From contig NZ_FOMR01000003.1 in NCBI RefSeq assembly GCF_900112705.1, forward strand, positions 248,001 through 312,000: a stretch of 64,000 nt of DNA, given 5' to 3'. The notes below the pieces were generated by a model, which saw nothing but the letters and a program-made list of their open reading frames with translations, did not search any database and was not told the DNA's origin. This stretch comes from Lentibacillus persicus. GTDB taxonomy: Bacteria; Bacillota; Bacilli; Bacillales; Amphibacillaceae. Position numbers and translations under genes: made by a program. Shown here one piece after another: positions 1 to 64,000 of the stretch. Numbering within the stretch: the stretch's first letter is position 1; each line of letters starts with the position of its first letter.

Positions 1-281
1 GTTGAGGTAGTAAATTTACCACCAATCCAATCACCCAGCCTATTAAGTCCTTCCTCGAGGTGAATAAACTCCCCGATAATAGCACCTGTTAATAAGCTTA
101 ACAAAACGACAATAATGGCTTCAGTTGACAATGCCATCTGTAAACCTATCAAAATAACCGCCAGACCGATTCCATGCATGACGGTTTGCTTATATCTTTC
201 TGGGATATTAGTGAAAAATAATCCGATCAGACTGCCTGCAATTATACATACGCCGTTTACAATTGTACCAAAAAGCGCCAT
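1..281 (-). CDS. DUF554 family membrane protein, 3' end outside window
   Basis: Read on the minus strand from ATG at 281, this gives about 93 residues beginning MALFGTIVNGVCIIAGSLIG and continues past the window edge. A ribosome binding site (GGAG) lies just upstream. Three hydrophobic stretches are visible (about residues 5-25, 38-52 and 55-70) with a glycine-rich GTIVNG/GSLIG start, which is typical of the DUF554 (YdfK/YqgA-like) integral membrane family. The function of that family is not established. It is read in the same direction as the aminotransferase gene that precedes it and lies 24 nt downstream of it, so the two may be cotranscribed. The family call rests on the N-terminal third only. 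Confidence 0.75.
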   Translation of the reverse strand, partial: MALFGTIVNGVCIIAGSLIGLFFTNIPERYKQTVMHGIGLAVILIGLQMALSTEAIIVVLLSLLTGAIIGEFIHLEEGLNRLGDWIGGKFTTS

Positions 282-305
282 AATTCCATCTCCAATTGTT
301 TTTCT

Positions 306-1457
306 CTATAGAAGTTTATATGATCCTACAATTTCATGAATGGCCTCTAAAAACCGGTCAACTTCTTCGTCTGTGTTGTATTTGCTCAAACTTGCCCTGA
401 TGACACCCTGAGCCGTTGTGTTAAGCGCTTCATGTGTTAACGGACTGCAATGGAGTCCTCCCCTGACGGCTATATCATAATGGGAATCCAAAACCATTGC
501 TATTTCCTGCGACGGAACGTTCAGCACGTTAAATGCCACAATCGGCATGTTTTGCGGGTTTTCCGAGTTGGCATAACAGTGCACACCATCAATCTCCTGC
601 AGACTTTTTGCAAGTCGCTTGCATAAGATTGTTTCACGTGGAACATTTCTGTCTTTTCTTTTTTCATAAGAAGTAAAGGCGGCATTTAAACCAGCAATTC
701 CAGGTGTATTCAAAGTGCCAGCCTCCAGTCTTTCCGGCCATTGCGATGGTTGATCAGGGGTCTCTGAGAAACTGCCTGTACCGCCATGGTTGACTGGATT
801 TAAATCAAGGTCACCATTTACAAGAAGCATACCGGTGCCCTGTGGCCCCAACAGCCCTTTGTGCCCTGGAAACGCGAGCATATTAATCTTCATTTCCTGC
901 ATATTAATTGATAGGTGGCCGGCTGTTTGTGATGCATCAACTAATAATGGGATATCGTCCTTAACATTAGCAGCCACCCTTTCAATGGGAAGAACACTGC
1001 CAGTAACGTTCGAAGCATGGGTCATTGCGATTAGCTTTGTTTCTTTAGTAACTGCTCGATTTACTTGTTTAATAAATTCGTCGTCGTCGTAATTCCACGA
1101 TACATAAGTAACATTAACACCATATTGGTTTTTTATGTATTCAAGAGGTCTTCTAATTGAATTGTGCTCAAAATTACTGGCTATAACATGATCCCCCGAC
1201 GACCAAGGCAACCCCTTAATTGCTTGATTCAAGGCGGCTGTTGCATTCGGATAAAACAATGCCTTTTTAGGATCGTTTATACCAAAAAGGGTTGCAGCCG
1301 TCTCACGTGTTTGCGAAACAATGTCAGCAGCCTTCCGTGCCAGTTGATGACCACCGCGGCCGGGATTCGCTCCAATTTGATTGACAGCTTCAACCATCGC
1401 TTCCCCCACTTCCGGAGGCTTTGGGAAAGATGAGGCAGCCTGATCAAAATAAATCAT
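306..1457 (-). CDS. Class V PLP-dependent aminotransferase / cysteine desulfurase family protein
   Basis: A protein of about 383 residues of the fold-type I class V family. The pyridoxal-phosphate lysine is in FPGHKGLLGPQGTG (about residue 200), and a late cysteine in GGLHCSPL corresponds to the catalytic cysteine loop of cysteine desulfurases. The opening IYFDQAASSFPKPP is characteristic of the NifS/SufS-like subgroup often annotated as cysteine desulfurase family protein. The ATG at 1457 is preferred to GTG at 1466 because GGGGTG lies 6 nt before the ATG. No scaffold or suf gene is adjacent, so desulfurase activity and the sulfur acceptor remain unproven. The coding sequence contains a parS site. 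Confidence 0.85.
   Translation of the reverse strand: MIYFDQAASSFPKPPEVGEAMVEAVNQIGANPGRGGHQLARKAADIVSQTRETAATLFGINDPKKALFYPNATAALNQAIKGLPWSSGDHVIASNFEHNSIRRPLEYIKNQYGVNVTYVSWNYDDDEFIKQVNRAVTKETKLIAMTHASNVTGSVLPIERVAANVKDDIPLLVDASQTAGHLSINMQEMKINMLAFPGHKGLLGPQGTGMLLVNGDLDLNPVNHGGTGSFSETPDQPSQWPERLEAGTLNTPGIAGLNAAFTSYEKRKDRNVPRETILCKRLAKSLQEIDGVHCYANSENPQNMPIVAFNVLNVPSQEIAMVLDSHYDIAVRGGLHCSPLTHEALNTTAQGVIRASLSKYNTDEEVDRFLEAIHEIVGSYKLL
630..645. promoter_or_regulatory. parS site (Spo0J/ParB loading site)
   Basis: TGTTTCACGTGGAACA; its complement reads TGTTCCACGTGAAACA, identical to the B. subtilis parS consensus. It sits inside the class V aminotransferase coding sequence, about 0.9 kb from spo0J. 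ParB proteins load here as CTP-dependent clamps and spread. Confidence 0.93.
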
Positions 1458-1556
1458 ATATTTCACCCCGCTAATAGTTGCTTATATAAACAAAAAGACT
1501 GACCGTATTGCCATACACGTTAAGTCAGTCTTCCAATTTATAAAGGTCCATTTTAA

Positions 1557-2396
1557 CTACTTTTCCAAAGAATCCATGATACGCTCAAGATCCTCATTAG
1601 AATAAAACTCGATTTCAATTTTCCCTTTGCGCTTTCCTTTATTAATCGATACAGCAGTTCCAAGACGCTCCTGCAGAACTGATTCCCGTTCCTGCAAAAA
1701 GATATCTTTTTTAGGTTTTTCTTTTTTCTTCTTCGGTTTTTCATTCATTTCAATGATAATCTGCTCAACCTGACGCACATTCAAATTTTCCCGTTGAATT
1801 TTATCTACCAACGGAATGATTTTGTCCTTATCTTTCACACCAAGCAAAGCTCTTCCATGCCCCATCGATAGTTCGCCATTATTAATATGTGCAGTCACTT
1901 GCTCTGGTAAAGAAAGCAACCGGACAATATTGGCAATATGTGATCTGCTTTTACCTAAACGTTTTGATAATTCATCCTGTGTTATACCAAGCTCATCCAT
2001 CAAATTTTTATAGGCATGGGCTTCTTCAATAGCTGTCAGGTCTTCACGCTGCAAGTTCTCTAATAAGGCAACTTCCATCATCTTGTCATCTGTTAAATCT
2101 TTGACAACAGCTGGAAGTGTTTCCAATTCAGCCTCTTTAGCTGCACGAAAGCGCCTTTCACCGACAACGATTTCATAGCCTTTAATGCTCTTACGAACAA
2201 TTAATGGCTGTATAATACCATATTCCAAAATCGAATCTTTTAATTCCTCAATAGCATCCGCATGAAATGTCTTTCTCGGCTGATAAGGATTTGGCCGGCA
2301 TTCATTTACCGGTACTTCCTGTATGACATCATCGCCCTTTTCTTCCAATTCAGGCGGAAAAAACGCATTGATACCTTTACCCAACCCTTTCGCCAT
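1557..2396 (-). CDS. spo0J: Chromosome-partitioning protein Spo0J/ParB
   Basis: A 279-residue ParB CTPase that binds parS near the origin, spreads along DNA and loads SMC condensin. The N-terminal nucleotide-binding domain carries GERRFRAA (residues 79-86) and ENLQRED (113-119). A helix-turn-helix follows (LSKRLGKSRSHIANIVRLL, about 139-157), and a C-terminal dimerisation segment lies after a lysine-rich linker (KPKKKKEKPKK). The start is ATG at 2396 with AAGGAAGTGA upstream, and it overlaps the end of soj by 20 nt, so the two are translationally coupled. Length matches B. subtilis Spo0J (282 residues). Confidence 0.97.
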   Translation of the reverse strand: MAKGLGKGINAFFPPELEEKGDDVIQEVPVNECRPNPYQPRKTFHADAIEELKDSILEYGIIQPLIVRKSIKGYEIVVGERRFRAAKEAELETLPAVVKDLTDDKMMEVALLENLQREDLTAIEEAHAYKNLMDELGITQDELSKRLGKSRSHIANIVRLLSLPEQVTAHINNGELSMGHGRALLGVKDKDKIIPLVDKIQRENLNVRQVEQIIIEMNEKPKKKKEKPKKDIFLQERESVLQERLGTAVSINKGKRKGKIEIEFYSNEDLERIMDSLEK

Positions 2397-3150
2397 TGTT
2401 TATCACTTCCTTTGCTAATTCGAGATATACTTCAGCACCCTTCGATTTAGGGGCATATGTGATAATCGGTTCTCCATGGCTTGGCGCTTCGCCTAAACGT
2501 ACATTTCTTGGGATGATTGATTGATAAACTTTATCCTGGAAGTATTTCTTAACTTCTTCAATAACTTGAATGCCAAGGTTCGTCCTGGCGTCAAGCATCG
2601 TTAGCAAGACACCTTCAATCATCAATGTCTTATTTAAGTGTTTTTGCACTAACCGAATAGTATTTAATAATTGACTTAATCCTTCCAGGGCGTAATATTC
2701 ACACTGCACCGGAATTAAAACTGTATTGGATGCTGTAAGTGCGTTAATTGTAAGCAGCCCAAGTGAAGGCGGACAATCAATAATAATGTAATCATATTCA
2801 TCTTTTAAGCTTTCCAGTGCTTTTTGCAATCGGATTTCACGTGAAATTGTCGAAACTAATTCGATTTCCGCACCTGATAGCTGAATTGTGGCAGGTATTA
2901 TGTCTAAATTGGCAACTTCTGTTGGTACACAGACCTCTTCCGCAGGCAAATCCTCAACTAAGACGTTATAAATGCACTGGTCCATATCAGCTTTACTGAC
3001 GCCTAAGCCGCTTGTCGCATTACCTTGTGGATCAGTATCAACAACTAAAACTTTATTATTCAGATGAGCAAGCCCTGCGCTCAAGTTTACCGCTGATGTT
3101 GTTTTTCCTACGCCACCCTTCTGATTTGCAATGGCCATAATTTTTCCCAT
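2377..3150 (-). CDS. soj: Chromosome-partitioning ATPase Soj/ParA
   Basis: A 257-residue Walker-type ParA ATPase. The deviant Walker A motif KGGVGKTT spans residues 11-18, followed by VVDTDPQGN (Walker A') and IIIDCPPSLG (Walker B). Together with Spo0J it helps segregate origins, and in B. subtilis monomeric Soj inhibits DnaA while dimeric Soj activates it, which makes it a regulator of the oriC 8 kb away. The start at 3150 follows AGGTAGGTG. A possible extended -10 (TGG-TAGAAT on the minus strand, -10 at 3181-3186) lies just upstream. It is the first gene of the soj-spo0J pair. Confidence 0.97.
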   Translation of the reverse strand: MGKIMAIANQKGGVGKTTSAVNLSAGLAHLNNKVLVVDTDPQGNATSGLGVSKADMDQCIYNVLVEDLPAEEVCVPTEVANLDIIPATIQLSGAEIELVSTISREIRLQKALESLKDEYDYIIIDCPPSLGLLTINALTASNTVLIPVQCEYYALEGLSQLLNTIRLVQKHLNKTLMIEGVLLTMLDARTNLGIQVIEEVKKYFQDKVYQSIIPRNVRLGEAPSHGEPIITYAPKSKGAEVYLELAKEVINNGERVG

Positions 3151-3293
3151 GCTGTCACCTACCTCAAATCTATAGTTATAATTCTACCACTTTTTTGGAA
3201 TTTACGGCTATAAAACACTATTTCATTTAAAAAGTATACTAACCTTCTAAAGAGTGGCTGATGTGATTTGTATGATTAAACTATTTTAGGATT

Positions 3294-3336
3294 TAAAAAC
3301 CACCACTCATCTTATCCAGCAAAGATGAATGGTGTC
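3294..3336 (-). terminator. Rho-independent terminator downstream of noc
   Basis: On the minus strand a hairpin with arms CACCATTCATCTT and AAGATGAGTGGTG (one mismatch) is followed by a short T tract. It lies 26 nt beyond the noc stop and separates noc from soj-spo0J. Confidence 0.85.
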
Positions 3337-3361
3337 TTAAATGATAATATAATACGATATA

Positions 3362-4222
3362 TCAGTTCTTTTTAGGTATTTTAATTGTTATTTGATAAAA
3401 GTCATCAAGGTCCTCTTCATCTGTTTCCACATCAATTCCTGTGTCAGAAACCATATTCAAGGATTGACGAATCGTGTTCATAGCAATCCGTACATCTTTA
3501 TTAACACCTTTTCGTTTAGGTGTTTTTTTGGCCGGTTTTTTATCTGGCTGATTCAATTTCTCAATATGTTCTTCGGTCTGTTTCACATTCAAATCTTTGC
3601 TCAGTATAAGTTCCAGCACTTTCAGCTGTATTTCCGGATCACTTACTTTAATGAGTGCTCGTGCGTGTCTTTCAGTTATTTGTTTATTTAAAACAGCCTG
3701 TTGAACCTCATCAGGCAGTTTTAACAATCTAATTTTATTGGCTATGGTGGATTGATTTTTGCCCAGGCGCTGTGCTAATGCTTCTTGTGTCAGGGAATGG
3801 AGTTCAAGCAAGCGTGCATATGCATTTGCTTCTTCGATAACCGTTAATTCTTCACGCTGGAGATTTTCAATTAAAGCCACAGAAGCAATTTCGGTATCTG
3901 TCATTCCGCGAATGATTGCAGGGACTCTCTCCCATTCAAGTGATTGTGCTGCACGCCACCTGCGTTCACCTGCAATCAACTCATATTTGTCTTCATCCTC
4001 GAGTTTACGGACGATAATCGGCTGAATCATCCCATGTGTATGGATTGTTTGTGCCAGTTCTTCTATTTTTTCTTCATTAAATACTGATCTTGGCTGGAAT
4101 CTATTAGGCTCAATTTTTTCTAATGGAAGTTCAGTTACTTCATCCGGATGGTAACGCTCTTCCTCCTGAGAAGTATCATTTTTGCCGCCCATTCCAAAAA
4201 TTCGGTTCAATGGACTCACCAC
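3362..4222 (-). CDS. noc: Nucleoid occlusion protein Noc
   Basis: A ParB paralogue of about 286 residues that binds its own DNA sites, associates with the membrane and blocks FtsZ assembly over the nucleoid. It retains the CTP-binding GERRWRAA and ENLQREE motifs and an HTH ([19 protein letters not shown]). The short N terminus ending RIFGMG matches the amphipathic membrane-targeting helix of B. subtilis Noc (RFFGLG), and the C terminus [10 protein letters not shown] is also Noc-specific, which separates it from Spo0J. The start is probably GTG at 4222: AAGGTGGTG lies 7 nt before it, whereas the TTG at 4228 would be only 1 nt from that site. Confidence 0.95.
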
Positions 4223-4291
4223 TCCCAAACACCACCTTTACATACAAGCTCTTTACCGATAGGACGCATTCCACTAAACAAAAATTAAAAA

Positions 4292-4307
4292 TGTTTCACG
4301 TGGAACA
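4292..4307. promoter_or_regulatory. parS site
   Basis: Second exact match to the parS consensus (TGTTTCACGTGGAACA on the plus strand), placed between noc and rsmG in the noc leader, 1.9 kb from spo0J and in the same orientation as the copy at 630. Confidence 0.95.
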
Positions 4308-4403
4308 TTTTATCTGGAATTCTATTTTATTAAACCAATCATATTTCCATAGATTAAAAACTGACTTAGCGAAAACGTGCTGAGAAAATTCTATCTTCAT
4401 TCT

Positions 4404-4431
4404 ATCATATAAATGACTTAATGAGTATCAA
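4404..4431 (-). promoter_or_regulatory. Putative sigma-A promoter of noc
   Basis: On the minus strand TTGATA, a 16-nt spacer and TATGAT. It would start transcription about 170 nt before noc and read through the parS site at 4292. Confidence 0.55.
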
Positions 4432-4495
4432 ATTATAATCAAAAAGAAGTGTTATAGAGGAGTTGCTTTAATTAGCTGTTTGACTGCTGCGTTAT

Positions 4496-5212
4496 TCAGC
4501 CCAATGGACTTTTATTTGGCAAGCCTGGCTTTCTTGGGTATTTTTTAGGCGTTATACGTTTTTTATGTATTTTAATAATTGAACGTTCACTGTTTTCTTC
4601 GGGTAATTGAAACGTATGTGTTAATTCCAATTGGCCGCCCAATATTTCAATAGCTTGCTCAGCATCATGTAATTCATCATGAGCCTGAGACCCTTTCATC
4701 GCTAGAAACAGACCGTTCTTTTTTGTCAGCGGAAGACATAACTCACTTAATACTGACATTCGAGCCACAGCTCTGGAAATCACAATATCAAATGTTTCTC
4801 TGAATTGTTTATTTTTACCAAATGATTCTGCCCGGTCATGATGAAACGCAACATTTGTCAGACCGAGTTGAGCAGCTAGTTGATTCAAGAAATTAATTCG
4901 CTTCTTAAGCGAATCAACAATTGTGATTTTCAACTCAGGAAAACATATTTTAAGCGGGATACTGGGGAAACCAGCCCCAGCACCCACATCACAAATTGAC
5001 ACGTTTCCGAAAAAGTCTTCATAAAAAGCCGCTGAAACAGAGTCATAAAAATGTTTTAAATAGACATCTTCTTCTTTCGTTAAAGTGGTCAGATTAATTT
5101 TTTCATTCCACGCCACCAATATCTGATAATAATCTGCAAATTGCTCTTGTTGTTTTTCATTTAATTCGATACCTTGTTCACGTAAGGCCTTTACAAACTG
5201 TTCCGGTTTCAT
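4496..5212 (-). CDS. rsmG: 16S rRNA (guanine-N7)-methyltransferase RsmG (GidB)
   Basis: A 238-residue class I SAM-dependent methyltransferase that makes m7G in the 530 loop of 16S rRNA. Its SAM-binding motif I is [15 protein letters not shown] (about residues 73-87), and IVISRAVA (about 142-149) is the family's core motif. The basic C terminus ([18 protein letters not shown]) is typical of RsmG. The start ATG at 5212 follows AAGGAGAT. It lies 20 nt downstream of mnmG in the mnmE-mnmG-rsmG cluster conserved in bacilli. Confidence 0.97.
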
Positions 5213-5232
5213 GAATAATTTATCTCCTTAAA

Positions 5233-7119
5233 TTAATTGGCTACACGAGCAATTTTACCCTGTTCAATATAAACAAGCAAAATGGAGACGTCAGAAGGAT
5301 TGACCCCGGCTATGCGGGAGGCCTGACCTACTGAAAGCGGACGCACCTTTTTAAGCTTTTCTCTCGCTTCATAAGCAATGCCGTCAATATCATCGTAATC
5401 AATATTATCAGGGATCTTTTTATTCTCCATTTTAAGCATCTTTTCCACTTGTTCATTCGCCTTTTTGATATAGCCTTCATACTTAATTTGAATTTCAACC
5501 TGCTCTTTAACGATGTACGGCAGGTTTTCATCATTTTCAATAACGCTTTCCAGCATTGCATAAGTGACTTCAGGCCGTTTTAACATATCATACGCTTTGA
5601 CCGCTTCTTTCAACGGTGTGCCATTTGCTTTTTCGAGCATCGCCTGTACCGGTTCTTCCGGTTTAAGAATGATTTTATCAAGACGTTTTTTCTCTTGTTC
5701 GACAAGGCGTTTCTTTTCCATAAATTGATTATAACGTTCTTCTGTAATCAGCCCATAGTCATAAGCTATTTCAGTTAAACGCATGTCAGCATTATCATGA
5801 CGCAATAAAAGCCGATATTCCGCACGTGATGTGAGGAGACGGTACGGTTCTTTTGTTCCTTTAGTAACCAGATCATCAATCAGTACACCAATATATGCAC
5901 GGGATCTGTCAAGGATCAGTGGTTCTTTGCCAAATAATTTAGCGGCCGCATTAATTCCAGCCATAATACCTTGTGCTGCAGCTTCTTCATAACCCGATGT
6001 GCCATTAATTTGGCCAGCAGTAAAGAGTCCTGGAATATTTTTTAATTCCATTGTCGGCCAAAGCTGTGTCGGTACAACAGCATCATATTCGATAGCATAA
6101 CCGCCACGCATGATTTCAGCATTTTCAAGTCCAGGAACGGTTTTGACCATCTCATGCTGAATATCTTCCGGCAGTGACGTTGAAAGGCCCTGAACGTATA
6201 CTTCTTCTGTATCTCTGCCTTCAGGCTCTAGGAAGACCTGATGACGCGGCTTATCATTAAATCGCACAATCTTATCCTCAATGGACGGGCAATAACGCGG
6301 TCCTGTACCACGCTTCATACCCGAATACATAGCAGATGACGACAGATTATCGTTAATGATCTGATGCGTTACTTCATTCGTATATGTCAGCCAGCATGGA
6401 ATTTGATCTGTTATATATTCCGTTGTCTCGTATGAAAAGCTCTGCGGTTTTTCATCGCCAGGCTGAATTTCCGCTTTCGAATAATCGATCGAATGACTGT
6501 TCACCCTTGGTGGTGTACCTGTTTTAAAACGGGTAATATCCAATCCAAGATCTTCAAGGTTTTCTGAAAGTTTAATGGACGCTCGCTGATTATTTGGACC
6601 ACTCTCATATTCGAGATCACCCATTAATACTTTACCCCGCATAAACGTACCCGTGGTAACAATCACCTGCTCGGCATAATAAGCGGCTTTTGTTTCGGTG
6701 ATAACACCTTTACATACACCATCTTCCATAATTAATTCATTAACCATGCCCTGTCTCAATGTCAAATTCTCCTGATTTTCAAGGACATGTTTCATCTCTT
6801 TAATATAAAGCGGTTTGTCAGCTTGTGCTCTTAACGCTTGCACTGCCGGGCCTTTTCGGGTATTCAGCATACGCATCTGAATGTGTGTTTTATCAATTAC
6901 TTTACCCATGACACCGCCAAGTGCGTCAACTTCACGAACGACAATGCCTTTGGCTGGCCCGCCCAATGACGGATTACATGGCATAAAAGCGACCATATCA
7001 AGGTTCAATGTCAGCATCAATGTTTTCGCGCCCATTTTAGCGGCTGCAATACCAGCTTCCACGCCTGCGTGACCGGCACCAACGACAATAACGTCATAAC
7101 GTCCTGCATTATATACCAT
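5233..7119 (-). CDS. mnmG: tRNA uridine-5-carboxymethylaminomethyl modification enzyme MnmG (GidA)
   Basis: A 628-residue FAD enzyme that works with MnmE to install cmnm5 on wobble U34 of tRNAs. The N-terminal dinucleotide-binding motif GAGHAGVE spans residues 14-21. [11 protein letters not shown] and [13 protein letters not shown], which contain the conserved GidA cysteines, are intact, as is the C-terminal helical domain ending in the MnmE-binding segment [18 protein letters not shown]. The start ATG at 7119 follows AAAGGGTGA. It lies 66 nt downstream of mnmE. Confidence 0.98.
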
Positions 7120-7185
7120 TTTTTCACCCTTTCTATTTTTGGTGGTATCATTTTAAACTTCATTATCTTACTTACGGCGATTCAA

Positions 7186-8562
7186 TTACTTTCCTAGACA
7201 AAACTGCGAGAAAAGCTGGTCAATCAGGCTGTCACTGGCAGTGTCGCCAATAATTTCACCTAAAAATTCCCATGTGCGGGTCACATCAATTTGAACGATA
7301 TCAAGCGGCATTTCCATTTCAAGACTTGCCACCGCATCTTCCAATGCTTGTTTAGCTTGTTTAAGCAACTGGATATGACGGATATTGGAGACGTATGTCA
7401 TATCCCCTGTGTCGATATCACCAGAGAAGAACGTATCTGCAATAGCTGACTCCAATTCATCAATGCCCTCTTCCTTAATTAAAGAAGCAGAGATGACCGG
7501 CTTGCCGTCAGCCAGCGCTCTAACGCGTTCCATATCAAGTTTTTGCTCGAGATCAGTTTTATTAACGAGAATAATATAATCAAGACCCTGAACGGCTTCA
7601 AACAGTTTCTCATCTTCGTCGGTCAGTTCATCATTATAATTTAGAATAAATAAAATAAGATCGGATTCTTTCAATACTTGGCGTGAGCGGTCTACACCAA
7701 TTTTTTCAACAATATCCTCCGTTTCACGAATTCCAGCGGTGTCAACAAGACGCAATGGAACACCACGGACATTGACATATTCCTCAATCACATCACGTGT
7801 TGTTCCGGGTACTTCAGTAACGATTGCTTTATTTTCCTGCACCAGTGTATTCATTAATGACGACTTTCCGACGTTCGGCCGTCCAATAATCGCTGTTGAC
7901 AGCCCTTCGCGAAGAATTTTTCCTTGCTTGGCGACCTCCAGCAGGTGTTCAATTTCAGCATGAACTTCTTTCGACTTTTTTCGCATCATCTCGTGTGACA
8001 TTTCTTCAACATCATCATATTCAGGATAATCAATATTCACTTCGACGTGTGCAACTGTTTCCAGCAATTCTTGCCTGAGCCGCCCGATTAATTCAGAGAG
8101 TCGTCCATCCATTTGTTTCAGGGCTACGGACATTGCTTTATCGGTTTTAGACCGAATCAGATCCATAACTGCTTCAGCCTGTGATAAGTCAATACGTCCA
8201 TGCAAAAATGCGCGCTTTGTAAACTCACCTGGCTCTGCGATTCGTACACCTTGTTCCAGAACAATTTCCAGCACTCTGTTCACCGCAACCATTCCGCCAT
8301 GACAATTGATTTCAACAATATTTTCACGGGTAAATGTTTTAGGCGCTCGCATAATTGTAACCATAACTTCTTCAGCAACATCATTTGTTTGTGGATCAAT
8401 AATTTTTCCATAATGGATCGTATGTGAATCAGCTTCAAGCAAATTCGTTCCCTGGAACAAATTAGCTGTCACACGAATAGCCTCTGATCCGCTCAGCCGG
8501 ACAATTGAAATGGCTCCTTCACCCATCGGTGTGGATATCGCCGTAATTGTATCTGTTTCCAT
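7186..8562 (-). CDS. mnmE: tRNA modification GTPase MnmE (TrmE)
   Basis: A 458-residue GTPase partner of MnmG. The N-terminal tetrahydrofolate-binding domain begins [24 protein letters not shown] domain is inserted in the helical domain, with the P-loop GRPNVGKSS (about residue 227), the G3 motif DTAG and the G4 motif NKTD. The C-terminal CxGK motif (FCLGK) supplies the cysteine needed for modification. The start ATG at 8562 follows GGAGGTG. Upstream lies the repeat-rich gap that separates it from jag, so it probably has its own promoter. Confidence 0.98.
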
Positions 8563-8666
8563 CTATTTCACCTCCATCATACCCTGTATTTTTCATCTAT
8601 ATTCAACGTATTTTATTAATCAGTCAACAATATAATAGAATATCACAAATTCAATTAAAAATAAAC

Positions 8667-8723
8667 TTATCCACAGTGTTAATATTATACAAACGAACCC
8701 TTTTATTATCCACATGTGGGTAA
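8667..8723. promoter_or_regulatory. DnaA box cluster upstream of mnmE
   Basis: Two exact TTATCCACA boxes (8667-8675 and 8706-8714), the second abutting an inverted near-box TGTGGGTAA (8715-8723). They lie 100-160 nt upstream of mnmE and 2.7 kb left of oriC, so they may titrate DnaA or tie mnmE expression to DnaA. Confidence 0.7.
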
Positions 8724-8756
8724 AAGAGTATTGTTGCTTTTTTATCATTACAATTT

Positions 8757-9179
8757 CCATAAACTGCGACGTAAAGTTTGATTGGATCGTTTGGGAAACT
8801 TTCTTGAGACGCAGCTGGAATATACTCGCTTTCCGTGGGCTCCCCACGAGCCTCCTCGTGAGCAAAAACCGCTCACTGCGGGGTCTCTTAGGCTCGCTGT
8901 CCCACAGGAGTCTCGCATATTCCAGCTGCTTACGTGAGTGTTTAAATAACGTTGCATTACTCGTTAAACAGACAAAACTACAGTAAGCACTTTTTAGCGC
9001 AGGCAATATACGAAGACTCCAATGGGAACAGCACGCGTCCGAAGACCCCGCAAGAAAGCGGTCTTTGCTTTCTGAGGAGGCTGAGGCCGTGCCCATGGAA
9101 AGCGAAGTATATTGCCGGAGCGATTTCAGAACTTAACGACAATCAGAAGAAAGAATTTTCACTAGTTCGCACTTTACAT
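8757..9179. repeat. Composite two-module GC-rich repeat, copy 1
   Basis: Two imperfect palindromes of about 120 bp lie side by side: module A at about 8811-8935 (arms GCAGCTGGAATAT and ATATTCCAGCTGC) and module B at about 8998-9125 (arms GCAATATACG and GTATATTGC). The block is bounded by inverted ends: CCATAAACTGCGAC at 8757 and, inverted, the related TTCGCACTTTACAT ending at 9179. The same order A-B occurs in reverse orientation at 57699-58079. The open frames inside show no family resemblance and I do not regard them as genes. This accounts for most of the 768-nt gap between mnmE and jag. Confidence 0.8.
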
Positions 9180-9288
9180 CCAGTGCGAAGAAAATAACAT
9201 CAATCTATGTGAAAACAGTCTTAACTAAAGTTTGACCAATTAATACAACCTGACCACTCCACCGCAATAAATTTCACCAAAAACTAAC

Positions 9289-9319
9289 AAAAAAAACCCC
9301 CTAAAATGGAGGTTTTTTT
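9289..9319. terminator. Bidirectional terminator after jag
   Basis: An A-run, a hairpin (ACCCCCT, AAAA, TGGAGGT) and a T-run give a symmetrical intrinsic terminator 12 nt past the jag stop. It ends the rnpA-spoIIIJ-jag transcript on the minus strand. Confidence 0.85.
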
Positions 9320-9330
9320 GTTAATACCAA

Positions 9331-9945
9331 CTATGGTGTTATAATGATGCGGCGGTGGGGTTCTGCCCCATCTGAATGGGTCGAAACCCGGCTGTTCTGC
9401 TGTAATACATTATGAATAATTTTACGTTCGAATGCAGGCATTGGTTCAAGGGCGACTTCTTTGTCATAACTCAGTGCTTTATCCGCCATTTTGTTGGCCA
9501 ATGCTTCCAACGTTTCCTTTCTTCTTTCGCGGTAACCTTCAGCATCAACTGTAACACTGTAGTACTGGCTGCCATCTTTATTAATTGCAAGCTGAACTAA
9601 ATATTGAATAGCATTCAACGTCTGACCACGTTTTCCAATTAAAACCGCAATCTTCTCACCGGATAAGTCAAATGTTACATGATTTTCAACGACTGTAGTC
9701 GACACTTCAGCTTCTACATTCATATTCTGAATAACTTCTTTTAGGAATGTTTCCGCTTCTTCTACTTGGTTTTTTAATACTGAAACTTTTACAAACGCAC
9801 GCTTTGAGCCAAATACGCCCAATAACCCTTTTCTGCCTTCATCGATTACTTCAACTTCAACATGGTCTCTTGTGGTGTCTAACTGCTCTAATGCTGATTG
9901 GACCGCCTCGTCAACCGTTTGTCCACTAGCAGTTATTTCTCTCAC
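9331..9945 (-). CDS. jag: RNA-binding protein Jag/KhpB (SpoIIIJ-associated)
   Basis: A 204-residue protein with three parts: the N-terminal Jag_N domain ([21 protein letters not shown]), a KH domain with the GxxG-type loop [14 protein letters not shown] (about residues 115-128) and a C-terminal R3H domain ([13 protein letters not shown] to HRRIIITP). KhpB-type proteins bind RNA, usually with KhpA, and affect cell elongation and sporulation. The start is GTG at 9945 after GGGGGAGAC, and it overlaps the spoIIIJ stop by 4 nt, so translational coupling is likely. Confidence 0.96.
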
Positions 9946-10700
9946 TTTTTGTCTCCCCCATTTTTATTCATCATTGGCTTTCGAATGAAAATCGTTTGGG
10001 CAACCATGAACACATTACCGACAACCCAGTATAAAGCTAATGCTGCCGGGAAGAAAAATGCAAAGACGGTAATCATGATCGGCATAACATACAGCATGAC
10101 CATCATTTGCGGGTTTTGTGCAGCAGCGCTTCCTGCCATCATTAGTTTTTGTTGTAAAAATGTTGCTGCACCGGCAATCAACGGTAAAACGTAATCCGGT
10201 GAACCCAGCTCAAACCACAGAAAATTATGCGTCTGAATCGCCGGTGTCCGCATGATGGCATGATACATGGCAATCAAAATCGGCATTTGCACGAAAATAG
10301 GCAAACAGCCTGCGAGCGGGTTAACACCATGCTTCTGGAACAGCTGCATCGTTTCCTGCTGAAGCTTTTGTTGTGTATTAGCATCTTTTGATGAATATTT
10401 CTGCTGCAATTCTTTAAGTTCAGGCTGGATATCCTGCATCGCCTGAGAACTTTTCAGCTGTTTAACGTTCAACGGCAACAGAATCAAACGGACAATTATC
10501 GTAACGAGTATAATCGACAAGCCGTAGTTTTCATTAAATAAATCAGCAAAATAAGTAATTACTTGTGACAACGGCCATACAAAATATGAATTCCAAATTC
10601 CTTCACTTTCTGAATCGATTGGCTCGTTTATTTCCATACATCCAGAAAGGAGCACCACTAACCCGATTAAGGTTATGAGCAGCCAAACCTTTTTCCGCAA
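9942..10700 (-). CDS. spoIIIJ: Membrane protein insertase YidC1/SpoIIIJ
   Basis: A YidC/Oxa1 insertase of about 252 residues. It has a lipoprotein signal with lipobox LLSGC near residue 20, a first transmembrane segment followed by a charged cytosolic hairpin ([23 protein letters not shown]), and then further membrane spans. The positively charged groove residue is visible in IIVRLILLP. In B. subtilis this paralogue is required for forespore sigma-G activation. The TTG at 10700 is taken as start because TTAGGAGG lies 6 nt before it; the longer open frame would begin inside that ribosome binding site. It lies between rnpA and jag. Confidence 0.95.
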
Positions 10701-10801
10701 TTTATTTCCTCCTAACAAGCAAAAACAACCTATGTATAAAACCTAGTAGCTATTTTACCATTAAATCAATAGAAGATTCCATATATAATCAAAAAGCAGA
10801 G

Positions 10802-11146
10802 CTATTTTTTCACAAACAGCCTTTGTTTTGTCAATAAATGAACTAAGCTTTTTTTCACTTGATGAAAATCCATCTGGCTCGTGGGATAACGGGCAATGAT
10901 TATAATGTCCTTCGTTGGCTTAATACTATCTTCAAGCTCCAAAAAGGCTTGTCGCAAATACCGCTTTATTTGATTGCGCATAACTGCATTGCCTATTTTT
11001 TTACCGACGGATAATCCAATACGAAAATGTTCCTGGCCCGGCTTTTCTATATAGTATAGAACAAGCTGCCGATTTGCAAATGACTTGCCATTTTTAAAAA
11101 CATATTGAAATTCCTCATTAGCCTTTATCCGATATCTTTTTTTCAA
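10802..11146 (-). CDS. rnpA: Ribonuclease P protein component
   Basis: A protein of about 114 residues, the basic subunit of RNase P that helps the catalytic RNA mature tRNA 5' ends. The RNR motif region is clear ([25 protein letters not shown], about residues 45-70). TTG at 11146 is preferred because AAGGTGAT precedes it by 5 nt; GTG at 11155 falls inside that site. It follows rpmH, and the terminator hairpin overlapping the rpmH stop must be read through for rnpA expression. Confidence 0.95.
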
Positions 11147-11184
11147 AAAAATCACCTTCAGACATTATATCCCCACAATAGTGG

Positions 11185-11213
11185 AAAAAAGACCACTGAT
11201 AATGTCAGTGGTC
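11185..11213 (-). terminator. Terminator between rpmH and rnpA
   Basis: On the minus strand GACCACTGA, a 5-nt loop and TCAGTGGTC form a perfect 9-bp stem followed by six T. The hairpin begins in the rpmH stop codon, so it should make L34 expression exceed RnpA expression. Confidence 0.88.
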
Positions 11214-11347
11214 TAGGCAGACAATACTTTTCTTCCTTTACGGCGACGGCGCTTCAACACCTGGCGTCCGTCTTTTGATTTCATACGTTTGCGGAAACCA
11301 TGAACTTTTTTCCGCTTACGGTTATTTGGTTGAAATGTTCGTTTCAT
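11213..11347 (-). CDS. rpmH: 50S ribosomal protein L34
   Basis: 44 residues, [20 protein letters not shown] followed by [24 protein letters not shown], the standard L34 sequence and length with a predominance of Arg and Lys. The start ATG at 11347 follows GGAGGTGT at 11 nt. It is the first gene of the leftward transcript divergent from dnaA, under the strong promoter at 11411-11440, and its stop codon lies in an intrinsic terminator. Confidence 0.98.
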
Positions 11348-11410
11348 TTATCTTACACCTCCCTGAGGAATTACAAACACCAAAATTACAAAATTAAGGC
11401 AGTCTAGGTC

Positions 11411-11440
11411 ATTATAATGAAAAACAAATAGCTGTGTCAA
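11411..11440 (-). promoter_or_regulatory. Sigma-A promoter of rpmH
   Basis: On the minus strand TTGACA, an 18-nt spacer and TATAAT: both hexamers match the consensus exactly, about 65 nt upstream of the rpmH start. Confidence 0.85.
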
Positions 11441-11457
11441 CTTCCTTTCTAAAATAA

Positions 11458-11797
11458 TTATCCACAATTATTATTGAGTCCATTTAACTTCCATTTTTTT
11501 ATGTGCACAGAAATATCGACAAATTACTCACAAAATATAGTGGTGTGGATAGTTATTGTCTACAACGGGTTGAAATTGTGGATAAGTGTCGAAAACCCGT
11601 TGCACAATGCAGTTTTTTTTGGTATTATATTTGTGCTCTATCATGTGTATAACATATTTAACTCTCATATTTTTCCACAGACTGTGGATAATGTGTGGAT
11701 ACATTTATTCACCTCTGTTTATTGATTTATCAACAAAAATGTGGATAACGTTCACAACAAGCGTTATATTATGAGCTGACAACATTCATCATCCACA
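11458..11797. other. oriC: oriC, left part (DnaA box region between rpmH and dnaA)
   Basis: Exact DnaA boxes TTATCCACA lie at 11458-11466 (plus) and 11577-11585, 11683-11691 and 11740-11748 (minus). One-mismatch boxes lie at 11544-11552, 11671-11679, 11694-11702 and 11789-11797. Two Spo0A-like boxes are interspersed: TTTGTCGAT (minus, 11515-11523) and TGTCGAA (11587-11593), the latter next to a DnaA box. The region corresponds to the upstream half of the bipartite B. subtilis origin and includes the dnaA promoter, so DnaA autorepression is expected. Confidence 0.93.
11600..11628 (+). promoter_or_regulatory. Sigma-A promoter of dnaA
   Basis: TTGCAC, a 17-nt spacer and TATTAT lie between the DnaA boxes at 11577 and 11683. 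Transcription from here gives a leader of about 280 nt that contains DnaA-box DNA and the hairpin at 11825-11880. Confidence 0.7.
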
Positions 11798-11824
11798 ACC
11801 TTATAAGGCACATTTTTTTAAACA

Positions 11825-11880
11825 AAAACCTTTCCACCATTCATTTCCTTCATAATATGAATGACCGGGAAAGGGTTTTT
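11825..11880 (+). terminator. Terminator-like hairpin in the dnaA leader
   Basis: AAAAACCTTTCC pairs with GGGAAAGGGTTTTT (one bulge), with an inner ATTCAT/ATGAAT stem, and the structure ends in a T-run 36 nt before the dnaA start codon. There is no room for a promoter between it and dnaA, so it may attenuate dnaA transcription or insulate against readthrough in either direction. Confidence 0.6.
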
Positions 11881-11915
11881 CTATCATCTATTAAATCCGA
11901 AAGGGGTGAAGCGAG

Positions 11916-13268
11916 TTGGAAAACATCCAAGAATTATGGGATGCGACATTGGAGAAAATTGAAGAAAAGATATCGAAACCGAGCTTTGATACCTGGCTCA
12001 AAAATACCAAAGCCGATTCTTTAAGTGATGACACACTGACTGTCATGGCACCAAATGAATTTGCCCGCGACTGGCTTGAAGGAAGATACACAAGTTTAAT
12101 TAATGAAATTTTACTCGAAATAACCGGAGCCAATCTTTCTACTAAATTTATTATCCCTGATTCCCAGGCACCTGAAGACACCACACTTCAAACACAAAAA
12201 AAAGTACCGTCAGGAAACGCCAATGGCAAAGGTGATCAAACGAAAACCATGCTGAATTCCAAGTATACGTTTGACACATTCGTTATCGGGTCAGGCAATC
12301 GTTTTGCCCATGCCGCATCGCTTGCTGTTGCCGAAGCACCGGCAAAGGCCTATAACCCACTCTTTATATATGGTGGTGTCGGGCTTGGTAAAACACATTT
12401 AATGCATGCAATTGGTCATTACGTTCGAGATCATAATCCCGAAGCAAATGTCGTTTACCTTTCTTCAGAGAAGTTTACGAATGAGTTCATTAACGCAATC
12501 ATGGACAATAAAGCCACCCAATTCAGGAATAAATACCGTAATGTCGATATTTTATTAATTGATGATATTCAATTTATAGCGGGAAAAGAATCAACCCAGG
12601 AGGAGTTTTTCCATACATTTAATGCGCTGCATGAAGATAATAAGCAAATTATTATTTCAAGTGATCGCCCACCGAAAGAGATTCCGACACTTGAAGATCG
12701 GTTGCGCTCCAGATTTGAATGGGGACTGATCACGGATATTACTCCCCCTGATTTGGAAACACGCATTGCTATCCTGAGCAAAAAAGCCAAAGCAGAAGGG
12801 CTTGATATCCCAAATGAAGTCATGCTGTATATCGCAAATCAGATTGATACCAATATTCGCGAATTGGAAGGTGCTTTAATTCGAGTGGTCGCTTATTCTT
12901 CACTTGTGAACCAGGATATCGACGCATCACTTGCAGCAGATGCATTAAAGGATATTATTCCAAGCAATAAACCGCGCACGATTACAATCCACGGCATTCA
13001 GGAAGCTGTCGGTGAAAAATATAATGTGAAATTAGAAGACTTTGCAGCAAAAAAACGAACTAAATCAATTGCTTTTCCAAGACAAATCGCTATGTATCTG
13101 TCACGGGAACTGACTGATTTTTCTTTGCCTAAAATTGGTGAAGAGTTTGGAGGAAGAGATCACACTACCGTCATTCACGCACACGAAAAAATTGTTAAGC
13201 AAATGGAAAACGACACAATCCTGGATCAGGAAATTGAAGAATTAAAAGAACAACTGAAATCTTTTTAA
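11916..13268 (+). CDS. dnaA: Chromosomal replication initiator protein DnaA
   Basis: A 450-residue AAA+ initiator. The N-terminal domain ([20 protein letters not shown]) binds helicase-loading and regulatory partners. It is followed by a short variable linker, the AAA+ core with Walker [10 protein letters not shown] (about residues 153-161) and Walker B LLIDDIQF, and the C-terminal box-binding domain with the DnaA signature [15 protein letters not shown]. The start codon is TTG at 11916 after AAAGGGGTGA. It is flanked on both sides by origin DNA and followed by dnaN. Confidence 0.99.
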
Positions 13269-13272
13269 ATGA

Positions 13273-13450
13273 TTATTCACAGTTATGAACATGTGAATAA
13301 TGTGAATAAAGCACCCGCACTTATAAACACGTTTTCCACATGTGAACAACTTTTAATTCGCATAGTTAATAGAGATATCCACAAAATCACAGGCCTTATT
13401 ACTATTATTACTATATTTTATTAATAAATAATAACTCTATATGCAAAAAG
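13273..13450. other. oriC: oriC, right part: DnaA boxes, DnaA-trios and AT-rich unwinding element
   Basis: Near-consensus boxes TTATTCACA (13273), TGTGAATAA twice (13292 and 13301), TTTTCCACA (13332) and ATATCCACA (13375-13383) are followed by a GC-richer spacer (ACAGGCC). Then come six consecutive triplets TTA-TTA-CTA-TTA-TTA-CTA (13396-13413), which are AAT/GAT trios when the other strand is read 3' to 5'. An AT-only tract runs to about 13435. The order box, GC spacer, trio, AT-rich DNA is that of the B. subtilis unwinding module, so strand opening should start here. Confidence 0.88.
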
Positions 13451-13463
13451 GAGATCAAATTTC

Positions 13464-14600
13464 ATGAAATTTATTATTCAGCGTGAAAAATTAATCGCCA
13501 GCGTGCAAGATGTCATGAAAGCCATTTCGCCGAGAACGGCAATTCCCATCCTGACAGGATTAAAACTCGAAGCTTTAACAGACGGTATTACGCTAACCGG
13601 AAGTGACTCTGATATTTCAATCGAATCATTTATCCCCGCTGAAGAAGATGGGATGGTCAATGTCGAGCAAATCGAAGAGGGAAAAATTGTTTTACAAGCC
13701 CGTTATTTTTCAGATATTGTCCGCAAATTACCCGAAAAACAAGTGGAGATTGAAACAGACGAAAGTTTTAATGTGACCATCAGGTCGGGAAAAGCAAAGT
13801 TTAATCTGAATGGACAAGACGCCAGTGAGTATCCACAGCTTCCGGAAATACAAACTGAAAACAGTTTTGAAATTCAGTCTGATTTGCTTAAAAATCTTAT
13901 TAAGCAAACCGGCTTTGCTGTGTCCACTATGGAAACAAGACCGATTTTAACCGGTGTTAACATTAAAATTGAAAATGAGACTTTAACCTTTACGGCAACC
14001 GACAGCCACCGGCTTGCTTCTAGACATATACCGCTCGCGGGTGTGAACCTTAATCTGGCCAACATTGTAGTACCAGGCAAAAGTTTGACTGAGCTGAATA
14101 AAATTTTAGATGATAAAGGCGAGAATGTTGAAATCAGTGTCGCGAACAATCAAATTTTGTTTAGAACAAAACATTTGAATTTCCTGTCAAGACTTCTCGA
14201 TGGAAATTATCCTGAAACATCACGCTTGATCCCGGATAAAAGTCAGACTGTCATCCATGTGAAAACGAAAGAGTTAATCAATACGATTGATCGTGCTTCA
14301 CTGCTTGCAAGAGAAGAGCGGAACAATGTTGTCAAATTGACCACGAAAGAAAATGCGTTATTGGAAATTACGAGTAACTCACCGGAAGTCGGTCAAGTAG
14401 CAGAAGAAGTTTCCAGTGAATCGGTAGAAGGTGAGGATCTTAAGATCTCATTCAGTTCAAAATACATGCTTGATGCATTAAAAGTGATGGAAAATGATGA
14501 AGTTATCATTGAATTCACCGGTGCTATGCGGCCATTTATTATTAAGCCGGCAGGCGATGATTCAATGCTGCAATTAATTTTGCCTGTCAGAACATATTAA
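13464..14600 (+). CDS. dnaN: DNA polymerase III beta subunit (sliding clamp)
   Basis: A 378-residue clamp made of three similar domains, the same length as the B. subtilis protein (378). Family hallmarks include MKFIIQREKLIASVQDVMKA at the start, TGFAVSTMETRPILTGV in the second domain, and the C-terminal MRPFIIKP...LQLILPVRTY, which forms part of the pocket for clamp-binding peptides. The start ATG at 13464 follows AAGGAGAT. It lies immediately right of the unwinding region, downstream of dnaA. Confidence 0.98.
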   Translation: MKFIIQREKLIASVQDVMKAISPRTAIPILTGLKLEALTDGITLTGSDSDISIESFIPAEEDGMVNVEQIEEGKIVLQARYFSDIVRKLPEKQVEIETDESFNVTIRSGKAKFNLNGQDASEYPQLPEIQTENSFEIQSDLLKNLIKQTGFAVSTMETRPILTGVNIKIENETLTFTATDSHRLASRHIPLAGVNLNLANIVVPGKSLTELNKILDDKGENVEISVANNQILFRTKHLNFLSRLLDGNYPETSRLIPDKSQTVIHVKTKELINTIDRASLLAREERNNVVKLTTKENALLEITSNSPEVGQVAEEVSSESVEGEDLKISFSSKYMLDALKVMENDEVIIEFTGAMRPFIIKPAGDDSMLQLILPVRTY

Positions 14601-14609
14601 GCAAAACAC

Positions 14610-14651
14610 GATCCATCAGGACTTCGAATTTGGAATGTTTCCTGGTGGATC
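14610..14651 (+). terminator. Hairpin downstream of dnaN
   Basis: GATCCATCAGGA pairs with TCCTGGTGGATC (about 11 bp, G-U allowed) across an 18-nt loop, 9 nt past the dnaN stop. There is no T-run, so it may be an mRNA 3'-end or processing hairpin rather than a full terminator. Confidence 0.4.
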
Positions 14652-14782
14652 TCCTCGTAGGTCTTATTATGCTATTTACCGCTATTTAAGTAAGATTCCT
14701 TTCTTTAACTATAAATCTTTAGTAAAATAGATAAGAAGTATAATTGAACGTCACTATTATTGAAAAAAGTCTGGTGATCAAA

Positions 14783-15010
14783 GTGCAGGAACCTGAAAAA
14801 ATAATAATCGAAACGGAATATATTCCCCTTGGCCAATTTATTAAATTGCTGAATATAATGGACTCAGGCGGTATGATCAAAGCTTTTCTGAAGGATGAAG
14901 GAGCTCTTGTCAATGGTGAACATGAGCATAGGCGAGGACGAAAACTTTACCCGAATGATGTCGTTGAATTAGAAGGCATTGGGGCTTATATTGTCGCGAA
15001 AGATCACTGA
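14783..15010 (+). CDS. yaaA: S4-domain RNA-binding protein YaaA
   Basis: A protein of about 75 residues with one S4 fold (IPLGQFIKLLNIMDSGGMIKAFLKDEGALVNGEHEHRRGRKLYPNDVVEL). Such small S4 proteins bind structured RNA; YaaA of B. subtilis has been linked to ribosome biogenesis. The start is probably GTG at 14783 because CTGGTGATC, an anti-Shine-Dalgarno match, lies directly before it and the length then matches B. subtilis (71 residues). TTG at 14744 would add 13 poorly conserved residues. It lies in the dnaN-yaaA-recF order. Confidence 0.93.
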   Translation: MQEPEKIIIETEYIPLGQFIKLLNIMDSGGMIKAFLKDEGALVNGEHEHRRGRKLYPNDVVELEGIGAYIVAKDH

Positions 15011-15022
15011 CGGTGAATTTTC

Positions 15023-16135
15023 ATGAACATTGAACATCTGCAATTGAAAAACTACCGAAACTACAACGACTTGGATATTAACTTCAACGATAAAATCAAT
15101 ATAATTATCGGTGAGAATGCTCAAGGCAAAACCAACCTTATGGAAGCCATCTATGTGCTTGCTTTTTCGAAATCCCATCGCACGCCAAAGGAAAAAGAAC
15201 TTATCCAATGGGAGAAAGAGTATGCTAAAATAGAAGGCAGGGTAACAAAGCGCAAGCAAACATTTCCACTTGAAATTACTTTGTCATCGAAAGGCAAAAA
15301 AGCAAAGTTAAATCATCTTGAACAAAAAAAATTGAGCGAGTATATTGGTGCCTTGAATGTCGTAATGTTTGCTCCTGAGGATTTGTCACTCGTCAAAGGT
15401 GCGCCACAGATGAGAAGGCGTTTTATCGATATGGAACTTGGGCAAATACAGCCGACATATATTTATCATCTTGGCCAATATCAAAAAATTTTAAAACAGC
15501 GTAATCACTTACTGAAGCAGCTGCAGCGCTTTGAAAAGCAGGATCGGACAATGCTCAGTGTGCTTACGGAGCAGTTGAGTCAGCATGCCGCCATATTGGT
15601 GGAACGACGGTTTGGCTATCTTGATATGCTGCGTCAATGGGCAAGTTCAATTCATTATGGTATAAGCCACCGGACAGAAAACCTGGAAATCAGCTATTCA
15701 CCAACGATAGAGGTATCAGAAACGACTGATAAGGAAAGACTGGAAAGTATCTATACCAATAAATTCCATGAACTGCAGGAAAAAGAGATTGACCGTGGGA
15801 CAACGTTAATTGGGCCTCACCGGGATGATATTACGTTTTATGTTAATGACAAAGATGTTCAGACGTATGGTTCCCAAGGCCAGCAGCGTACTACCGCCTT
15901 ATCAGTGAAACTTGCAGAGATAGAACTTATTTACAATGAAGTCGGTGAATACCCGGTTTTACTTCTTGATGATGTGTTGAGCGAGTTGGATAATCACAGG
16001 CAATCTCATTTATTAGACACAATTAAAGGTAAAGTCCAAACGTTTGTGTCCACGACAAATATTGATGGCATCAACCATGAAACGCTAAAAGAAGCGCAGA
16101 TGTACAAGGTAGATAAAGGTATGGTGGTTATGTGA
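15023..16135 (+). CDS. recF: DNA replication and repair protein RecF
   Basis: A 370-residue SMC-like ATPase that helps load RecA at gaps. Walker A is [13 protein letters not shown] (about residues 31-43), the ABC-type signature is in [18 protein letters not shown], and Walker B is [13 protein letters not shown]. Length matches RecF of B. subtilis (370). The ATG at 15023 lies 12 nt after yaaA, so expression is probably joint. The gyrase genes follow. Confidence 0.98.
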
Positions 16136-16151
16136 TTGGGGGAAGATTCAG

Positions 16152-16430
16152 ATGTTTATTCATATAGGCAATGATAATGTCATTCAATCAAAAGATGTCA
16201 TTTCCATCATTGATCACAGTGTCGTGACGTCATCAGGCACAATGGAAAAATTAATTGAAAACAACACAAAACAACAAAAAGTATTTGGACCAACTGACGA
16301 GGCAAAGTCAGTTGTTGTTACGAGTGAGCAAATTTATTTCAGTTCACTGTCGGTATCGACTTTGAAAAAACGAGCAAGTATGATTTCAACAATCAATAAA
16401 CTTGAAGATTATTCCGATGAAATTGAGTAG
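16152..16430 (+). CDS. remB: Extracellular matrix regulator RemB (YaaB)
   Basis: 92 residues of the DUF370 family, with the opening MFIHIGNDNVIQSKDVISII diagnostic of this family. RemB is a small DNA-binding relative of RemA and affects biofilm matrix genes in B. subtilis. ATG at 16152 is preceded by GGGGGAAG. It lies between recF and gyrB as in B. subtilis. Confidence 0.93.
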   Translation: MFIHIGNDNVIQSKDVISIIDHSVVTSSGTMEKLIENNTKQQKVFGPTDEAKSVVVTSEQIYFSSLSVSTLKKRASMISTINKLEDYSDEIE

Positions 16431-16482
16431 CTGAAGAGTCTAAACTGATGAATTAACTCAGAGTCTATTCGCTTTTAAATAA

Positions 16483-18480
<1,998 letters not shown>

Positions 18481-18560
18481 AAAATTACCGGCAGAAAACA
18501 GAGACTTTAAGTCAGGATGGCAGAAATACCGACTTAAGGAAGATTTGGAGGTATTTGTAA

Positions 18561-21059
18561 ATGGCGGATGAACATCGTCCCAACGTTCAAGAAATAAACT
18601 TAGGTCAGGAAATGCGCACGTCTTTTCTTGATTATGCCATGAGTGTCATCGTTTCACGTGCATTGCCCGATGTTCGTGACGGCATGAAACCTGTGCATCG
18701 AAGAATTTTATATGCAATGAATGATCTGGGCATGCACGCCGACAAAGCATATAAAAAATCAGCCCGAATTGTTGGTGAAGTTATCGGTAAGTACCACCCG
18801 CATGGGGATTCAGCAGTATATGAAGCCATGGTGCGCATGGCTCAGGATTTCAGCTATCGTTACATGCTTGTGGACGGACACGGCAATTTTGGTTCAGTTG
18901 ACGGTGACTCTGCAGCAGCGATGCGTTACACAGAGGCCCGCATGTCCAAAATCTCGATGGAATTGCTGCGGGATATTAATAAAGACACCATTGATTATAC
19001 GGATAACTATGATGGAACCGAACGGGAGCCGGTTGTTTTCCCGGCCAGGTTTCCAAATTTGCTCATAAACGGCGGTGCAGGGATTGCTGTCGGGATGGCC
19101 ACCAATATACCGCCTCATAACCTTGGTGAAACGATTGATGCAGTATTGGCTGTCAGCAAGGATCCGGAAATTACGATCAGTGAATTAATGGAAAATTATA
19201 TTTATGGTCCTGACTTTCCGACTGCCGGCCAAATTTTGGGCAGAAGCGGCATTAAGAAAGCATTTGAAACAGGCAAAGGCTCAGTAACCGTGCGTGCCAA
19301 AACACATATTGATGAACACCCGAATGGCAAGTCAACAATTATTGCAACTGAATTGCCTTACCAGGTCAATAAAGCACGATTGATTGAGAAAATTGCAGAG
19401 CTCGTCCGTGATAAACGGATTGATGGCATAACCGACCTGCGGGATGAGTCAGACCGTAACGGTATGCGGGTTGTCATTGAAATTCGACGGGATGCTAATC
19501 CGAATATCGTCCTGAATAATTTATATAAATATACAGCTTTACAGACAACATTTGGAATCAATATGCTTGCGCTTGTTAATGGAAAGCCGGAAGTGTTAAC
19601 AATTAAGCAGTGCCTTGAACACTATCTGGACCATCAAAAAGAAATCATTAAGCGCCGAACCGCTTTTGAATTGCGTAAAGCTGAGGCACGTGCCCATATT
19701 CTGGAAGGGCTGCGAGTGGCCCTTGATAATCTGGATGACGTTATCTCGATTATTCGTAATTCAAAAACGACAGATATTGCCCGCGAAAGTTTGATGGAGA
19801 ATTACGACCTGAGTGAAAAACAAGCGCAGGCAATACTCGACATGCGTCTCCAGCGGCTGACAGGATTGGAACGCGAAAAAATCGTCAATGAATATAATGA
19901 CTTGCTTAAGCAAATAGAAGAATTGAGAGCTATTTTGGCAGATGAAGAAAAAGTTCTTGATATTATCCGGGAAGAACTGACAGAGATTAAAGAAAAATAT
20001 AATGATGATCGCCGGACGGAAATCATCTCCGGCGGGGCGGATTTTATTGAAGATGAAGACTTGATCCCGGAAGAAAATGTCGTCATCACCCTGACACATC
20101 AAGGCTACGTGAAACGTTTGCCTGCATCGACATACCGGACGCAAAAACGCGGTGGCCGGGGCATTCAGGGTATGGAAACAAATGAAGATGACTTTGTTGA
20201 ACACTTAGTATCAACGTCGACGCATGATACTGTTCTCTTCTTCACGAATAAAGGAAAAGTCTATCGTGCAAAAGGATATGAAATTCCGGAGTTCAGCCGT
20301 ACAGCTAAGGGCATACCGATTATTAATTTATTGCAAGTAGAAAAGGATGAATGGATTAACGCTGTCATTTCCGTTTCCGAATACAGTGAAGATTACTATT
20401 TGTTCTTTACGACAAGACACGGTTTGGCCAAACGTACAAAGCTGTCACAATTTGCCAATATACGCAAAGGCGGGTTGATTGCTGTTGGTCTGAAAGATGA
20501 AGATGAATTGATTTCAGTCAGACTGACAGATGGGACAAAACATATCATGATGGGTACGAAAAACGGATATCTTATACGCTTTCCGGAAGAACAGGTACGT
20601 TCGATGGGAAGAAACGCAGCTGGTGTCCGTGGTATTTCACTGCGTGGTAATGATGAAGTTGTTTCCATGGAAATATTGGATGAAGGTGTGGAAGTGCTTC
20701 ATGTGACCAATAAAGGTATGGGAAAACGAACCCCTGAAGAGCAATACCGTATTACAAACCGTGGCGGCAAAGGCATTTTTACGTGCAAACTGTCCGACGA
20801 CAATGAAGTTGTTGCGGTTAAAGCTGTTACAGGTGACGATGAGATTATGCTTATAACCGTTGCGGGCGTTTTAATTCGTATCCCCGTTGAAGGCATCTCC
20901 CAGACGGGACGGAATGCCCAGGGTGTCCGTTTGATCCGGTTGAATGAAAATGAAGAAGTGGCGACGGTTGCGAAAGTTGATAAAGATGAAGATGAGGAAC
21001 TGGAAGCTGACGATGCTGAAGAAAGTGAATCCAGCTCTGAGGAAGATCAGGAAACTTAA
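18561..21059 (+). CDS. gyrA: DNA gyrase subunit A
   Basis: An 832-residue DNA cleavage-religation subunit. The catalytic tyrosine is Tyr123 in [11 protein letters not shown]. The quinolone-region residues Ser84 and Glu88 ([12 protein letters not shown]) are the usual sensitive-type residues for this family. The C-terminal beta-pinwheel contains the GyrA-box-type [11 protein letters not shown] near residue 530. The protein ends in an acidic tail of about 26 residues ([18 protein letters not shown]...), longer and more acidic than the pinwheel requires. ATG at 18561 follows GGAGGTAT. It pairs with gyrB 80 nt upstream. Confidence 0.98.
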
Positions 21060-21081
21060 TGAATGCACAGTTTAGTTTAAT

Positions 21082-21325
21082 GAGGCTGGGACAAAAGGTT
21101 TAAAGATAAATGAAAAGACGAACGATAATTAGGAAAGGAAGCGGGATACGCCGCTCCGGAAATATGCTTCGCTTTCCGCGGGCGGCTGTTGAGCCAACTC
21201 GTGCCAAGGCACTTCGTTGTCTCACCTATGCCTCTCTTCCCGCAGGAGTCTCCGCAAATTTCCTCCGCTAACCTTAATTATAGTTCGTCTTTTATATTGG
21301 ATATATAAGTTATGTTCCAGCCTGA
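21082..21325. repeat. MITE-like palindromic repeat, copy c
   Basis: A 244-bp imperfect palindrome between gyrA and the HD-GYP gene. The ends are GAGGCTGGGACAAAAG and GTTCCAGCCT. Inside are the inverted arms GACGAACGATAATTAGG and CCTTAATTATAGTTCGTC, and a GC-rich core (21149-21269) with GCTTTCCGCGGGCGGC and TTCCCGCAGGAGTCT. It is nearly identical, in inverse orientation, to the copy at 36642. It occupies the site of the first rRNA operon in B. subtilis. No transposase is seen. Confidence 0.85.
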
Positions 21326-21399
21326 TTTTAATCACGGAAGCCAAATCAAAGCGAAGAAGCATTCAGGGTAAAATAAGAATTGTCGAAGGGGGGATTTTT

Positions 21400-22275
21400 T
21401 TGCGTATTGACGTATTTCAGCTGGTGCCGGGCTGTGTATTGTTAAACGATATAATCGGCAAAACAAATAAAGTAATCATCCCGAAAAACACGATATTAAC
21501 CGAGGAACATATCACTGTTATACATAAATTTCTGGTTAAAACCATTGATGTCTCAGAGAAATTGGCTGATGGCACACTTTTTCAGCCTGACATTAACCGT
21601 CACCCTGAAGAAAATCCCACAATGGAAAGTGCCCTTCCTGAATCATTTAAATATCAATACCGAAAGACAGTGCTGGTCTATGAAAAACTTTTTAAAAACT
21701 GGCAGAATGGCGCTCCATTTGATATTGCCCACGTTCGTCAGTTATTTATACCTCTGTTGGAAATGACAGAAAATATGAGCCAATCTGTTTTTACACTTTA
21801 TCAGCAATCTGAAAAAGATATATTTCATCGAAGCGTCTCACTGGGCGTTTTATCGGCCTTTTTGGCGAGACAAATGGGTTATCGAAAAGGTGAATGGGTT
21901 CAAGCCGGCTTGGCAGGCGCCTTATGTGATTGTGGCCTTTCAAAGCTGGATGAGGGGGCTGAAAACCACCCTGTCTATTCATACCGGATGATCGAAAAAG
22001 CCCCTGTTCTTACAGCAGCAGTCAAACTGGCAGTTCTGCAGCATCATGAACGATTGGATGGCTCCGGCTACCCGCTTGGCTTAACAGGCGAAAAAATTCA
22101 TAACTTTTCACGAATTGCAGCGCTTTGTGACGAATACTTAAAGGCGGTATTTGAGAATGATCAGCCGCTTTCTAAATTTGTTGAATCCTTGCAAAATGAA
22201 CGGTCAGCGAAATTTGATGAATCTGCTGTCAAGATGCTTGCTGCCAATCTGACAAAATTCAGCAGTTCGCCTTAG
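21400..22275 (+). CDS. Degenerate HD-GYP domain protein
   Basis: About 291 residues. The N-terminal region (MRIDVFQLVPGCVLLNDIIGKTNKVIIPKNTILTEEH) is the usual lead-in of Bacillaceae HD-GYP proteins. The GYP half of the domain, HHERLDGSGYPLGL followed by FSRIAALCDEY, is intact. Where an active enzyme has HDIGK, this protein reads CDCGL (ALCDCGLSKLDE), so the metal-binding histidine of the HD pair is lost. HD-GYP enzymes hydrolyse cyclic di-GMP; here binding without hydrolysis, or another role, is more likely. TTG at 21400 is chosen because AAGGGGGG precedes it; upstream in-frame codons lie in the repeat element. It is convergent with yaaC. Confidence 0.85.
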   Translation: MRIDVFQLVPGCVLLNDIIGKTNKVIIPKNTILTEEHITVIHKFLVKTIDVSEKLADGTLFQPDINRHPEENPTMESALPESFKYQYRKTVLVYEKLFKNWQNGAPFDIAHVRQLFIPLLEMTENMSQSVFTLYQQSEKDIFHRSVSLGVLSAFLARQMGYRKGEWVQAGLAGALCDCGLSKLDEGAENHPVYSYRMIEKAPVLTAAVKLAVLQHHERLDGSGYPLGLTGEKIHNFSRIAALCDEYLKAVFENDQPLSKFVESLQNERSAKFDESAVKMLAANLTKFSSSP

Positions 22276-23225
22276 TATTTTTGAAGAAGAAGATTTTCCA
22301 CGAGGATTGGAATCTTTTCACACGTGATGTTTAAAAAAGCATTAATAAACGGATAATCCGCGTCCGGCTTAGCTGTCAGCAGTTCCCCCCACCATTCGGA
22401 TTCGTAGCGGCACAGCATGCTGAGATTATATAAAAGCAAATAGTGAACCATAATCTCAGAAATTGGAAAAAAATTTTCGCGGTGCATGGGAAAATAAATA
22501 TCACTGCTTGCCGACGCAGTGAAAAACGGGCTGTTATGAGCGGGCTTGAATGGCGCATCCAAATCAAGCGTGATGCTCGATTCTGATATTTCCGAACGCT
22601 GTATAGCCGGCAAATAAGGTTTAATACGTTTAATAAAAGCGTTGGCTGTTAAGTGATAGCCGTCGAGTATTGATCCAGGAAACGCTATTTGTGTCGTACC
22701 GATGCGACCGATAGCAGCCATTTTATCTTGCCGGTTGAACTTAAAAAGGGATGTCATCTCCGGTATTAAAGACAGCAGCCGTTCCATTTTAATTTTTTCA
22801 AACGGTGACTCCTTAATGGCGAATAAATAATGGGTGAAATAAGGATAAAGACCGTGATGCTGGATTTTCACTTCATCGTTTAAAAACGTATAATCTTTCT
22901 TTTTGCGTTTTCTGCTGGAAACACCATGAGCTAAGACTGCAGTTGATTCCGGATAATTAGGTCTGACAGTTAACAGCGCCCCCTTCAACAGATGCACCAT
23001 CCCATAAAAAAACAGCATTGGCTGAAGCAGTGTTTCCATTCTTTTGCCATTCTCGTAAAAGCGGACACCATGATCCAAATAGTGAATAAATGACTGGCTG
23101 TTCTCAAAGCTTTTGAACGTGGCATTTATACCATTAATGTTTTTATAGCAATCATTTAAATACTGCTGTGCGGTTTGCTGTGACTGAAGATAAGTATAAA
23201 ATCTCTTTTCAGTTTGATCTCCCAT
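22272..23225 (-). CDS. yaaC: YaaC family protein
   Basis: 317 residues. Position between gyrA and guaB, leftward orientation and length agree with B. subtilis YaaC (about 315 residues). The sequence is rich in aromatic residues and histidine and shows no membrane segment, signal peptide or known catalytic motif. Conserved-looking segments include LQPMLFFYGMVHLLKGALL and MVHYLLLYNLSMLCRYESEWWGEL. Function is unknown. ATG at 23225 follows GAGGAG. Its end overlaps the convergent HD-GYP gene by 4 nt. Confidence 0.85.
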   Translation of the reverse strand: MGDQTEKRFYTYLQSQQTAQQYLNDCYKNINGINATFKSFENSQSFIHYLDHGVRFYENGKRMETLLQPMLFFYGMVHLLKGALLTVRPNYPESTAVLAHGVSSRKRKKKDYTFLNDEVKIQHHGLYPYFTHYLFAIKESPFEKIKMERLLSLIPEMTSLFKFNRQDKMAAIGRIGTTQIAFPGSILDGYHLTANAFIKRIKPYLPAIQRSEISESSITLDLDAPFKPAHNSPFFTASASSDIYFPMHRENFFPISEIMVHYLLLYNLSMLCRYESEWWGELLTAKPDADYPFINAFLNITCEKIPILVENLLLQKY

Positions 23226-23291
23226 AAAGGCTCCTCATTTTGTACAGAATTTTCCCAATAGAATTTCTTTTATGATGTGTTTGTTATTGTA

Positions 23292-23320
23292 TTGAAAAAG
23301 CTGTTTCGTTGGCGTATTGT
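23292..23320 (+). promoter_or_regulatory. Putative sigma-A promoter of guaB
   Basis: TTGAAA, a 17-nt spacer and TATTGT, 85 nt before the guaB start. No purine riboswitch is recognisable in the leader. Confidence 0.55.
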
Positions 23321-23401
23321 AAATAACAATAGAAAGACATGTATAGTTTGACCAGCTTTTAATAGATTACACATTCTGCAATAATTTAAATGGGAGGATG
23401 A

Positions 23402-24871
<1,470 letters not shown>

Positions 24872-24927
24872 GGTCAAGCTGGCTGTCCATTGGTGGCATT
24901 ATAGTCAATCGTACCTATGAAAGAATT

Positions 24928-24959
24928 AATAGATAGGGCTTTTCCCTGTCTATTTTTTC
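24928..24959 (+). terminator. Terminator of guaB
   Basis: AATAGATAGGG pairs with CCCTGTCTATT and is followed by a run of T, 57 nt past the stop. Confidence 0.88.
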
Positions 24960-25069
24960 TCTGTCTTTTATGATAAAATATTTAAGGTGTAAAAAAATAA
25001 TATAAGTATTATTGTAAAATCTGATATAAAGACAATCGTCTTTTCATTTACAGGGTGGAGGTAGAGAAA

Positions 25070-26416
25070 GTGAGATACAACTTAAAGAAAATCGTGCCGC
25101 TATTACTTGTTACAGTGGTAATGCTGTCAGCCATTGCAATTCAGCCCAGTTCCGTAAATGCTGCAGAACCGTTAGATATTGAGGCTGAATCGGCTATACT
25201 GGTTGATAATGAAACAGGAAAAATCGTTTACGCGAAAAACCCTGACATGGCACTGCCTCCAGCTAGTATGACCAAAATAATGACTGAATATCTTGTACAT
25301 GAAGCTATTGAGGAAGGTCAAATCAGCTGGGATACGACAACACAGATCAGTGACTATGCCTACAGCATCTCTGCGGATACATCATCTTCGGGGGTAGGTT
25401 TAGAACAAAATAAAGACTATACCGTTAAAGAATTATATGACGCCATGGCAATCAATTCGGACAATGCCACAAGTATTGCGTTAGCTGAGCTTATTGCAGG
25501 GTCTGAAGGCGAATTTGTCAAGATGATGAACGCCAAAGCAGAAGAAATGGGCATGACCGATACAGAATTTGTCAATTCCACCGGTCTTGCAAATTCATCA
25601 CTCGGTGACAACGTGCCGGAGGGGACTGACCCCAACGCTAATAATTTGATGTCAGCCCGTTCATCCGCTCTTTTGGCGTACCGTTTAATCAACGATTACC
25701 CGGAAGCACTCGATGTAACCAAAATTCCGTCGGCTGAATTTGAAGGCGAAACAATCACGAACTGGAACTGGATGTTGAAACACGGTGAAGAATCCAGTTC
25801 ACTCCAGCAATTCCATTATGAAGGCATGGACGGACTGAAAACCGGTCATACAGACCTTGCAAAATATGGTTTTACCGGAACAGCTGAGCGCGACGGGAAC
25901 CGTTTTATATCTGTTGTTATGAAAGCAGAAAGTATGGAAGCACGTTTTCAGGAAACCGCCAAGCTATTGGATTATGGCTTCAATCAATTTGAAAACCAGG
26001 AAATCTTCCCGGCAGGTTATCAGCTGGAAGATAAGTCATCAATTCCTGTCTTAAAAGGTAAAGAAGACAGCGTTCAAGTTGCCACAGATAAAGCTTTTAC
26101 CGCACCGGTTAGAGGTGAACAGGCAGACAATTACGGTGTGGAATATCAATTCAGTGAAGATGCAGTGAATGAGGATGGCGAAATCACTGCCCCGATTGAG
26201 AAAGGTGAAAAAGTCGGCACTGCCGAGGTGACTTATAATGGTGACGATGACGGTTATGGCTATATAATGCCTGATAAGAATCCTAAACAAATTAATTTGG
26301 TGACACAGAGTGCCGTTGAAAAAGATAATTGGTTTATGCTGACCCTTGGGGCAATTGGGAACTTTTTCACAGACATTTTCAGTACAGTCGTTGATACAGT
26401 AAAAGGCTGGTTTTAA
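25070..26416 (+). CDS. dacA: D-alanyl-D-alanine carboxypeptidase (PBP5-like)
   Basis: A 448-residue membrane-bound low-molecular-weight penicillin-binding protein that trims the terminal D-Ala of peptidoglycan pentapeptides. It has a signal peptide with cleavage near VNAAEP (about residue 31) and the three serine-transferase motifs: SMTK (66-69), SDN and KTG (GLKTGHTD). A C-terminal beta domain and an amphipathic anchoring helix (FMLTLGAIGNFFTDIFSTVVD) complete the PBP5 architecture. GTG at 25070 is taken as start because GGAGGTAGAG precedes it; the open frame begins 5 codons earlier, within that site. Confidence 0.97.
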   Translation: MRYNLKKIVPLLLVTVVMLSAIAIQPSSVNAAEPLDIEAESAILVDNETGKIVYAKNPDMALPPASMTKIMTEYLVHEAIEEGQISWDTTTQISDYAYSISADTSSSGVGLEQNKDYTVKELYDAMAINSDNATSIALAELIAGSEGEFVKMMNAKAEEMGMTDTEFVNSTGLANSSLGDNVPEGTDPNANNLMSARSSALLAYRLINDYPEALDVTKIPSAEFEGETITNWNWMLKHGEESSSLQQFHYEGMDGLKTGHTDLAKYGFTGTAERDGNRFISVVMKAESMEARFQETAKLLDYGFNQFENQEIFPAGYQLEDKSSIPVLKGKEDSVQVATDKAFTAPVRGEQADNYGVEYQFSEDAVNEDGEITAPIEKGEKVGTAEVTYNGDDDGYGYIMPDKNPKQINLVTQSAVEKDNWFMLTLGAIGNFFTDIFSTVVDTVKGWF

Positions 26417-26477
26417 TAACAATTCATGCAAGCTTGCAATTTAAAATATACTGCTAACAATATATAGGGGGAAAAAC

Positions 26478-27362
26478 ATGGGAAATACAGGAACAGAACG
26501 CGTTAAACGTGGAATGGCGGAAATGCAGAAAGGCGGCGTCATTATGGACGTTGTCAACGCAGAACAAGCAAAAATAGCTGAAGAAGCCGGCGCAGTGGCC
26601 GTTATGGCGCTTGAGCGGGTGCCTTCAGATATTCGAGCGGCCGGCGGTGTAGCCCGTATGGCGAGCCCGGAAATCACTGAAGAGGTCATGAATGCCGTCT
26701 CAATTCCCGTTATGGCCAAAGGACGTATCGGGCACATCGTAGAAGCGCGTGTGCTGGAATCGATGGGTGTTGATTATATTGATGAAAGTGAAGTATTAAC
26801 CCCGGCTGACGAGGAATATCATTTGAAAAAATCGGATTATACAGTACCGTTTGTGTGCGGCTGCCGTAACCTTGGAGAAGCAGCACGCCGTATCGGTGAA
26901 GGTGCCTCGATGCTTCGTACGAAAGGTGAACCAGGTACTGGCAATATTGTCGAAGCTGTCCGGCATATGCGCCAGGTTCAGTCTGAAATCAGAAAACTGA
27001 CATCGATGTCAGACGATGAAGTTATGACGTTCGCCAAAGAGATCGGTGCGCCATATGAATTGCTCCTGGAAATTAAAGAAGAAGGCCGCTTGCCGGTGGT
27101 TAACTTTGCAGCAGGCGGTGTGGCAACACCGGCTGATGCCGCGTTAATGATGGAGCTTGGCGCTGACGGTGTATTCGTCGGATCGGGTATTTTTAAATCA
27201 AACAACCCGGCGAAGTATGCTAAAGCAATTGTTGAAGCAACAACCCATTATACGGATTATAAGCTGATTGGAGAGCTTTCCAAAGATCTTGGCACAGCCA
27301 TGAAAGGGATTGAAATTGGCACGTTGGAAGGACAAGACCGCATGCAGGACCGCAGTGAATAG
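26478..27362 (+). CDS. pdxS: Pyridoxal 5'-phosphate synthase lyase subunit PdxS
   Basis: A 294-residue barrel enzyme that makes PLP from ribose 5-phosphate, glyceraldehyde 3-phosphate and ammonia supplied by PdxT. The lysine of VMAKGRIGH (about residue 81) forms the sugar imine and the second catalytic lysine is in [13 protein letters not shown]. subtilis has MAKARIGH, so there is an Ala-to-Gly change next to the active lysine region. ATG at 26478 follows GGGGGAAA. A 12-bp palindrome TGCAAGCTTGCA (26427-26438) lies in the leader, but no known regulator can be assigned. Confidence 0.98.
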
Positions 27363-27379
27363 AAAGCAGGGTGACTGAT

Positions 27380-27970
27380 ATGAACACAATTGGTGTACTG
27401 GCATTACAAGGTGCGGTACGTGAGCATATACGTGCAGTGGAGGAAACTGGCGCAGTCGCGCTTGAGATTAAACGTAAAGAACAGCTTGAAGCGATCGATG
27501 GTTTGATTTTGCCCGGTGGCGAAAGCACAACGATGCGACGGCTGATTGACAACTATGATTTTTTTGAAGCGATTCAGACTTTCGGCAAGCAAGGAAAGCC
27601 TGTTTTTGGCACTTGTGCCGGTCTGATTTTAATGGCAAATGAAATAGAAGGACAGAATGATGCACATTTAGGTTTGATGGACATGAAAGTTGCACGCAAT
27701 GCTTTTGGCCGTCAGGTGGCAAGTTTTGAAGCAAGTCTGGATGTGACCTGTTTCGGTGAAGTGTTTAATGCTGTATTTATACGTGCCCCTTATATACTTG
27801 AGTCAGCGCCGAATGTGGAAGTGCTTGCAACCTATCAAAACAAAGCTGTAGCAGCTAAACAAGGCCATTATTTGTGTACGGCTTTTCATCCCGAACTGAC
27901 AGACGACAACCGTTTTATTGAATATTTTGCGCAGATGGTGGAACAATCAAAACAGACACTTGCATCATAA
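27380..27970 (+). CDS. pdxT: Pyridoxal 5'-phosphate synthase glutaminase subunit PdxT
   Basis: A 196-residue class I glutamine amidotransferase feeding ammonia to PdxS. The nucleophile is in [10 protein letters not shown] (about residue 78) and the His/Glu pair in FHPEL near residue 170. The substrate-contact segment [12 protein letters not shown] is intact. ATG at 27380 is preferred to GTG at 27371 because CAGGGTGA lies 6 nt before the ATG. It is 17 nt downstream of pdxS, the usual operon. Confidence 0.97.
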
Positions 27971-28013
27971 AGCGAAATCCGATAATATTAACATTAATAA
28001 ATTGCAACAGTCG

Positions 28014-28246
28014 TGAAAGGAATTAGTAACGTGCATGCTTTTTTCAGAGAGTCGGTGGCAGGTGAGAACCGGTATAAGCAGCATGTGAATCCATCCTTGA
28101 ACTGGTTTGCTGAAATGCAATAGGCAGGCCCGGCTAGACGCCGTTATCGTACTCAAGCCGGAAGCGGGTTTTTCCGCTTCAACAAGGGTGGCAACGCGGG
28201 AAAAATGCTCTCGTCCCTGATTATTGATCAGGGGCGGGAGTTTTTT
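28014..28246 (+). ncRNA. T-box leader of serS
   Basis: A tRNA-sensing leader. The T-box sequence is AAGGGTGGCAACGCGGG at 28184-28200. The specifier context GTGAA-TCC-ATCC (28085 onward) gives the serine codon UCC. A terminator with arms CCTGAT and ATCAGG, a GC-rich lower stem and a T-run ends at 28246. Uncharged tRNA-Ser should stabilise the antiterminator and induce serS. It fills most of the 342-nt gap before serS. Confidence 0.93.
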
Positions 28247-28312
28247 ATGTGAAAGTATCTAGCTTCAATCGGGAAAAACTCACAGCACAAAATTATAAAG
28301 GAGGAATCCAGC

Positions 28313-29590
28313 ATGCTGGACATGAAATACTTACGGAATAACTTTGCAGACGTAAAAGAAAAACTGGCTTACCGCGGTGAAGACTTGTCAGAACTGGAAC
28401 GATTCGGTGAATTGGATGAAAGGCGCCGAACGCTAATTTCCGAAACAGAAACATTAAAAGCTGAACGGAATGAGGCATCGAAACAAATATCTGTTTTAAA
28501 GAAAGAAAAAAAAGATGCAGAGCCGGCGATTAAGGAAATGCGGGAAGTCGGAGCAAAAATTAAAGCGTTTGATTCAGAGCTGAAAGAAATTGAAGAAACG
28601 CTGGAGACCATTATGCTCTCGATACCAAATATACCGCACGAAAGCGTCCCAATCGGGGAGGACGAGGATGATAATGTGGTGGCCCGTGAGTGGGGCGAAT
28701 TGCCAACATTTAAGTTTGAAGAAAAGCCACATTGGGATATAGCAGCTGATTTGGACATTATTGATTTTGAACGGGCAGCCAAAGTTACCGGAAGCCGCTT
28801 CGTATTTTACAAAGGACTTGGGACGCGGCTGGAAAGGGCATTAATCAGTTTTATGATGGATCTGCATGCTGATGAACATGGCTATACGGAGATGATGCCT
28901 CCACAAATTGTAAACCGCACAAGTTTGACGGGCACGGGTCAGCTGCCTAAGTTTGAAGAAGATGTTTTTAAGCTTGAAGAGTGGGATTACTTTTTGATCC
29001 CAACGGCTGAAGTTCCGGTTACGAATTTTCACCGTGATGAAATTCTTGATACGGACGCATTGCCGAAAAAATATGCTGCTTACAGTGCCAATTTTCGTTC
29101 GGAGGCTGGTTCTGCAGGACGTGATACGCGTGGTTTAATACGGCAGCATCAATTTAACAAAGTTGAACTCGTCCACTTTACGAAACCTGAAGATTCTTAT
29201 GACACGCTGGAAACACTGACAGGCGATGCTGAAACAGTTCTCAAGCGCCTGAACCTTCCATACCGGGTTATGAGTATGTGTACCGGTGATCTTGGTTTCA
29301 CAGCTGCCAAAAAATATGATATAGAAGTGTGGATTCCAAGCCAGGAGACGTATCGGGAAATTTCGTCGTGTTCCAATTTTGAAGATTTCCAGGCAAGACG
29401 TGCGGGTATTCGTTTCCGTCGTGAATCAACCGGCAAACCAGAGTTTGTGCATACGTTAAATGGCTCAGGACTTGCTGTTGGGCGGACGGTTGCAGCTATT
29501 CTGGAGAATTACCAGCTAGAAGACGGTTCGGTCGTTATCCCGGAAGTTCTGCGGCCTTATATGGGTGGAAAAGAGATGCTAACGGCTTAA
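28313..29590 (+). CDS. serS: Seryl-tRNA synthetase
   Basis: A 425-residue class II synthetase. The N-terminal long coiled-coil arm (about residues 30-105) contacts the long variable arm of tRNA-Ser. Motif 2 ([27 protein letters not shown]) and motif 3 ([19 protein letters not shown]) of the catalytic core are complete. ATG at 28313 follows GGAGGAAT. It is controlled by the upstream T-box, and a tRNA-Ser gene lies 0.6 kb downstream. Confidence 0.99.
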
Positions 29591-29663
29591 GGCAAATGAA
29601 AAAGACCGGATGAGAACCTAGTGGATTTCATTACCTATCGCAACTCTTAAAAATGTAAGCAAA

Positions 29664-29706
29664 AATGACTGTCAAAATGAAGGTTGATTTGATAGTCATT
29701 TTTTAT
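29664..29706 (+). terminator. Terminator of serS
   Basis: AAAATGACTGTCAAA pairs with TTTGATAGTCATTTT (bulged) and ends in T-runs. The stretch from here to 29994 is AT-rich and shows nothing else except a possible extended -10 (TGG-TAAAAT, -10 at 29907-29912) for the small ORF at 29995. Confidence 0.8.
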
Positions 29707-29994
29707 ATATGAAGGGGGTTTTATGTAAAAATAGAGGTAAATTTGTATGGCAAATGCATCCCAATTCACATGCATACAATAGCTATTGTACCCATATATT
29801 TTCTGTTACAAATTAGTATGTAATTTGTTGTGCATTTTTGATGGAAAAATCATCAAATTAAACGTTATTTGTTTACTGACTTTTAGTGTATTCTGAATAT
29901 TTATGGTAAAATATATGTAATACAGTTAATTAGATAGAGAACATATTAGAAGCTGTCTATCTTGCCTGTATTAGTTAATTAAAGGAGAGATAAA

Positions 29995-30084
29995 ATGGTT
30001 GAAATATTAATGTTAGTTGCTGCAGTTACTTCCTGTATAGCAGTTGGTTTTTTATTTAGTGACAAAAAAGAAAAAAATAAATGA
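29995..30084 (+). CDS. Putative 29-residue single-span membrane peptide
   Basis: MVEILMLVAAVTSCIAVGFL followed by FSDKKEKNK: one hydrophobic span (residues 3-21) with a short basic C-terminal tail. The evidence that it is a gene is the ribosome binding site AAAGGAGAG 5 nt before the ATG, a possible extended -10 about 85 nt upstream and a plausible membrane topology. No homologue is recognised. It lies between the serS terminator and tRNA-Ser. Chance cannot be excluded at this length. Confidence 0.5.
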   Translation: MVEILMLVAAVTSCIAVGFLFSDKKEKNK

Positions 30085-30153
30085 AACAATGTTGCTAAGA
30101 CTATTGTTGACATCTGTAACCAGACATGTTAAATTTATTTTTGTCGTCAACAT

Positions 30154-30246
30154 GGAGGTATACCCAAGTCTGGCTGAAGGGATCGGTCTTGAAAACCGAC
30201 AGGCGGGTCAAACCGCGCGGGGGTTCGAATCCCTCTACCTCCTCCA
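30154..30246 (+). tRNA. trnS-Ser: tRNA-Ser (anticodon UGA)
   Basis: A 93-nt class II tRNA with acceptor stem GGAGGTA/TACCTCC, anticodon loop CTTGAAA (anticodon TGA), a long variable arm (GGCGGGTCAAACCGCGC), a GTTCGAATC T loop and an encoded CCA. The discriminator base is T, whereas G is usual for tRNA-Ser. It reads UCA and other UCN codons. Confidence 0.96.
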
Positions 30247-30287
30247 TACATTTTAATTCGCATAAATTGGAGATATTAGGAAAGCGC

Positions 30288-30318
30288 CAAAACCGTTACA
30301 TTTGTAGCGGTTTTTTTA
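30288..30318 (+). terminator. Terminator downstream of tRNA-Ser
   Basis: AAAACCGTTAC pairs with GTAGCGGTTTT and is followed by a T-run, 42 nt past the tRNA. Confidence 0.85.
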
Positions 30319-30380
30319 TTATACAATGAATGTTACATACGTTATTAAATGGCAAATCTGTTATATTTAGTTGATTAACC

Positions 30381-30409
30381 TGTAATAAATGACATTAAGA
30401 TTCGTCTAA
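30381..30409 (+). promoter_or_regulatory. ECF-type promoter of the sigma factor operon
   Basis: TGTAAT, a 16-nt spacer and CGTCTAA, 36 nt before the sigma factor gene. This resembles SigX/SigM-type promoters of Bacillus (TGTAAC or TGAAAC with CGTC) and suggests autoregulation. Confidence 0.75.
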
Positions 30410-30444
30410 TAAGTAAGAAATGCCTGAGAAGAGGAGGCTGCTTA

Positions 30445-30951
30445 ATGGATGAGGAACTAATTACAGATTGGTTTGATGCCTATGCTGATGATATTTACAG
30501 ATTTCTTATCTACTATATGTCCACGACTGATGTGGAAGATATCGTTCAGGAAGTTTTTATAAAAGCCATCGACCGTTATGACTCATTTAAAGGTAATTCA
30601 AGTCCCAAAACATGGCTGATATCCATTGCCCGCAATTTGGCTATTGATGAAGCCCGGAAGCGGAAACGGAAAGATTGGCGCAAGTTGATTAAAACGTATG
30701 AGTATAAAACCGAAGCATCCCCGGAAGAAGACCAATTAGTCACGGAAACACGAACACAAATACACCAGGCAATCTCAACATTGAAGCAAGATTACCGGGA
30801 TGTCGTCATTCTGCGGGGAATTGAAGAAATGACGGTGGCTGAAACGGCCAATATTTTAAAATGGCCGGATACGAAAGTACGCGTCACATTTCATCGTGCA
30901 TTAAAAGCTTTAAAAACGAAAATAGAGGAGGGCGGTTATGAATTACAATGA
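30445..30951 (+). CDS. ECF-family RNA polymerase sigma factor
   Basis: A 168-residue group 4 sigma factor. Region 2 contains DVEDIVQEVFIKAIDRYDSFKGNSSPKTWLISIARNLAIDEARK (about residues 30-73), which binds core polymerase and the -10 element. Region 4 is a helix-turn-helix (MTVAETANILKWPDTKVRVTFHRALKAL, about 132-159) reading the -35. It most resembles SigX/SigM-type envelope-stress sigma factors of bacilli, but a one-to-one assignment is not safe. ATG at 30445 follows GAGGAGG. It overlaps its putative anti-sigma gene by 14 nt and is preceded by an ECF-type promoter. Confidence 0.93.
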   Translation: MDEELITDWFDAYADDIYRFLIYYMSTTDVEDIVQEVFIKAIDRYDSFKGNSSPKTWLISIARNLAIDEARKRKRKDWRKLIKTYEYKTEASPEEDQLVTETRTQIHQAISTLKQDYRDVVILRGIEEMTVAETANILKWPDTKVRVTFHRALKALKTKIEEGGYELQ

Positions 30952-31774
30952 CGAGGAATTGCAAAAGGAGTTAAAAAAATTGAAATCATCTCATTCATTA
31001 AACCCTCAATCAAAAGAATCGATGAAAACGGCCATTCAGAAACAAGCGAAAAAGAAGCGTGCACGGTCGAAGCTAAAGCGCTCTGCAATTTGGTTTTCCA
31101 CGGCGGCTGCATTGATGATAGGTGCTGGTCTGCTGTTTAATACACTTAATAGCTCGCAGTCGGTTATGCCGTTTGAGGATCATAATCAGACCGAATATAA
31201 CGACACTTCTGAGGAACAAAAAGAGATACCCGCCGAAAGTGGTGAAGATGAAGGTACGGAAGAGTCAACGGCACCTATGTCAGATCCTGAGACCGCTCAA
31301 TCCTTGACGGTAAATGAAGAAGGCACCGAAACCGGGACAATTATGCTTGAAGGCATGGAAGAAGAGACAACGTTTACCAATTATACGCTCGAACCTTATG
31401 GTATTAAGTATCAACTGACTGAACTCTTCAGCAGTTATGATGTAAACAATCAGACTGTAACGCATTATAATGATGCCAACAGCGTGTCAATGAAATTGGA
31501 AGTGGTGGAAGATGCCAACTTGGATGATGTGGTTTCTGAAGTTCAATCCGAGTATAGCGATGTTGCGAGTGAGACGGGGACACCAGCTGAGACGCCGCCT
31601 GGGGAAGAAAATCCGTTCCGTGGCGTCGGTCAGCACTTTTCACAGTCCCCTCAAGGTTATTATATCTATCAAATTGATGAAAACGTGCTCGTTATCCAAT
31701 ACGAGTATCCACTCGAAGCCGGGGATGGTATGGGACCACGTCTGCTGGCACTTCGTGAATCGCTCACACATTAA
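30938..31774 (+). CDS. Putative membrane-bound anti-sigma factor
   Basis: 278 residues: a basic cytosolic N terminus (about 1-48), one transmembrane span (SAIWFSTAAALMIGAGLLF, about 49-67) and a long acidic extracellular part containing a Glu/Asp/Ser/Thr-rich linker and a folded C-terminal region. This is the layout of RsiX/RsiM-type anti-sigma factors, which hold the cognate ECF sigma factor at the membrane until envelope stress. The call rests on the 14-nt overlap with the sigma gene and on topology; no zinc-binding HxxxCxxC motif is present. The start has a ribosome binding site (GAGGGCGG). Confidence 0.8.
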   Translation: MNYNDEELQKELKKLKSSHSLNPQSKESMKTAIQKQAKKKRARSKLKRSAIWFSTAAALMIGAGLLFNTLNSSQSVMPFEDHNQTEYNDTSEEQKEIPAESGEDEGTEESTAPMSDPETAQSLTVNEEGTETGTIMLEGMEEETTFTNYTLEPYGIKYQLTELFSSYDVNNQTVTHYNDANSVSMKLEVVEDANLDDVVSEVQSEYSDVASETGTPAETPPGEENPFRGVGQHFSQSPQGYYIYQIDENVLVIQYEYPLEAGDGMGPRLLALRESLTH

Positions 31775-31787
31775 TGAATCTCTTATC

Positions 31788-31826
31788 AGGCTTTCGCCAA
31801 AAACTTGGGTGAAGGCCTCATTTTCA
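31788..31826 (+). terminator. Putative terminator of the sigma/anti-sigma operon
   Basis: AGGCTTTCGCC pairs imperfectly with GGGTGAAGGCCT and is followed by ATTTT. Confidence 0.6.
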
Positions 31827-31827
31827 C

Positions 31828-31856
31828 TTGACAATTGAAGCTTTAACAGGTATATT
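31828..31856 (+). promoter_or_regulatory. Sigma-A promoter of the proC T-box leader
   Basis: TTGACA, a 17-nt spacer and TATATT, about 45 nt upstream of the T-box leader. Confidence 0.8.
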
Positions 31857-31902
31857 ACTTAAAAATAGTAATGCACACGACAGCTAATTATATAAAATAA
31901 AA

Positions 31903-32138
31903 TGAAGAAGAGGTCAGTAGCAAAATGCTTCCCGAAAGAGAGTGGAATTCACCGGCTGAGAGATTCCACAGGGTACAGCCTTTGTGAACCCTGCCTTGGA
32001 GTTGTCAGCGTCAACCTGACCGCAGGCTTGCTGCGTTATCATAAACAAGTGGGCATGCCTGGCATGTCAACAAAGGTGGTACCACGGAAACACCCCAAGT
32101 CCGTCCTTTTGCAGGATGGATTTGGGGTGTTTTCTTAT
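31903..32138 (+). ncRNA. T-box leader of proC
   Basis: T-box sequence AAAGGTGGTACCACGG at 32081-32096. Specifier context GTGAA-CCC-TGCC (31986 onward) gives the proline codon CCC. A strong terminator with arms AACACCCCAAGTCC and GGATTTGGGGTGTT ends in TTTTC near 32134. Proline starvation, sensed as uncharged tRNA-Pro, should switch proC on. An open frame running through the leader into proC is fortuitous. Confidence 0.93.
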
Positions 32139-32177
32139 TTCATTCGATTTTTTGAGACATGTAAAGGAGCGATTAAG

Positions 32178-32993
32178 ATGATTGAAAAAATGGCATTTAT
32201 CGGTGCTGGCTCAATGGCTGAATCCATTTTGACCGGAATTTTAAATAGCGGATTTCTTCCAAAAGAAAAAATATATATTACGAACAAGTCTGATAAAGAG
32301 AGACTGGCGTTTCTTGAAAATGCATATGCCATTCAGAATAATAATGATAAACAAGCAACAGTGGAAGGTGCTGATGTCGTTATTGTTGCCGTCAAGCCTT
32401 ATGATGTGGAAGCGGCTGTGTCTTCAATCAGTGACTGTCTTACGCCGAATCAGCTGCTGATTTCAGTCGTTGCAGGTGTCTCAACCGATACGATTTCCAG
32501 CTTTATCGGCAAAGATATTCCGGTTGTGCGTGCGATGCCGAATACATCATCAGCCGCCGGTCAATCAGCTACAGCTGTAGCCCGGGGACCACATGCCAAT
32601 GAGCAGCACCTGGAAACCGCATTGGCACTATTTAATACGATTGGAACAGCAACTGAAGTATCAGAGAGCGATATGCACGCGGTAACGGCCATATCAGGGA
32701 GCGGACCTGCTTATGTCTATTATTTAGTCGAAGCGATGGAAAAAGCGGCAGTGGACGCCGGACTGGACCAGGAAACGGCACAAGATTTGATTACGCAAAC
32801 GATTGTCGGCGCCGGGGAAATGCTCAAAACATCGGGACTTGAGCCTTCAAAGCTTCGCGAAAATATAACGAGTCCCGGCGGCACAACGCAAGCAGGTGTT
32901 GAAGCGTTGAGCAAACACAACTTTCAGGAAGCAGTCGAGCGGTGTGTGGAAAGCGCCCGAAACCGTTCAATTGAATTAGGACAGAAAATGTAA
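32178..32993 (+). CDS. proC: Pyrroline-5-carboxylate reductase
   Basis: A 271-residue NADPH enzyme making proline, the last step of the pathway. The Rossmann motif is FIGAGSMAESI (about residues 6-16) and the family signature near the C terminus is ENITSPGGTTQAGVEAL. Conserved substrate segments VRAMPNT and ITAISGSGPAY-type (TAISGSGPAYVYYL) are present. ATG at 32178 follows AAAGGAGC; longer upstream reading is T-box RNA. It is a single gene under proline T-box control. Confidence 0.98.
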   Translation: MIEKMAFIGAGSMAESILTGILNSGFLPKEKIYITNKSDKERLAFLENAYAIQNNNDKQATVEGADVVIVAVKPYDVEAAVSSISDCLTPNQLLISVVAGVSTDTISSFIGKDIPVVRAMPNTSSAAGQSATAVARGPHANEQHLETALALFNTIGTATEVSESDMHAVTAISGSGPAYVYYLVEAMEKAAVDAGLDQETAQDLITQTIVGAGEMLKTSGLEPSKLRENITSPGGTTQAGVEALSKHNFQEAVERCVESARNRSIELGQKM

Positions 32994-33015
32994 AACTAAA
33001 AATCAGTAAAAATTG

Positions 33016-33060
33016 CAAAAAGCCATATGACGTTTCAAATGAAATAGCAGTCATATGGCC
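33016..33060 (-). terminator. Terminator of the dgk-dck operon
   Basis: On the minus strand GCCATATGAC and GTCATATGGC form a perfect 10-bp stem around a 20-nt loop, followed by TTTTT, 40 nt past the dck stop. It may also serve proC from the other side. Confidence 0.8.
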
Positions 33061-33100
33061 CGATTTATACAAGCACTTGCTTTTTGGAATGCTATAGACG

Positions 33101-33784
33101 TTATTTAATGCTTTCCCGTGTTTTCCATTTGCGTGATTGCTGGATAAAATGACCAATTTTTTCCATTACCGGTTCAATTGATTGTTCTTGCTCGAGTAAA
33201 TCGTAGTCGGAAATGTCGATACGCAAGATCGGACACGCATTAAAATTATTAATCCAATCTTCGTAACGGTTATACAGTTCTTCCCAATAGGAAATTGAAG
33301 TATTTTTCTCCATCTCACGTCCGCGATTATGGATACGTTCCATAACGTGGTCAAATGACCCTTCGAGATATATTAATAAATCCGGATGAGGAAAATAAGG
33401 TGTCATCACCATTGCTTCAAACAGGTTGGTGTATGTCTCATAATCTGTTTTCGACATCGTGCCGTTTTCATAGTGCATTTTGGCGAAAATGCCTGTGTCC
33501 TCATAAATTGAACGATCCTGAATAAAGCCCCCGCCGTACTCGAATATTTTTTTCTGTTCTTTAAAGCGTTCTGCGAGAAAATAAATTTGCAAATGAAAGC
33601 TCCAGCGTTCGAAGTCATCGTAAAATTTCCCGAGGTATGGGTTTGTATCAACTTTCTCAAATGATGTTTTAAAGTTAAGCGCATTGGCCAGGGCTTTTGT
33701 CATCGTTGATTTGCCGACACCGACAGTCCCGGCAACCGTAATAATGCTGTCATGCGGAATCTGGTATTTATCACGTAAATTCAT
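33101..33784 (-). CDS. dck: Deoxyadenosine/deoxycytidine kinase
   Basis: A 227-residue deoxynucleoside kinase of the salvage pathway. The P-loop is AGTVGVGKST (about residues 18-27). The DRS motif is in GGGFIQDRSIYEDTGIF, the substrate-contact sequence is ERWSFHLQIYFLAERF, and the LID arginines are in RIHNRGREME. The strong similarity to B. subtilis Dck in FEAMVMTPYFPHPDLLIYLEG sets it apart from the neighbouring dgk. ATG at 33784 follows AAAGGGGAAG. It is 12 nt downstream of dgk. Confidence 0.96.
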   Translation of the reverse strand: MNLRDKYQIPHDSIITVAGTVGVGKSTMTKALANALNFKTSFEKVDTNPYLGKFYDDFERWSFHLQIYFLAERFKEQKKIFEYGGGFIQDRSIYEDTGIFAKMHYENGTMSKTDYETYTNLFEAMVMTPYFPHPDLLIYLEGSFDHVMERIHNRGREMEKNTSISYWEELYNRYEDWINNFNACPILRIDISDYDLLEQEQSIEPVMEKIGHFIQQSRKWKTRESIK

Positions 33785-33796
33785 GTTTCTTCCCCT

Positions 33797-34444
33797 TTAA
33801 TGTTTGGATACTGTTTTGTGGTCACACATTTGCTGTTTCACCAGATTAATGATGGTTTCAAGATCGTCCTGGTGTTTAACAAAATCCATTTCATCACCGT
33901 TAATACGGAGGACCGGTATGTCAGGATGAAGCATCTCGAATTCATTCATATAGTTTTCGTAATCCCGGGCGAGCTGTGACAAGTAAGAAGGTTTAATGTT
34001 TTGTTCAATATCCCTGCCGCGAAGCCTGATCCGTTCCAAAACTGTATCAAGACTGGCATGTAAGTATATCATTATATTTGGCACCGGCATATCTTTTGTT
34101 AATATATGATAAATTTGCTCGTATTTATCAAATTTGTCCGGCTGCAGTGTACGTTTAGCAAAAATCATGTTTTTGGAAATATGGTAATCGGCGATAACCG
34201 CTTTATTTTGGTTCAAATATTTCTGTTCAATATCTTCCAATTGCTTAAATCGATTGCATAGAAAAAACATTTCGGTTTGAAAACTCCATTCCTCAATATC
34301 ATCGTAAAATTTTCCGAGAAACGGGTTTTCTTCGACAATTTCTTTTAACAGGTGGAAGTCAAAATGGACAGAAAGTTTCTTTGCGAGTGATGTTTTTCCA
34401 ATCCCAATAGGCCCTTCAATAGCAATAAACGGGACGTGTGGCAT
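33797..34444 (-). CDS. dgk: Deoxyguanosine kinase
   Basis: A 215-residue paralogue of dck. The P-loop is EGPIGIGKTS (about residues 9-18), with EEWSFQTEMFFLCNRFKQLEDI and IADYHISKNMIFAKRTL as in B. subtilis Dgk. It is the first gene of the salvage operon. On the minus strand an extended -10 (TGC-TACAAT, -10 at 34480-34485) lies about 35 nt before the ATG, which follows GGAGGAAA. The pair is divergent from tRNA-Arg. Confidence 0.95.
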   Translation of the reverse strand: MPHVPFIAIEGPIGIGKTSLAKKLSVHFDFHLLKEIVEENPFLGKFYDDIEEWSFQTEMFFLCNRFKQLEDIEQKYLNQNKAVIADYHISKNMIFAKRTLQPDKFDKYEQIYHILTKDMPVPNIMIYLHASLDTVLERIRLRGRDIEQNIKPSYLSQLARDYENYMNEFEMLHPDIPVLRINGDEMDFVKHQDDLETIINLVKQQMCDHKTVSKH

Positions 34445-34586
34445 AACTTTTCCTCCAAGCAGTTTAAGTCACTTTGGATATTGTAGCACAGAAAAAAGGC
34501 CACTTCCATGCAAAATTGAACTCTGCCTTTTCATTCAGCGCGAAATTTTGTATAATGTTTATTGTGCTTATTTTCCTAAACGTCAT

Positions 34587-34659
34587 GCCCCCGTAGCTCA
34601 GGGGATAGAGCAACAGCCTCCTAAGCTGTGTGCCGCAGGTTCGATTCCTGCCGGGGGCG
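34587..34659 (+). tRNA. trnS-Arg: tRNA-Arg (anticodon CCU)
   Basis: 73 nt with acceptor stem GCCCCCG/CGGGGGC, anticodon loop CTCCTAA (anticodon CCT), T loop GTTCGATTC and discriminator G. CCA is not encoded, so it must be added after transcription. It decodes AGG. A TATAAT sequence lies at about 34552, a possible -10. Confidence 0.96.
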
Positions 34660-34699
34660 TTAAAACCAGCAGTAGCATCACATTTAGCAGCGATATATC

Positions 34700-34736
34700 G
34701 ACCCTTGCTTGCAGGTACAGGCGAGGGTATTTTTAT
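34700..34736 (+). terminator. Terminator downstream of tRNA-Arg
   Basis: ACCCTTGC pairs with GCGAGGGT and is followed by ATTTTTA. Confidence 0.75.
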
Positions 34737-34865
34737 ATTTTAATTAAGAGGGTTTCGATTAAAATACTTTAAAATTGTCACAAAATGTTCTAAAATAGTT
34801 GATAGTTACCGAAATGTTTATAAAATTTCATAGTTTCTACAATTACAATTTTATTCAAGCGATTT

Positions 34866-34879
34866 TGCAATCGTTTACA
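34866..34879. promoter_or_regulatory. Candidate cre (CcpA) site upstream of acsA
   Basis: TGCAATCGTTTACA differs at one position from the consensus TGWNANCGNTNWCA and lies 24 nt before the acsA start, where CcpA would block transcription when glucose is present. Confidence 0.55.
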
Positions 34880-34902
34880 AATTTTAAGATGAGGTGATAG
34901 AA

Positions 34903-36618
34903 ATGGATATGCAGCGAATACCTGCACAAGAGGGAAAATACAATCTGCAAAACTATGAAAGCATGCGTAAGACGTTTTCATGGGAAGATATGAAAAAACA
35001 TTTCAGCTGGAATGAGACGGGAAAAGTTAACATGGCATATGAAGCAATTGATCGCCATGCCGAAAATCCCGCTAAAAAAGATAAGGCTGCCTTATTGTAT
35101 TCATCACCCGATCGGGAAGAAACAAAAACATTCAGCGAATTAAGCAAGGAGAGTAACCAGTTTGCGAACGTCTTAACCAAATATGGCGTCGAAAAAGGCG
35201 ATCGCATTTTTATGTTTTTACCGAGAAGTCCTGAATTCTATGCAGCTTTCTTCGGTATTTTAAAAACAGGCGCCATTGCAGGGCCATTATTTGAAGCATT
35301 TATGGAACAAGCAGTCCGTGATAGGCTCGAGGACAGTGAAGCAAGTATGCTGGTTACTACACCGGATTTGCTTGAACGGGTGCCGCAGAATGATTTGCCT
35401 GACCTTAAAAAAATTATTCTTGTCGGTGAAAACAATGAATCCTCCGACAAATATATTGATTATCATCAGGAAATGAAAGAGGCTTCAACGGACTTTAATA
35501 TTGAATGGGTTGACCTTGAGGATGGTATGCTTATTCATTATACGTCCGGCTCAACTGGTAAGCCAAAAGGTGTTTATCACGTGCATAACGCCATGATTCA
35601 GCATTATGCAACAGGCGAGTGGGTACTGGATTTGCAGGAGGATGATGTTTACTGGTGCACGGCCGATCCGGGCTGGGTAACAGGGACGAGCTATGGTATT
35701 TTTGCCCCTTGGCTCCATGGTGTAACAAACGTTGTGCGTGGCGGCCGCTTTAGTCCGGATGCCTGGTATGGCACGATCGATAAATATAATATATCAGTCT
35801 GGTACACAGCACCTACTGCACTTCGAAAGCTTGTCAGTGCCGGGGAAGATGCCGTGAAGAAGCATGATCTTTCATCATTGCGTCATGTCCTCAGTGTTGG
35901 GGAGCCACTGAATCCGGAAGTTATTACGTGGGGCTTGCAGGCGTTTGACCTTCGAATTCACGACACGTGGTGGATGACAGAAACCGGTGCGCAGCTTATT
36001 GTTAACCTGCCAACAGAGGAAATCCGTCCGGGCTCAATGGGTAAACCAATTCCGGGAATTGAAGCATCGATTGTAGATAATGAAGGCAATGAAGTGCCGC
36101 CAAATCAAATGGGCAACCTGGCAATTAAATCGCCTTGGCCTGCCATGATGCGGCAAATCTGGAAACGTCCGGAAAAATACGAAAGCTATTTTATTAATGG
36201 CTGGTATGTATCCGGTGACAGTGCTTATAAGGATGAGGACGGCTACTTCTGGTTCCAGGGACGGCTTGATGATGTTATCAACACATCCGGTGAACGTGTC
36301 GGACCATTTGAAGTTGAAAGCAAGCTGATCGAACATCCTGCTGTTGCTGAAGCCGGTGTGATTGGTAAGCCCGATCCCGAGCGTGGTGAAATCGTTAAAG
36401 CGTTCATTACCTTAAACGACGGTTATGAAGAATCAGAGGAACTGCTTGAAGAGGTACGGCAGTTTATTAAGACTGGACTCAGCGCACACGCTACACCGCG
36501 TGAATTGGAAATTAAAGACGCCATCCCGAAAACACGAAGCGGTAAAATCATGCGCCGTCTGCTGAAATCGTGGGAGCTGGGTCTGCCAACCGGCGATACC
36601 TCAACATTGGAAGAATAA
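34903..36618 (+). CDS. acsA: Acetyl-CoA synthetase AcsA
   Basis: A 571-residue AMP-forming ligase activating acetate. The P-loop-like motif is HYTSGSTGKPKGVYH (about residues 210-224). Also present are WWMTETGAQ, the hinge region YVSGDSAYKDEDGYFWFQGRLDDVI and the catalytic C-terminal lysine in TRSGKIMRR, the target of AcuA-type acetylation. Similarity to B. subtilis AcsA (572 residues) extends end to end. ATG at 34903 follows GAGGTGAT. Unlike B. subtilis, no acuABC is adjacent; the gene sits between tRNA-Arg and a repeat. Confidence 0.97.
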   Translation: MDMQRIPAQEGKYNLQNYESMRKTFSWEDMKKHFSWNETGKVNMAYEAIDRHAENPAKKDKAALLYSSPDREETKTFSELSKESNQFANVLTKYGVEKGDRIFMFLPRSPEFYAAFFGILKTGAIAGPLFEAFMEQAVRDRLEDSEASMLVTTPDLLERVPQNDLPDLKKIILVGENNESSDKYIDYHQEMKEASTDFNIEWVDLEDGMLIHYTSGSTGKPKGVYHVHNAMIQHYATGEWVLDLQEDDVYWCTADPGWVTGTSYGIFAPWLHGVTNVVRGGRFSPDAWYGTIDKYNISVWYTAPTALRKLVSAGEDAVKKHDLSSLRHVLSVGEPLNPEVITWGLQAFDLRIHDTWWMTETGAQLIVNLPTEEIRPGSMGKPIPGIEASIVDNEGNEVPPNQMGNLAIKSPWPAMMRQIWKRPEKYESYFINGWYVSGDSAYKDEDGYFWFQGRLDDVINTSGERVGPFEVESKLIEHPAVAEAGVIGKPDPERGEIVKAFITLNDGYEESEELLEEVRQFIKTGLSAHATPRELEIKDAIPKTRSGKIMRRLLKSWELGLPTGDTSTLEE

Positions 36619-36641
36619 TAGAATTAAATATTTTATAGCAA

Positions 36642-36892
36642 GAATGAGACCGGGAGATAATTGAAAAGAGCATTGTGAAAGACGAACGATAAGTCAGGTT
36701 AGCGGAGGAAATATGCGTAGACTCCTGCGGGAACAGAGGCATAGGTGAGACAACGAAGTGCCTTGGCACGAGTTGGCTCAACAGCCGCCCGCGGAAAGCG
36801 GAGCATATTTCCGGAGCGGTGTATCCCGCTTCCTTTCCTAATAATCGTTCGTCTTTTTATGACTTTTAGAAATTTTTTTCTTAGCCTCATTC
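36642..36892. repeat. MITE-like palindromic repeat, copy d
   Basis: About 250 bp. The ends are AGAATGAGACCGGGAG and TTAGCCTCATTCG. Inner arms are GACGAACGATAAGTCAGG and CCTAATAATCGTTCGTC, with the GC-rich core at about 36700-36825. The complement matches copy c (21082-21325) with few differences over about 150 bp, so c and d form a long inverted repeat 15 kb apart. It fills the 372-nt gap between acsA and the DJ-1 gene. Confidence 0.85.
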
Positions 36893-36990
36893 GTTTTATA
36901 TGCGTTGGGTTTTATGGTAACTACTTACGTTTTAGTTCACACCTTCCCGGGTAGAATAATTTTGAAGCATTTCTTAAAGGAGTGATGACA

Positions 36991-37506
36991 ATGGCTAAAA
37001 TAGCAACTGTCATAACAAATATGTTTGAAGATGTTGAATATACAGATCCGGCAAAGGAATTCAAGGATGCCGGCCATGAAGTCGTGACAATTGAAAAAGA
37101 AAAAGGAAAAACAGTAACCGGCAAAAATAAAGAAGCTGAAATAACCATCGATGAATCGATTGATGATGTAACCGCAGATCAATTTGATGCATTATTCATC
37201 CCGGGCGGTTTTTCGCCGGATCAACTGCGCGCTGATGAACGGTTCGTTAAATTTGCTAAACAATTTATGGATGCAGAAAAACCGGTATTTGCCATATGCC
37301 ATGGTCCGCAGCTGCTGATTACGGCAAAAGCATTAGAAGGACGCAAGGCAACAGGCTTCACTTCCATCCAGGTGGATATGGAATACGCTAAAGCAAACGT
37401 ACAGGATGAGGAAGTTGTCGTTTGCAATAACCAGCTTGTGACAAGCCGTCAGCCGGATGATATTCCTGCGTTTAAGAAAGAATCACTAAAATTATTAAGC
37501 GCGTAA
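36991..37506 (+). CDS. DJ-1/PfpI family protein
   Basis: 171 residues of the type 1 glutamine amidotransferase-like fold. The nucleophile elbow is FAICHGPQLLI (Cys near residue 103, followed by His), the upstream oxyanion segment is LFIPGGFSPDQLR, and an acidic residue occurs early in MFEDVEYTDP. It resembles B. subtilis YfkM/YraA general-stress proteins, a family that includes proposed proteases and glyoxal-repair enzymes. The actual activity cannot be told from sequence. ATG at 36991 follows AAAGGAGTG. It is a single gene. Confidence 0.9.
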   Translation: MAKIATVITNMFEDVEYTDPAKEFKDAGHEVVTIEKEKGKTVTGKNKEAEITIDESIDDVTADQFDALFIPGGFSPDQLRADERFVKFAKQFMDAEKPVFAICHGPQLLITAKALEGRKATGFTSIQVDMEYAKANVQDEEVVVCNNQLVTSRQPDDIPAFKKESLKLLSA

Positions 37507-37508
37507 TA

Positions 37509-37553
37509 ATAAATCCCCCTTTTCGCTCTTACAGCGGAGAGGGGGATTTTATT
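37509..37553. terminator. Bidirectional terminator
   Basis: AAATCCCCC pairs with GGGGGATTT, with a second GCTC/GAG contribution in the loop, and T/A runs lie on both sides. It is shared by the convergent DJ-1 and sleL genes. Confidence 0.85.
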
Positions 37554-38841
37554 AATCCAATTTTGTGATCGTAAAATTATCCTGCAGGAGAAGCCAATTT
37601 TGCGGGAAGGCCAGCCCTAATTTCCAATAACTGATACCGAGCAGGTTTAATTCTTTAATCATATCAAATTTTGCCTGTATCGAGCGGGCGTCTTCAAACC
37701 ATACCTCATGATTTGCCCCTTGGGAATCCGTGTAAGTATAGAAAGGTGCTTGGGCTGTCGTGTCGTATTCAATGCTTACATTTTGCTGGCGGGCTCGTGC
37801 AATTGCCTGCTGAGGACTGAGTGCTTCGGCAGGGTCGCCGCCTTCGGTAAACGGGAGTGTCCAATCGTAGCCATAAAGGTTTTGGCCGAGCAGTATTTTT
37901 TCCGGCGGCATAACGCTTAATGCAAAATCAACAACTTTCCGCACTTCATTTATAGGGGAAACAGCCCTTGGCGGCCCGTAGCTGTAACCCCATTCATAGG
38001 TCATCAGCACCACGAAATCAGCAATTTCACCATGCGTTGCATAATCGTGCGCTTCGTACCATTCACCTGTCTGTTCCGCACTCGTTTTAGGCGCCAGCGC
38101 GGTGGACAGCATTAAACCTTCTTCCGATAAACGCTGTTTCGCTTTGCGCAAAAAATTATTGTAAGCTTCACGATCTTCGGGCGGCAGAAATTCAAAATCA
38201 AAATGAACATCGCTGAAACCGATCTCTTGGGCCACGTTGACGATACTATCAAGCAGCGTATTTTGCACGGCCTGGACCGTCAAAATAATATGGCCAAGTT
38301 CTCTGCTGAACTCCCCCTCTTCAAGGTTCGTGATAACGAGCATCAACGCCGTATTCTGATTACCGGCAATCTGTACAAAGTTATCCAGAGGCGGAGCTGA
38401 AAGCGTTCCGTCACGATTTACCTGATAGCTGAATGGAGCAAGATAAGTGAGGTAAGGTGTTGTTTTTTCAGCTGAGTTTATGAGCGTCTGGGATACTTCG
38501 CCGCCTAAAGGTTCGATATAGGCGTTGGATGTGATGTCAGGTTTTGTCTGCTCGGGAATATAAAGCCGGGTCCCCACAGCTAGTACCCCTTCTAATGGAA
38601 TATTATTGATCTGTGCAAGTTGATCAGCTGTCATGCCAAATTGCTGCGAAATCGAAAATAAGCTGTCGCCCGGCTGTACAAAATAAAACTGCCCAACGAT
38701 AGGAATGACGAGTGACTGACCGGGCACAAGGTTATTCGGGGTGTCGAGCTCGTTGGCATCGATTAAAGCTGTGGGGGTGGTGCCATATAAATCGGCTATT
38801 TGATAGAGTGTGTCGCCTTGATTGACCACATGAATCTGCAA
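37552..38841 (-). CDS. sleL: Spore peptidoglycan N-acetylglucosaminidase (SleL/YaaH)
   Basis: 429 residues: two LysM repeats (about 3-47 and 51-95) that bind cortex peptidoglycan, then a GH18 catalytic domain with the DxDxE motif in VHFDFEFLPPED. The rest follows B. subtilis YaaH closely (TALAPKTSAEQTGEWYEAHDY; MTYEWGYSYGPPRAVSPI; ISYWKLGLAFPQNWLLL). It should act during germination on cortex fragments. TTG at 38841 is chosen because GGGAGGG lies 6 nt before it. There is no signal peptide, as expected for a protein assembled in the spore from the mother cell. Confidence 0.95.
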   Translation of the reverse strand: MQIHVVNQGDTLYQIADLYGTTPTALIDANELDTPNNLVPGQSLVIPIVGQFYFVQPGDSLFSISQQFGMTADQLAQINNIPLEGVLAVGTRLYIPEQTKPDITSNAYIEPLGGEVSQTLINSAEKTTPYLTYLAPFSYQVNRDGTLSAPPLDNFVQIAGNQNTALMLVITNLEEGEFSRELGHIILTVQAVQNTLLDSIVNVAQEIGFSDVHFDFEFLPPEDREAYNNFLRKAKQRLSEEGLMLSTALAPKTSAEQTGEWYEAHDYATHGEIADFVVLMTYEWGYSYGPPRAVSPINEVRKVVDFALSVMPPEKILLGQNLYGYDWTLPFTEGGDPAEALSPQQAIARARQQNVSIEYDTTAQAPFYTYTDSQGANHEVWFEDARSIQAKFDMIKELNLLGISYWKLGLAFPQNWLLLQDNFTITKLD

Positions 38842-38874
38842 TAAAATCCCTCCCTTTAAAATCATTTCTCTTCT

Positions 38875-38901
38875 ACATTATGACTTTAAAGAAGGGGATA
38901 T
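38875..38901 (-). promoter_or_regulatory. Possible sigma-E promoter of sleL
   Basis: On the minus strand ATA, a 16-nt spacer and CATAATGT (6 of 8 to CATAYANT), 34 nt before the gene. Mother-cell expression is known for yaaH in B. subtilis. Confidence 0.35.
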
Positions 38902-38904
38902 TAC

Positions 38905-39432
38905 TTAGATAGGTTCTATGGAAGCATTCATTACTGAGCGCATGAGGTATAGCGCGTATTCGGTACCCTCTTTTTCTTCAGAGGCCATACAATTTTCCGG
39001 GATGTGCATCGAATACTTATGCATATAGGCATCTTTTGCTGTAAATAAAATACAAATATCGCCGGCAATGCCCGCCATGATGAGATGTGTTTTTCCGAGA
39101 TCATTCAACAACGTGTGAAGCGGTGTCTCGAAAAAAGCTGAATGTTGCGGTTTAATCAGAAAATAATCCGACTCATCCGGTTTCAAAGCCTGAATGATAT
39201 GTTCGTTTCCGCTATACTGGCAATGCTCAATAATTTTGCGAAAATCGGCTTGCCACAGATCGTAGTGATCGTTAACGTAAATGATAGGCATATTATTATC
39301 TTTGCCAAATTGGCGAAGTTTTTTCAATCCAGGTAAAATATCATTTGTATGCTGAAGCAAGTTTTCTCCACCATCAAAGTCAAAATCGTTTATAATATCA
39401 ACGAATAGAATAGCACTGTTGTGAATATCCAT
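38905..39432 (-). CDS. yaaI: Isochorismatase-family cysteine hydrolase YaaI
   Basis: A 175-residue alpha/beta hydrolase of the isochorismatase-like group. The catalytic triad is visible as Asp in ILFVDIINDF, Lys in FLIKPQHSAF and Cys in MAGIAGDICILF. Close similarity to B. subtilis YaaI, including INDHYDLWQADFRKIIEHC. Its substrate is unknown. ATG at 39432 is preferred over the upstream in-frame start at 39576 because AAAGGGGC precedes it and the length then matches B. subtilis (181). It is divergent from tadA. Confidence 0.92.
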   Translation of the reverse strand: MDIHNSAILFVDIINDFDFDGGENLLQHTNDILPGLKKLRQFGKDNNMPIIYVNDHYDLWQADFRKIIEHCQYSGNEHIIQALKPDESDYFLIKPQHSAFFETPLHTLLNDLGKTHLIMAGIAGDICILFTAKDAYMHKYSMHIPENCMASEEKEGTEYALYLMRSVMNASIEPI

Positions 39433-39500
39433 TTCAGTTGCCCCTTTCTTCCTATTAGTTTTTCCTTTATAGAAAAATTCAAACGTCAAGAGGTGTTTAG

Positions 39501-39974
<474 letters not shown>

Positions 39975-40078
39975 AGCTTTTTCCTGTATGGAGGCAATTG
40001 CCACAGCAATTACTGGTAGTCAACACTATCTCAAATCATAAAAAATATCTGTGAATTTTATCCACCCTATAATTATTA

Positions 40079-40107
40079 TTGCATTTTGCACGCATAGTAA
40101 GTATAAT
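40079..40107 (+). promoter_or_regulatory. Sigma-A promoter of SRP RNA
   Basis: TTGCAT, a 17-nt spacer and TATAAT; the predicted start is within a few bases of the RNA 5' end. Confidence 0.75.
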
Positions 40108-40112
40108 AAATA

Positions 40113-40386
40113 TTGCCGTGCTAAGCGGGGAGGTAGCGGTGCCCTGTACTCGCAATCCGCTATAGCGAGGCTGAATTCCCATTCGAGGTCGGATGTCTGT
40201 AAGGTCTGCCTCAAGGGATTGGTGTTGACGCCCAGGTCCTGCGCAACAGGAACCCATGAACCCTGTCAGATCCGGAAGGAAGCAGCAGTAAGTGGTCATT
40301 CTTGTGTGCCGCGGGGAAGCCTGAGCCGAGCCATGAACTTGGGTAACGCTTATGGACGTTCGATCAACAATGGGTGCACGGCTTAC
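40113..40386 (+). ncRNA. ffs: Signal recognition particle RNA, large Bacillus type (scRNA)
   Basis: About 274 nt. The 5' Alu-like part (CCGTGCTAAGCGGGGAGGTA) and its 3' partner (GGGTGCACGG) enclose the long helix. Helix 8 with the Ffh-binding loop (GTCAGATCCGGAAGGAAGCA, 40245-40264) is exact. It includes an Alu domain like B. subtilis scRNA, unlike the short 4.5S RNA of proteobacteria. With Ffh it targets nascent membrane and secreted proteins. An overlapping open frame is spurious. Confidence 0.96.
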
Positions 40387-40393
40387 ATAATGA

Positions 40394-40442
40394 GGAAAGA
40401 CTGCATCAATGTCGAAAGCGACAGTTGAGGCAGTCTTTTTTT
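40394..40442 (+). terminator. Terminator of SRP RNA
   Basis: AAAGACTGCATCAATGTCG pairs with CGACAGTTGAGGCAGTCTTT through a GNRA-like loop and ends in a T-run. Confidence 0.92.
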
Positions 40443-40568
40443 CGTATAAATGCCGTTAGTCATATATTTTTTGTTATAATTTTAATAATTAGGATTTTAT
40501 TAAAACTACCGGAAAGAGGGCGCTTTTGCTGCTTTATATAATGCTTTCTGTCGTTATATGCGTGCATG

Positions 40569-40691
40569 GAACTCTATCTATCTATCGGCACAGTCAAAAA
40601 TTATTTGACACAGATTTTGCAAAAGACAGGGTTGCGCGACCGTACGCAATTAGCCATTTATGCGGTGAAGCATCATATTATTGATGATTAA
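40569..40691 (+). pseudogene. Remnant of a LuxR/NarL-type response regulator (C-terminal HTH only)
   Basis: The frame reads ELYLSIGTVKNYLTQILQKT followed by GLRDRTQLAIYAVKHHIIDD and a stop. This is the end of a NarL-type DNA-binding domain, from the middle of the HTH to the C terminus. The receiver domain and the first HTH helix are missing and no ribosome binding site precedes it. The homology stops abruptly at about 40569. It lies 170 nt upstream of the ABC exporter genes, a location where such regulators often sit, so a two-component system was probably lost here. The remaining DNA to 40862 shows only a small GGGG/CCCC hairpin at about 40754. Confidence 0.75.
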
Positions 40692-40862
40692 TAGGTCATT
40701 AATCAGCTAACCTCAGCTAAAGAAATTCAAAGGATAGTGTTTATTGCTTTATAGGGGGCTACCTCGCCCCAATTATTCAGGAGGGACAAAAACAAGGTTT
40801 GAGTTAATATCGTACATAAGGGCACTGATATAAGACAGCGTAGCAAAGAAGGGGGATCAGCA

Positions 40863-41777
40863 TTGATCGAGATTAATAATTTAACTAAACGCTATAAATC
40901 GTTTCAGGCTGTCAACAACAGCAGTTTTAATGTGGAAAAAGGCGAAATTTTCGGGTTTCTCGGGCCGAATGGGGCAGGTAAAAGCACGACAATCAATATT
41001 TTATCCACTATGTTGCAGCCTACGAGTGGGACGGTCACAATAAATGGTTATGATGTCATAAAACAGCAGAACCAGGTGCGGGAGAGCATCGGTATAATTT
41101 TTCAGCAAAATACGCTGGATGAAAAACTGACCGCGAAGGAAAATTTAATGCTGCATTGCAAATTCTATGGTGTGCCCCGTGCTTCTCGTAAGCACCGAAT
41201 TGATGAGGTGCTGGAAATTGTCGATTTACAGGAAAGCATAAATACGTTAGTCGAAAAATTTTCCGGAGGCATGCAGCGCCGCTTGGAAATTGCCCGCGGG
41301 CTGCTCCATTATCCAAAAGTACTATTTCTTGATGAGCCGACAGTGGGGCTTGATCCACAAACGCGTGCTCATGTCTGGGAATATATTTTAAAGTTGAAAG
41401 AAAAAGAAAATATTACCATGTTCCTGACAACCCACTACCTGGATGAAGCAGAAATCAGTGATCGTATTGCTATTATGGATCAGGGTGAAATTATTGCGAT
41501 TGATACACCAAAACGGTTAAAACAAAAGATTGGCGGCGACATTATCGAAATTACAACAAGCGACAATGAAGCGGCCATGAAGGAAATCGAAAATAACTTC
41601 AATGTCGTGGCGTTATCGCTCAAAGACGATGTCATCTACTGCAAAGTGAAAAACAGCGATGCGTTTGTTTCCGAATTCATCAAAACGCTAAAGACACCGC
41701 TAACTGGACTGGATATTCGGAAACCTACATTAAACGATGTTTTTCTCTCATTTACGGGGCGAGAAATCAGAGATTAA
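40863..41777 (+). CDS. ABC transporter ATP-binding protein (DrrA/CcmA type)
   Basis: 304 residues. Walker A is GPNGAGKST (about residues 38-46), the Q-loop is FQQNTLDEKL, the signature is FSGGMQRRLEIARGL, Walker B is LFLDEPTVGLD and the switch histidine is in FLTTHYLDEAE. The C-terminal extension (from about 220, ending LDIRKPTLNDVFLSFTGREIRD) is typical of drug-export ABC-2 ATPases. TTG at 40863 is preceded by GGGGGATC. It is followed after 15 nt by its permease. The exported substrate is unknown. Confidence 0.94.
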   Translation: MIEINNLTKRYKSFQAVNNSSFNVEKGEIFGFLGPNGAGKSTTINILSTMLQPTSGTVTINGYDVIKQQNQVRESIGIIFQQNTLDEKLTAKENLMLHCKFYGVPRASRKHRIDEVLEIVDLQESINTLVEKFSGGMQRRLEIARGLLHYPKVLFLDEPTVGLDPQTRAHVWEYILKLKEKENITMFLTTHYLDEAEISDRIAIMDQGEIIAIDTPKRLKQKIGGDIIEITTSDNEAAMKEIENNFNVVALSLKDDVIYCKVKNSDAFVSEFIKTLKTPLTGLDIRKPTLNDVFLSFTGREIRD

Positions 41778-41792
41778 GAGGAGGGATGATTG

Positions 41793-42614
41793 ATGGAAGG
41801 TATTATCGCCATTTGGCAGCGGGATATTATCAAGTTTTTCAGAGACCGGCCCCGGATGGTCGGATCTTTTTCCATGCCTATTTTGTTTCTGGTGGTTTTC
41901 GGCATCGGGATGGGCGGTTCGATGGAATCATTAGTTAGTGCGGGGACCAATGCGCAGAATTTCAATTATACAGAATTCATTTTCCCTGGGATCGTGTCAA
42001 TGACCTTGTTGATGACATCAATTTTTTCATCGCTTTCAATTATACAGGACCGTGATTTTGGTTATATGCGTGAGATACTTGTGTCACCGGTGTCCCGGGT
42101 GAATATTGCAATTGGCAAAATGCTTGGCTCAGCTTCTGTCGCTTTATTGCAAGGTGTCATGATGTTTGTGCTTCTCCCTGTGCTCGGTATAGGAATTGAT
42201 TTGGTTTCATTTTTCCAGGTACTTCCGGTAATGTTTTTGATGGCTTGTGCCTTCTCGTCGTTGGGTCTGCTCGTAGCGAGCCTGCTCAACTCTATGCAGG
42301 GATTTCAACTTGTAGTAAATATTTTTGTTATGCCGATGATTTTTCTATCCGGCGCCTTATTCCCACTAAATAATATGCCTGGATGGGTCAATTTTCTTGT
42401 CACATTGAACCCGGTCACCTATGGAGTTGATCTAATGAAACATATTATGATCGATGTGGAAAGCCTTAATGCAGCTGTGAGGGAGGAAATGGGTCTCAAT
42501 CTTACATTCTTTGGTCAGCCTGTAACCATTACCGGTGAACTTTTCTTCTTGCTGGGATTTACAGCCGTTCTGATTTTGCTTGCTACCTTAAGTTTTAGAC
42601 GAGCAAACAGTTAA
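41793..42614 (+). CDS. ABC-2 type transporter permease
   Basis: 273 residues with six predicted transmembrane spans. The N-terminal cytosolic helix (IAIWQRDIIKFFRDRPRMVGSF) and the family region around REILVSPVSRVNIAIGKMLGSA and FPLNNMPGWVNFLVTLNPVTYGVDLMKH are typical of DrrB-like permeases. ATG at 41793 follows GAGGAGGGATG. With the preceding ATPase it makes a complete two-gene exporter, probably for a hydrophobic compound or antibiotic. Confidence 0.92.
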   Translation: MEGIIAIWQRDIIKFFRDRPRMVGSFSMPILFLVVFGIGMGGSMESLVSAGTNAQNFNYTEFIFPGIVSMTLLMTSIFSSLSIIQDRDFGYMREILVSPVSRVNIAIGKMLGSASVALLQGVMMFVLLPVLGIGIDLVSFFQVLPVMFLMACAFSSLGLLVASLLNSMQGFQLVVNIFVMPMIFLSGALFPLNNMPGWVNFLVTLNPVTYGVDLMKHIMIDVESLNAAVREEMGLNLTFFGQPVTITGELFFLLGFTAVLILLATLSFRRANS

Positions 42615-42664
42615 GTGATTTGTGCCACGAACCGATTCCTCGTGTCAAACCCCCGTTAGTCGAA

Positions 42665-42741
42665 GCGGCCCGCGGAAAGCGAAGCATATTTCCGCAGCGG
42701 GGTGACCGCTTCCCTCCCCCATAATCGTTCCTCTTTTCTAA
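42665..42741. repeat. Truncated MITE-like repeat, copy e
   Basis: Only the right half of the copy d type is present: GCCCGCGGAAAGCG, AGCATATTTCCGCAGCGG, CCGCTTCC and CATAATCGTTCCTCTTTT. The left arm is missing. It lies between the two ABC exporter operons. Confidence 0.75.
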
Positions 42742-42867
42742 TCTCCTTTTCTCTATGTCAGGCATAAAATGACCTCCGTCACATTACAAAGTATAAATTT
42801 AGTGACTTGAGGCTGTATGCATCAACCAGCACGCCGGTGTACACTAAAATCACAGGAGGCGGTTACG

Positions 42868-43800
42868 ATGATTGAGTTGGTGGGTTTAACAAAGAAGTTT
42901 AAGCATAATGAAGCAGTCAAAAACCTGAATATGTTTATTGAGAAAGGTGAAATAGTAGGCTTGCTCGGCCCTAATGGCGCGGGCAAATCAACGGCTATTT
43001 CAATGATGGCATCACTTTCAGAACCGACGGGCGGTGATGTGAGATTTAATAACAACAGTATTTTGAAAAACCCCGCTCCATTACGGAAAGTTGTTGGCAT
43101 GGTACCGCAGGAAATCGCTTTGTATGACGACTTAACAGCAGAAGAAAACATGCAATTTTTCGGGCGGATTTACCGTTTGAGAGGGCAGGTATTAAAACGG
43201 AAGATTGATGAAGTACTGGAGCAGATCGGTTTAAGTGAACGCCGTAAACAAGTGGTCAGGAAATTTTCCGGCGGGATGAAACGGCGTCTGAATATTGGAG
43301 TAGCCATGCTGCATGATCCGGAACTTCTAATTATGGATGAGCCGGCTGTTGGTATTGACCCGCAATCACGCAATTATATTTTGGAAACGGTTAAGCGATT
43401 AAATGAAGAAAGACAGATGACCGTTCTTTACACGAGCCACTATATGGAAGAGGTGGAATATCTTTGCGACCGTATTTACATTATGGATCAAGGGAATTTG
43501 ATTGCATCCGGTACAAAAGAGGAAATCAAGCAGATTCTTTCCGCTGAGAAGACGATTTCCATCAAAACTAACCGGCTGAATGATCGATTTCTTTCTCTGT
43601 TGGAAGAATCCCCGACGATTAATCAAGTGGTGGCAGGCGAAAAAGAAGTAACAATAACGGTACCAAAAGAAATTAATATGTTTCCGAAATTAATTAACCT
43701 TGCCGAAAAGGTTGAACTGGAGCTGCGTTCAGTTGAGGTTAAAACACCAACCCTGGAAGATGTGTTTCTTCATCTGACAGGTCGGGCGCTCCGGGATTAG
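42868..43800 (+). CDS. ABC transporter ATP-binding protein
   Basis: 310 residues. Walker A is GPNGAGKST (about residues 37-45), the signature is FSGGMKRRLNIGVAML, Walker B is LIMDEPAVGID and the H-loop is YTSHYMEEVE. The C-terminal domain ends TLEDVFLHLTGRALRD like the first ATPase, so the two are paralogues. ATG at 42868 follows GGAGGCGG. Together with the next two genes it gives an ATPase plus two large permeases, an arrangement seen in B. subtilis LnrLMN (linearmycin export); that equivalence is only suggested. Confidence 0.93.
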   Translation: MIELVGLTKKFKHNEAVKNLNMFIEKGEIVGLLGPNGAGKSTAISMMASLSEPTGGDVRFNNNSILKNPAPLRKVVGMVPQEIALYDDLTAEENMQFFGRIYRLRGQVLKRKIDEVLEQIGLSERRKQVVRKFSGGMKRRLNIGVAMLHDPELLIMDEPAVGIDPQSRNYILETVKRLNEERQMTVLYTSHYMEEVEYLCDRIYIMDQGNLIASGTKEEIKQILSAEKTISIKTNRLNDRFLSLLEESPTINQVVAGEKEVTITVPKEINMFPKLINLAEKVELELRSVEVKTPTLEDVFLHLTGRALRD

Positions 43801-43812
43801 GGATGAGAAAAT

Positions 43813-45078
43813 ATGATTTGGCAAATCATGAAAAAACAAGGCCTTATGCTTTTCAGGAATCCTGTCCAGTTGCTTTTATTGGTGGGGTTGCCCCTAATCC
43901 TGATCGCTATACTTGGAACCGCGCTAGGGGGCACTATGAATGGCGAGTCCAGTCCGATTGATGTAAAGATTGCATTTGTTGACCATGGCAATGAACAGGG
44001 GCAGATCGATCGGTTTATGAATGACCTCGAATCGGAATTACCTCGTGAGGCGGTGGAGGGAATTCAGGAAGGCACCAGTGAATTAAAGCCGGTCAGCACC
44101 TTAAGAGAAGATGTCTTAGGCAGTGAAAATGTCAGCGAAATAGTCGACGTACAGGATGCAGCGCCAGCTGAGCTTGGAGCACTAAAGAATGACGACAGTT
44201 ACACTGCAATAATTGAAGTGCCGGAAACATTCACATATAACATGCTCGAATATATGGTGCTGGATAAACCGGAGCAGCCGAAATTGAAAGTAACGCAAAA
44301 TGAAACACGAGAAATCGGCGTGTCTGTTGTTAACGCAATTCTGGAACAATATCAGGAACAGTTTACGTTAGGCATGTTTTTAAGCAAAAATGGTATTGAT
44401 GCTGGCACGCTTGAATTGAATGAATATGCTTCAACAGGTGAGGTGACAACAGTCAATCAAAAAAATCCGGTAACGGCAAAGGGCTATTACGCTGTCGGAA
44501 TGGTCGTTATGAATGTTCTGTTTCTTGCTTCTACCATTGGCTCAATTGCATTTCATGAGAAAAAAACGCATGTCTTTGACCGTATCATTCTTGGCAATAT
44601 GTCTCATTGGGTTTATTTCACAGGTGTTTTGTTGTCAGGTATGATTTTTGGCTTTTTTCATCTTTTGATTGTTTATGGTTTTGCTTGGGCAGTATTTGGC
44701 ATTGCTTGGCCAAACCTCTTGGCATTTTTAGTAGTTTCGCTCGTGTATGCAATGGCAATCGGCGGTATAACAGTCTTATTGACTGCTATCAGCTATCGTA
44801 TTAATTCGGAGGTCATTACGAGTTTTTTCTCAGGAATATTGGCAACGTTAATGGCATTTTTAGGCGGAAGCTTTTTCCCGATAGGCAATTCCTCTGAATT
44901 ATTGCGGACGATCGGCAATTTAACACCTAACGGAGCTGGCATGTCAGCTTATATCGGCATTTTAAGAGGCGATGATATTTCTGAAATCGGCATTCACCTG
45001 CTCTTTCTGATTATTTTTGCGTTGACAGCCATTGTTTTCGCTGTCATCAGCTTTCCAAAAAGGGGGATATCAGGATGA
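43813..45078 (+). CDS. ABC-2 family permease with large extracellular domain
   Basis: 421 residues. The first membrane span (LLLLVGLPLILIAILGTALGG, about 17-37) is followed by an extracellular segment of about 190 residues (to about 225) and then five hydrophobic spans beginning GYYAVGMVVMNVLFLASTIGS. This is the ABC2_membrane_3 layout. ATG at 43813 follows GGATGAG. It overlaps the next permease by 4 nt (ATGA), so the two permeases are coupled and probably form a heterodimer. Confidence 0.9.
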   Translation: MIWQIMKKQGLMLFRNPVQLLLLVGLPLILIAILGTALGGTMNGESSPIDVKIAFVDHGNEQGQIDRFMNDLESELPREAVEGIQEGTSELKPVSTLREDVLGSENVSEIVDVQDAAPAELGALKNDDSYTAIIEVPETFTYNMLEYMVLDKPEQPKLKVTQNETREIGVSVVNAILEQYQEQFTLGMFLSKNGIDAGTLELNEYASTGEVTTVNQKNPVTAKGYYAVGMVVMNVLFLASTIGSIAFHEKKTHVFDRIILGNMSHWVYFTGVLLSGMIFGFFHLLIVYGFAWAVFGIAWPNLLAFLVVSLVYAMAIGGITVLLTAISYRINSEVITSFFSGILATLMAFLGGSFFPIGNSSELLRTIGNLTPNGAGMSAYIGILRGDDISEIGIHLLFLIIFALTAIVFAVISFPKRGISG

Positions 45079-46193
45079 CTGGCATTTTACTATCAAAATT
45101 AAAACGATTTATCCGAAACCCCTTTATATTTATTATTTTCACGGTTATGTCGATCGGGTTTGCTTTAATTTTAGGCGGTTCAAATTTAGAGGGAAGTATT
45201 CAGGTCCCTGTTTATACAGCAGAGGAATCAGTGAAGGATGCGGCAGCTGAAGAGGCATTATCTGAAACGGAAAAAGTAGCCTTCAAATGGATGGACAGTA
45301 AGCAAAGAGTGGAAGAAGAAGTATCAACCGGGCGAGCAGAGGTAGGGGGTATTCTCCGGGAAGATGACTTTCAATTGATTGTAGGGGTGGATTCACCCAA
45401 TGCCGGAACCATTGAACAGATGATCCAGAGAGCTTATACAAAAAAAGCTCAGCGGGAACAAATTTTAGAAGCGGCACGCATTTCGGGCAACATGAATAGT
45501 GAGGCTGTATTGAAAAAATTGGATGAAGCGCTGGCCGAACCGGTATTTTTCATTGAAAGAAGCCATTTTAACAGCTCGGATGATTTTGAGTTTAATAGTA
45601 CATTGCACACGTTGTTTGGTTTCACACTATTTTTTGTCATATACACGATTGGCTTTAATGTGCTGCCAATCCTGACTGATAAAAAGGATGGTCTGTGGGA
45701 CAGAATGATACTGGCGCCTGTTCGGAAATGGGAAATGTATGTGGCCAATTTAATCTACAGTTTCTTTGAAGGCTATCTGCAAGTCGTGATAATCTTTCTC
45801 GTGTTCCGTTATATCGTTGGCGTTGATTTTAATGGAAGATTTGCAGAATCGTTATTGTTTTTGATTCCATATATATTTGCAATTGTGGCATTGTCCATCC
45901 TGATAACCGGAATCGTTAAAAATGCGCAGCAGTTTAATGCCGCACTGCCGATTGTTTCGGTCAGTATGGCTATGATTGGTGGTGCTTTCTGGCCGATAGA
46001 AATCGTGGAATCGGAAATTCTGCTTGCTTTATCCAATGTAATTCCGCTGACGTATGGCATGGAGTTATTAAACGGTATCGCGGTGTATGGCTATCCATTG
46101 GAAGAACTGTTAATTTCGATCAGCGTTTTAATCCTGATGGGAGTTACATTTACAGGCGTTGGCATCCATTTAATGGAACGAAGACATGTGTGA
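45075..46193 (+). CDS. ABC-2 family permease, partner of the preceding gene
   Basis: 372 residues with the same plan: one N-terminal span (FIFIIFTVMSIGFALILGG), an extracellular region to about residue 175, and five C-terminal spans starting TLFGFTLFFVIYTIGFNVLPI. The motif KDGLWDRMILAPVRKWEMYVANLIYSF is the cytosolic coupling region. The start overlaps the previous stop. It ends the exporter operon; a terminator-like hairpin follows at once. Confidence 0.9.
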   Translation: MTGILLSKLKRFIRNPFIFIIFTVMSIGFALILGGSNLEGSIQVPVYTAEESVKDAAAEEALSETEKVAFKWMDSKQRVEEEVSTGRAEVGGILREDDFQLIVGVDSPNAGTIEQMIQRAYTKKAQREQILEAARISGNMNSEAVLKKLDEALAEPVFFIERSHFNSSDDFEFNSTLHTLFGFTLFFVIYTIGFNVLPILTDKKDGLWDRMILAPVRKWEMYVANLIYSFFEGYLQVVIIFLVFRYIVGVDFNGRFAESLLFLIPYIFAIVALSILITGIVKNAQQFNAALPIVSVSMAMIGGAFWPIEIVESEILLALSNVIPLTYGMELLNGIAVYGYPLEELLISISVLILMGVTFTGVGIHLMERRHV

Positions 46194-46197
46194 ATAA

Positions 46198-46236
46198 GGG
46201 GCTCGTTGCACAATGCAGCGAGCCTCTGTGTTTATT
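46198..46236 (+). terminator. Probable terminator of the exporter operon
   Basis: GGGGCTCGTTGCA pairs with TGCAGCGAGCCTC, followed by TGTGTTTATTT, immediately after the last permease stop. Confidence 0.65.
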
Positions 46237-46246
46237 TGCAATCCTC

Positions 46247-46276
46247 TTCACATTCACCCCTGATATCGAGTATAAT
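46247..46276 (+). promoter_or_regulatory. Putative sigma-A promoter of dnaX-yaaK-recR
   Basis: TTCACA, an 18-nt spacer and an exact TATAAT, 75 nt before dnaX. Confidence 0.65.
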
Positions 46277-46351
46277 TTAGATAGAATAATCATGCGCGTT
46301 CAAAAAGATCATTTTCTTTTCAAACAGCTGCATAAAGGGGAAACCTTCATT

Positions 46352-48046
46352 ATGACCTACCAGGCACTATACCGTGTATGGCGGCCCAAGACGTTCGAGG
46401 ATGTTGTCGGCCAGGCACACATTACCAAAACACTGCAAAATGCGATTGTTCAGGAAAAGTTTTCACATGCCTATATTTTTTCCGGTCCGCGGGGGACGGG
46501 GAAAACAAGTGCTGCGAAAATTTTTGCGAAGACGATTAATTGTGAACATGCCCCTGTTAAAGAAGCGTGTAATGAATGCGCATCCTGCCGCGGTATCCAA
46601 GATGGGTCGATTAATGACATTATTGAAATGGATGCCGCATCGAATACGAGTGTTGAAGATATCCGGGAAATTCGGGAAAAAGTAAAGTATGCAGCAAGCA
46701 CTGTTCCTTATAAAGTTTATATTATCGATGAGGTCCACATGATTTCAACAAGCGCGTTCAATGCGCTTTTGAAAACTCTGGAAGAGCCTCCTCAGCACGT
46801 TGTTTTTATTCTGGCAACTACCGAGCCTCACAAAATTCCGCTGACAGTAGCTTCAAGATGCCAGCGTTTTGACTTTAAACCGATTTCGAACAAATCAATC
46901 GTCGAGCGGATGCGGACCGTGATTGAAGCAGAACAAATCGCTGTTTCGGATGAAGCATTGGAAACTGTCGCACTTGCAGCAGAAGGCGGTATGCGGGACG
47001 CACTCAGTATCCTTGATCAGGCAATATCATACAGTGATGAACAAGTTGAGCTGGAAGATGTCCTTGCTGTGACAGGTGGTGTGGCACAAGGGATTTTGAC
47101 CGACGTTGTTCAGGCTATGCATGGCCAGGATGTGCAAAAAGCTTTATCCCTGCTTGATGAGTTGATTCAGAATGGGAAAGACCCGGCACGCTTTGTCTAC
47201 GATTTGATTTATTTTCTGCGTGATCTGTTGCTGTACAAAAGCGCCCCGGCACTTGACGATATTCTGGAGCGAGCCATGGTGGATGAGCCGTTCAAACAAC
47301 TTGCTGAGACGGTCTCCGAGGACTGGATTCAGGGCGCCATCACGCATCTTAACCAGTGTCAGCAGGAAATTAAATGGACAACAAGCCCCAAAGTATTTAT
47401 CGAAATTGCAATACTCACGATTACGAGAAAAAATACGCAGCAGGAGGAAACGCAAAATGCTGCTGATTCAGAAGCAGTGACAAGGCTTGTCGGCAGACTC
47501 GAACAGCTTGAGAAGGAATTGACTGCGTTGAAGGAATCACCTGCAGCAGCACGGCAGCCAGCAGCTCCGGCAGAACCGAAACGGGCAAAATCACGAACGG
47601 CAAAAAACAGTTATAATATCCCTTATGACAAAATTCGGAGCGTACTTGATACCGCCGAACGGCCGATGCTTAAAGAAGTGCAGTCACAATGGGCTTCATT
47701 TTTAACTAAACTTAAATCGACAAGCGCCCCGGCACATGCTACAATACAGGACAGCAAACCTGCCGCAGCATCAGAGGATGCGTTAGTCGTCCAATTTAAA
47801 TATGAAATTCATTGTTCGCTCTTCCTGGACAATCGGGAGACAGTGGAGTCGGTGCTGACAAGTGTGAGCGGCCGTAATTGGACGATTATCCCGATACCTG
47901 CAAAGGATTGGCAGGAGTTGCGTAACGAGTATATAAACAAGCAGGACCATTCTGAACAGCAAGAAAGCGGTCAGAAAGAGGATCCGCTGGTGGAAGAAGC
48001 GCGAAAACTGGTTGGCGATGAACTGCTGGAAATACACGAAGAATAG
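46352..48046 (+). CDS. dnaX: DNA polymerase III subunits gamma and tau
   Basis: A 564-residue AAA+ clamp-loader subunit. Walker A is GPRGTGKTS (about residues 45-53), the zinc module is CEHAPVKEACNECASC, the DEVH box is IIDEVHMIS, and the sensor SRC motif is VASRCQRFDF. The C-terminal tau-like part binds the polymerase and helicase. I see no A-AAA-AAG slippery site, so a single product is expected. ATG at 46352 begins MTYQALYRVWRPKTF as in B. subtilis; the in-frame upstream extension overlaps the promoter and terminator and is not real. Confidence 0.97.
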   Translation: MTYQALYRVWRPKTFEDVVGQAHITKTLQNAIVQEKFSHAYIFSGPRGTGKTSAAKIFAKTINCEHAPVKEACNECASCRGIQDGSINDIIEMDAASNTSVEDIREIREKVKYAASTVPYKVYIIDEVHMISTSAFNALLKTLEEPPQHVVFILATTEPHKIPLTVASRCQRFDFKPISNKSIVERMRTVIEAEQIAVSDEALETVALAAEGGMRDALSILDQAISYSDEQVELEDVLAVTGGVAQGILTDVVQAMHGQDVQKALSLLDELIQNGKDPARFVYDLIYFLRDLLLYKSAPALDDILERAMVDEPFKQLAETVSEDWIQGAITHLNQCQQEIKWTTSPKVFIEIAILTITRKNTQQEETQNAADSEAVTRLVGRLEQLEKELTALKESPAAARQPAAPAEPKRAKSRTAKNSYNIPYDKIRSVLDTAERPMLKEVQSQWASFLTKLKSTSAPAHATIQDSKPAAASEDALVVQFKYEIHCSLFLDNRETVESVLTSVSGRNWTIIPIPAKDWQELRNEYINKQDHSEQQESGQKEDPLVEEARKLVGDELLEIHEE

Positions 48047-48070
48047 ATTACGTTTTAGGAGGCGTTTTTT

Positions 48071-48391
48071 ATGAAAGGCAATATGAATAACATGATGAAG
48101 CAAATGCAGAAGATGCAGAAAAAAATGATGAAAGCTCAGGAAGAACTGCATGAAATGACATTCGAAGCGTCAGCTGGAGGCGGCATGGTAACCGTCGTTG
48201 CAAATGGTAAAAAAGAAATTACGGATGTGCAGATTTCAGAAGAAGTCGTAGATCCAGATGACGTTGATATGCTGCAAGACCTTGTTTTGGCTGCTACAAA
48301 TGATGTCATTAAACAAATTGAAGATAAAACAAATGATACAATGGGAGAATTTACAAAAGGGATGAATCTGCCTGGAGGCGGCATGTTTTAA
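48071..48391 (+). CDS. yaaK: Nucleoid-associated protein YaaK (YbaB/EbfC family)
   Basis: 106 residues. A methionine- and lysine-rich N-terminal helix ([19 protein letters not shown]) and the family core [21 protein letters not shown] are present, ending [10 protein letters not shown]. EbfC/YbaB proteins are dimeric DNA-binding proteins, often encoded between dnaX and recR as here. ATG at 48071 follows TAGGAGGCG. Confidence 0.96.
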
Positions 48392-48491
48392 TTCCCGATC
48401 AAAAAATAAAGAAAGACCTTGTATGAAAAACATCGGCACGCGCTGGAACGAGGCGAATGCCGAGTTTTTCTAATGGGAGGCATAATAACAG

Positions 48492-49088
48492 ATGTATTAT
48501 CCGGAACCGATTTCCAAATTGATTGACAGTTTTACAAAATTGCCAGGAATCGGTCCTAAGACGGCAGTCCGACTGGCATTCTATGTTTTAAATATGAATG
48601 ACGACGACGTTATGGAGTTTGCCAAGTCACTGGTAAACGCAAAGCGTGAATTGACACACTGTTCAACATGCGGTCATATCACCGACCAGGATCCGTGTGC
48701 GATTTGTCAGGATACTTCAAGGGACAGTTCAATTATCTGTGTGGTACAGGACCCAAAAGACGTTATCGCTATGGAGAAAATGAAAGAATACAATGGGAAA
48801 TATCACGTCCTGCATGGTGCCATTTCTCCTATGGATGGGATAGGCCCAGAGGATATCAATGTGCCTGATTTAATAAACCGTTTAAAAGATGAAGGTGTCG
48901 AAGAACTCATTTTGGCTACAAACCCTAATATTGAAGGCGAAGCTACCGCTATGTACATTTCCCGGCTGGTAAAACCATCGGGGATTAAGACAAGCCGGAT
49001 TGCACATGGTTTGCCGGTTGGCGGCGATTTAGAATATGCAGATGAAGTAACCCTCTCAAAAGCCCTGGAAGGCAGAAGAGATCTTTAA
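48492..49088 (+). CDS. recR: Recombination protein RecR
   Basis: 198 residues. It has an N-terminal helix-hairpin-helix ([15 protein letters not shown]), a zinc finger [16 protein letters not shown] (about residues 57-72), and a TOPRIM domain ([24 protein letters not shown]). RecR acts with RecF and RecO at gaps. Length equals the B. subtilis protein (198). ATG at 48492 follows GGGAGGCA. The stop codon overlaps the first base of a structured repeat (49086). Confidence 0.98.
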
Positions 49089-49232
49089 AGTGAATCTTCA
49101 ATCAGTGGGGGTTTTTCCCACTGATTGTTAGATGAACGAATCGGACATTTACTGGCAGTTGATCCCCCACCTAATCTTCATCGTATACGCTAACATTTGA
49201 GGTGGGGATCTTACTGCCAGTTACATGCGGGA
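49086..49232 (+). repeat. Two-hairpin structured repeat, copy S1
   Basis: It starts TAAAGTGAATCTTC at the recR stop. Hairpin 1 is CAATCAGTGGG/CCCACTGATTG. The linker GATGAACGAATCGGACATTTA leads to hairpin 2 with outer stem TGGCAGT/ACTGCCA and inner stem ATCCCCACC-type/GGTGGGGAT, and the unit closes with TTACATGCGGGA. The inner stem sequence is entirely different from that of the other copies yet still pairs. It is directly followed by S2. Confidence 0.85.
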
Positions 49233-49414
49233 TAAAGTGAATCTTCAATCAGTGGGAGTTTTTCCCACTGATTGAAGGGGAACAAAGGCTAAGTTCGCAA
49301 CGTCCTGTTGCAACGCCTTTGTGACCTGCATCGTGCAGGCCCGAACGAATCGGACATTTATGGACAGTTAGCCGCCGTTCTTTGGCGGGTTACTGCCCAT
49401 TACATGCGGGATAA
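49233..49414 (+). repeat. Two-hairpin structured repeat, copy S2 (with insert)
   Basis: A second tandem unit with the same TAAAGTGAATCTTC start, CAATCAGTGGG/CCCACTGATTG hairpin and terminal TTACATGCGGGA. About 70 nt are inserted after hairpin 1, holding an AACAAAGGC/GCCTTTGT stem and a CCTGCATCGTGCAGG hairpin. S1 and S2 together occupy the 344-nt gap between recR and yaaL. Confidence 0.85.
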
Positions 49415-49432
49415 AAAGAGATAGGAGAAAAT

Positions 49433-49651
49433 ATGGGGAAAAAAAAGAGAAAGCGGGAAGTGGACAAGCAGCTATTAGATTCACTTTTCGCCATCGAATA
49501 TGAATGGAAGCAAATTCAATCAATTTTGAATAAAAGCATCGAATCGACAGAAGATGGGTTTTATAAAGAGAATCTTGCTCGAGCTAAGTACTTGTATTTA
49601 CTCAAGGAAGCCAAACATCGAAAAATCAGGGCCACGCGGTTTTATCAATAG
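49433..49651 (+). CDS. yaaL: DUF2508 family protein YaaL
   Basis: 72 residues, strongly basic and predicted helical, with the family features EYEWKQIQSILNKSIE and ARAKYLYLLKEAKHRKI. It matches B. subtilis YaaL (74 residues) in position between recR and bofA. Function is unknown. ATG at 49433 follows ATAGGAGA. Repeat S2 ends 18 nt before the start. Confidence 0.9.
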   Translation: MGKKKRKREVDKQLLDSLFAIEYEWKQIQSILNKSIESTEDGFYKENLARAKYLYLLKEAKHRKIRATRFYQ

Positions 49652-49723
49652 ATCTTAGTTCTTTTTCCGTTTTCCTTTTCATAAATAAATAGAAAGGGAC
49701 AAGGGAAAGGAGTGCTATGTTCG

Positions 49724-49987
49724 TTGAGTTCAACACTGGTTATTTCGATTATGGTCGTGTTAATCGTCATTCTATTATTTGTAGGGGCTCCTGTTAAACC
49801 AATGCGGTTTATTGCCAATAGTACCGTTAAATTGGGAATCGGAATCTTACTTTTATTTTTTCTGAACGTGTTTGGGGGAGCCGTCGGTCTGCATATACCA
49901 ATCAACCTGTTCACAGTAATTGTATCCGGTTTTTTAGGTATATTTGGCTTGGGCTCGCTTGCTGCTATTCATTTATTTATTCTGTAG
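49724..49987 (+). CDS. bofA: Pro-sigma-K processing inhibitor BofA
   Basis: An 87-residue protein with two hydrophobic spans (about 5-22 and 37-55) and the hallmark C-terminal part NVFGGAVGLHIPINLFTVIVSGFLGIFGLGSLAAIHLFIL. BofA sits in the outer forespore membrane and holds the SpoIVFB protease inactive until the engulfment signal. TTG at 49724 is preferred since AAAGGAGTG lies 9 nt before it and the length equals B. subtilis BofA (87); GTG at 49712 overlaps that site. It lies downstream of yaaL. Confidence 0.94.
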   Translation: MSSTLVISIMVVLIVILLFVGAPVKPMRFIANSTVKLGIGILLLFFLNVFGGAVGLHIPINLFTVIVSGFLGIFGLGSLAAIHLFIL

Positions 49988-50103
49988 TTGAAAAATCGTT
50001 CCAGGCCCCATCTTTTTAAAAGTGTAAAGAGATAAGCTATTGAAGCATATACTTTTATTGAGAAGCGGTTATAAAAAAGTTTAAAAGATAACCAGTTTTG
50101 CGT

Positions 50104-50133
50104 GTATAAATTTCGTTAGATTAGGAGATACTA
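50104..50133 (+). promoter_or_regulatory. Candidate sigma-F/sigma-G promoter of csfB
   Basis: GTATA, a 15-nt spacer and GGAGATACTA, which matches the sigma-F -10 pattern GGNNANANTR; the spacer is one short of the usual 16. It ends 19 nt before the gene. Forespore expression of csfB is known in B. subtilis. Confidence 0.55.
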
Positions 50134-50152
50134 AGCTAACGGAGGTGGGGAC

Positions 50153-50344
50153 ATGGAACAAAAAATAATGATGGAACGTTGCGGAATTTGTGAGGAAGAA
50201 AAAGAACGCGGAATCCATTTATACAAACTATTTATTTGCTGTGAATGTGAAAAAAATATGATTCACACTGAGCCGCGGGAAGAAAAATACCGTTATTATT
50301 TGCAAAAATTAAAGAATATGAATCAGCCAACACTATATTCCTAG
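50153..50344 (+). CDS. csfB: Anti-sigma-G factor Gin (CsfB)
   Basis: A 63-residue zinc-binding protein with CGIC (residues 10-13) and CCEC (29-32) as metal-ligand pairs, the conserved GIHLYKLFIC segment and the C-terminal YYLQKLKNMNQPTLYS. Gin binds sigma-G (and sigma-E) to prevent premature or misplaced activity. ATG at 50153 follows GGAGGTGGG. In B. subtilis an rRNA operon separates bofA from csfB; here there are only 165 nt. Confidence 0.93.
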   Translation: MEQKIMMERCGICEEEKERGIHLYKLFICCECEKNMIHTEPREEKYRYYLQKLKNMNQPTLYS

Positions 50345-50351
50345 TCATTCA

Positions 50352-50387
50352 GAGTCCGCTGTGTAAAAGTTTGCAGCGGTCTTTTTT
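50352..50387 (+). terminator. Terminator of csfB
   Basis: AGTCCGCTG pairs with CAGCGGTCT and ends in a T-run. Confidence 0.85.
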
Positions 50388-50435
50388 AATGCATTAACAT
50401 ACAAGTAGATTAACCGTAAAGAGGGTGGGAAAGGT

Positions 50436-51854
50436 ATGAGCCGGAATCAGAAAAACACACCTTTATATACCATGTTAGAAAATTTTACAGCCAGCCGCCC
50501 TGTTTCATTCCATGTTCCTGGGCATAAAAACGGGAACATAATTCCGTCTCAGGGAAAGGAAGCATTCAAATCTCTTCTACAGTTGGATTTGACAGAACTA
50601 TCCGGTCTGGATGATTTGCATGCACCCCATGGCGTCATCAAAGACGCACAGGAGCTGACTGCCGAGCTGTTTGAAGCGGACGCCAGTTACTTTTTAATTG
50701 GCGGCAGCACCAGTGGTAATTTGGCAATGATCTTATCGGTTTGTTCACCAGGAGATGAGATGATTGTCCAGCGAAATAGTCATAAGTCAATTTTTAACGG
50801 ACTGGAATTGGCTGGCGCAAAGCCTGTCTTTGTTGCCCCTGAATTCGATGAGGCTGTTCATCGTTATACAGCCCCCGGTAAGGACTCGATTAAACGGGCG
50901 TTGGACAGGCATCCGAGGGCTAAAGGTGTGGTCCTCACCTATCCGGATTATTTTGGGAGAACTTACGGATTAAACGAAATGATTCAACTCATTCATGAAT
51001 ATAATATACCAGTGCTGGTGGATGAAGCGCATGGCATCCATTTTTTCTTGGACGATTCTTTCCCGGAAGCAGCACTTGCGATGGGGGCGGATGCGGTAGT
51101 ACAATCAGCACACAAAATGGCACCGGCCATGACGATGGGGGCATTTTTGCATACACAATCAGAACGCATGTCAAGCAGCCGGATTGCGCGTTATCTTCAG
51201 ATGGTGCAGTCAAGCAGTCCATCATATCCGATTATGGCTTCCTTGGATTTGGCACGTTCGTTTCTGGCACACTTGACCTCTACCGATTTGCGACGCATAC
51301 TGAATAGCGCTGAAGAAGTTCGTGACATACTGAAAAAAGGTGACTTGTGGCATATCGTGCCGGGGGATGATCCACTTAAAATAACACTTCAGGCAAAATT
51401 GGGCGTTCCGGCTGAGACAATAGCCGGATTGTTTGAACAGGAAGGTATTTACCCGGAGCTTGCAACGCATAATCAGCTATTGCTGGTGCATGGCCTGGCC
51501 CCTTTTAATCAAATGAAACGACTGGAAAAAGCAGTCGGCCGCATCAATGCACAATTAAAAAATATCCCGAATCATGATATAATAGATACAAACAATCTTT
51601 TTAAAGAACGTATCACTGAACTTGAATTGGATTATTTTACGATGAATCAGCGCAATTCGATCCAGGTTCCTTTAAGAAAAGCGGAAAACTGTATAGCAGC
51701 AGAAGCTGTCATACCTTATCCGCCCGGCATACCATTCGTGTTGAAGGGTGAGCAGATTACCCGCAATCATATTGAAATCATTGAACAGTTCATGCAGCAG
51801 GGTGTAACAATCCAGCATAGAGATATAGAAGAAGGAATAAGCGTTTTTTGTTAA
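50436..51854 (+). CDS. yaaO: Orn/Lys/Arg decarboxylase family protein YaaO
   Basis: A 472-residue fold-type I PLP enzyme with the substrate domain start FHVPGHKNG, the cofactor region GGSTSGNLAMILS, DEAHG (VLVDEAHGIHFF) and the Schiff-base lysine in VQSAHKMAPAMTMGAFLH (about residue 227). It belongs to the short Gram-positive decarboxylases (SpeA-like); the amino acid used cannot be fixed from sequence. ATG at 50436 follows GAGGGTGGG. The xpaC and yaaN genes that precede yaaO in B. subtilis are absent. Confidence 0.93.
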   Translation: MSRNQKNTPLYTMLENFTASRPVSFHVPGHKNGNIIPSQGKEAFKSLLQLDLTELSGLDDLHAPHGVIKDAQELTAELFEADASYFLIGGSTSGNLAMILSVCSPGDEMIVQRNSHKSIFNGLELAGAKPVFVAPEFDEAVHRYTAPGKDSIKRALDRHPRAKGVVLTYPDYFGRTYGLNEMIQLIHEYNIPVLVDEAHGIHFFLDDSFPEAALAMGADAVVQSAHKMAPAMTMGAFLHTQSERMSSSRIARYLQMVQSSSPSYPIMASLDLARSFLAHLTSTDLRRILNSAEEVRDILKKGDLWHIVPGDDPLKITLQAKLGVPAETIAGLFEQEGIYPELATHNQLLLVHGLAPFNQMKRLEKAVGRINAQLKNIPNHDIIDTNNLFKERITELELDYFTMNQRNSIQVPLRKAENCIAAEAVIPYPPGIPFVLKGEQITRNHIEIIEQFMQQGVTIQHRDIEEGISVFC

Positions 51855-51867
51855 AGGAGTAAGCGCC

Positions 51868-52844
<977 letters not shown>

Positions 52845-52917
52845 AAGCTGTTAAAAAGCAGCAGCCGGGTTAACGCTGCTTGGCACAGTATCAGCAGAAG
52901 GAAGGGGGACTGGCCTG

Positions 52918-53358
52918 ATGAAGATTAATCCGAAATTACAATCACAGATTGATACAACAAATAAAGCGCAGCGTGCTCCTGCAGAGAGCCGCTCACCATT
53001 TAAAGAAATGGTCCAGTCCCAGACACTTCAATTAAAGCAGCAGGAAATCCGTCAACTGATGAAGAATATTGCGATACAAGGGGATAAGCTTGCGCGTTAC
53101 CGGTCTGCCCGGGATTTAATTAAATTTAAGCGAATGATAAAGCATTTTTTGCAGGAAACCGTACCGAATGGATTCGCATTGCAAAAATCTCATAATTATA
53201 GAATGGACGGGGGAAGTCAAAAGTTGACCATCCTCAGACAAGTGGATGATAAACTTGCTGAGTTAACGGAAGAGATCATGAACGAAGAAAGAAAAACCGT
53301 GGATTTATTAGGCCTTATCGGGGAAATCAAAGGTCTTTTAGTTAATTTATATACATAG
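52918..53358 (+). CDS. yaaR: YaaR family protein (DUF327)
   Basis: 146 residues, mostly helical and basic, with the conserved region RYRSARDLIKFKRMIKHFLQETV and LRQVDDKLAELTEEIMNEERKTVDLLGLIGEIKGLLVNLY. Length equals B. subtilis YaaR (146). Function is unknown. ATG at 52918 follows GAAGGGGGA. It precedes holB, so it may be tied to DNA replication only by operon membership. Confidence 0.93.
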   Translation: MKINPKLQSQIDTTNKAQRAPAESRSPFKEMVQSQTLQLKQQEIRQLMKNIAIQGDKLARYRSARDLIKFKRMIKHFLQETVPNGFALQKSHNYRMDGGSQKLTILRQVDDKLAELTEEIMNEERKTVDLLGLIGEIKGLLVNLYT

Positions 53359-53375
53359 TCAAAAGAGGGAAACGA

Positions 53376-54365
53376 ATGAAAACATGGTCTGAAACAGCGG
53401 AAGTCCAGCCATTGGCAAGCAGAATCATTACGAACAGTATTCAAAAAGACCGGCTTTCCCATGCATACTTGCTCCAGGGCGAGCGTGGAACAGGAAAAGA
53501 AGCTGTTGCTTTATTATTGGCAAAGTCTCTTTTTTGCACGAAAAGATCCGGGGTGGAGCCTTGTCAGGAATGCCGTGATTGCAATCGGATTGAGTCGGGC
53601 AACCATCCTGACATGCATTGGATTGAGCCCGATGGCCAATCGATTCGAAAAGAGCAGATTGAATATCTGCAAAAAGAATTCAGCTACTCAGGTCTGGAGT
53701 CCGATCAGAAAGTGTATGTCATTAAAAGTGCAGAAACGATGACTGCCAACGCCTCAAACCGTCTGTTAAAGTTTTTGGAGGAACCTTCCAAAAAAGCAAC
53801 CGCCATCTTGATGACTGAAAACAGCTCCTCTATTCTCCCGACAATTCGTTCGCGTTGTCAGATGATTGATTTTAAGCCTCTTAACCCGCAAGCATTTCAG
53901 CAGCAATTGGTTGAGCATGATGTGTCTCGTTCAAATGCTGTCTTAATAAGTGCCTTAACCAATAACCTGGATGAAGCAATCGCCTGGAGTACTGATGATT
54001 GGTTTGCGCAAGCGCGAAAATTAATGGTACAATTAATAGAAACGTTTTCGTCAAATCAAAACGACGTTTTTTTATTTATACATCAGAAATGGCTGCCGCA
54101 TTTCAAAGAACGAACACAGCAGGAACAAGGGTTGGATTTACTGCTGCTCGGCTTTAAAGATATACTTTTTTATCATTTAGGCAAGACGAAAGATTTGGTC
54201 GTTTTTGAGCAAAATGATACAAGGATTGAAAACCTGGTGATGTTCTTCTCACAGGAAAAATTACTGGACAACTTAAATAAGCTGCTTGATGCCAAACGAA
54301 AACTCAAGCAAAATGTTAACCCGACACTTGTGATGGAGGAACTCATCATTCAAATACAGGGGTGA
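53376..54365 (+). CDS. holB: DNA polymerase III delta' subunit
   Basis: A 329-residue clamp-loader subunit. The degenerate P-loop region is QGERGTGKEAVALLLA (about residues 29-44), the zinc cysteines are in CQECRDC, and the SRC arginine region is IRSRCQMIDF. ATG at 53376 follows GAGGGAAACG. Together with the DnaX product from 46352 it makes two of the three clamp-loader proteins in this window. Confidence 0.96.
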   Translation: MKTWSETAEVQPLASRIITNSIQKDRLSHAYLLQGERGTGKEAVALLLAKSLFCTKRSGVEPCQECRDCNRIESGNHPDMHWIEPDGQSIRKEQIEYLQKEFSYSGLESDQKVYVIKSAETMTANASNRLLKFLEEPSKKATAILMTENSSSILPTIRSRCQMIDFKPLNPQAFQQQLVEHDVSRSNAVLISALTNNLDEAIAWSTDDWFAQARKLMVQLIETFSSNQNDVFLFIHQKWLPHFKERTQQEQGLDLLLLGFKDILFYHLGKTKDLVVFEQNDTRIENLVMFFSQEKLLDNLNKLLDAKRKLKQNVNPTLVMEELIIQIQG

Positions 54366-54369
54366 GAAA

Positions 54370-55197
54370 ATGGTAGAAGTAGTAGGAATCCGTTTTAAAA
54401 AGGCGGGTAAAATATATTATTTTGATCCAGGCAATAATAATATCGCACGCGATGATTATGTTGTTGTGGAAACAGTACGCGGCGTTGAGTTCGGCAAGGC
54501 TGTCATTACAGAGCGACAGGTGGATGAGGAAGATGTTGTGCTTCCGCTTAAAAAAGTCATTCGTGTGGCAAACGAACAAGACAAACGCACAGTTGTTGAA
54601 AATCACGATCTTGCTGAGAAGGCTTTGGCAGCGGGTACCGAGAAAATACACGAACACCAGCTGGATATGAATCTGGTCGAAGTTGAATATACATTTGATC
54701 GCAATAAAATCATCTTTTACTTCACAGCAGAAGGCCGAGTGGACTTTCGCAACCTGGTCAAAGATCTTGCTGCAGCATTTAAAACCCGGATTGAACTGAG
54801 ACAAATTGGTGTGCGCGATGAAGCCAAAATACTGGGCGGAATTGGACCATGCGGCAGAATGCTTTGCTGTTCAACATTCCTGGGTGACTTTGAGCCCGTT
54901 TCAATAAAAATGGCAAAAGACCAGAATTTATCATTGAACCCCGCGAAAATCTCCGGATTGTGCGGCCGTCTTATGTGTTGCCTGAAATACGAAAATGATG
55001 ATTATGAAACAGCTAAACGCGAACTGCCGGATATTGGTGAAAAGGTTAAAACGCCATATGGTGAAGGTAAAGTATCGGGTTTAAACATTTTGGAGCGGGT
55101 GATTCATATTCAACTCCCTGAAAATGAACGGGAGATTGAATATACATTGGATGAAATGATTGATAAGGGGATTATCACTGCACAAGCCACAGAATAG
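54370..55197 (+). CDS. ricT: RicT (YaaT), PSP1-family regulator
   Basis: 275 residues. The PSP1 domain contains the cysteine clusters GPCGRMLCCSTFLGDF and GLCGRLMCCLKYE (about residues 159-216), which ligate Fe-S in the RicAFT complex. In B. subtilis this complex promotes mRNA maturation with RNase Y and stimulates the Spo0A phosphorelay, so it links this operon to sporulation and biofilm decisions. ATG at 54370 lies 4 nt after the holB stop and follows GGGGTGAG. All cysteines are retained. Confidence 0.96.
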   Translation: MVEVVGIRFKKAGKIYYFDPGNNNIARDDYVVVETVRGVEFGKAVITERQVDEEDVVLPLKKVIRVANEQDKRTVVENHDLAEKALAAGTEKIHEHQLDMNLVEVEYTFDRNKIIFYFTAEGRVDFRNLVKDLAAAFKTRIELRQIGVRDEAKILGGIGPCGRMLCCSTFLGDFEPVSIKMAKDQNLSLNPAKISGLCGRLMCCLKYENDDYETAKRELPDIGEKVKTPYGEGKVSGLNILERVIHIQLPENEREIEYTLDEMIDKGIITAQATE

Positions 55198-55211
55198 TGG
55201 GGTGAACAAGC

Positions 55212-55556
55212 GTGTCAAAACGAGAGATTTTCGACCAGGTTTCGGATATGGAAAGCCAAATTGGTGAACTGTACGAACAACTTGGCGATTTGAAAGGTAA
55301 ATTAAGCAGTCTTTTAGAGGAAAAGCATCGCCTGGAAATGGAAAACCACCATTTGCGCAGCCGTTTGGAGCAGGCAGATGACGATTTTAAAGAAAATAGA
55401 GCAGTAAATGCAACCAGCAATATACCCGGTGAAGGTTATGATAACTTGGCTCGGCTATATGAAGAAGGATTTCATATTTGCAATATCCATTTTGGCACGC
55501 CAAGACAGGAAGAAGATTGTTTGTTTTGTCTGGAATTTCTTAACAAAACGAAATAA
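55212..55556 (+). CDS. yabA: Replication initiation control protein YabA
   Basis: A 114-residue negative regulator of initiation. The N-terminal coiled coil (about 1-60) forms the tetramer, and the C-terminal zinc domain has [17 protein letters not shown]. It binds DnaA and DnaN to prevent re-initiation, so its partners are encoded at 11.9 and 13.5 kb here. GTG at 55212 follows GGGGTGA. A MITE-like repeat starts 11 nt after the stop. Confidence 0.96.
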
Positions 55557-55566
55557 TGTAAACAAT

Positions 55567-55746
55567 AGAGACTGGGATACAACCTATATATCAACGTTAA
55601 TGACGAACTATAAGTAGGGTTAGCGCTTCGGAGGCTCACCAGCCGCCCGCGGAAAGCGTAGCATCTTTCCGCAGCGGCGTCCCCCGCCTTCCTTACTGAT
55701 TATAGTTCGTCTTTTCTCTAACTATAAAAACTTTTGTCCCAGCCCC
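55567..55746. repeat. MITE-like palindromic repeat, copy f (internally deleted)
   Basis: 180 bp between yabA and yabB. The ends are GAGACTGGGATACAA and CTTTTGTCCCAGCC. Inner arms are GACGAACTATAAGTAGGG and ACTGATTATAGTTCGTC. The core retains GCCGCCCGCGGAAAGCG and TCTTTCCGCAGCGGCG but lacks most of its left arm. It is in the same orientation as copy d. Confidence 0.85.
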
Positions 55747-55778
55747 TTTAATTTAATCAGATAGGATGGAAGACGGAC

Positions 55779-56525
55779 ATGGTAAAGCTTTACGACGATG
55801 AGCGAATTGATTATTTGCTGGCGGAAGACACAATGCATATCATCCAGAGTCCGGGGGTGTTCGCTTTTTCGCTTGATGCCGTTTTACTTGCTCATTTTGC
55901 CTATGTGCCAATCAGAAAAGGGCGCATTCTTGATTTATGTACGGGCAATGGCGTGGTGCCTCTGTTGCTATCGCGCCGGACGAATGCATCGATTACAGGC
56001 GTTGAAATACAGGAAAGGCTTGCTGATATGGCTGCGCGCAGCGTGGAATTGAATGAATTGGCGAATCGCTTAACGATGATTCATGGGGATTTAAAGGAAA
56101 TGAAGGCACACCTTGGGCACAGTTCGTTTGATGTTGTCACATGCAATCCGCCATATTTTCCGACGCCGGCTGCCACAGAACATAACGCAAACAATCATTT
56201 AACAATTGCGCGGCACGAAGTTTATACGACACTTGAAGATGTGGTTAAAGCATGTAAGCTGCATGTAAGGCCGGGCGGGAAAGTTTCCATGGTTCATCGT
56301 CCGGGAAGGCTTGTTGATATCATTACATTATTCCGCCAATATAAGATTGAGCCAAAGCGCCTGCAGTTCGTATATCCTAAACGTGGGCGGGAATCCAATA
56401 TGCTTTTGATTGAAGGCACAAGAGATGGTAATGCTGATTTAACGATTTTGCCGCCGCTTTATATTTACAATGCGGATAATACTTATACGACTGAAGCAGA
56501 GGAGATTATTTATGGAAAACGATGA
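55779..56525 (+). CDS. yabB: tRNA1(Val) (adenine-37-N6)-methyltransferase-like protein YabB
   Basis: A 248-residue class I methyltransferase with motif [17 protein letters not shown] (about residues 49-64) and the N6-adenine motif NPPYF (VTCNPPYFP). It resembles E. coli TrmN6, which methylates A37 of tRNA-Val; the substrate here is inferred. ATG at 55779 follows TAGGATGGAAGA weakly. It overlaps yazA by 14 nt. Confidence 0.93.
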
Positions 56526-56805
56526 ACATGTTGTTTATATTTTAAAATGTGCGGACGATACGCTATATACCGGCTATACAAATGATTTGGAAAACCGTAT
56601 TAAGATGCATGAAGAGGGAAAAGGTGCCAAGTACACACGCGGCCGGGGCCCATTTAAAATTGTCTTCAGAGAAAATTTTTCAACGAAGGAAGAGGCGATG
56701 CGCCGGGAGCATGAGATTAAACAGCTGACACGCAAAGGCAAGGCCCAACTTATCCGGGACAAGTTGAAAGAAGTGATGGACTTTGAAAATTCAAAAGAGC
56801 TTTAG
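56512..56805 (+). CDS. yazA: GIY-YIG nuclease domain protein YazA
   Basis: A 97-residue single-domain UPF0213/GIY-YIG protein. The signature is [36 protein letters not shown], with the catalytic Arg and a Glu in [13 protein letters not shown]. Its substrate is unknown. ATG at 56512 follows AGAGGAG; upstream in-frame codons belong to yabB. It overlaps rsmI by 23 nt. Confidence 0.93.
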
Positions 56806-57667
56806 CGATCAAAAAGCGAGTACAGTTTATGTTGTGCCCACACCCATTGGAAACCTGGAGGACATAACGTTCCGCGCCTTGAGGACATTAAAGGAAGTTT
56901 CTGTTATCGCGGCGGAAGATACACGAAACACAAAAAAATTGCTCAGCCATTTTGAAATTTCAACGCCTCTTATCAGTTACCATGAGCATAATAAAGAAAA
57001 TCGCACCCGACAATTGCTCGAGCGCCTGGGACAGGACGAGTCGATTGCGGTTGTCAGTGACGCGGGCATGCCCGGTGTATCAGATCCCGGCTATGAATTA
57101 GTACAAGGAGCAATCGACTCTGAATACCCGGTCGTGGTTTTGCCCGGAGCCAATGCCGCGTTATGTGCACTTGTAGGCTCTGGTCTCTCCACGGATGAAT
57201 TTTTGTTTTACGGTTTTTTGCCGCGGAAGAAAAAAGATAAAGAAGCTGCATTGGAGCGATTGAAATACAGTCAGGCGACCCTGCTATTTTATGAATCGCC
57301 ATTTAGAGTGAAGGATACGCTGAAAATGCTCAAGAACCATCTTGGCAATCGCCGTATGACAGCAGCGCGGGAGCTGACGAAAAAATTTGAGGAATATGTC
57401 CGCGGTACAGCAGAAGAGCTTACGACCTGGGCAGAATCCACGGATTTAAAAGGCGAGTTTTGTCTGGTCGTAGAAGGCGCCTCCCCGTCTGAGGCGCAGG
57501 AGAATGATTTGTGGTGGAGCAGTCTTTCAATCGTTGATCACGTTGATTATTATATAAACAAAGAAGAACTTTCGAGTAAAGAGGCTGTCAAACGCGTAAC
57601 AGAGGAGCGCCAAATGGCCAAACGCGATGTCTATCAAGCCTACCACATTGATCAGAAAAAACAGTAA
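56783..57667 (+). CDS. rsmI: 16S rRNA (cytidine-1402-2'-O)-methyltransferase RsmI
   Basis: A 294-residue SAM-dependent methyltransferase of the tetrapyrrole methylase fold. Conserved parts are VVPTPIGNLEDITFRALRTLKEV, AAEDTRNTKKLL, SDAGMPGVSDPGYELV and LPGANAALCALVGSG. It modifies C1402 in the ribosomal P site. TTG at 56783 follows AAGTGATGG and gives the expected N terminus. It is the last gene of the operon from tmk. Confidence 0.96.
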   Translation: MKIQKSFSDQKASTVYVVPTPIGNLEDITFRALRTLKEVSVIAAEDTRNTKKLLSHFEISTPLISYHEHNKENRTRQLLERLGQDESIAVVSDAGMPGVSDPGYELVQGAIDSEYPVVVLPGANAALCALVGSGLSTDEFLFYGFLPRKKKDKEAALERLKYSQATLLFYESPFRVKDTLKMLKNHLGNRRMTAARELTKKFEEYVRGTAEELTTWAESTDLKGEFCLVVEGASPSEAQENDLWWSSLSIVDHVDYYINKEELSSKEAVKRVTEERQMAKRDVYQAYHIDQKKQ

Positions 57668-57698
57668 CATGCTTTCAAAAGCAGTTACTTCACAAAAC

Positions 57699-58079
57699 CC
57701 ATAAACTGCGAACTAGTTAGTGCCCCGTCCACCGCTTCGGAAATACACGCCGCTTTCCGCGGGCGGCTGGTGAGCCTCCTCATGCTTCGCATTGCGGGGT
57801 CTCACCTATGCCTTTGCTCCCGCAGGAGTCGGCGTGTATTTCCTTCGCTGACAATTGCTCACTGAAGTTTAATATGTTTTATAATCAGTGATGGAACTTA
57901 CACACTTGTATCAGCAGCTGGGATATGCGAGACTCCTGTGGGACAGCTAACCAAAGCGACCCCGCAGTGAGTGGTTTTTGCCCACAAGGAGGCTCGTGGT
58001 GAGCCCACGGAAAGCGAGTATATTCCAGCTGCGTCGCTAGAGAGGCAAATGAAATTTTCACTGTGTCGCAGTTTCCATC
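57699..58079. repeat. Composite two-module GC-rich repeat, copy 2
   Basis: Module B' at 57731-57852 (arms GGAAATACACGCCG and CGGCGTGTATTTCC) is followed by module A' at 57912-58034 (arms GCAGCTGGGATATGCGAG and ATATTCCAGCTGC). Boundaries are CCATAAACTGCGAACTAG at the left and TGTCGCAGTTTCCAT at the right. Read on the minus strand the order is A-B, the same as copy 1 at 8757-9179, and module A' is nearly identical to module A. No coding signal was found. Confidence 0.8.
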
Positions 58080-58105
58080 AATTATAAAGGTTCAGGGACA
58101 ACCAA

Positions 58106-58147
58106 AAAGACGGCTGACGTTGGAATACCAAAGCGTCAGCCGTCTTT
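58106..58147 (+). terminator. Strong hairpin, probable terminator
   Basis: AAAGACGGCTGACG and CGTCAGCCGTCTTT form a perfect 14-bp stem around a 14-nt loop. It probably terminates rsmI-side transcription or, on the minus strand, abrB. Confidence 0.7.
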
Positions 58148-58167
58148 CGCACTTTCAGTGGTTTTCT

Positions 58168-58347
58168 TCCGCATGTAAAGGACACTAACCCGCCAAACAA
58201 CGGCGGCTAACTGTCCTTAAATGCCCGATTCTGTTCGGGCCTGCACGATGCAGGTCACAAAGGCGTTGCAACAAGATGTTGCGAACTTAGCCTTTGTTCC
58301 TCTTAATCAGCGAAGGAAAGCACTTCACTGATTGAAGATTCACTTTA
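58168..58347 (-). repeat. Two-hairpin structured repeat, copy S3 (with insert)
   Basis: It is in reverse orientation to S1/S2 and carries the same inserted AACAAAGGC/GCCTTTGT and CCTGCACGATGCAGG hairpins as S2. It lies between convergent rsmI and abrB and ends 14 nt before the abrB stop, so it would be in the abrB 3' untranslated region. Confidence 0.85.
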
Positions 58348-58360
58348 TACAACATTCTGG

Positions 58361-58639
58361 TTATTTGTGTAATCGTGATTGCAGTTCTTCAATGAGCTTT
58401 TCTGCTCCATCAGGGCTTAGCGTTATTCTTCCGTCTGCCAATGAGAAATTTTCATCTGATATCTCACCGGTTATTTGACACATCATACTAGGTGTATGTT
58501 TTTTCAATACAACCTTGTCATCATCAATGTAAATCTCCAACTCATCTTTCACGTTGATGTCAAGTGTCCGACGCAGTTCGATTGGAAGAACAACCCGCCC
58601 TAATTCGTCAACCTTTCGCACAATCCCGGTTGATTTCAT
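58361..58639 (-). CDS. abrB: Transition-state regulator AbrB
   Basis: A 92-residue DNA-binding protein. The N-terminal SpoVT/AbrB swapped-hairpin domain MKSTGIVRKVDELGRVVLPIELRRTLDI with Arg and Lys DNA contacts is intact, and the C-terminal half contains the conserved CQITGEISDENFSLADGRITLSPDGAEKLIEEL. AbrB represses stationary-phase genes during growth. ATG at 58639 follows GGGGAG. The promoter region carries two Spo0A boxes, so Spo0A~P is expected to shut the gene off at sporulation onset. Confidence 0.96.
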   Translation of the reverse strand: MKSTGIVRKVDELGRVVLPIELRRTLDINVKDELEIYIDDDKVVLKKHTPSMMCQITGEISDENFSLADGRITLSPDGAEKLIEELQSRLHK

Positions 58640-58690
58640 CTCTTCATTCTCCCCTCTTAGGCTTAGATACGCAACTGCTATAAAAAGTTT

Positions 58691-58707
58691 TTCGCCATGT
58701 TTCGACA
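58691..58707 (-). promoter_or_regulatory. Tandem Spo0A boxes in the abrB leader
   Basis: On the minus strand TGTCGAA, 3 nt and TGGCGAA: the same 10-bp spacing as the B. subtilis abrB 0A boxes (TGTCGAA, 3 nt, TGACGAA). They lie about +8 to +24 from the predicted start site, a position suited to repression. Confidence 0.8.
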
Positions 58708-58721
58708 CTTACTTATGGAAT

Positions 58722-58750
58722 ATAGTACCAACCATCTATAAGCGTGTCAA
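58722..58750 (-). promoter_or_regulatory. Sigma-A promoter of abrB
   Basis: On the minus strand TTGACA, a 17-nt spacer and TACTAT. Confidence 0.8.
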
Positions 58751-58883
58751 CAAATTTATGCAATAAAATAGAAATAAATTCGAAAATTAACTTAACTAAA
58801 CAAATGCTGCATTTTTTGATAAAATAACGTCTGTCAGAAATGTTTTAAATTAATGCCATATAATATGTGAAAAAAGCTTGTGA

Positions 58884-58912
58884 TTGGAAAAGCTGTTAAA
58901 AAGCGCTACAAT
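58884..58912 (+). promoter_or_regulatory. Sigma-A promoter of metS
   Basis: TTGGAA, a 17-nt spacer and TACAAT. The predicted start (about 58919) falls at the first base of repeat S4, so the metS leader is almost entirely S4 plus S5. No T-box is present. Confidence 0.7.
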
Positions 58913-58920
58913 AGAACTCA

Positions 58921-59041
58921 TCCCGCATGTAATGGACAATAACCTGCCAGAAGACGGTGGGCTAACTGTCCCTAAATGTCCGATTCTGTTTATCTAACAA
59001 TCAGTGGGGAAGAACGCCCCACTGATTGAAGATTCACTTTA
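58921..59041 (-). repeat. Two-hairpin structured repeat, copy S4
   Basis: 121 bp, reverse orientation. It carries the GCATGTAATGGACA start, hairpin 2 with outer stem GGACA/TGTCC and a CTGCC/GGTGG inner part, and hairpin 1 CAATCAGTGGGG/CCCCACTGATTG. Hairpin 1 keeps pairing although its tip differs from S5. Confidence 0.85.
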
Positions 59042-59161
59042 TCCCGCATGTAATGGACAGTAACCCGCCAGAAGACGGCGGTAACTGTCCCTAAATGTCC
59101 GATTCTGTTCATCTAACAATCAGTGAAGAAACCCACTTCACTGATTGAAGATTCACTTTAT
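59042..59161 (-). repeat. Two-hairpin structured repeat, copy S5
   Basis: 120 bp directly after S4 in tandem. Hairpin 2 is GGACAGTAACCCGCC with GGCGGTAACTGTCC and hairpin 1 is CAATCAGTGAAG with CTTCACTGATTG. It ends 23 nt before metS, just ahead of the metS ribosome binding site. Confidence 0.87.
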
Positions 59162-59169
59162 GAAATTAG

Positions 59170-61143
<1,974 letters not shown>

Positions 61144-61157
61144 ATAAATAGTATGAA

Positions 61158-61197
61158 AAGGAAAAGGGTCAGCTCCAGCCGAGTTTGGCCTTTTCCT
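61158..61197 (+). terminator. Hairpin between metS and tatD
   Basis: AGGAAAAGG pairs with CCTTTTCCT across a 21-nt loop. There is no T-run beyond the stem, so it is at best a partial terminator. Confidence 0.4.
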
Positions 61198-61216
61198 ATG
61201 AAAGGAAGCGTGCTGT

Positions 61217-61990
61217 ATGTTATTTGATACCCATGTACACTTAAATGCGGACCAATTTTTGGAGGATCGGGAGGAAACGATTCAGCGTGCATTCGACACG
61301 GGCGTAAAATACATGGTCGTTGTCGGATTTGATCGAAAGACAATTCCGCTCGCGATTGAAATTGCTGAGCAATATGACACGATCTATGCTGCTGTCGGCT
61401 GGCACCCGGTTGACGCAGTCGATATGACCGAGGACGATCTGACTTGGATTGAGGAATTGGCGTCACATCCGAAAGTAGTGGCAATTGGTGAAATGGGCTT
61501 GGACTATCATTGGGATAAATCGCCAAAAGATAGTCAAAAAGACGTATTCCGTAAACAAATTGCTTTAGCGAAGAAAGTCAACATGCCGATTATTATCCAT
61601 AACCGTGAGGCAACAGAGGATATTCTGCAGCTGCTGCAGGAGGAAAACGCAAAAGAAATCGGCGGGATTATGCATTGTTACAATGATTCCGCTGAATATG
61701 TCCAGACAATATTGGACATGAACTTTTACGTTTCACTCGGCGGTCCGGTCACGTTTAAAAATGCGACTTTACCAAAAGATACTGCAGTTGAAGTGCCGCT
61801 TGATCGCCTATTGGTTGAGACGGATGCCCCCTTTTTGGCACCTCACCCGAACCGCGGCAAACGCAACGAGCCGTCTTACGTAAAACTCGTAGCTGAGAAG
61901 ATTGCTGAACTGCGCGGCATGTCTTTCGAGGAACTTAGCCGAATTACAACAGAAAATGCATTGACCTTTTTTAATATCGGCAAAAAATGA
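61217..61990 (+). CDS. yabD: TatD family metal-dependent hydrolase YabD
   Basis: A 257-residue TIM-barrel hydrolase with metal ligands in FDTHVHL (residues 3-9), GEMGLDYHW, IIHNREA, HCYNDS and the C-terminal VETDAPFLAPHPNRGKRNEP. TatD enzymes are DNases acting on 3' ends, reported in repair and quality control. ATG at 61217 follows GAAAGGAAGCG. It lies between metS and yabE as in B. subtilis. Confidence 0.96.
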   Translation: MLFDTHVHLNADQFLEDREETIQRAFDTGVKYMVVVGFDRKTIPLAIEIAEQYDTIYAAVGWHPVDAVDMTEDDLTWIEELASHPKVVAIGEMGLDYHWDKSPKDSQKDVFRKQIALAKKVNMPIIIHNREATEDILQLLQEENAKEIGGIMHCYNDSAEYVQTILDMNFYVSLGGPVTFKNATLPKDTAVEVPLDRLLVETDAPFLAPHPNRGKRNEPSYVKLVAEKIAELRGMSFEELSRITTENALTFFNIGKK

Positions 61991-62008
61991 TAAAAAACAT
62001 TACTGAAG

Positions 62009-62034
62009 AGCCTGGCGGGACAGCCAGGCTTTTT
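62009..62034 (+). terminator. Terminator of tatD (yabD)
   Basis: AGCCTGGC and GCCAGGCT form a perfect 8-bp stem followed by TTTT, 18 nt past the stop. Confidence 0.88.
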
Positions 62035-62228
62035 GTGTGCCGTAATATTTAAAGATTTCAATTTTAATTGATCGTAACAATTCTGATGCAACAACGCTTT
62101 TAAAGGGTTCTGAAATACAATGGTTATTTTTTGTAATTCAATTGTAAACAACTCGTAAACGAAATTAAGTTGTAATCACATATGACTGTTATTATAATCA
62201 AAGGCGCAGTGAAAGGAGGCAAAATAGC

Positions 62229-63467
62229 ATGAAAATTTTTTCAAAGCTATTGCCAAACTCAACCCGGAATTGGATTCTAACCGGCGTTGGTCTGCTGGCA
62301 CTGATTGTTTTCACCGGTTTTATCATCGTGGAAACAACCAAGGCAGAAGTGGTCGTAAAGGACAATGGAGAAAAAGAAACCATCCAGACCCACGCAGAAA
62401 CTGTAAAAGAACTGCTTGATGAAACAGGGATCACCTACTCTCAACATGATGAATTATCTCATAACATAGACGCACCAATTGAAGACGGAATGAATATTAC
62501 ATACAAAGAAGCGCAGAAGGTTACGGTTGTCGTGGATGATGAGGAAACGGACTATTATACAACACGTGATAACCTCCAGGAATTTCTGAATGAAAAAGAC
62601 ATCAGTGTTTCGAAACATGATGAAACGTCCCATGAAAAGGATGCGACAATCAGCGATGGAATGGAATTCACAGTTGATAAGGCATTTCAAGTAACCATTA
62701 ATAACGGTGGGGAAAAAGAAAAAGCCTGGACAACTGGAGGCACCGTGGGAGAACTTCTGGAAGAAAATAATATCACCATTGATGATGATGACAAGTTGAA
62801 ACCCGCAAAGAAGAAAGCAGTGTCCAAGGATAACCCGATAACGGTTACACGTGTCGAAAAAGAAACGGATGTCGTGAAGGAAAAAGTTGATTTCCAAGTA
62901 GAGGAACGTGAAGACAGCAGCCTGGAAAAAGGGAAAAAGAAAGTCATATCCGAAGGCCGGGAAGGTGTCGTTGTAAAGGAATATAAGATAACAAAAGAAA
63001 ACGGTGAACAAGTGAGCCGTGATTTGATTGATGAAGAAGTGGAACAGGAAAGTAAAAACCGTGTCGTCGCAATCGGAACGAAAGAAAAAAAGCAGGAAGC
63101 AAGTCTGCGGACAGTCTCCAGTGAGAAAAGCAACAGTCAACGTAACGACAATAGTAAGGAGAGCAGCAATTCAGGCGGCAACGTGATGCACATGAATGCC
63201 ACTGCTTATACGGTCGACTGTGTTGGTTGTAACGGCAGCGGGGTTACAGCAACCGGCATCAACTTACGGGAGAATTCGAAAGTTGTATCAGTCGACCCAA
63301 ATGTTATCCCACTGGGTTCCAGAGTCTGGGTTGAAGGATACGGGGAAGCTGTCGCCGGCGATACGGGCGGCGATATAAAAGGAAACCGGATTGATCTTCA
63401 CTTTAAGTCAAAAAGCCAGGCTTTAAATTTCGGTCGAAAAACAGTAAAAGTTAAGATCCTTAATTAA
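62229..63467 (+). CDS. yabE: Cell-wall protein with DUF348, G5 and 3D domains (YabE)
   Basis: 412 residues. An N-terminal signal or anchor segment (NWILTGVGLLALIVFTGFIIV, about 14-34) is followed by three DUF348 repeats (about 38-78, 95-140 and 150-195), a G5 domain (about 205-285), a Ser/Asn-rich linker and a C-terminal 3D domain whose three aspartates are in VAGDTGGDIKGNRIDLHF. It resembles resuscitation-promoting/stationary-phase survival factors that cleave peptidoglycan. ATG at 62229 follows AAAGGAGGC. It is preceded by its own AT-rich upstream region. Confidence 0.94.
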   Translation: MKIFSKLLPNSTRNWILTGVGLLALIVFTGFIIVETTKAEVVVKDNGEKETIQTHAETVKELLDETGITYSQHDELSHNIDAPIEDGMNITYKEAQKVTVVVDDEETDYYTTRDNLQEFLNEKDISVSKHDETSHEKDATISDGMEFTVDKAFQVTINNGGEKEKAWTTGGTVGELLEENNITIDDDDKLKPAKKKAVSKDNPITVTRVEKETDVVKEKVDFQVEEREDSSLEKGKKKVISEGREGVVVKEYKITKENGEQVSRDLIDEEVEQESKNRVVAIGTKEKKQEASLRTVSSEKSNSQRNDNSKESSNSGGNVMHMNATAYTVDCVGCNGSGVTATGINLRENSKVVSVDPNVIPLGSRVWVEGYGEAVAGDTGGDIKGNRIDLHFKSKSQALNFGRKTVKVKILN

Positions 63468-63524
63468 GGCGAGTTGCATCAAGGCGTATGCGTTAAAAAT
63501 AGTGCTTTGATTAGCTGATGATAA

Positions 63525-63567
63525 AATGCTCCTGCCATGATATAGTGGTAGGAGCATTATTATATTT
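63525..63567 (+). terminator. Terminator of yabE
   Basis: AATGCTCCTGCC pairs with GGTAGGAGCATT across a 10-nt loop, ending in a weak ATTATATTT tract. Confidence 0.75.
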
Positions 63568-63604
63568 CGCTGAATGAAGCCCGTATGTGAGAAGGGGAAT
63601 GATT

Positions 63605-64000
63605 TTGAAGGTAAAGGAAGTTATTGTTGTAGAGGGACGCGATGACACAGCTAAAATAAATCAGACTGTTGATGCGGATACTATTGAGACGAATGGGTCA
63701 GCTGTTGGTAAGTCCGTTATAGAACAGGTCAGGCATGCACAGGCTAAACGTGGTGTTATTATTTTTACTGATCCGGATTACCCCGGCAGCCGCATTCGGC
63801 ATATTATTGATCAAGCCGTCCCGGGGTGCAAACATGCATTTTTGCCGCGTGATGAGGCGTTGGCGAAAAACCCCGATCATAAAAGTCTTGGTATTGAACA
63901 CGCTTCTGCTCAAGCGATTAAACACGCGCTTCAGGGCGTTTATTCGTTGTCTGATGAATCCTATTATGAGATTGAACGAGAAGACCTGATTGCGGCAGGC
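63605..64000 (+). CDS. rnmV: Ribonuclease M5, 5' part (continues past window)
   Basis: The first 132 residues of a TOPRIM nuclease that matures 5S rRNA. The catalytic glutamate is in VVEGRDDTAK (about residues 8-17) and the DxD pair in IIFTDPDYPGSRIRHIID (about 58-75). The family segment FLPRDEALAK and the HASAQAIKHAL region follow. TTG at 63605 is used because AAGGGGAATG precedes it by 6 nt. In B. subtilis ksgA comes next. Confidence 0.95.
   Translation, partial: MKVKEVIVVEGRDDTAKINQTVDADTIETNGSAVGKSVIEQVRHAQAKRGVIIFTDPDYPGSRIRHIIDQAVPGCKHAFLPRDEALAKNPDHKSLGIEHASAQAIKHALQGVYSLSDESYYEIEREDLIAAG

Follow-up and report, generated by a model that had tools for sequence, protein, structure and literature searches.

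What are the five short repeats, S1 to S5, that lie in this stretch of 64,000 nucleotides (the window) from Lentibacillus persicus, and how did they get there? The original prediction described five two-hairpin units. All five were found within a base or two of the positions given, together with the hairpin stems and tips that had been quoted. The two claimed tandem pairs, S1-S2 and S4-S5, are both head-to-tail and have no spacer, and the extra insert of 70 nt said to be common to S2 and S3 is present and corresponds to the Rfam family RF01690, Bacillaceae-1. The complement of the strand on which the units were first read is called strand B below. The features are as follows.

49086 to 49232, plus strand: copy S1, 147 bp, hairpin 2 of the long type; covariance-model score 117 bits
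From 49086, plus strand: opening bases TAA of S1, which are also the stop codon of recR
49090 to 49137, plus strand: hairpin 1 of S1 with its outer stem, consisting of GT..AC, a GA/GA internal loop, ATCT/AGAT and the inner stem CAATCAGTGGG/CCCACTGATTG
49152 to 49220, plus strand: hairpin 2 of S1, CTGGCAGT/ACTGCCAG, inner stem CCCCACCT/AGGTGGGG
49221 to 49232, plus strand: right end of S1, TTACATGCGGGA, directly adjoining S2
49233 to 49411, plus strand: copy S2, 179 bp, hairpin 2 of the short type; carries a Bacillaceae-1 insert
49273 to 49339, plus strand: Bacillaceae-1 RNA module (RF01690) inside S2; Rfam, 76.3 bits
49412 to 49415, plus strand: TAAA, right flank of the S1+S2 array, the pre-existing target (TTTA on strand B)
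58167 to 58347, minus strand: copy S3, 181 bp, carrying a Bacillaceae-1 insert; covariance-model score 68.7 bits
58240 to 58306, minus strand: Bacillaceae-1 RNA module (RF01690) inside S3; Rfam, 74.1 bits
58917 to 58920, minus strand: TGAG (element strand), right flank of the S5-S4 array; same letters in the empty site of genome G011
58921 to 59041, minus strand: copy S4 (121 bp)
59042 to 59160, minus strand: copy S5 (119 bp), joined to S4 head-to-tail; covariance-model score 137.6 bits

The unit belongs to a DNA repeat without genes that is common among relatives of Bacillus. In the L. persicus genome, the 20-nt left end has 57 matches with at most 2 mismatches, far above chance, while the reversed-pattern control has 0. 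The units are members of a large family. A covariance model, suggested earlier as a check, was built from 22 copies of the genome and gave 86 matches there at E ≤ 0.01; split copies bearing Bacillaceae-1 are counted among these, as is at least one echo on the opposite strand (C9:2817-2941:-), so that there are somewhat fewer copies in reality. Family matches occur in 31 of 60 related genomes, in 43 of 398 Bacilli genomes (L. persicus counted) and in 23 of 146 sampled genera. The median pairwise identity of copies is 0.79 in L. persicus, 0.85 in Siminovitchia and 0.82 in the sister genome G011, and the best dispersed pairs reach 0.956, 0.986 and 0.975, respectively. With these identities the copies are old, and no fresh jump was seen. 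Phage records contain no family match: in viral contigs the 24-nt tandem-joint pattern and the left-end pattern each have 0 matches, and the right-end pattern occurs in 6 contigs at what is apparently one insertion site. Six sequence words of the unit had no occurrence in the literature searched.

Comparison with related genomes shows that the copies were inserted precisely. Thirteen L. persicus sites were tried, of which ten aligned to G011; all ten are empty there, and no target duplication was seen. The site of the S1+S2 array, at recR, is empty in G011 and G007, and that of the S5-S4 array, at metG, is empty in G011. Eleven further sites were compared with G011, G007 and G006, and the eight with a junction-spanning match in G011 are all empty. 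Small alignment gaps are found close to the junction at L012 and L018. Within the genome of S. thermophila a candidate empty site, the near-match L188, has no more than the left half of the host repeat and was not used.

The empty sites also reveal which bases belong to the element. The right flank TGAG at metG is already present in the empty G011 site, so that the TAAA on the left came with the element. At L022 the right flank is TCAA, and the same letters are found in the empty sites of G011 and G007. As the left end reads TAAA even at these two sites, TAAA is part of the element. Among array ends, the right flank itself is TAAA at 18 of 27 in L. persicus and at 29 of 43 in Siminovitchia; of these 43 ends, 6 look like false ends within hairpin 2. 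An A precedes the left end in 34 of 46 cases in the former and in 34 of 34 in the latter. Read on strand B, the copies lie 3' of TTTA-like sites and have a TTTA of their own as their last four bases; each of the two hairpins has TAA at its 5' foot, and T is preferred at +1, this same T being the first base of the element. The order on strand B is the target TTTA, the junction, TCCCGCATGTAA, hairpin 2, TAAATGYCCGATTC, a variable stretch, GTTCAWCTAA, hairpin 1, AAGWTTCACTTTA and the second junction.

In two genomes of this genus the copies are not oriented at random. Taking the GC-skew-positive strand as the lagging-strand template, strand B lies on it in 35 of 47 informative L. persicus arrays (p 0.0011; expectation from the TTTAT motif 0.48), 3 of 50 arrays with an absolute GC skew below 0.02 having been omitted. 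Arrays were counted by their left end with partial copies included, and neighbours within one stretch are not independent. Where the flanking genes oppose the fork, 4 of 5 L. persicus arrays keep the bias. In G011, sampled as 56 stretches of 20 kb (40 mostly around model matches and 16 survey stretches), 53 of 80 arrays have it. The two genomes of the genus together give 88 of 127 (p 1.6e-5); some insertions may be common to both, though the ten tested ones are not. Siminovitchia shows no strand bias (23 of 40 arrays, p 0.43).

We favour, at a probability of roughly two in three, the reading that S1 to S5 are copies of a non-autonomous element that travelled as folded single-stranded DNA, in the manner of the IS200/IS605 family. 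A rival mode of movement, published as a proposal for the BCR repeats, is site-specific recombination of a double-stranded element between TTTAT sites; the hairpins would then be cruciforms or inverted repeats that bind protein. It would account for the ATAAA/TTTAT found at junctions, empty sites and tandem joints in many copies, and it agrees with the distribution of Y1 genes, which does not follow that of the copies. However, where the site reads TCAA or TGAG, the letters of the target stand on one side only and the TAAA of the element on the other, as strand-specific cutting predicts, and together with the strand bias this makes double-stranded recombination unlikely.

The hairpins themselves bear on the remaining explanations. 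The claim that stem changes keep pairing held in all five copies. Among 108 copies, 25 of the 35 model pairs have double changes, and 95.2% of the stem cells are paired versus 83.5% in shuffles, in an alignment that was fitted to the model. In the suggested covariation check, made on structure-blind alignments, only 2 pairs (99 copies) and 6 pairs (44 diverse copies) beat a tree-aware null, every one of them a stem pair; in the 99-copy test the non-stem pair 71-126 ranks eighth, with an E of 0.6. The 99-copy set is the 108 minus identical copies and copies longer than 165 nt, and the 44-copy set is made of 28 of 30 loci (L223 and L251 of L. persicus omitted) and 16 hand-picked diverse copies. 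In the latter set each base of the TAA foot is kept in 44 of 44 copies at hairpin 2 and in at least 43 of 44 at hairpin 1, and the feet together with the internal loops (T opposite TT, GA opposite GA) are conserved in 41 to 44 of 44 copies per base. One base of each foot is paired in the structural model. The original prediction had seen here selection for structure in RNA or single-stranded DNA; structural constraint is supported, and of the two options the evidence favours the single-stranded DNA of a mobile element.

The other option is a structured RNA family, either a small RNA or a cis-regulatory element, that spread by duplication and whose transcript folds on the strand first read. Rich covariation, the GA/GA internal loop and a conserved linker would suit an RNA, as would the excess of G-T over A-C cells on that strand (94:50 in the 108 copies, 28:13 in the 44) and the small-RNA-type Rfam family carried by two of the five copies in the window. 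However, this strand test is weak, the ratio is 19:19 in L. persicus, wobble pairs make up only 28 of 1187 stem cells in the 44 copies, the copies lie in both orientations, and an RNA family explains neither precise insertions with empty sites nor the conserved ends and target motif. We thus find an RNA family distinctly improbable; in appearance the unit is a mobile DNA element and not the gene of an RNA.

The two-hairpin unit has no Rfam family at gathering score, and in this respect its description as no named RNA family stands; the insert was named already, being RF01690. Bacillaceae-1 equals the optional insert of S2 and S3, and the two-hairpin unit lies outside it. The insert is an independent module, found also in other repeats and in genomes without any match to the unit, and under the favoured reading it is a passenger sitting between the two hairpins. 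This Rfam small-RNA family is thereby shown often to sit as a module inside repeats.

Least probable is palindrome correction by template switching during replication, without selection, in a passive repeat: mismatches are rare and neighbouring positions often change jointly (hairpin-2 stems CTGGCAGT, GGGACAGT and GGTGCCGT), but the internal loops and TAA feet that it would erase are among the most conserved bases. A reading as an integron attC-like site was rejected, since the copies insert at TTTA rather than at a G|TT core.

Under transposition as folded single-stranded DNA, the acting strand would be strand B. A trans-acting HUH transposase of Y1-like type would have bound both hairpins on DNA that was single-stranded at forks, and would have cut each end on the 3' side of TTTA, TAA being the candidate guide that would pair with TTTA. 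A single-stranded circle would have formed and been inserted 3' of another TTTA; insertion beside the TTTA end of a resident copy would produce head-to-tail arrays. The mobilising enzyme may be lost. A search of 61 Y1 loci, a sample rather than all Y1 matches, turned up no cognate transposase that bears these ends. Only one of them, L265, holds the element (the single R1 match among the 61); this is a separate copy, some 650 bp away from a RAYT-like gene, and no parent. Among the first 32 scanned, L132, L133, L145 and L153 each have a single fuzzy end word and no pair. Seven element-bearing genomes have no PF01797 match at E ≤ 0.001: G011, which is one contig, S. thermophila, and the drafts G025, G403, G255, G214 and G151. 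Y1 matches also occur in genomes without an R1 match, such as G001, G010, G019 and G033. An autonomous parent, with left and right ends more than 330 bases apart, was found neither in L. persicus, Siminovitchia, L. halodurans and V. proomii nor in other loci; the single wider end spacing was 4.6 kb (L081), and other unmatched left ends have no right end inside their locus, although a parent could be missed because many loci reach only 0.6-2 kb past the end. Since element-bearing genomes without a Y1 match exist, a wider proposal is that these are widespread two-hairpin single-stranded DNA elements of Bacilli whose mobilising enzyme is none of the known Y1/RAYT transposases, with bcr1 perhaps a branch of the same class; this is tentative and, in our judgement, doubtful. 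For a repeat of many Bacilli genomes there is now a compact rule set of ends, target, strand and candidate guides, and what moves TTTAT-bounded repeats becomes a testable question.

Among known systems, the closest in its rules is the IS200/IS605 family. As far as the relevant portions of two reports describe them (PMC6006769, PMC5934647), IS608 and ISDra2 combine hairpins, guides, a retained target, a +1 preference and use of the lagging-strand template. In the present family, too, both ends have subterminal hairpins, all on one strand, and a short motif stands at the foot of the hairpin on its 5' side. It likewise has a short target kept at the left flank and resembled by the last bases of the element, a lagging-strand bias and, as in IS608, a +1 preference that equals the first element base. 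It differs in that both of its hairpins exceed the 20-25 nt stated there for IS608 and ISDra2, in the outer stems around the presumed guides, and in having no coding capacity and no tnpA bearing its ends in the 61 Y1 loci. REP/BIME sequences with TnpA-REP (RAYT) are also palindromes that lie between genes and have a short motif at their 5' foot, but this motif is GTAG there and NTAA here, and here each unit has two different hairpins. The RAYT-like locus of L. persicus (L048) has other palindromes and none of the family's ends, and the family is absent from RAYT-like and other Y1 loci except for the nearby copy at L265. Other stem-loop repeats of Bacilli, such as Bhal-1 (74 nt) and Bant-1 (72 nt), are alike, when compared by description in part of PMC2267715, in being intergenic and in the same bacterial group. 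The BCR repeats of the B. cereus group (bcr1) are characterised, in the sections concerned of PMC6542083 and PMC3446304, as mobile, MITE-like and associated with a TTTAT motif. They share with S1 to S5 the size class, tens of copies per genome, an intergenic location and the ATAAA/TTTAT boundaries. No family match was obtained in B. cereus-group plasmids by distant blastn. In these sections bcr1 is described as restricted to the B. cereus group, whereas the S1-S5 family, compared with it by description, occurs in the 23 of 146 sampled genera given above.

The five two-hairpin units of the original prediction are all present in the window, with positions as first proposed. The extra insert that it noticed in S2 and S3 is also present and corresponds to the Rfam family RF01690, Bacillaceae-1.

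Two-hairpin units and Bacillaceae-1 modules in the window
49086-49232, forward strand: unit S1
49233-49411, forward strand: unit S2
49273-49339: Bacillaceae-1 (RF01690) in S2, Rfam match
58167-58347, reverse strand: unit S3
58240-58306: Bacillaceae-1 (RF01690) in S3, Rfam match
58921-59041, reverse strand: unit S4
59042-59160, reverse strand: unit S5

On strand A, the orientation in which the units were first read, a unit consists of TAAA-GTGAAWCTTCAWTCAG, a tip, CTGAWTG-TTAGWTGAAC-(A)GAATCGGRCATTTA, hairpin 2 and TTACATGCGGGA. Hairpin 2 has a short form of ~40 nt and a long form of ~70 nt, and the RF01690 module, which is optional, follows hairpin 1 and precedes GAATCGG. Tandem copies abut exactly, with no spacer. 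The changes in the stems had been taken as a mark of selection for structure in RNA or single-stranded DNA; conservation of the structure is borne out by covariation, and the reading is narrowed here to a mobile element of the single-stranded DNA type.

In an alignment of 108 copies fitted to the model, pair cells are standard in 95.2%, against 83.5% in shuffles, and double changes are seen at 25 of the 35 model pairs. Covariation was examined with a self-made, R-scape-like test (not R-scape itself), using a structure-blind MAFFT alignment, a G-test with APC and a null in which substitutions were replayed on the tree. For 99 copies, most of them from two genera, two pairs have E<0.05, both in stems, and a non-stem pair appears at rank eight (E 0.6). 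With 44 diverse copies, six pairs have E<0.05, three per hairpin; they are followed by three more stem pairs (E 0.46-0.9). Hairpin 1 contributes its outer closing pair to these three, hairpin 2 its outer stem; non-stem pairs start at E 1.3. In alignment A1, the outer-stem pair of AWCT/AGWT is A-U in 11/22 and U-A in 11/22. Among the parts shown as loops, GA opposite GA and T opposite TT are conserved, and so is TAA, which on strand B, the complement and presumed acting strand, stands at both hairpin feet (per base 44/44 and at least 43/44), with one base per foot paired in the model.

Empty sites are seen in sister genomes. At recR, CTT[TAAAG..S1-S2..GGGA]TAAA corresponds to CTT-TAAA in G011 and G007, and at metG, TTTCA[TAAAG..S5-S4..GGGA]TGAGTTC corresponds to TTTCATGAGTTC in G011. 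Eleven further L. persicus sites were compared with G011, G007 and G006; eight have a G011 match spanning the junction, and all eight are empty. The loci L043, L042 and L016 have no G011 match across the junction, and at L043 a copy is found at the same position in G007. At L012 and L018 the alignments have small gaps close to the junction. Since the flank at L022 is TCAA both in the filled site and in the empty sites of G011 and G007, while the copy begins with TAAA, TAAA is the element's own and there is no target duplication. Because the element begins with TAA, the recR stop codon is preserved after insertion (49086-49088). On strand B, insertion occurs 3' of TTTA (or TTGA, CTCA), and the element itself ends in TTTA. 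Directly after the target, T is found in 34/46 L. persicus and 34/34 Siminovitchia array starts, and T is also the first base of the element. The TAA at the hairpin feet would serve as a guide.

The GC-skew-positive strand was treated as the lagging-strand template, and arrays (runs of copies) were oriented by this rule; gene strand bias agrees with it in sign in most stretches. In L. persicus, strand B lies on this strand in 35 of 47 informative arrays (p 0.0011), or in 28/37 by gene strand bias, where intergenic TTTAT motifs give an expectation of 0.48. The bias persists where flanking genes oppose the fork (4/5) and in convergent or divergent gaps (11/17); by comparison, Bacillaceae-1 modules outside the element give 7/16. 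It is also found in G011 (53/80, p 0.005), and both genomes combined give 88/127 (p 1.6e-5). Siminovitchia arrays show no strand bias (23/40, p 0.43). In ~11/38 loci of Siminovitchia thermophila the array's left end falls at one fixed point within a larger repeat, with GGGACACAACTAAATCAGCTGATGAAAAAACGAACAA before the array and TAAATTGTCCTAGTG.. after it, and this common left flank may blur the bias.

In L. persicus, whose genome comprises 3.31 Mb in 23 contigs, 57 left ends are found at ≤2 mismatches and none of the reversed pattern. The covariance model R1, built from 22 L. persicus copies and with rough E-values, gives 86 matches there at E≤0.01, some of them split copies or echoes. Under strict filters, which lose weak matches, and with L. 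persicus included, R1 matches 31/60 genomes (23/49 genera) among relatives and 43/398 genomes (23/146 genera) of Bacilli; under these filters it has no match in three genomes of the same genus (G001, G009, G010). The exact 32-nt tandem joint occurs in 44 stretches of S. thermophila, Lentibacillus halodurans and Virgibacillus proomii. Among plasmids, that of Pseudalkalibacillus hwajinpoensis has a full-length copy with 82% identity to the element at L225, and weaker matches occur in Peribacillus (48 bits), Cytobacillus (32) and Niallia (29). The gammaproteobacterial plasmid pNY3A of Klebsiella grimontii matches the first 67 bases of the L225 element (L389, 1501-1563; 81% identity) beside a CPBP protease gene, a possible transfer from a Bacillus relative. 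Six IMG/VR viral contigs (L383-L388) share one insertion, with hairpin 2 kept in two and mostly gone in four.

The Bacillaceae-1 RNA is a promiscuous module. RF01690 has 55 matches in L. persicus, is found in 29/40 searched genomes including it, and lies within several distinct repeats (L157, L163, L169, L172; S2 and S3 in the window). It is abundant in G009, G010 and G044, which have no two-hairpin match. At L010, L024 and L035 the module has an additional insert of ~60 nt (TCGAAAAAGAAAA...), forming nested modules. By eye, window ~57915-58040 resembles one of the repeats in which Bacillaceae-1 is found elsewhere, the one containing GAGACTCCTG.. and GGAAAGCGA...

L. persicus has two genes for Y1 (HUH-type) transposases, an IS605-type pair (L047) and a gene like RAYT (TnpA-REP; L048), neither with the element's ends. 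The latter has palindromes of its own around it, of the type GGGGACGCCGATC(C/A)CGTCCCC (~890-960, 1078-1110 and 2000-2070 of L048). Among the 61 Y1 loci examined, the element was found in one only (L265), as a separate nearby copy. The same-genus genome G003 and the L. halodurans genome G060 share one Y1 match at an identical position, which makes Lentibacillus the probable genus. PF01797, the Y1 family, matches in 21/26 and 17/22 further genomes, and its presence does not follow that of the element: it has no match in the element-bearing G011 and S. thermophila, nor in the element-bearing drafts G025, G403, G255, G214 and G151, and it matches in G001, G010, G019 and G033, which have no R1 match. 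Thus the element is not assigned to IS200/IS605, although it appears to work like a member. Median copy identity is 0.79 in L. persicus, 0.85 in Siminovitchia and 0.82 in G011; as the copies have diverged, the mobilising enzyme may be gone. The data show the family, its structure, its rule of insertion and, in two genomes, its strand bias; we infer the type of the enzyme, the guide role of TAA and a circle intermediate.

Six sequence words of the element do not occur in the literature searched, and no earlier description was recognised there by title or abstract start. In the portions available, PMC2267715 describes stem-loop repeat families of Bacillus species, which the element resembles by description only. 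The nearest published kind, likewise by description, is bcr1, which the available text presents as a high-copy, MITE-like repeat with a TTTAT motif and a proposed recombination-like mechanism (PMC6542083, PMC3446304). According to the accessible parts of PMC5934647 and PMC6006769, IS608 retains its target at the left, has guides at the hairpin feet and has a +1 preference that equals its first base; the latter source also has IS608 and ISDra2 acting on the lagging-strand template. As far as these parts go, the element has the same layout of target and +1 preference as IS608, with TAA as the candidate guide at its hairpin feet.
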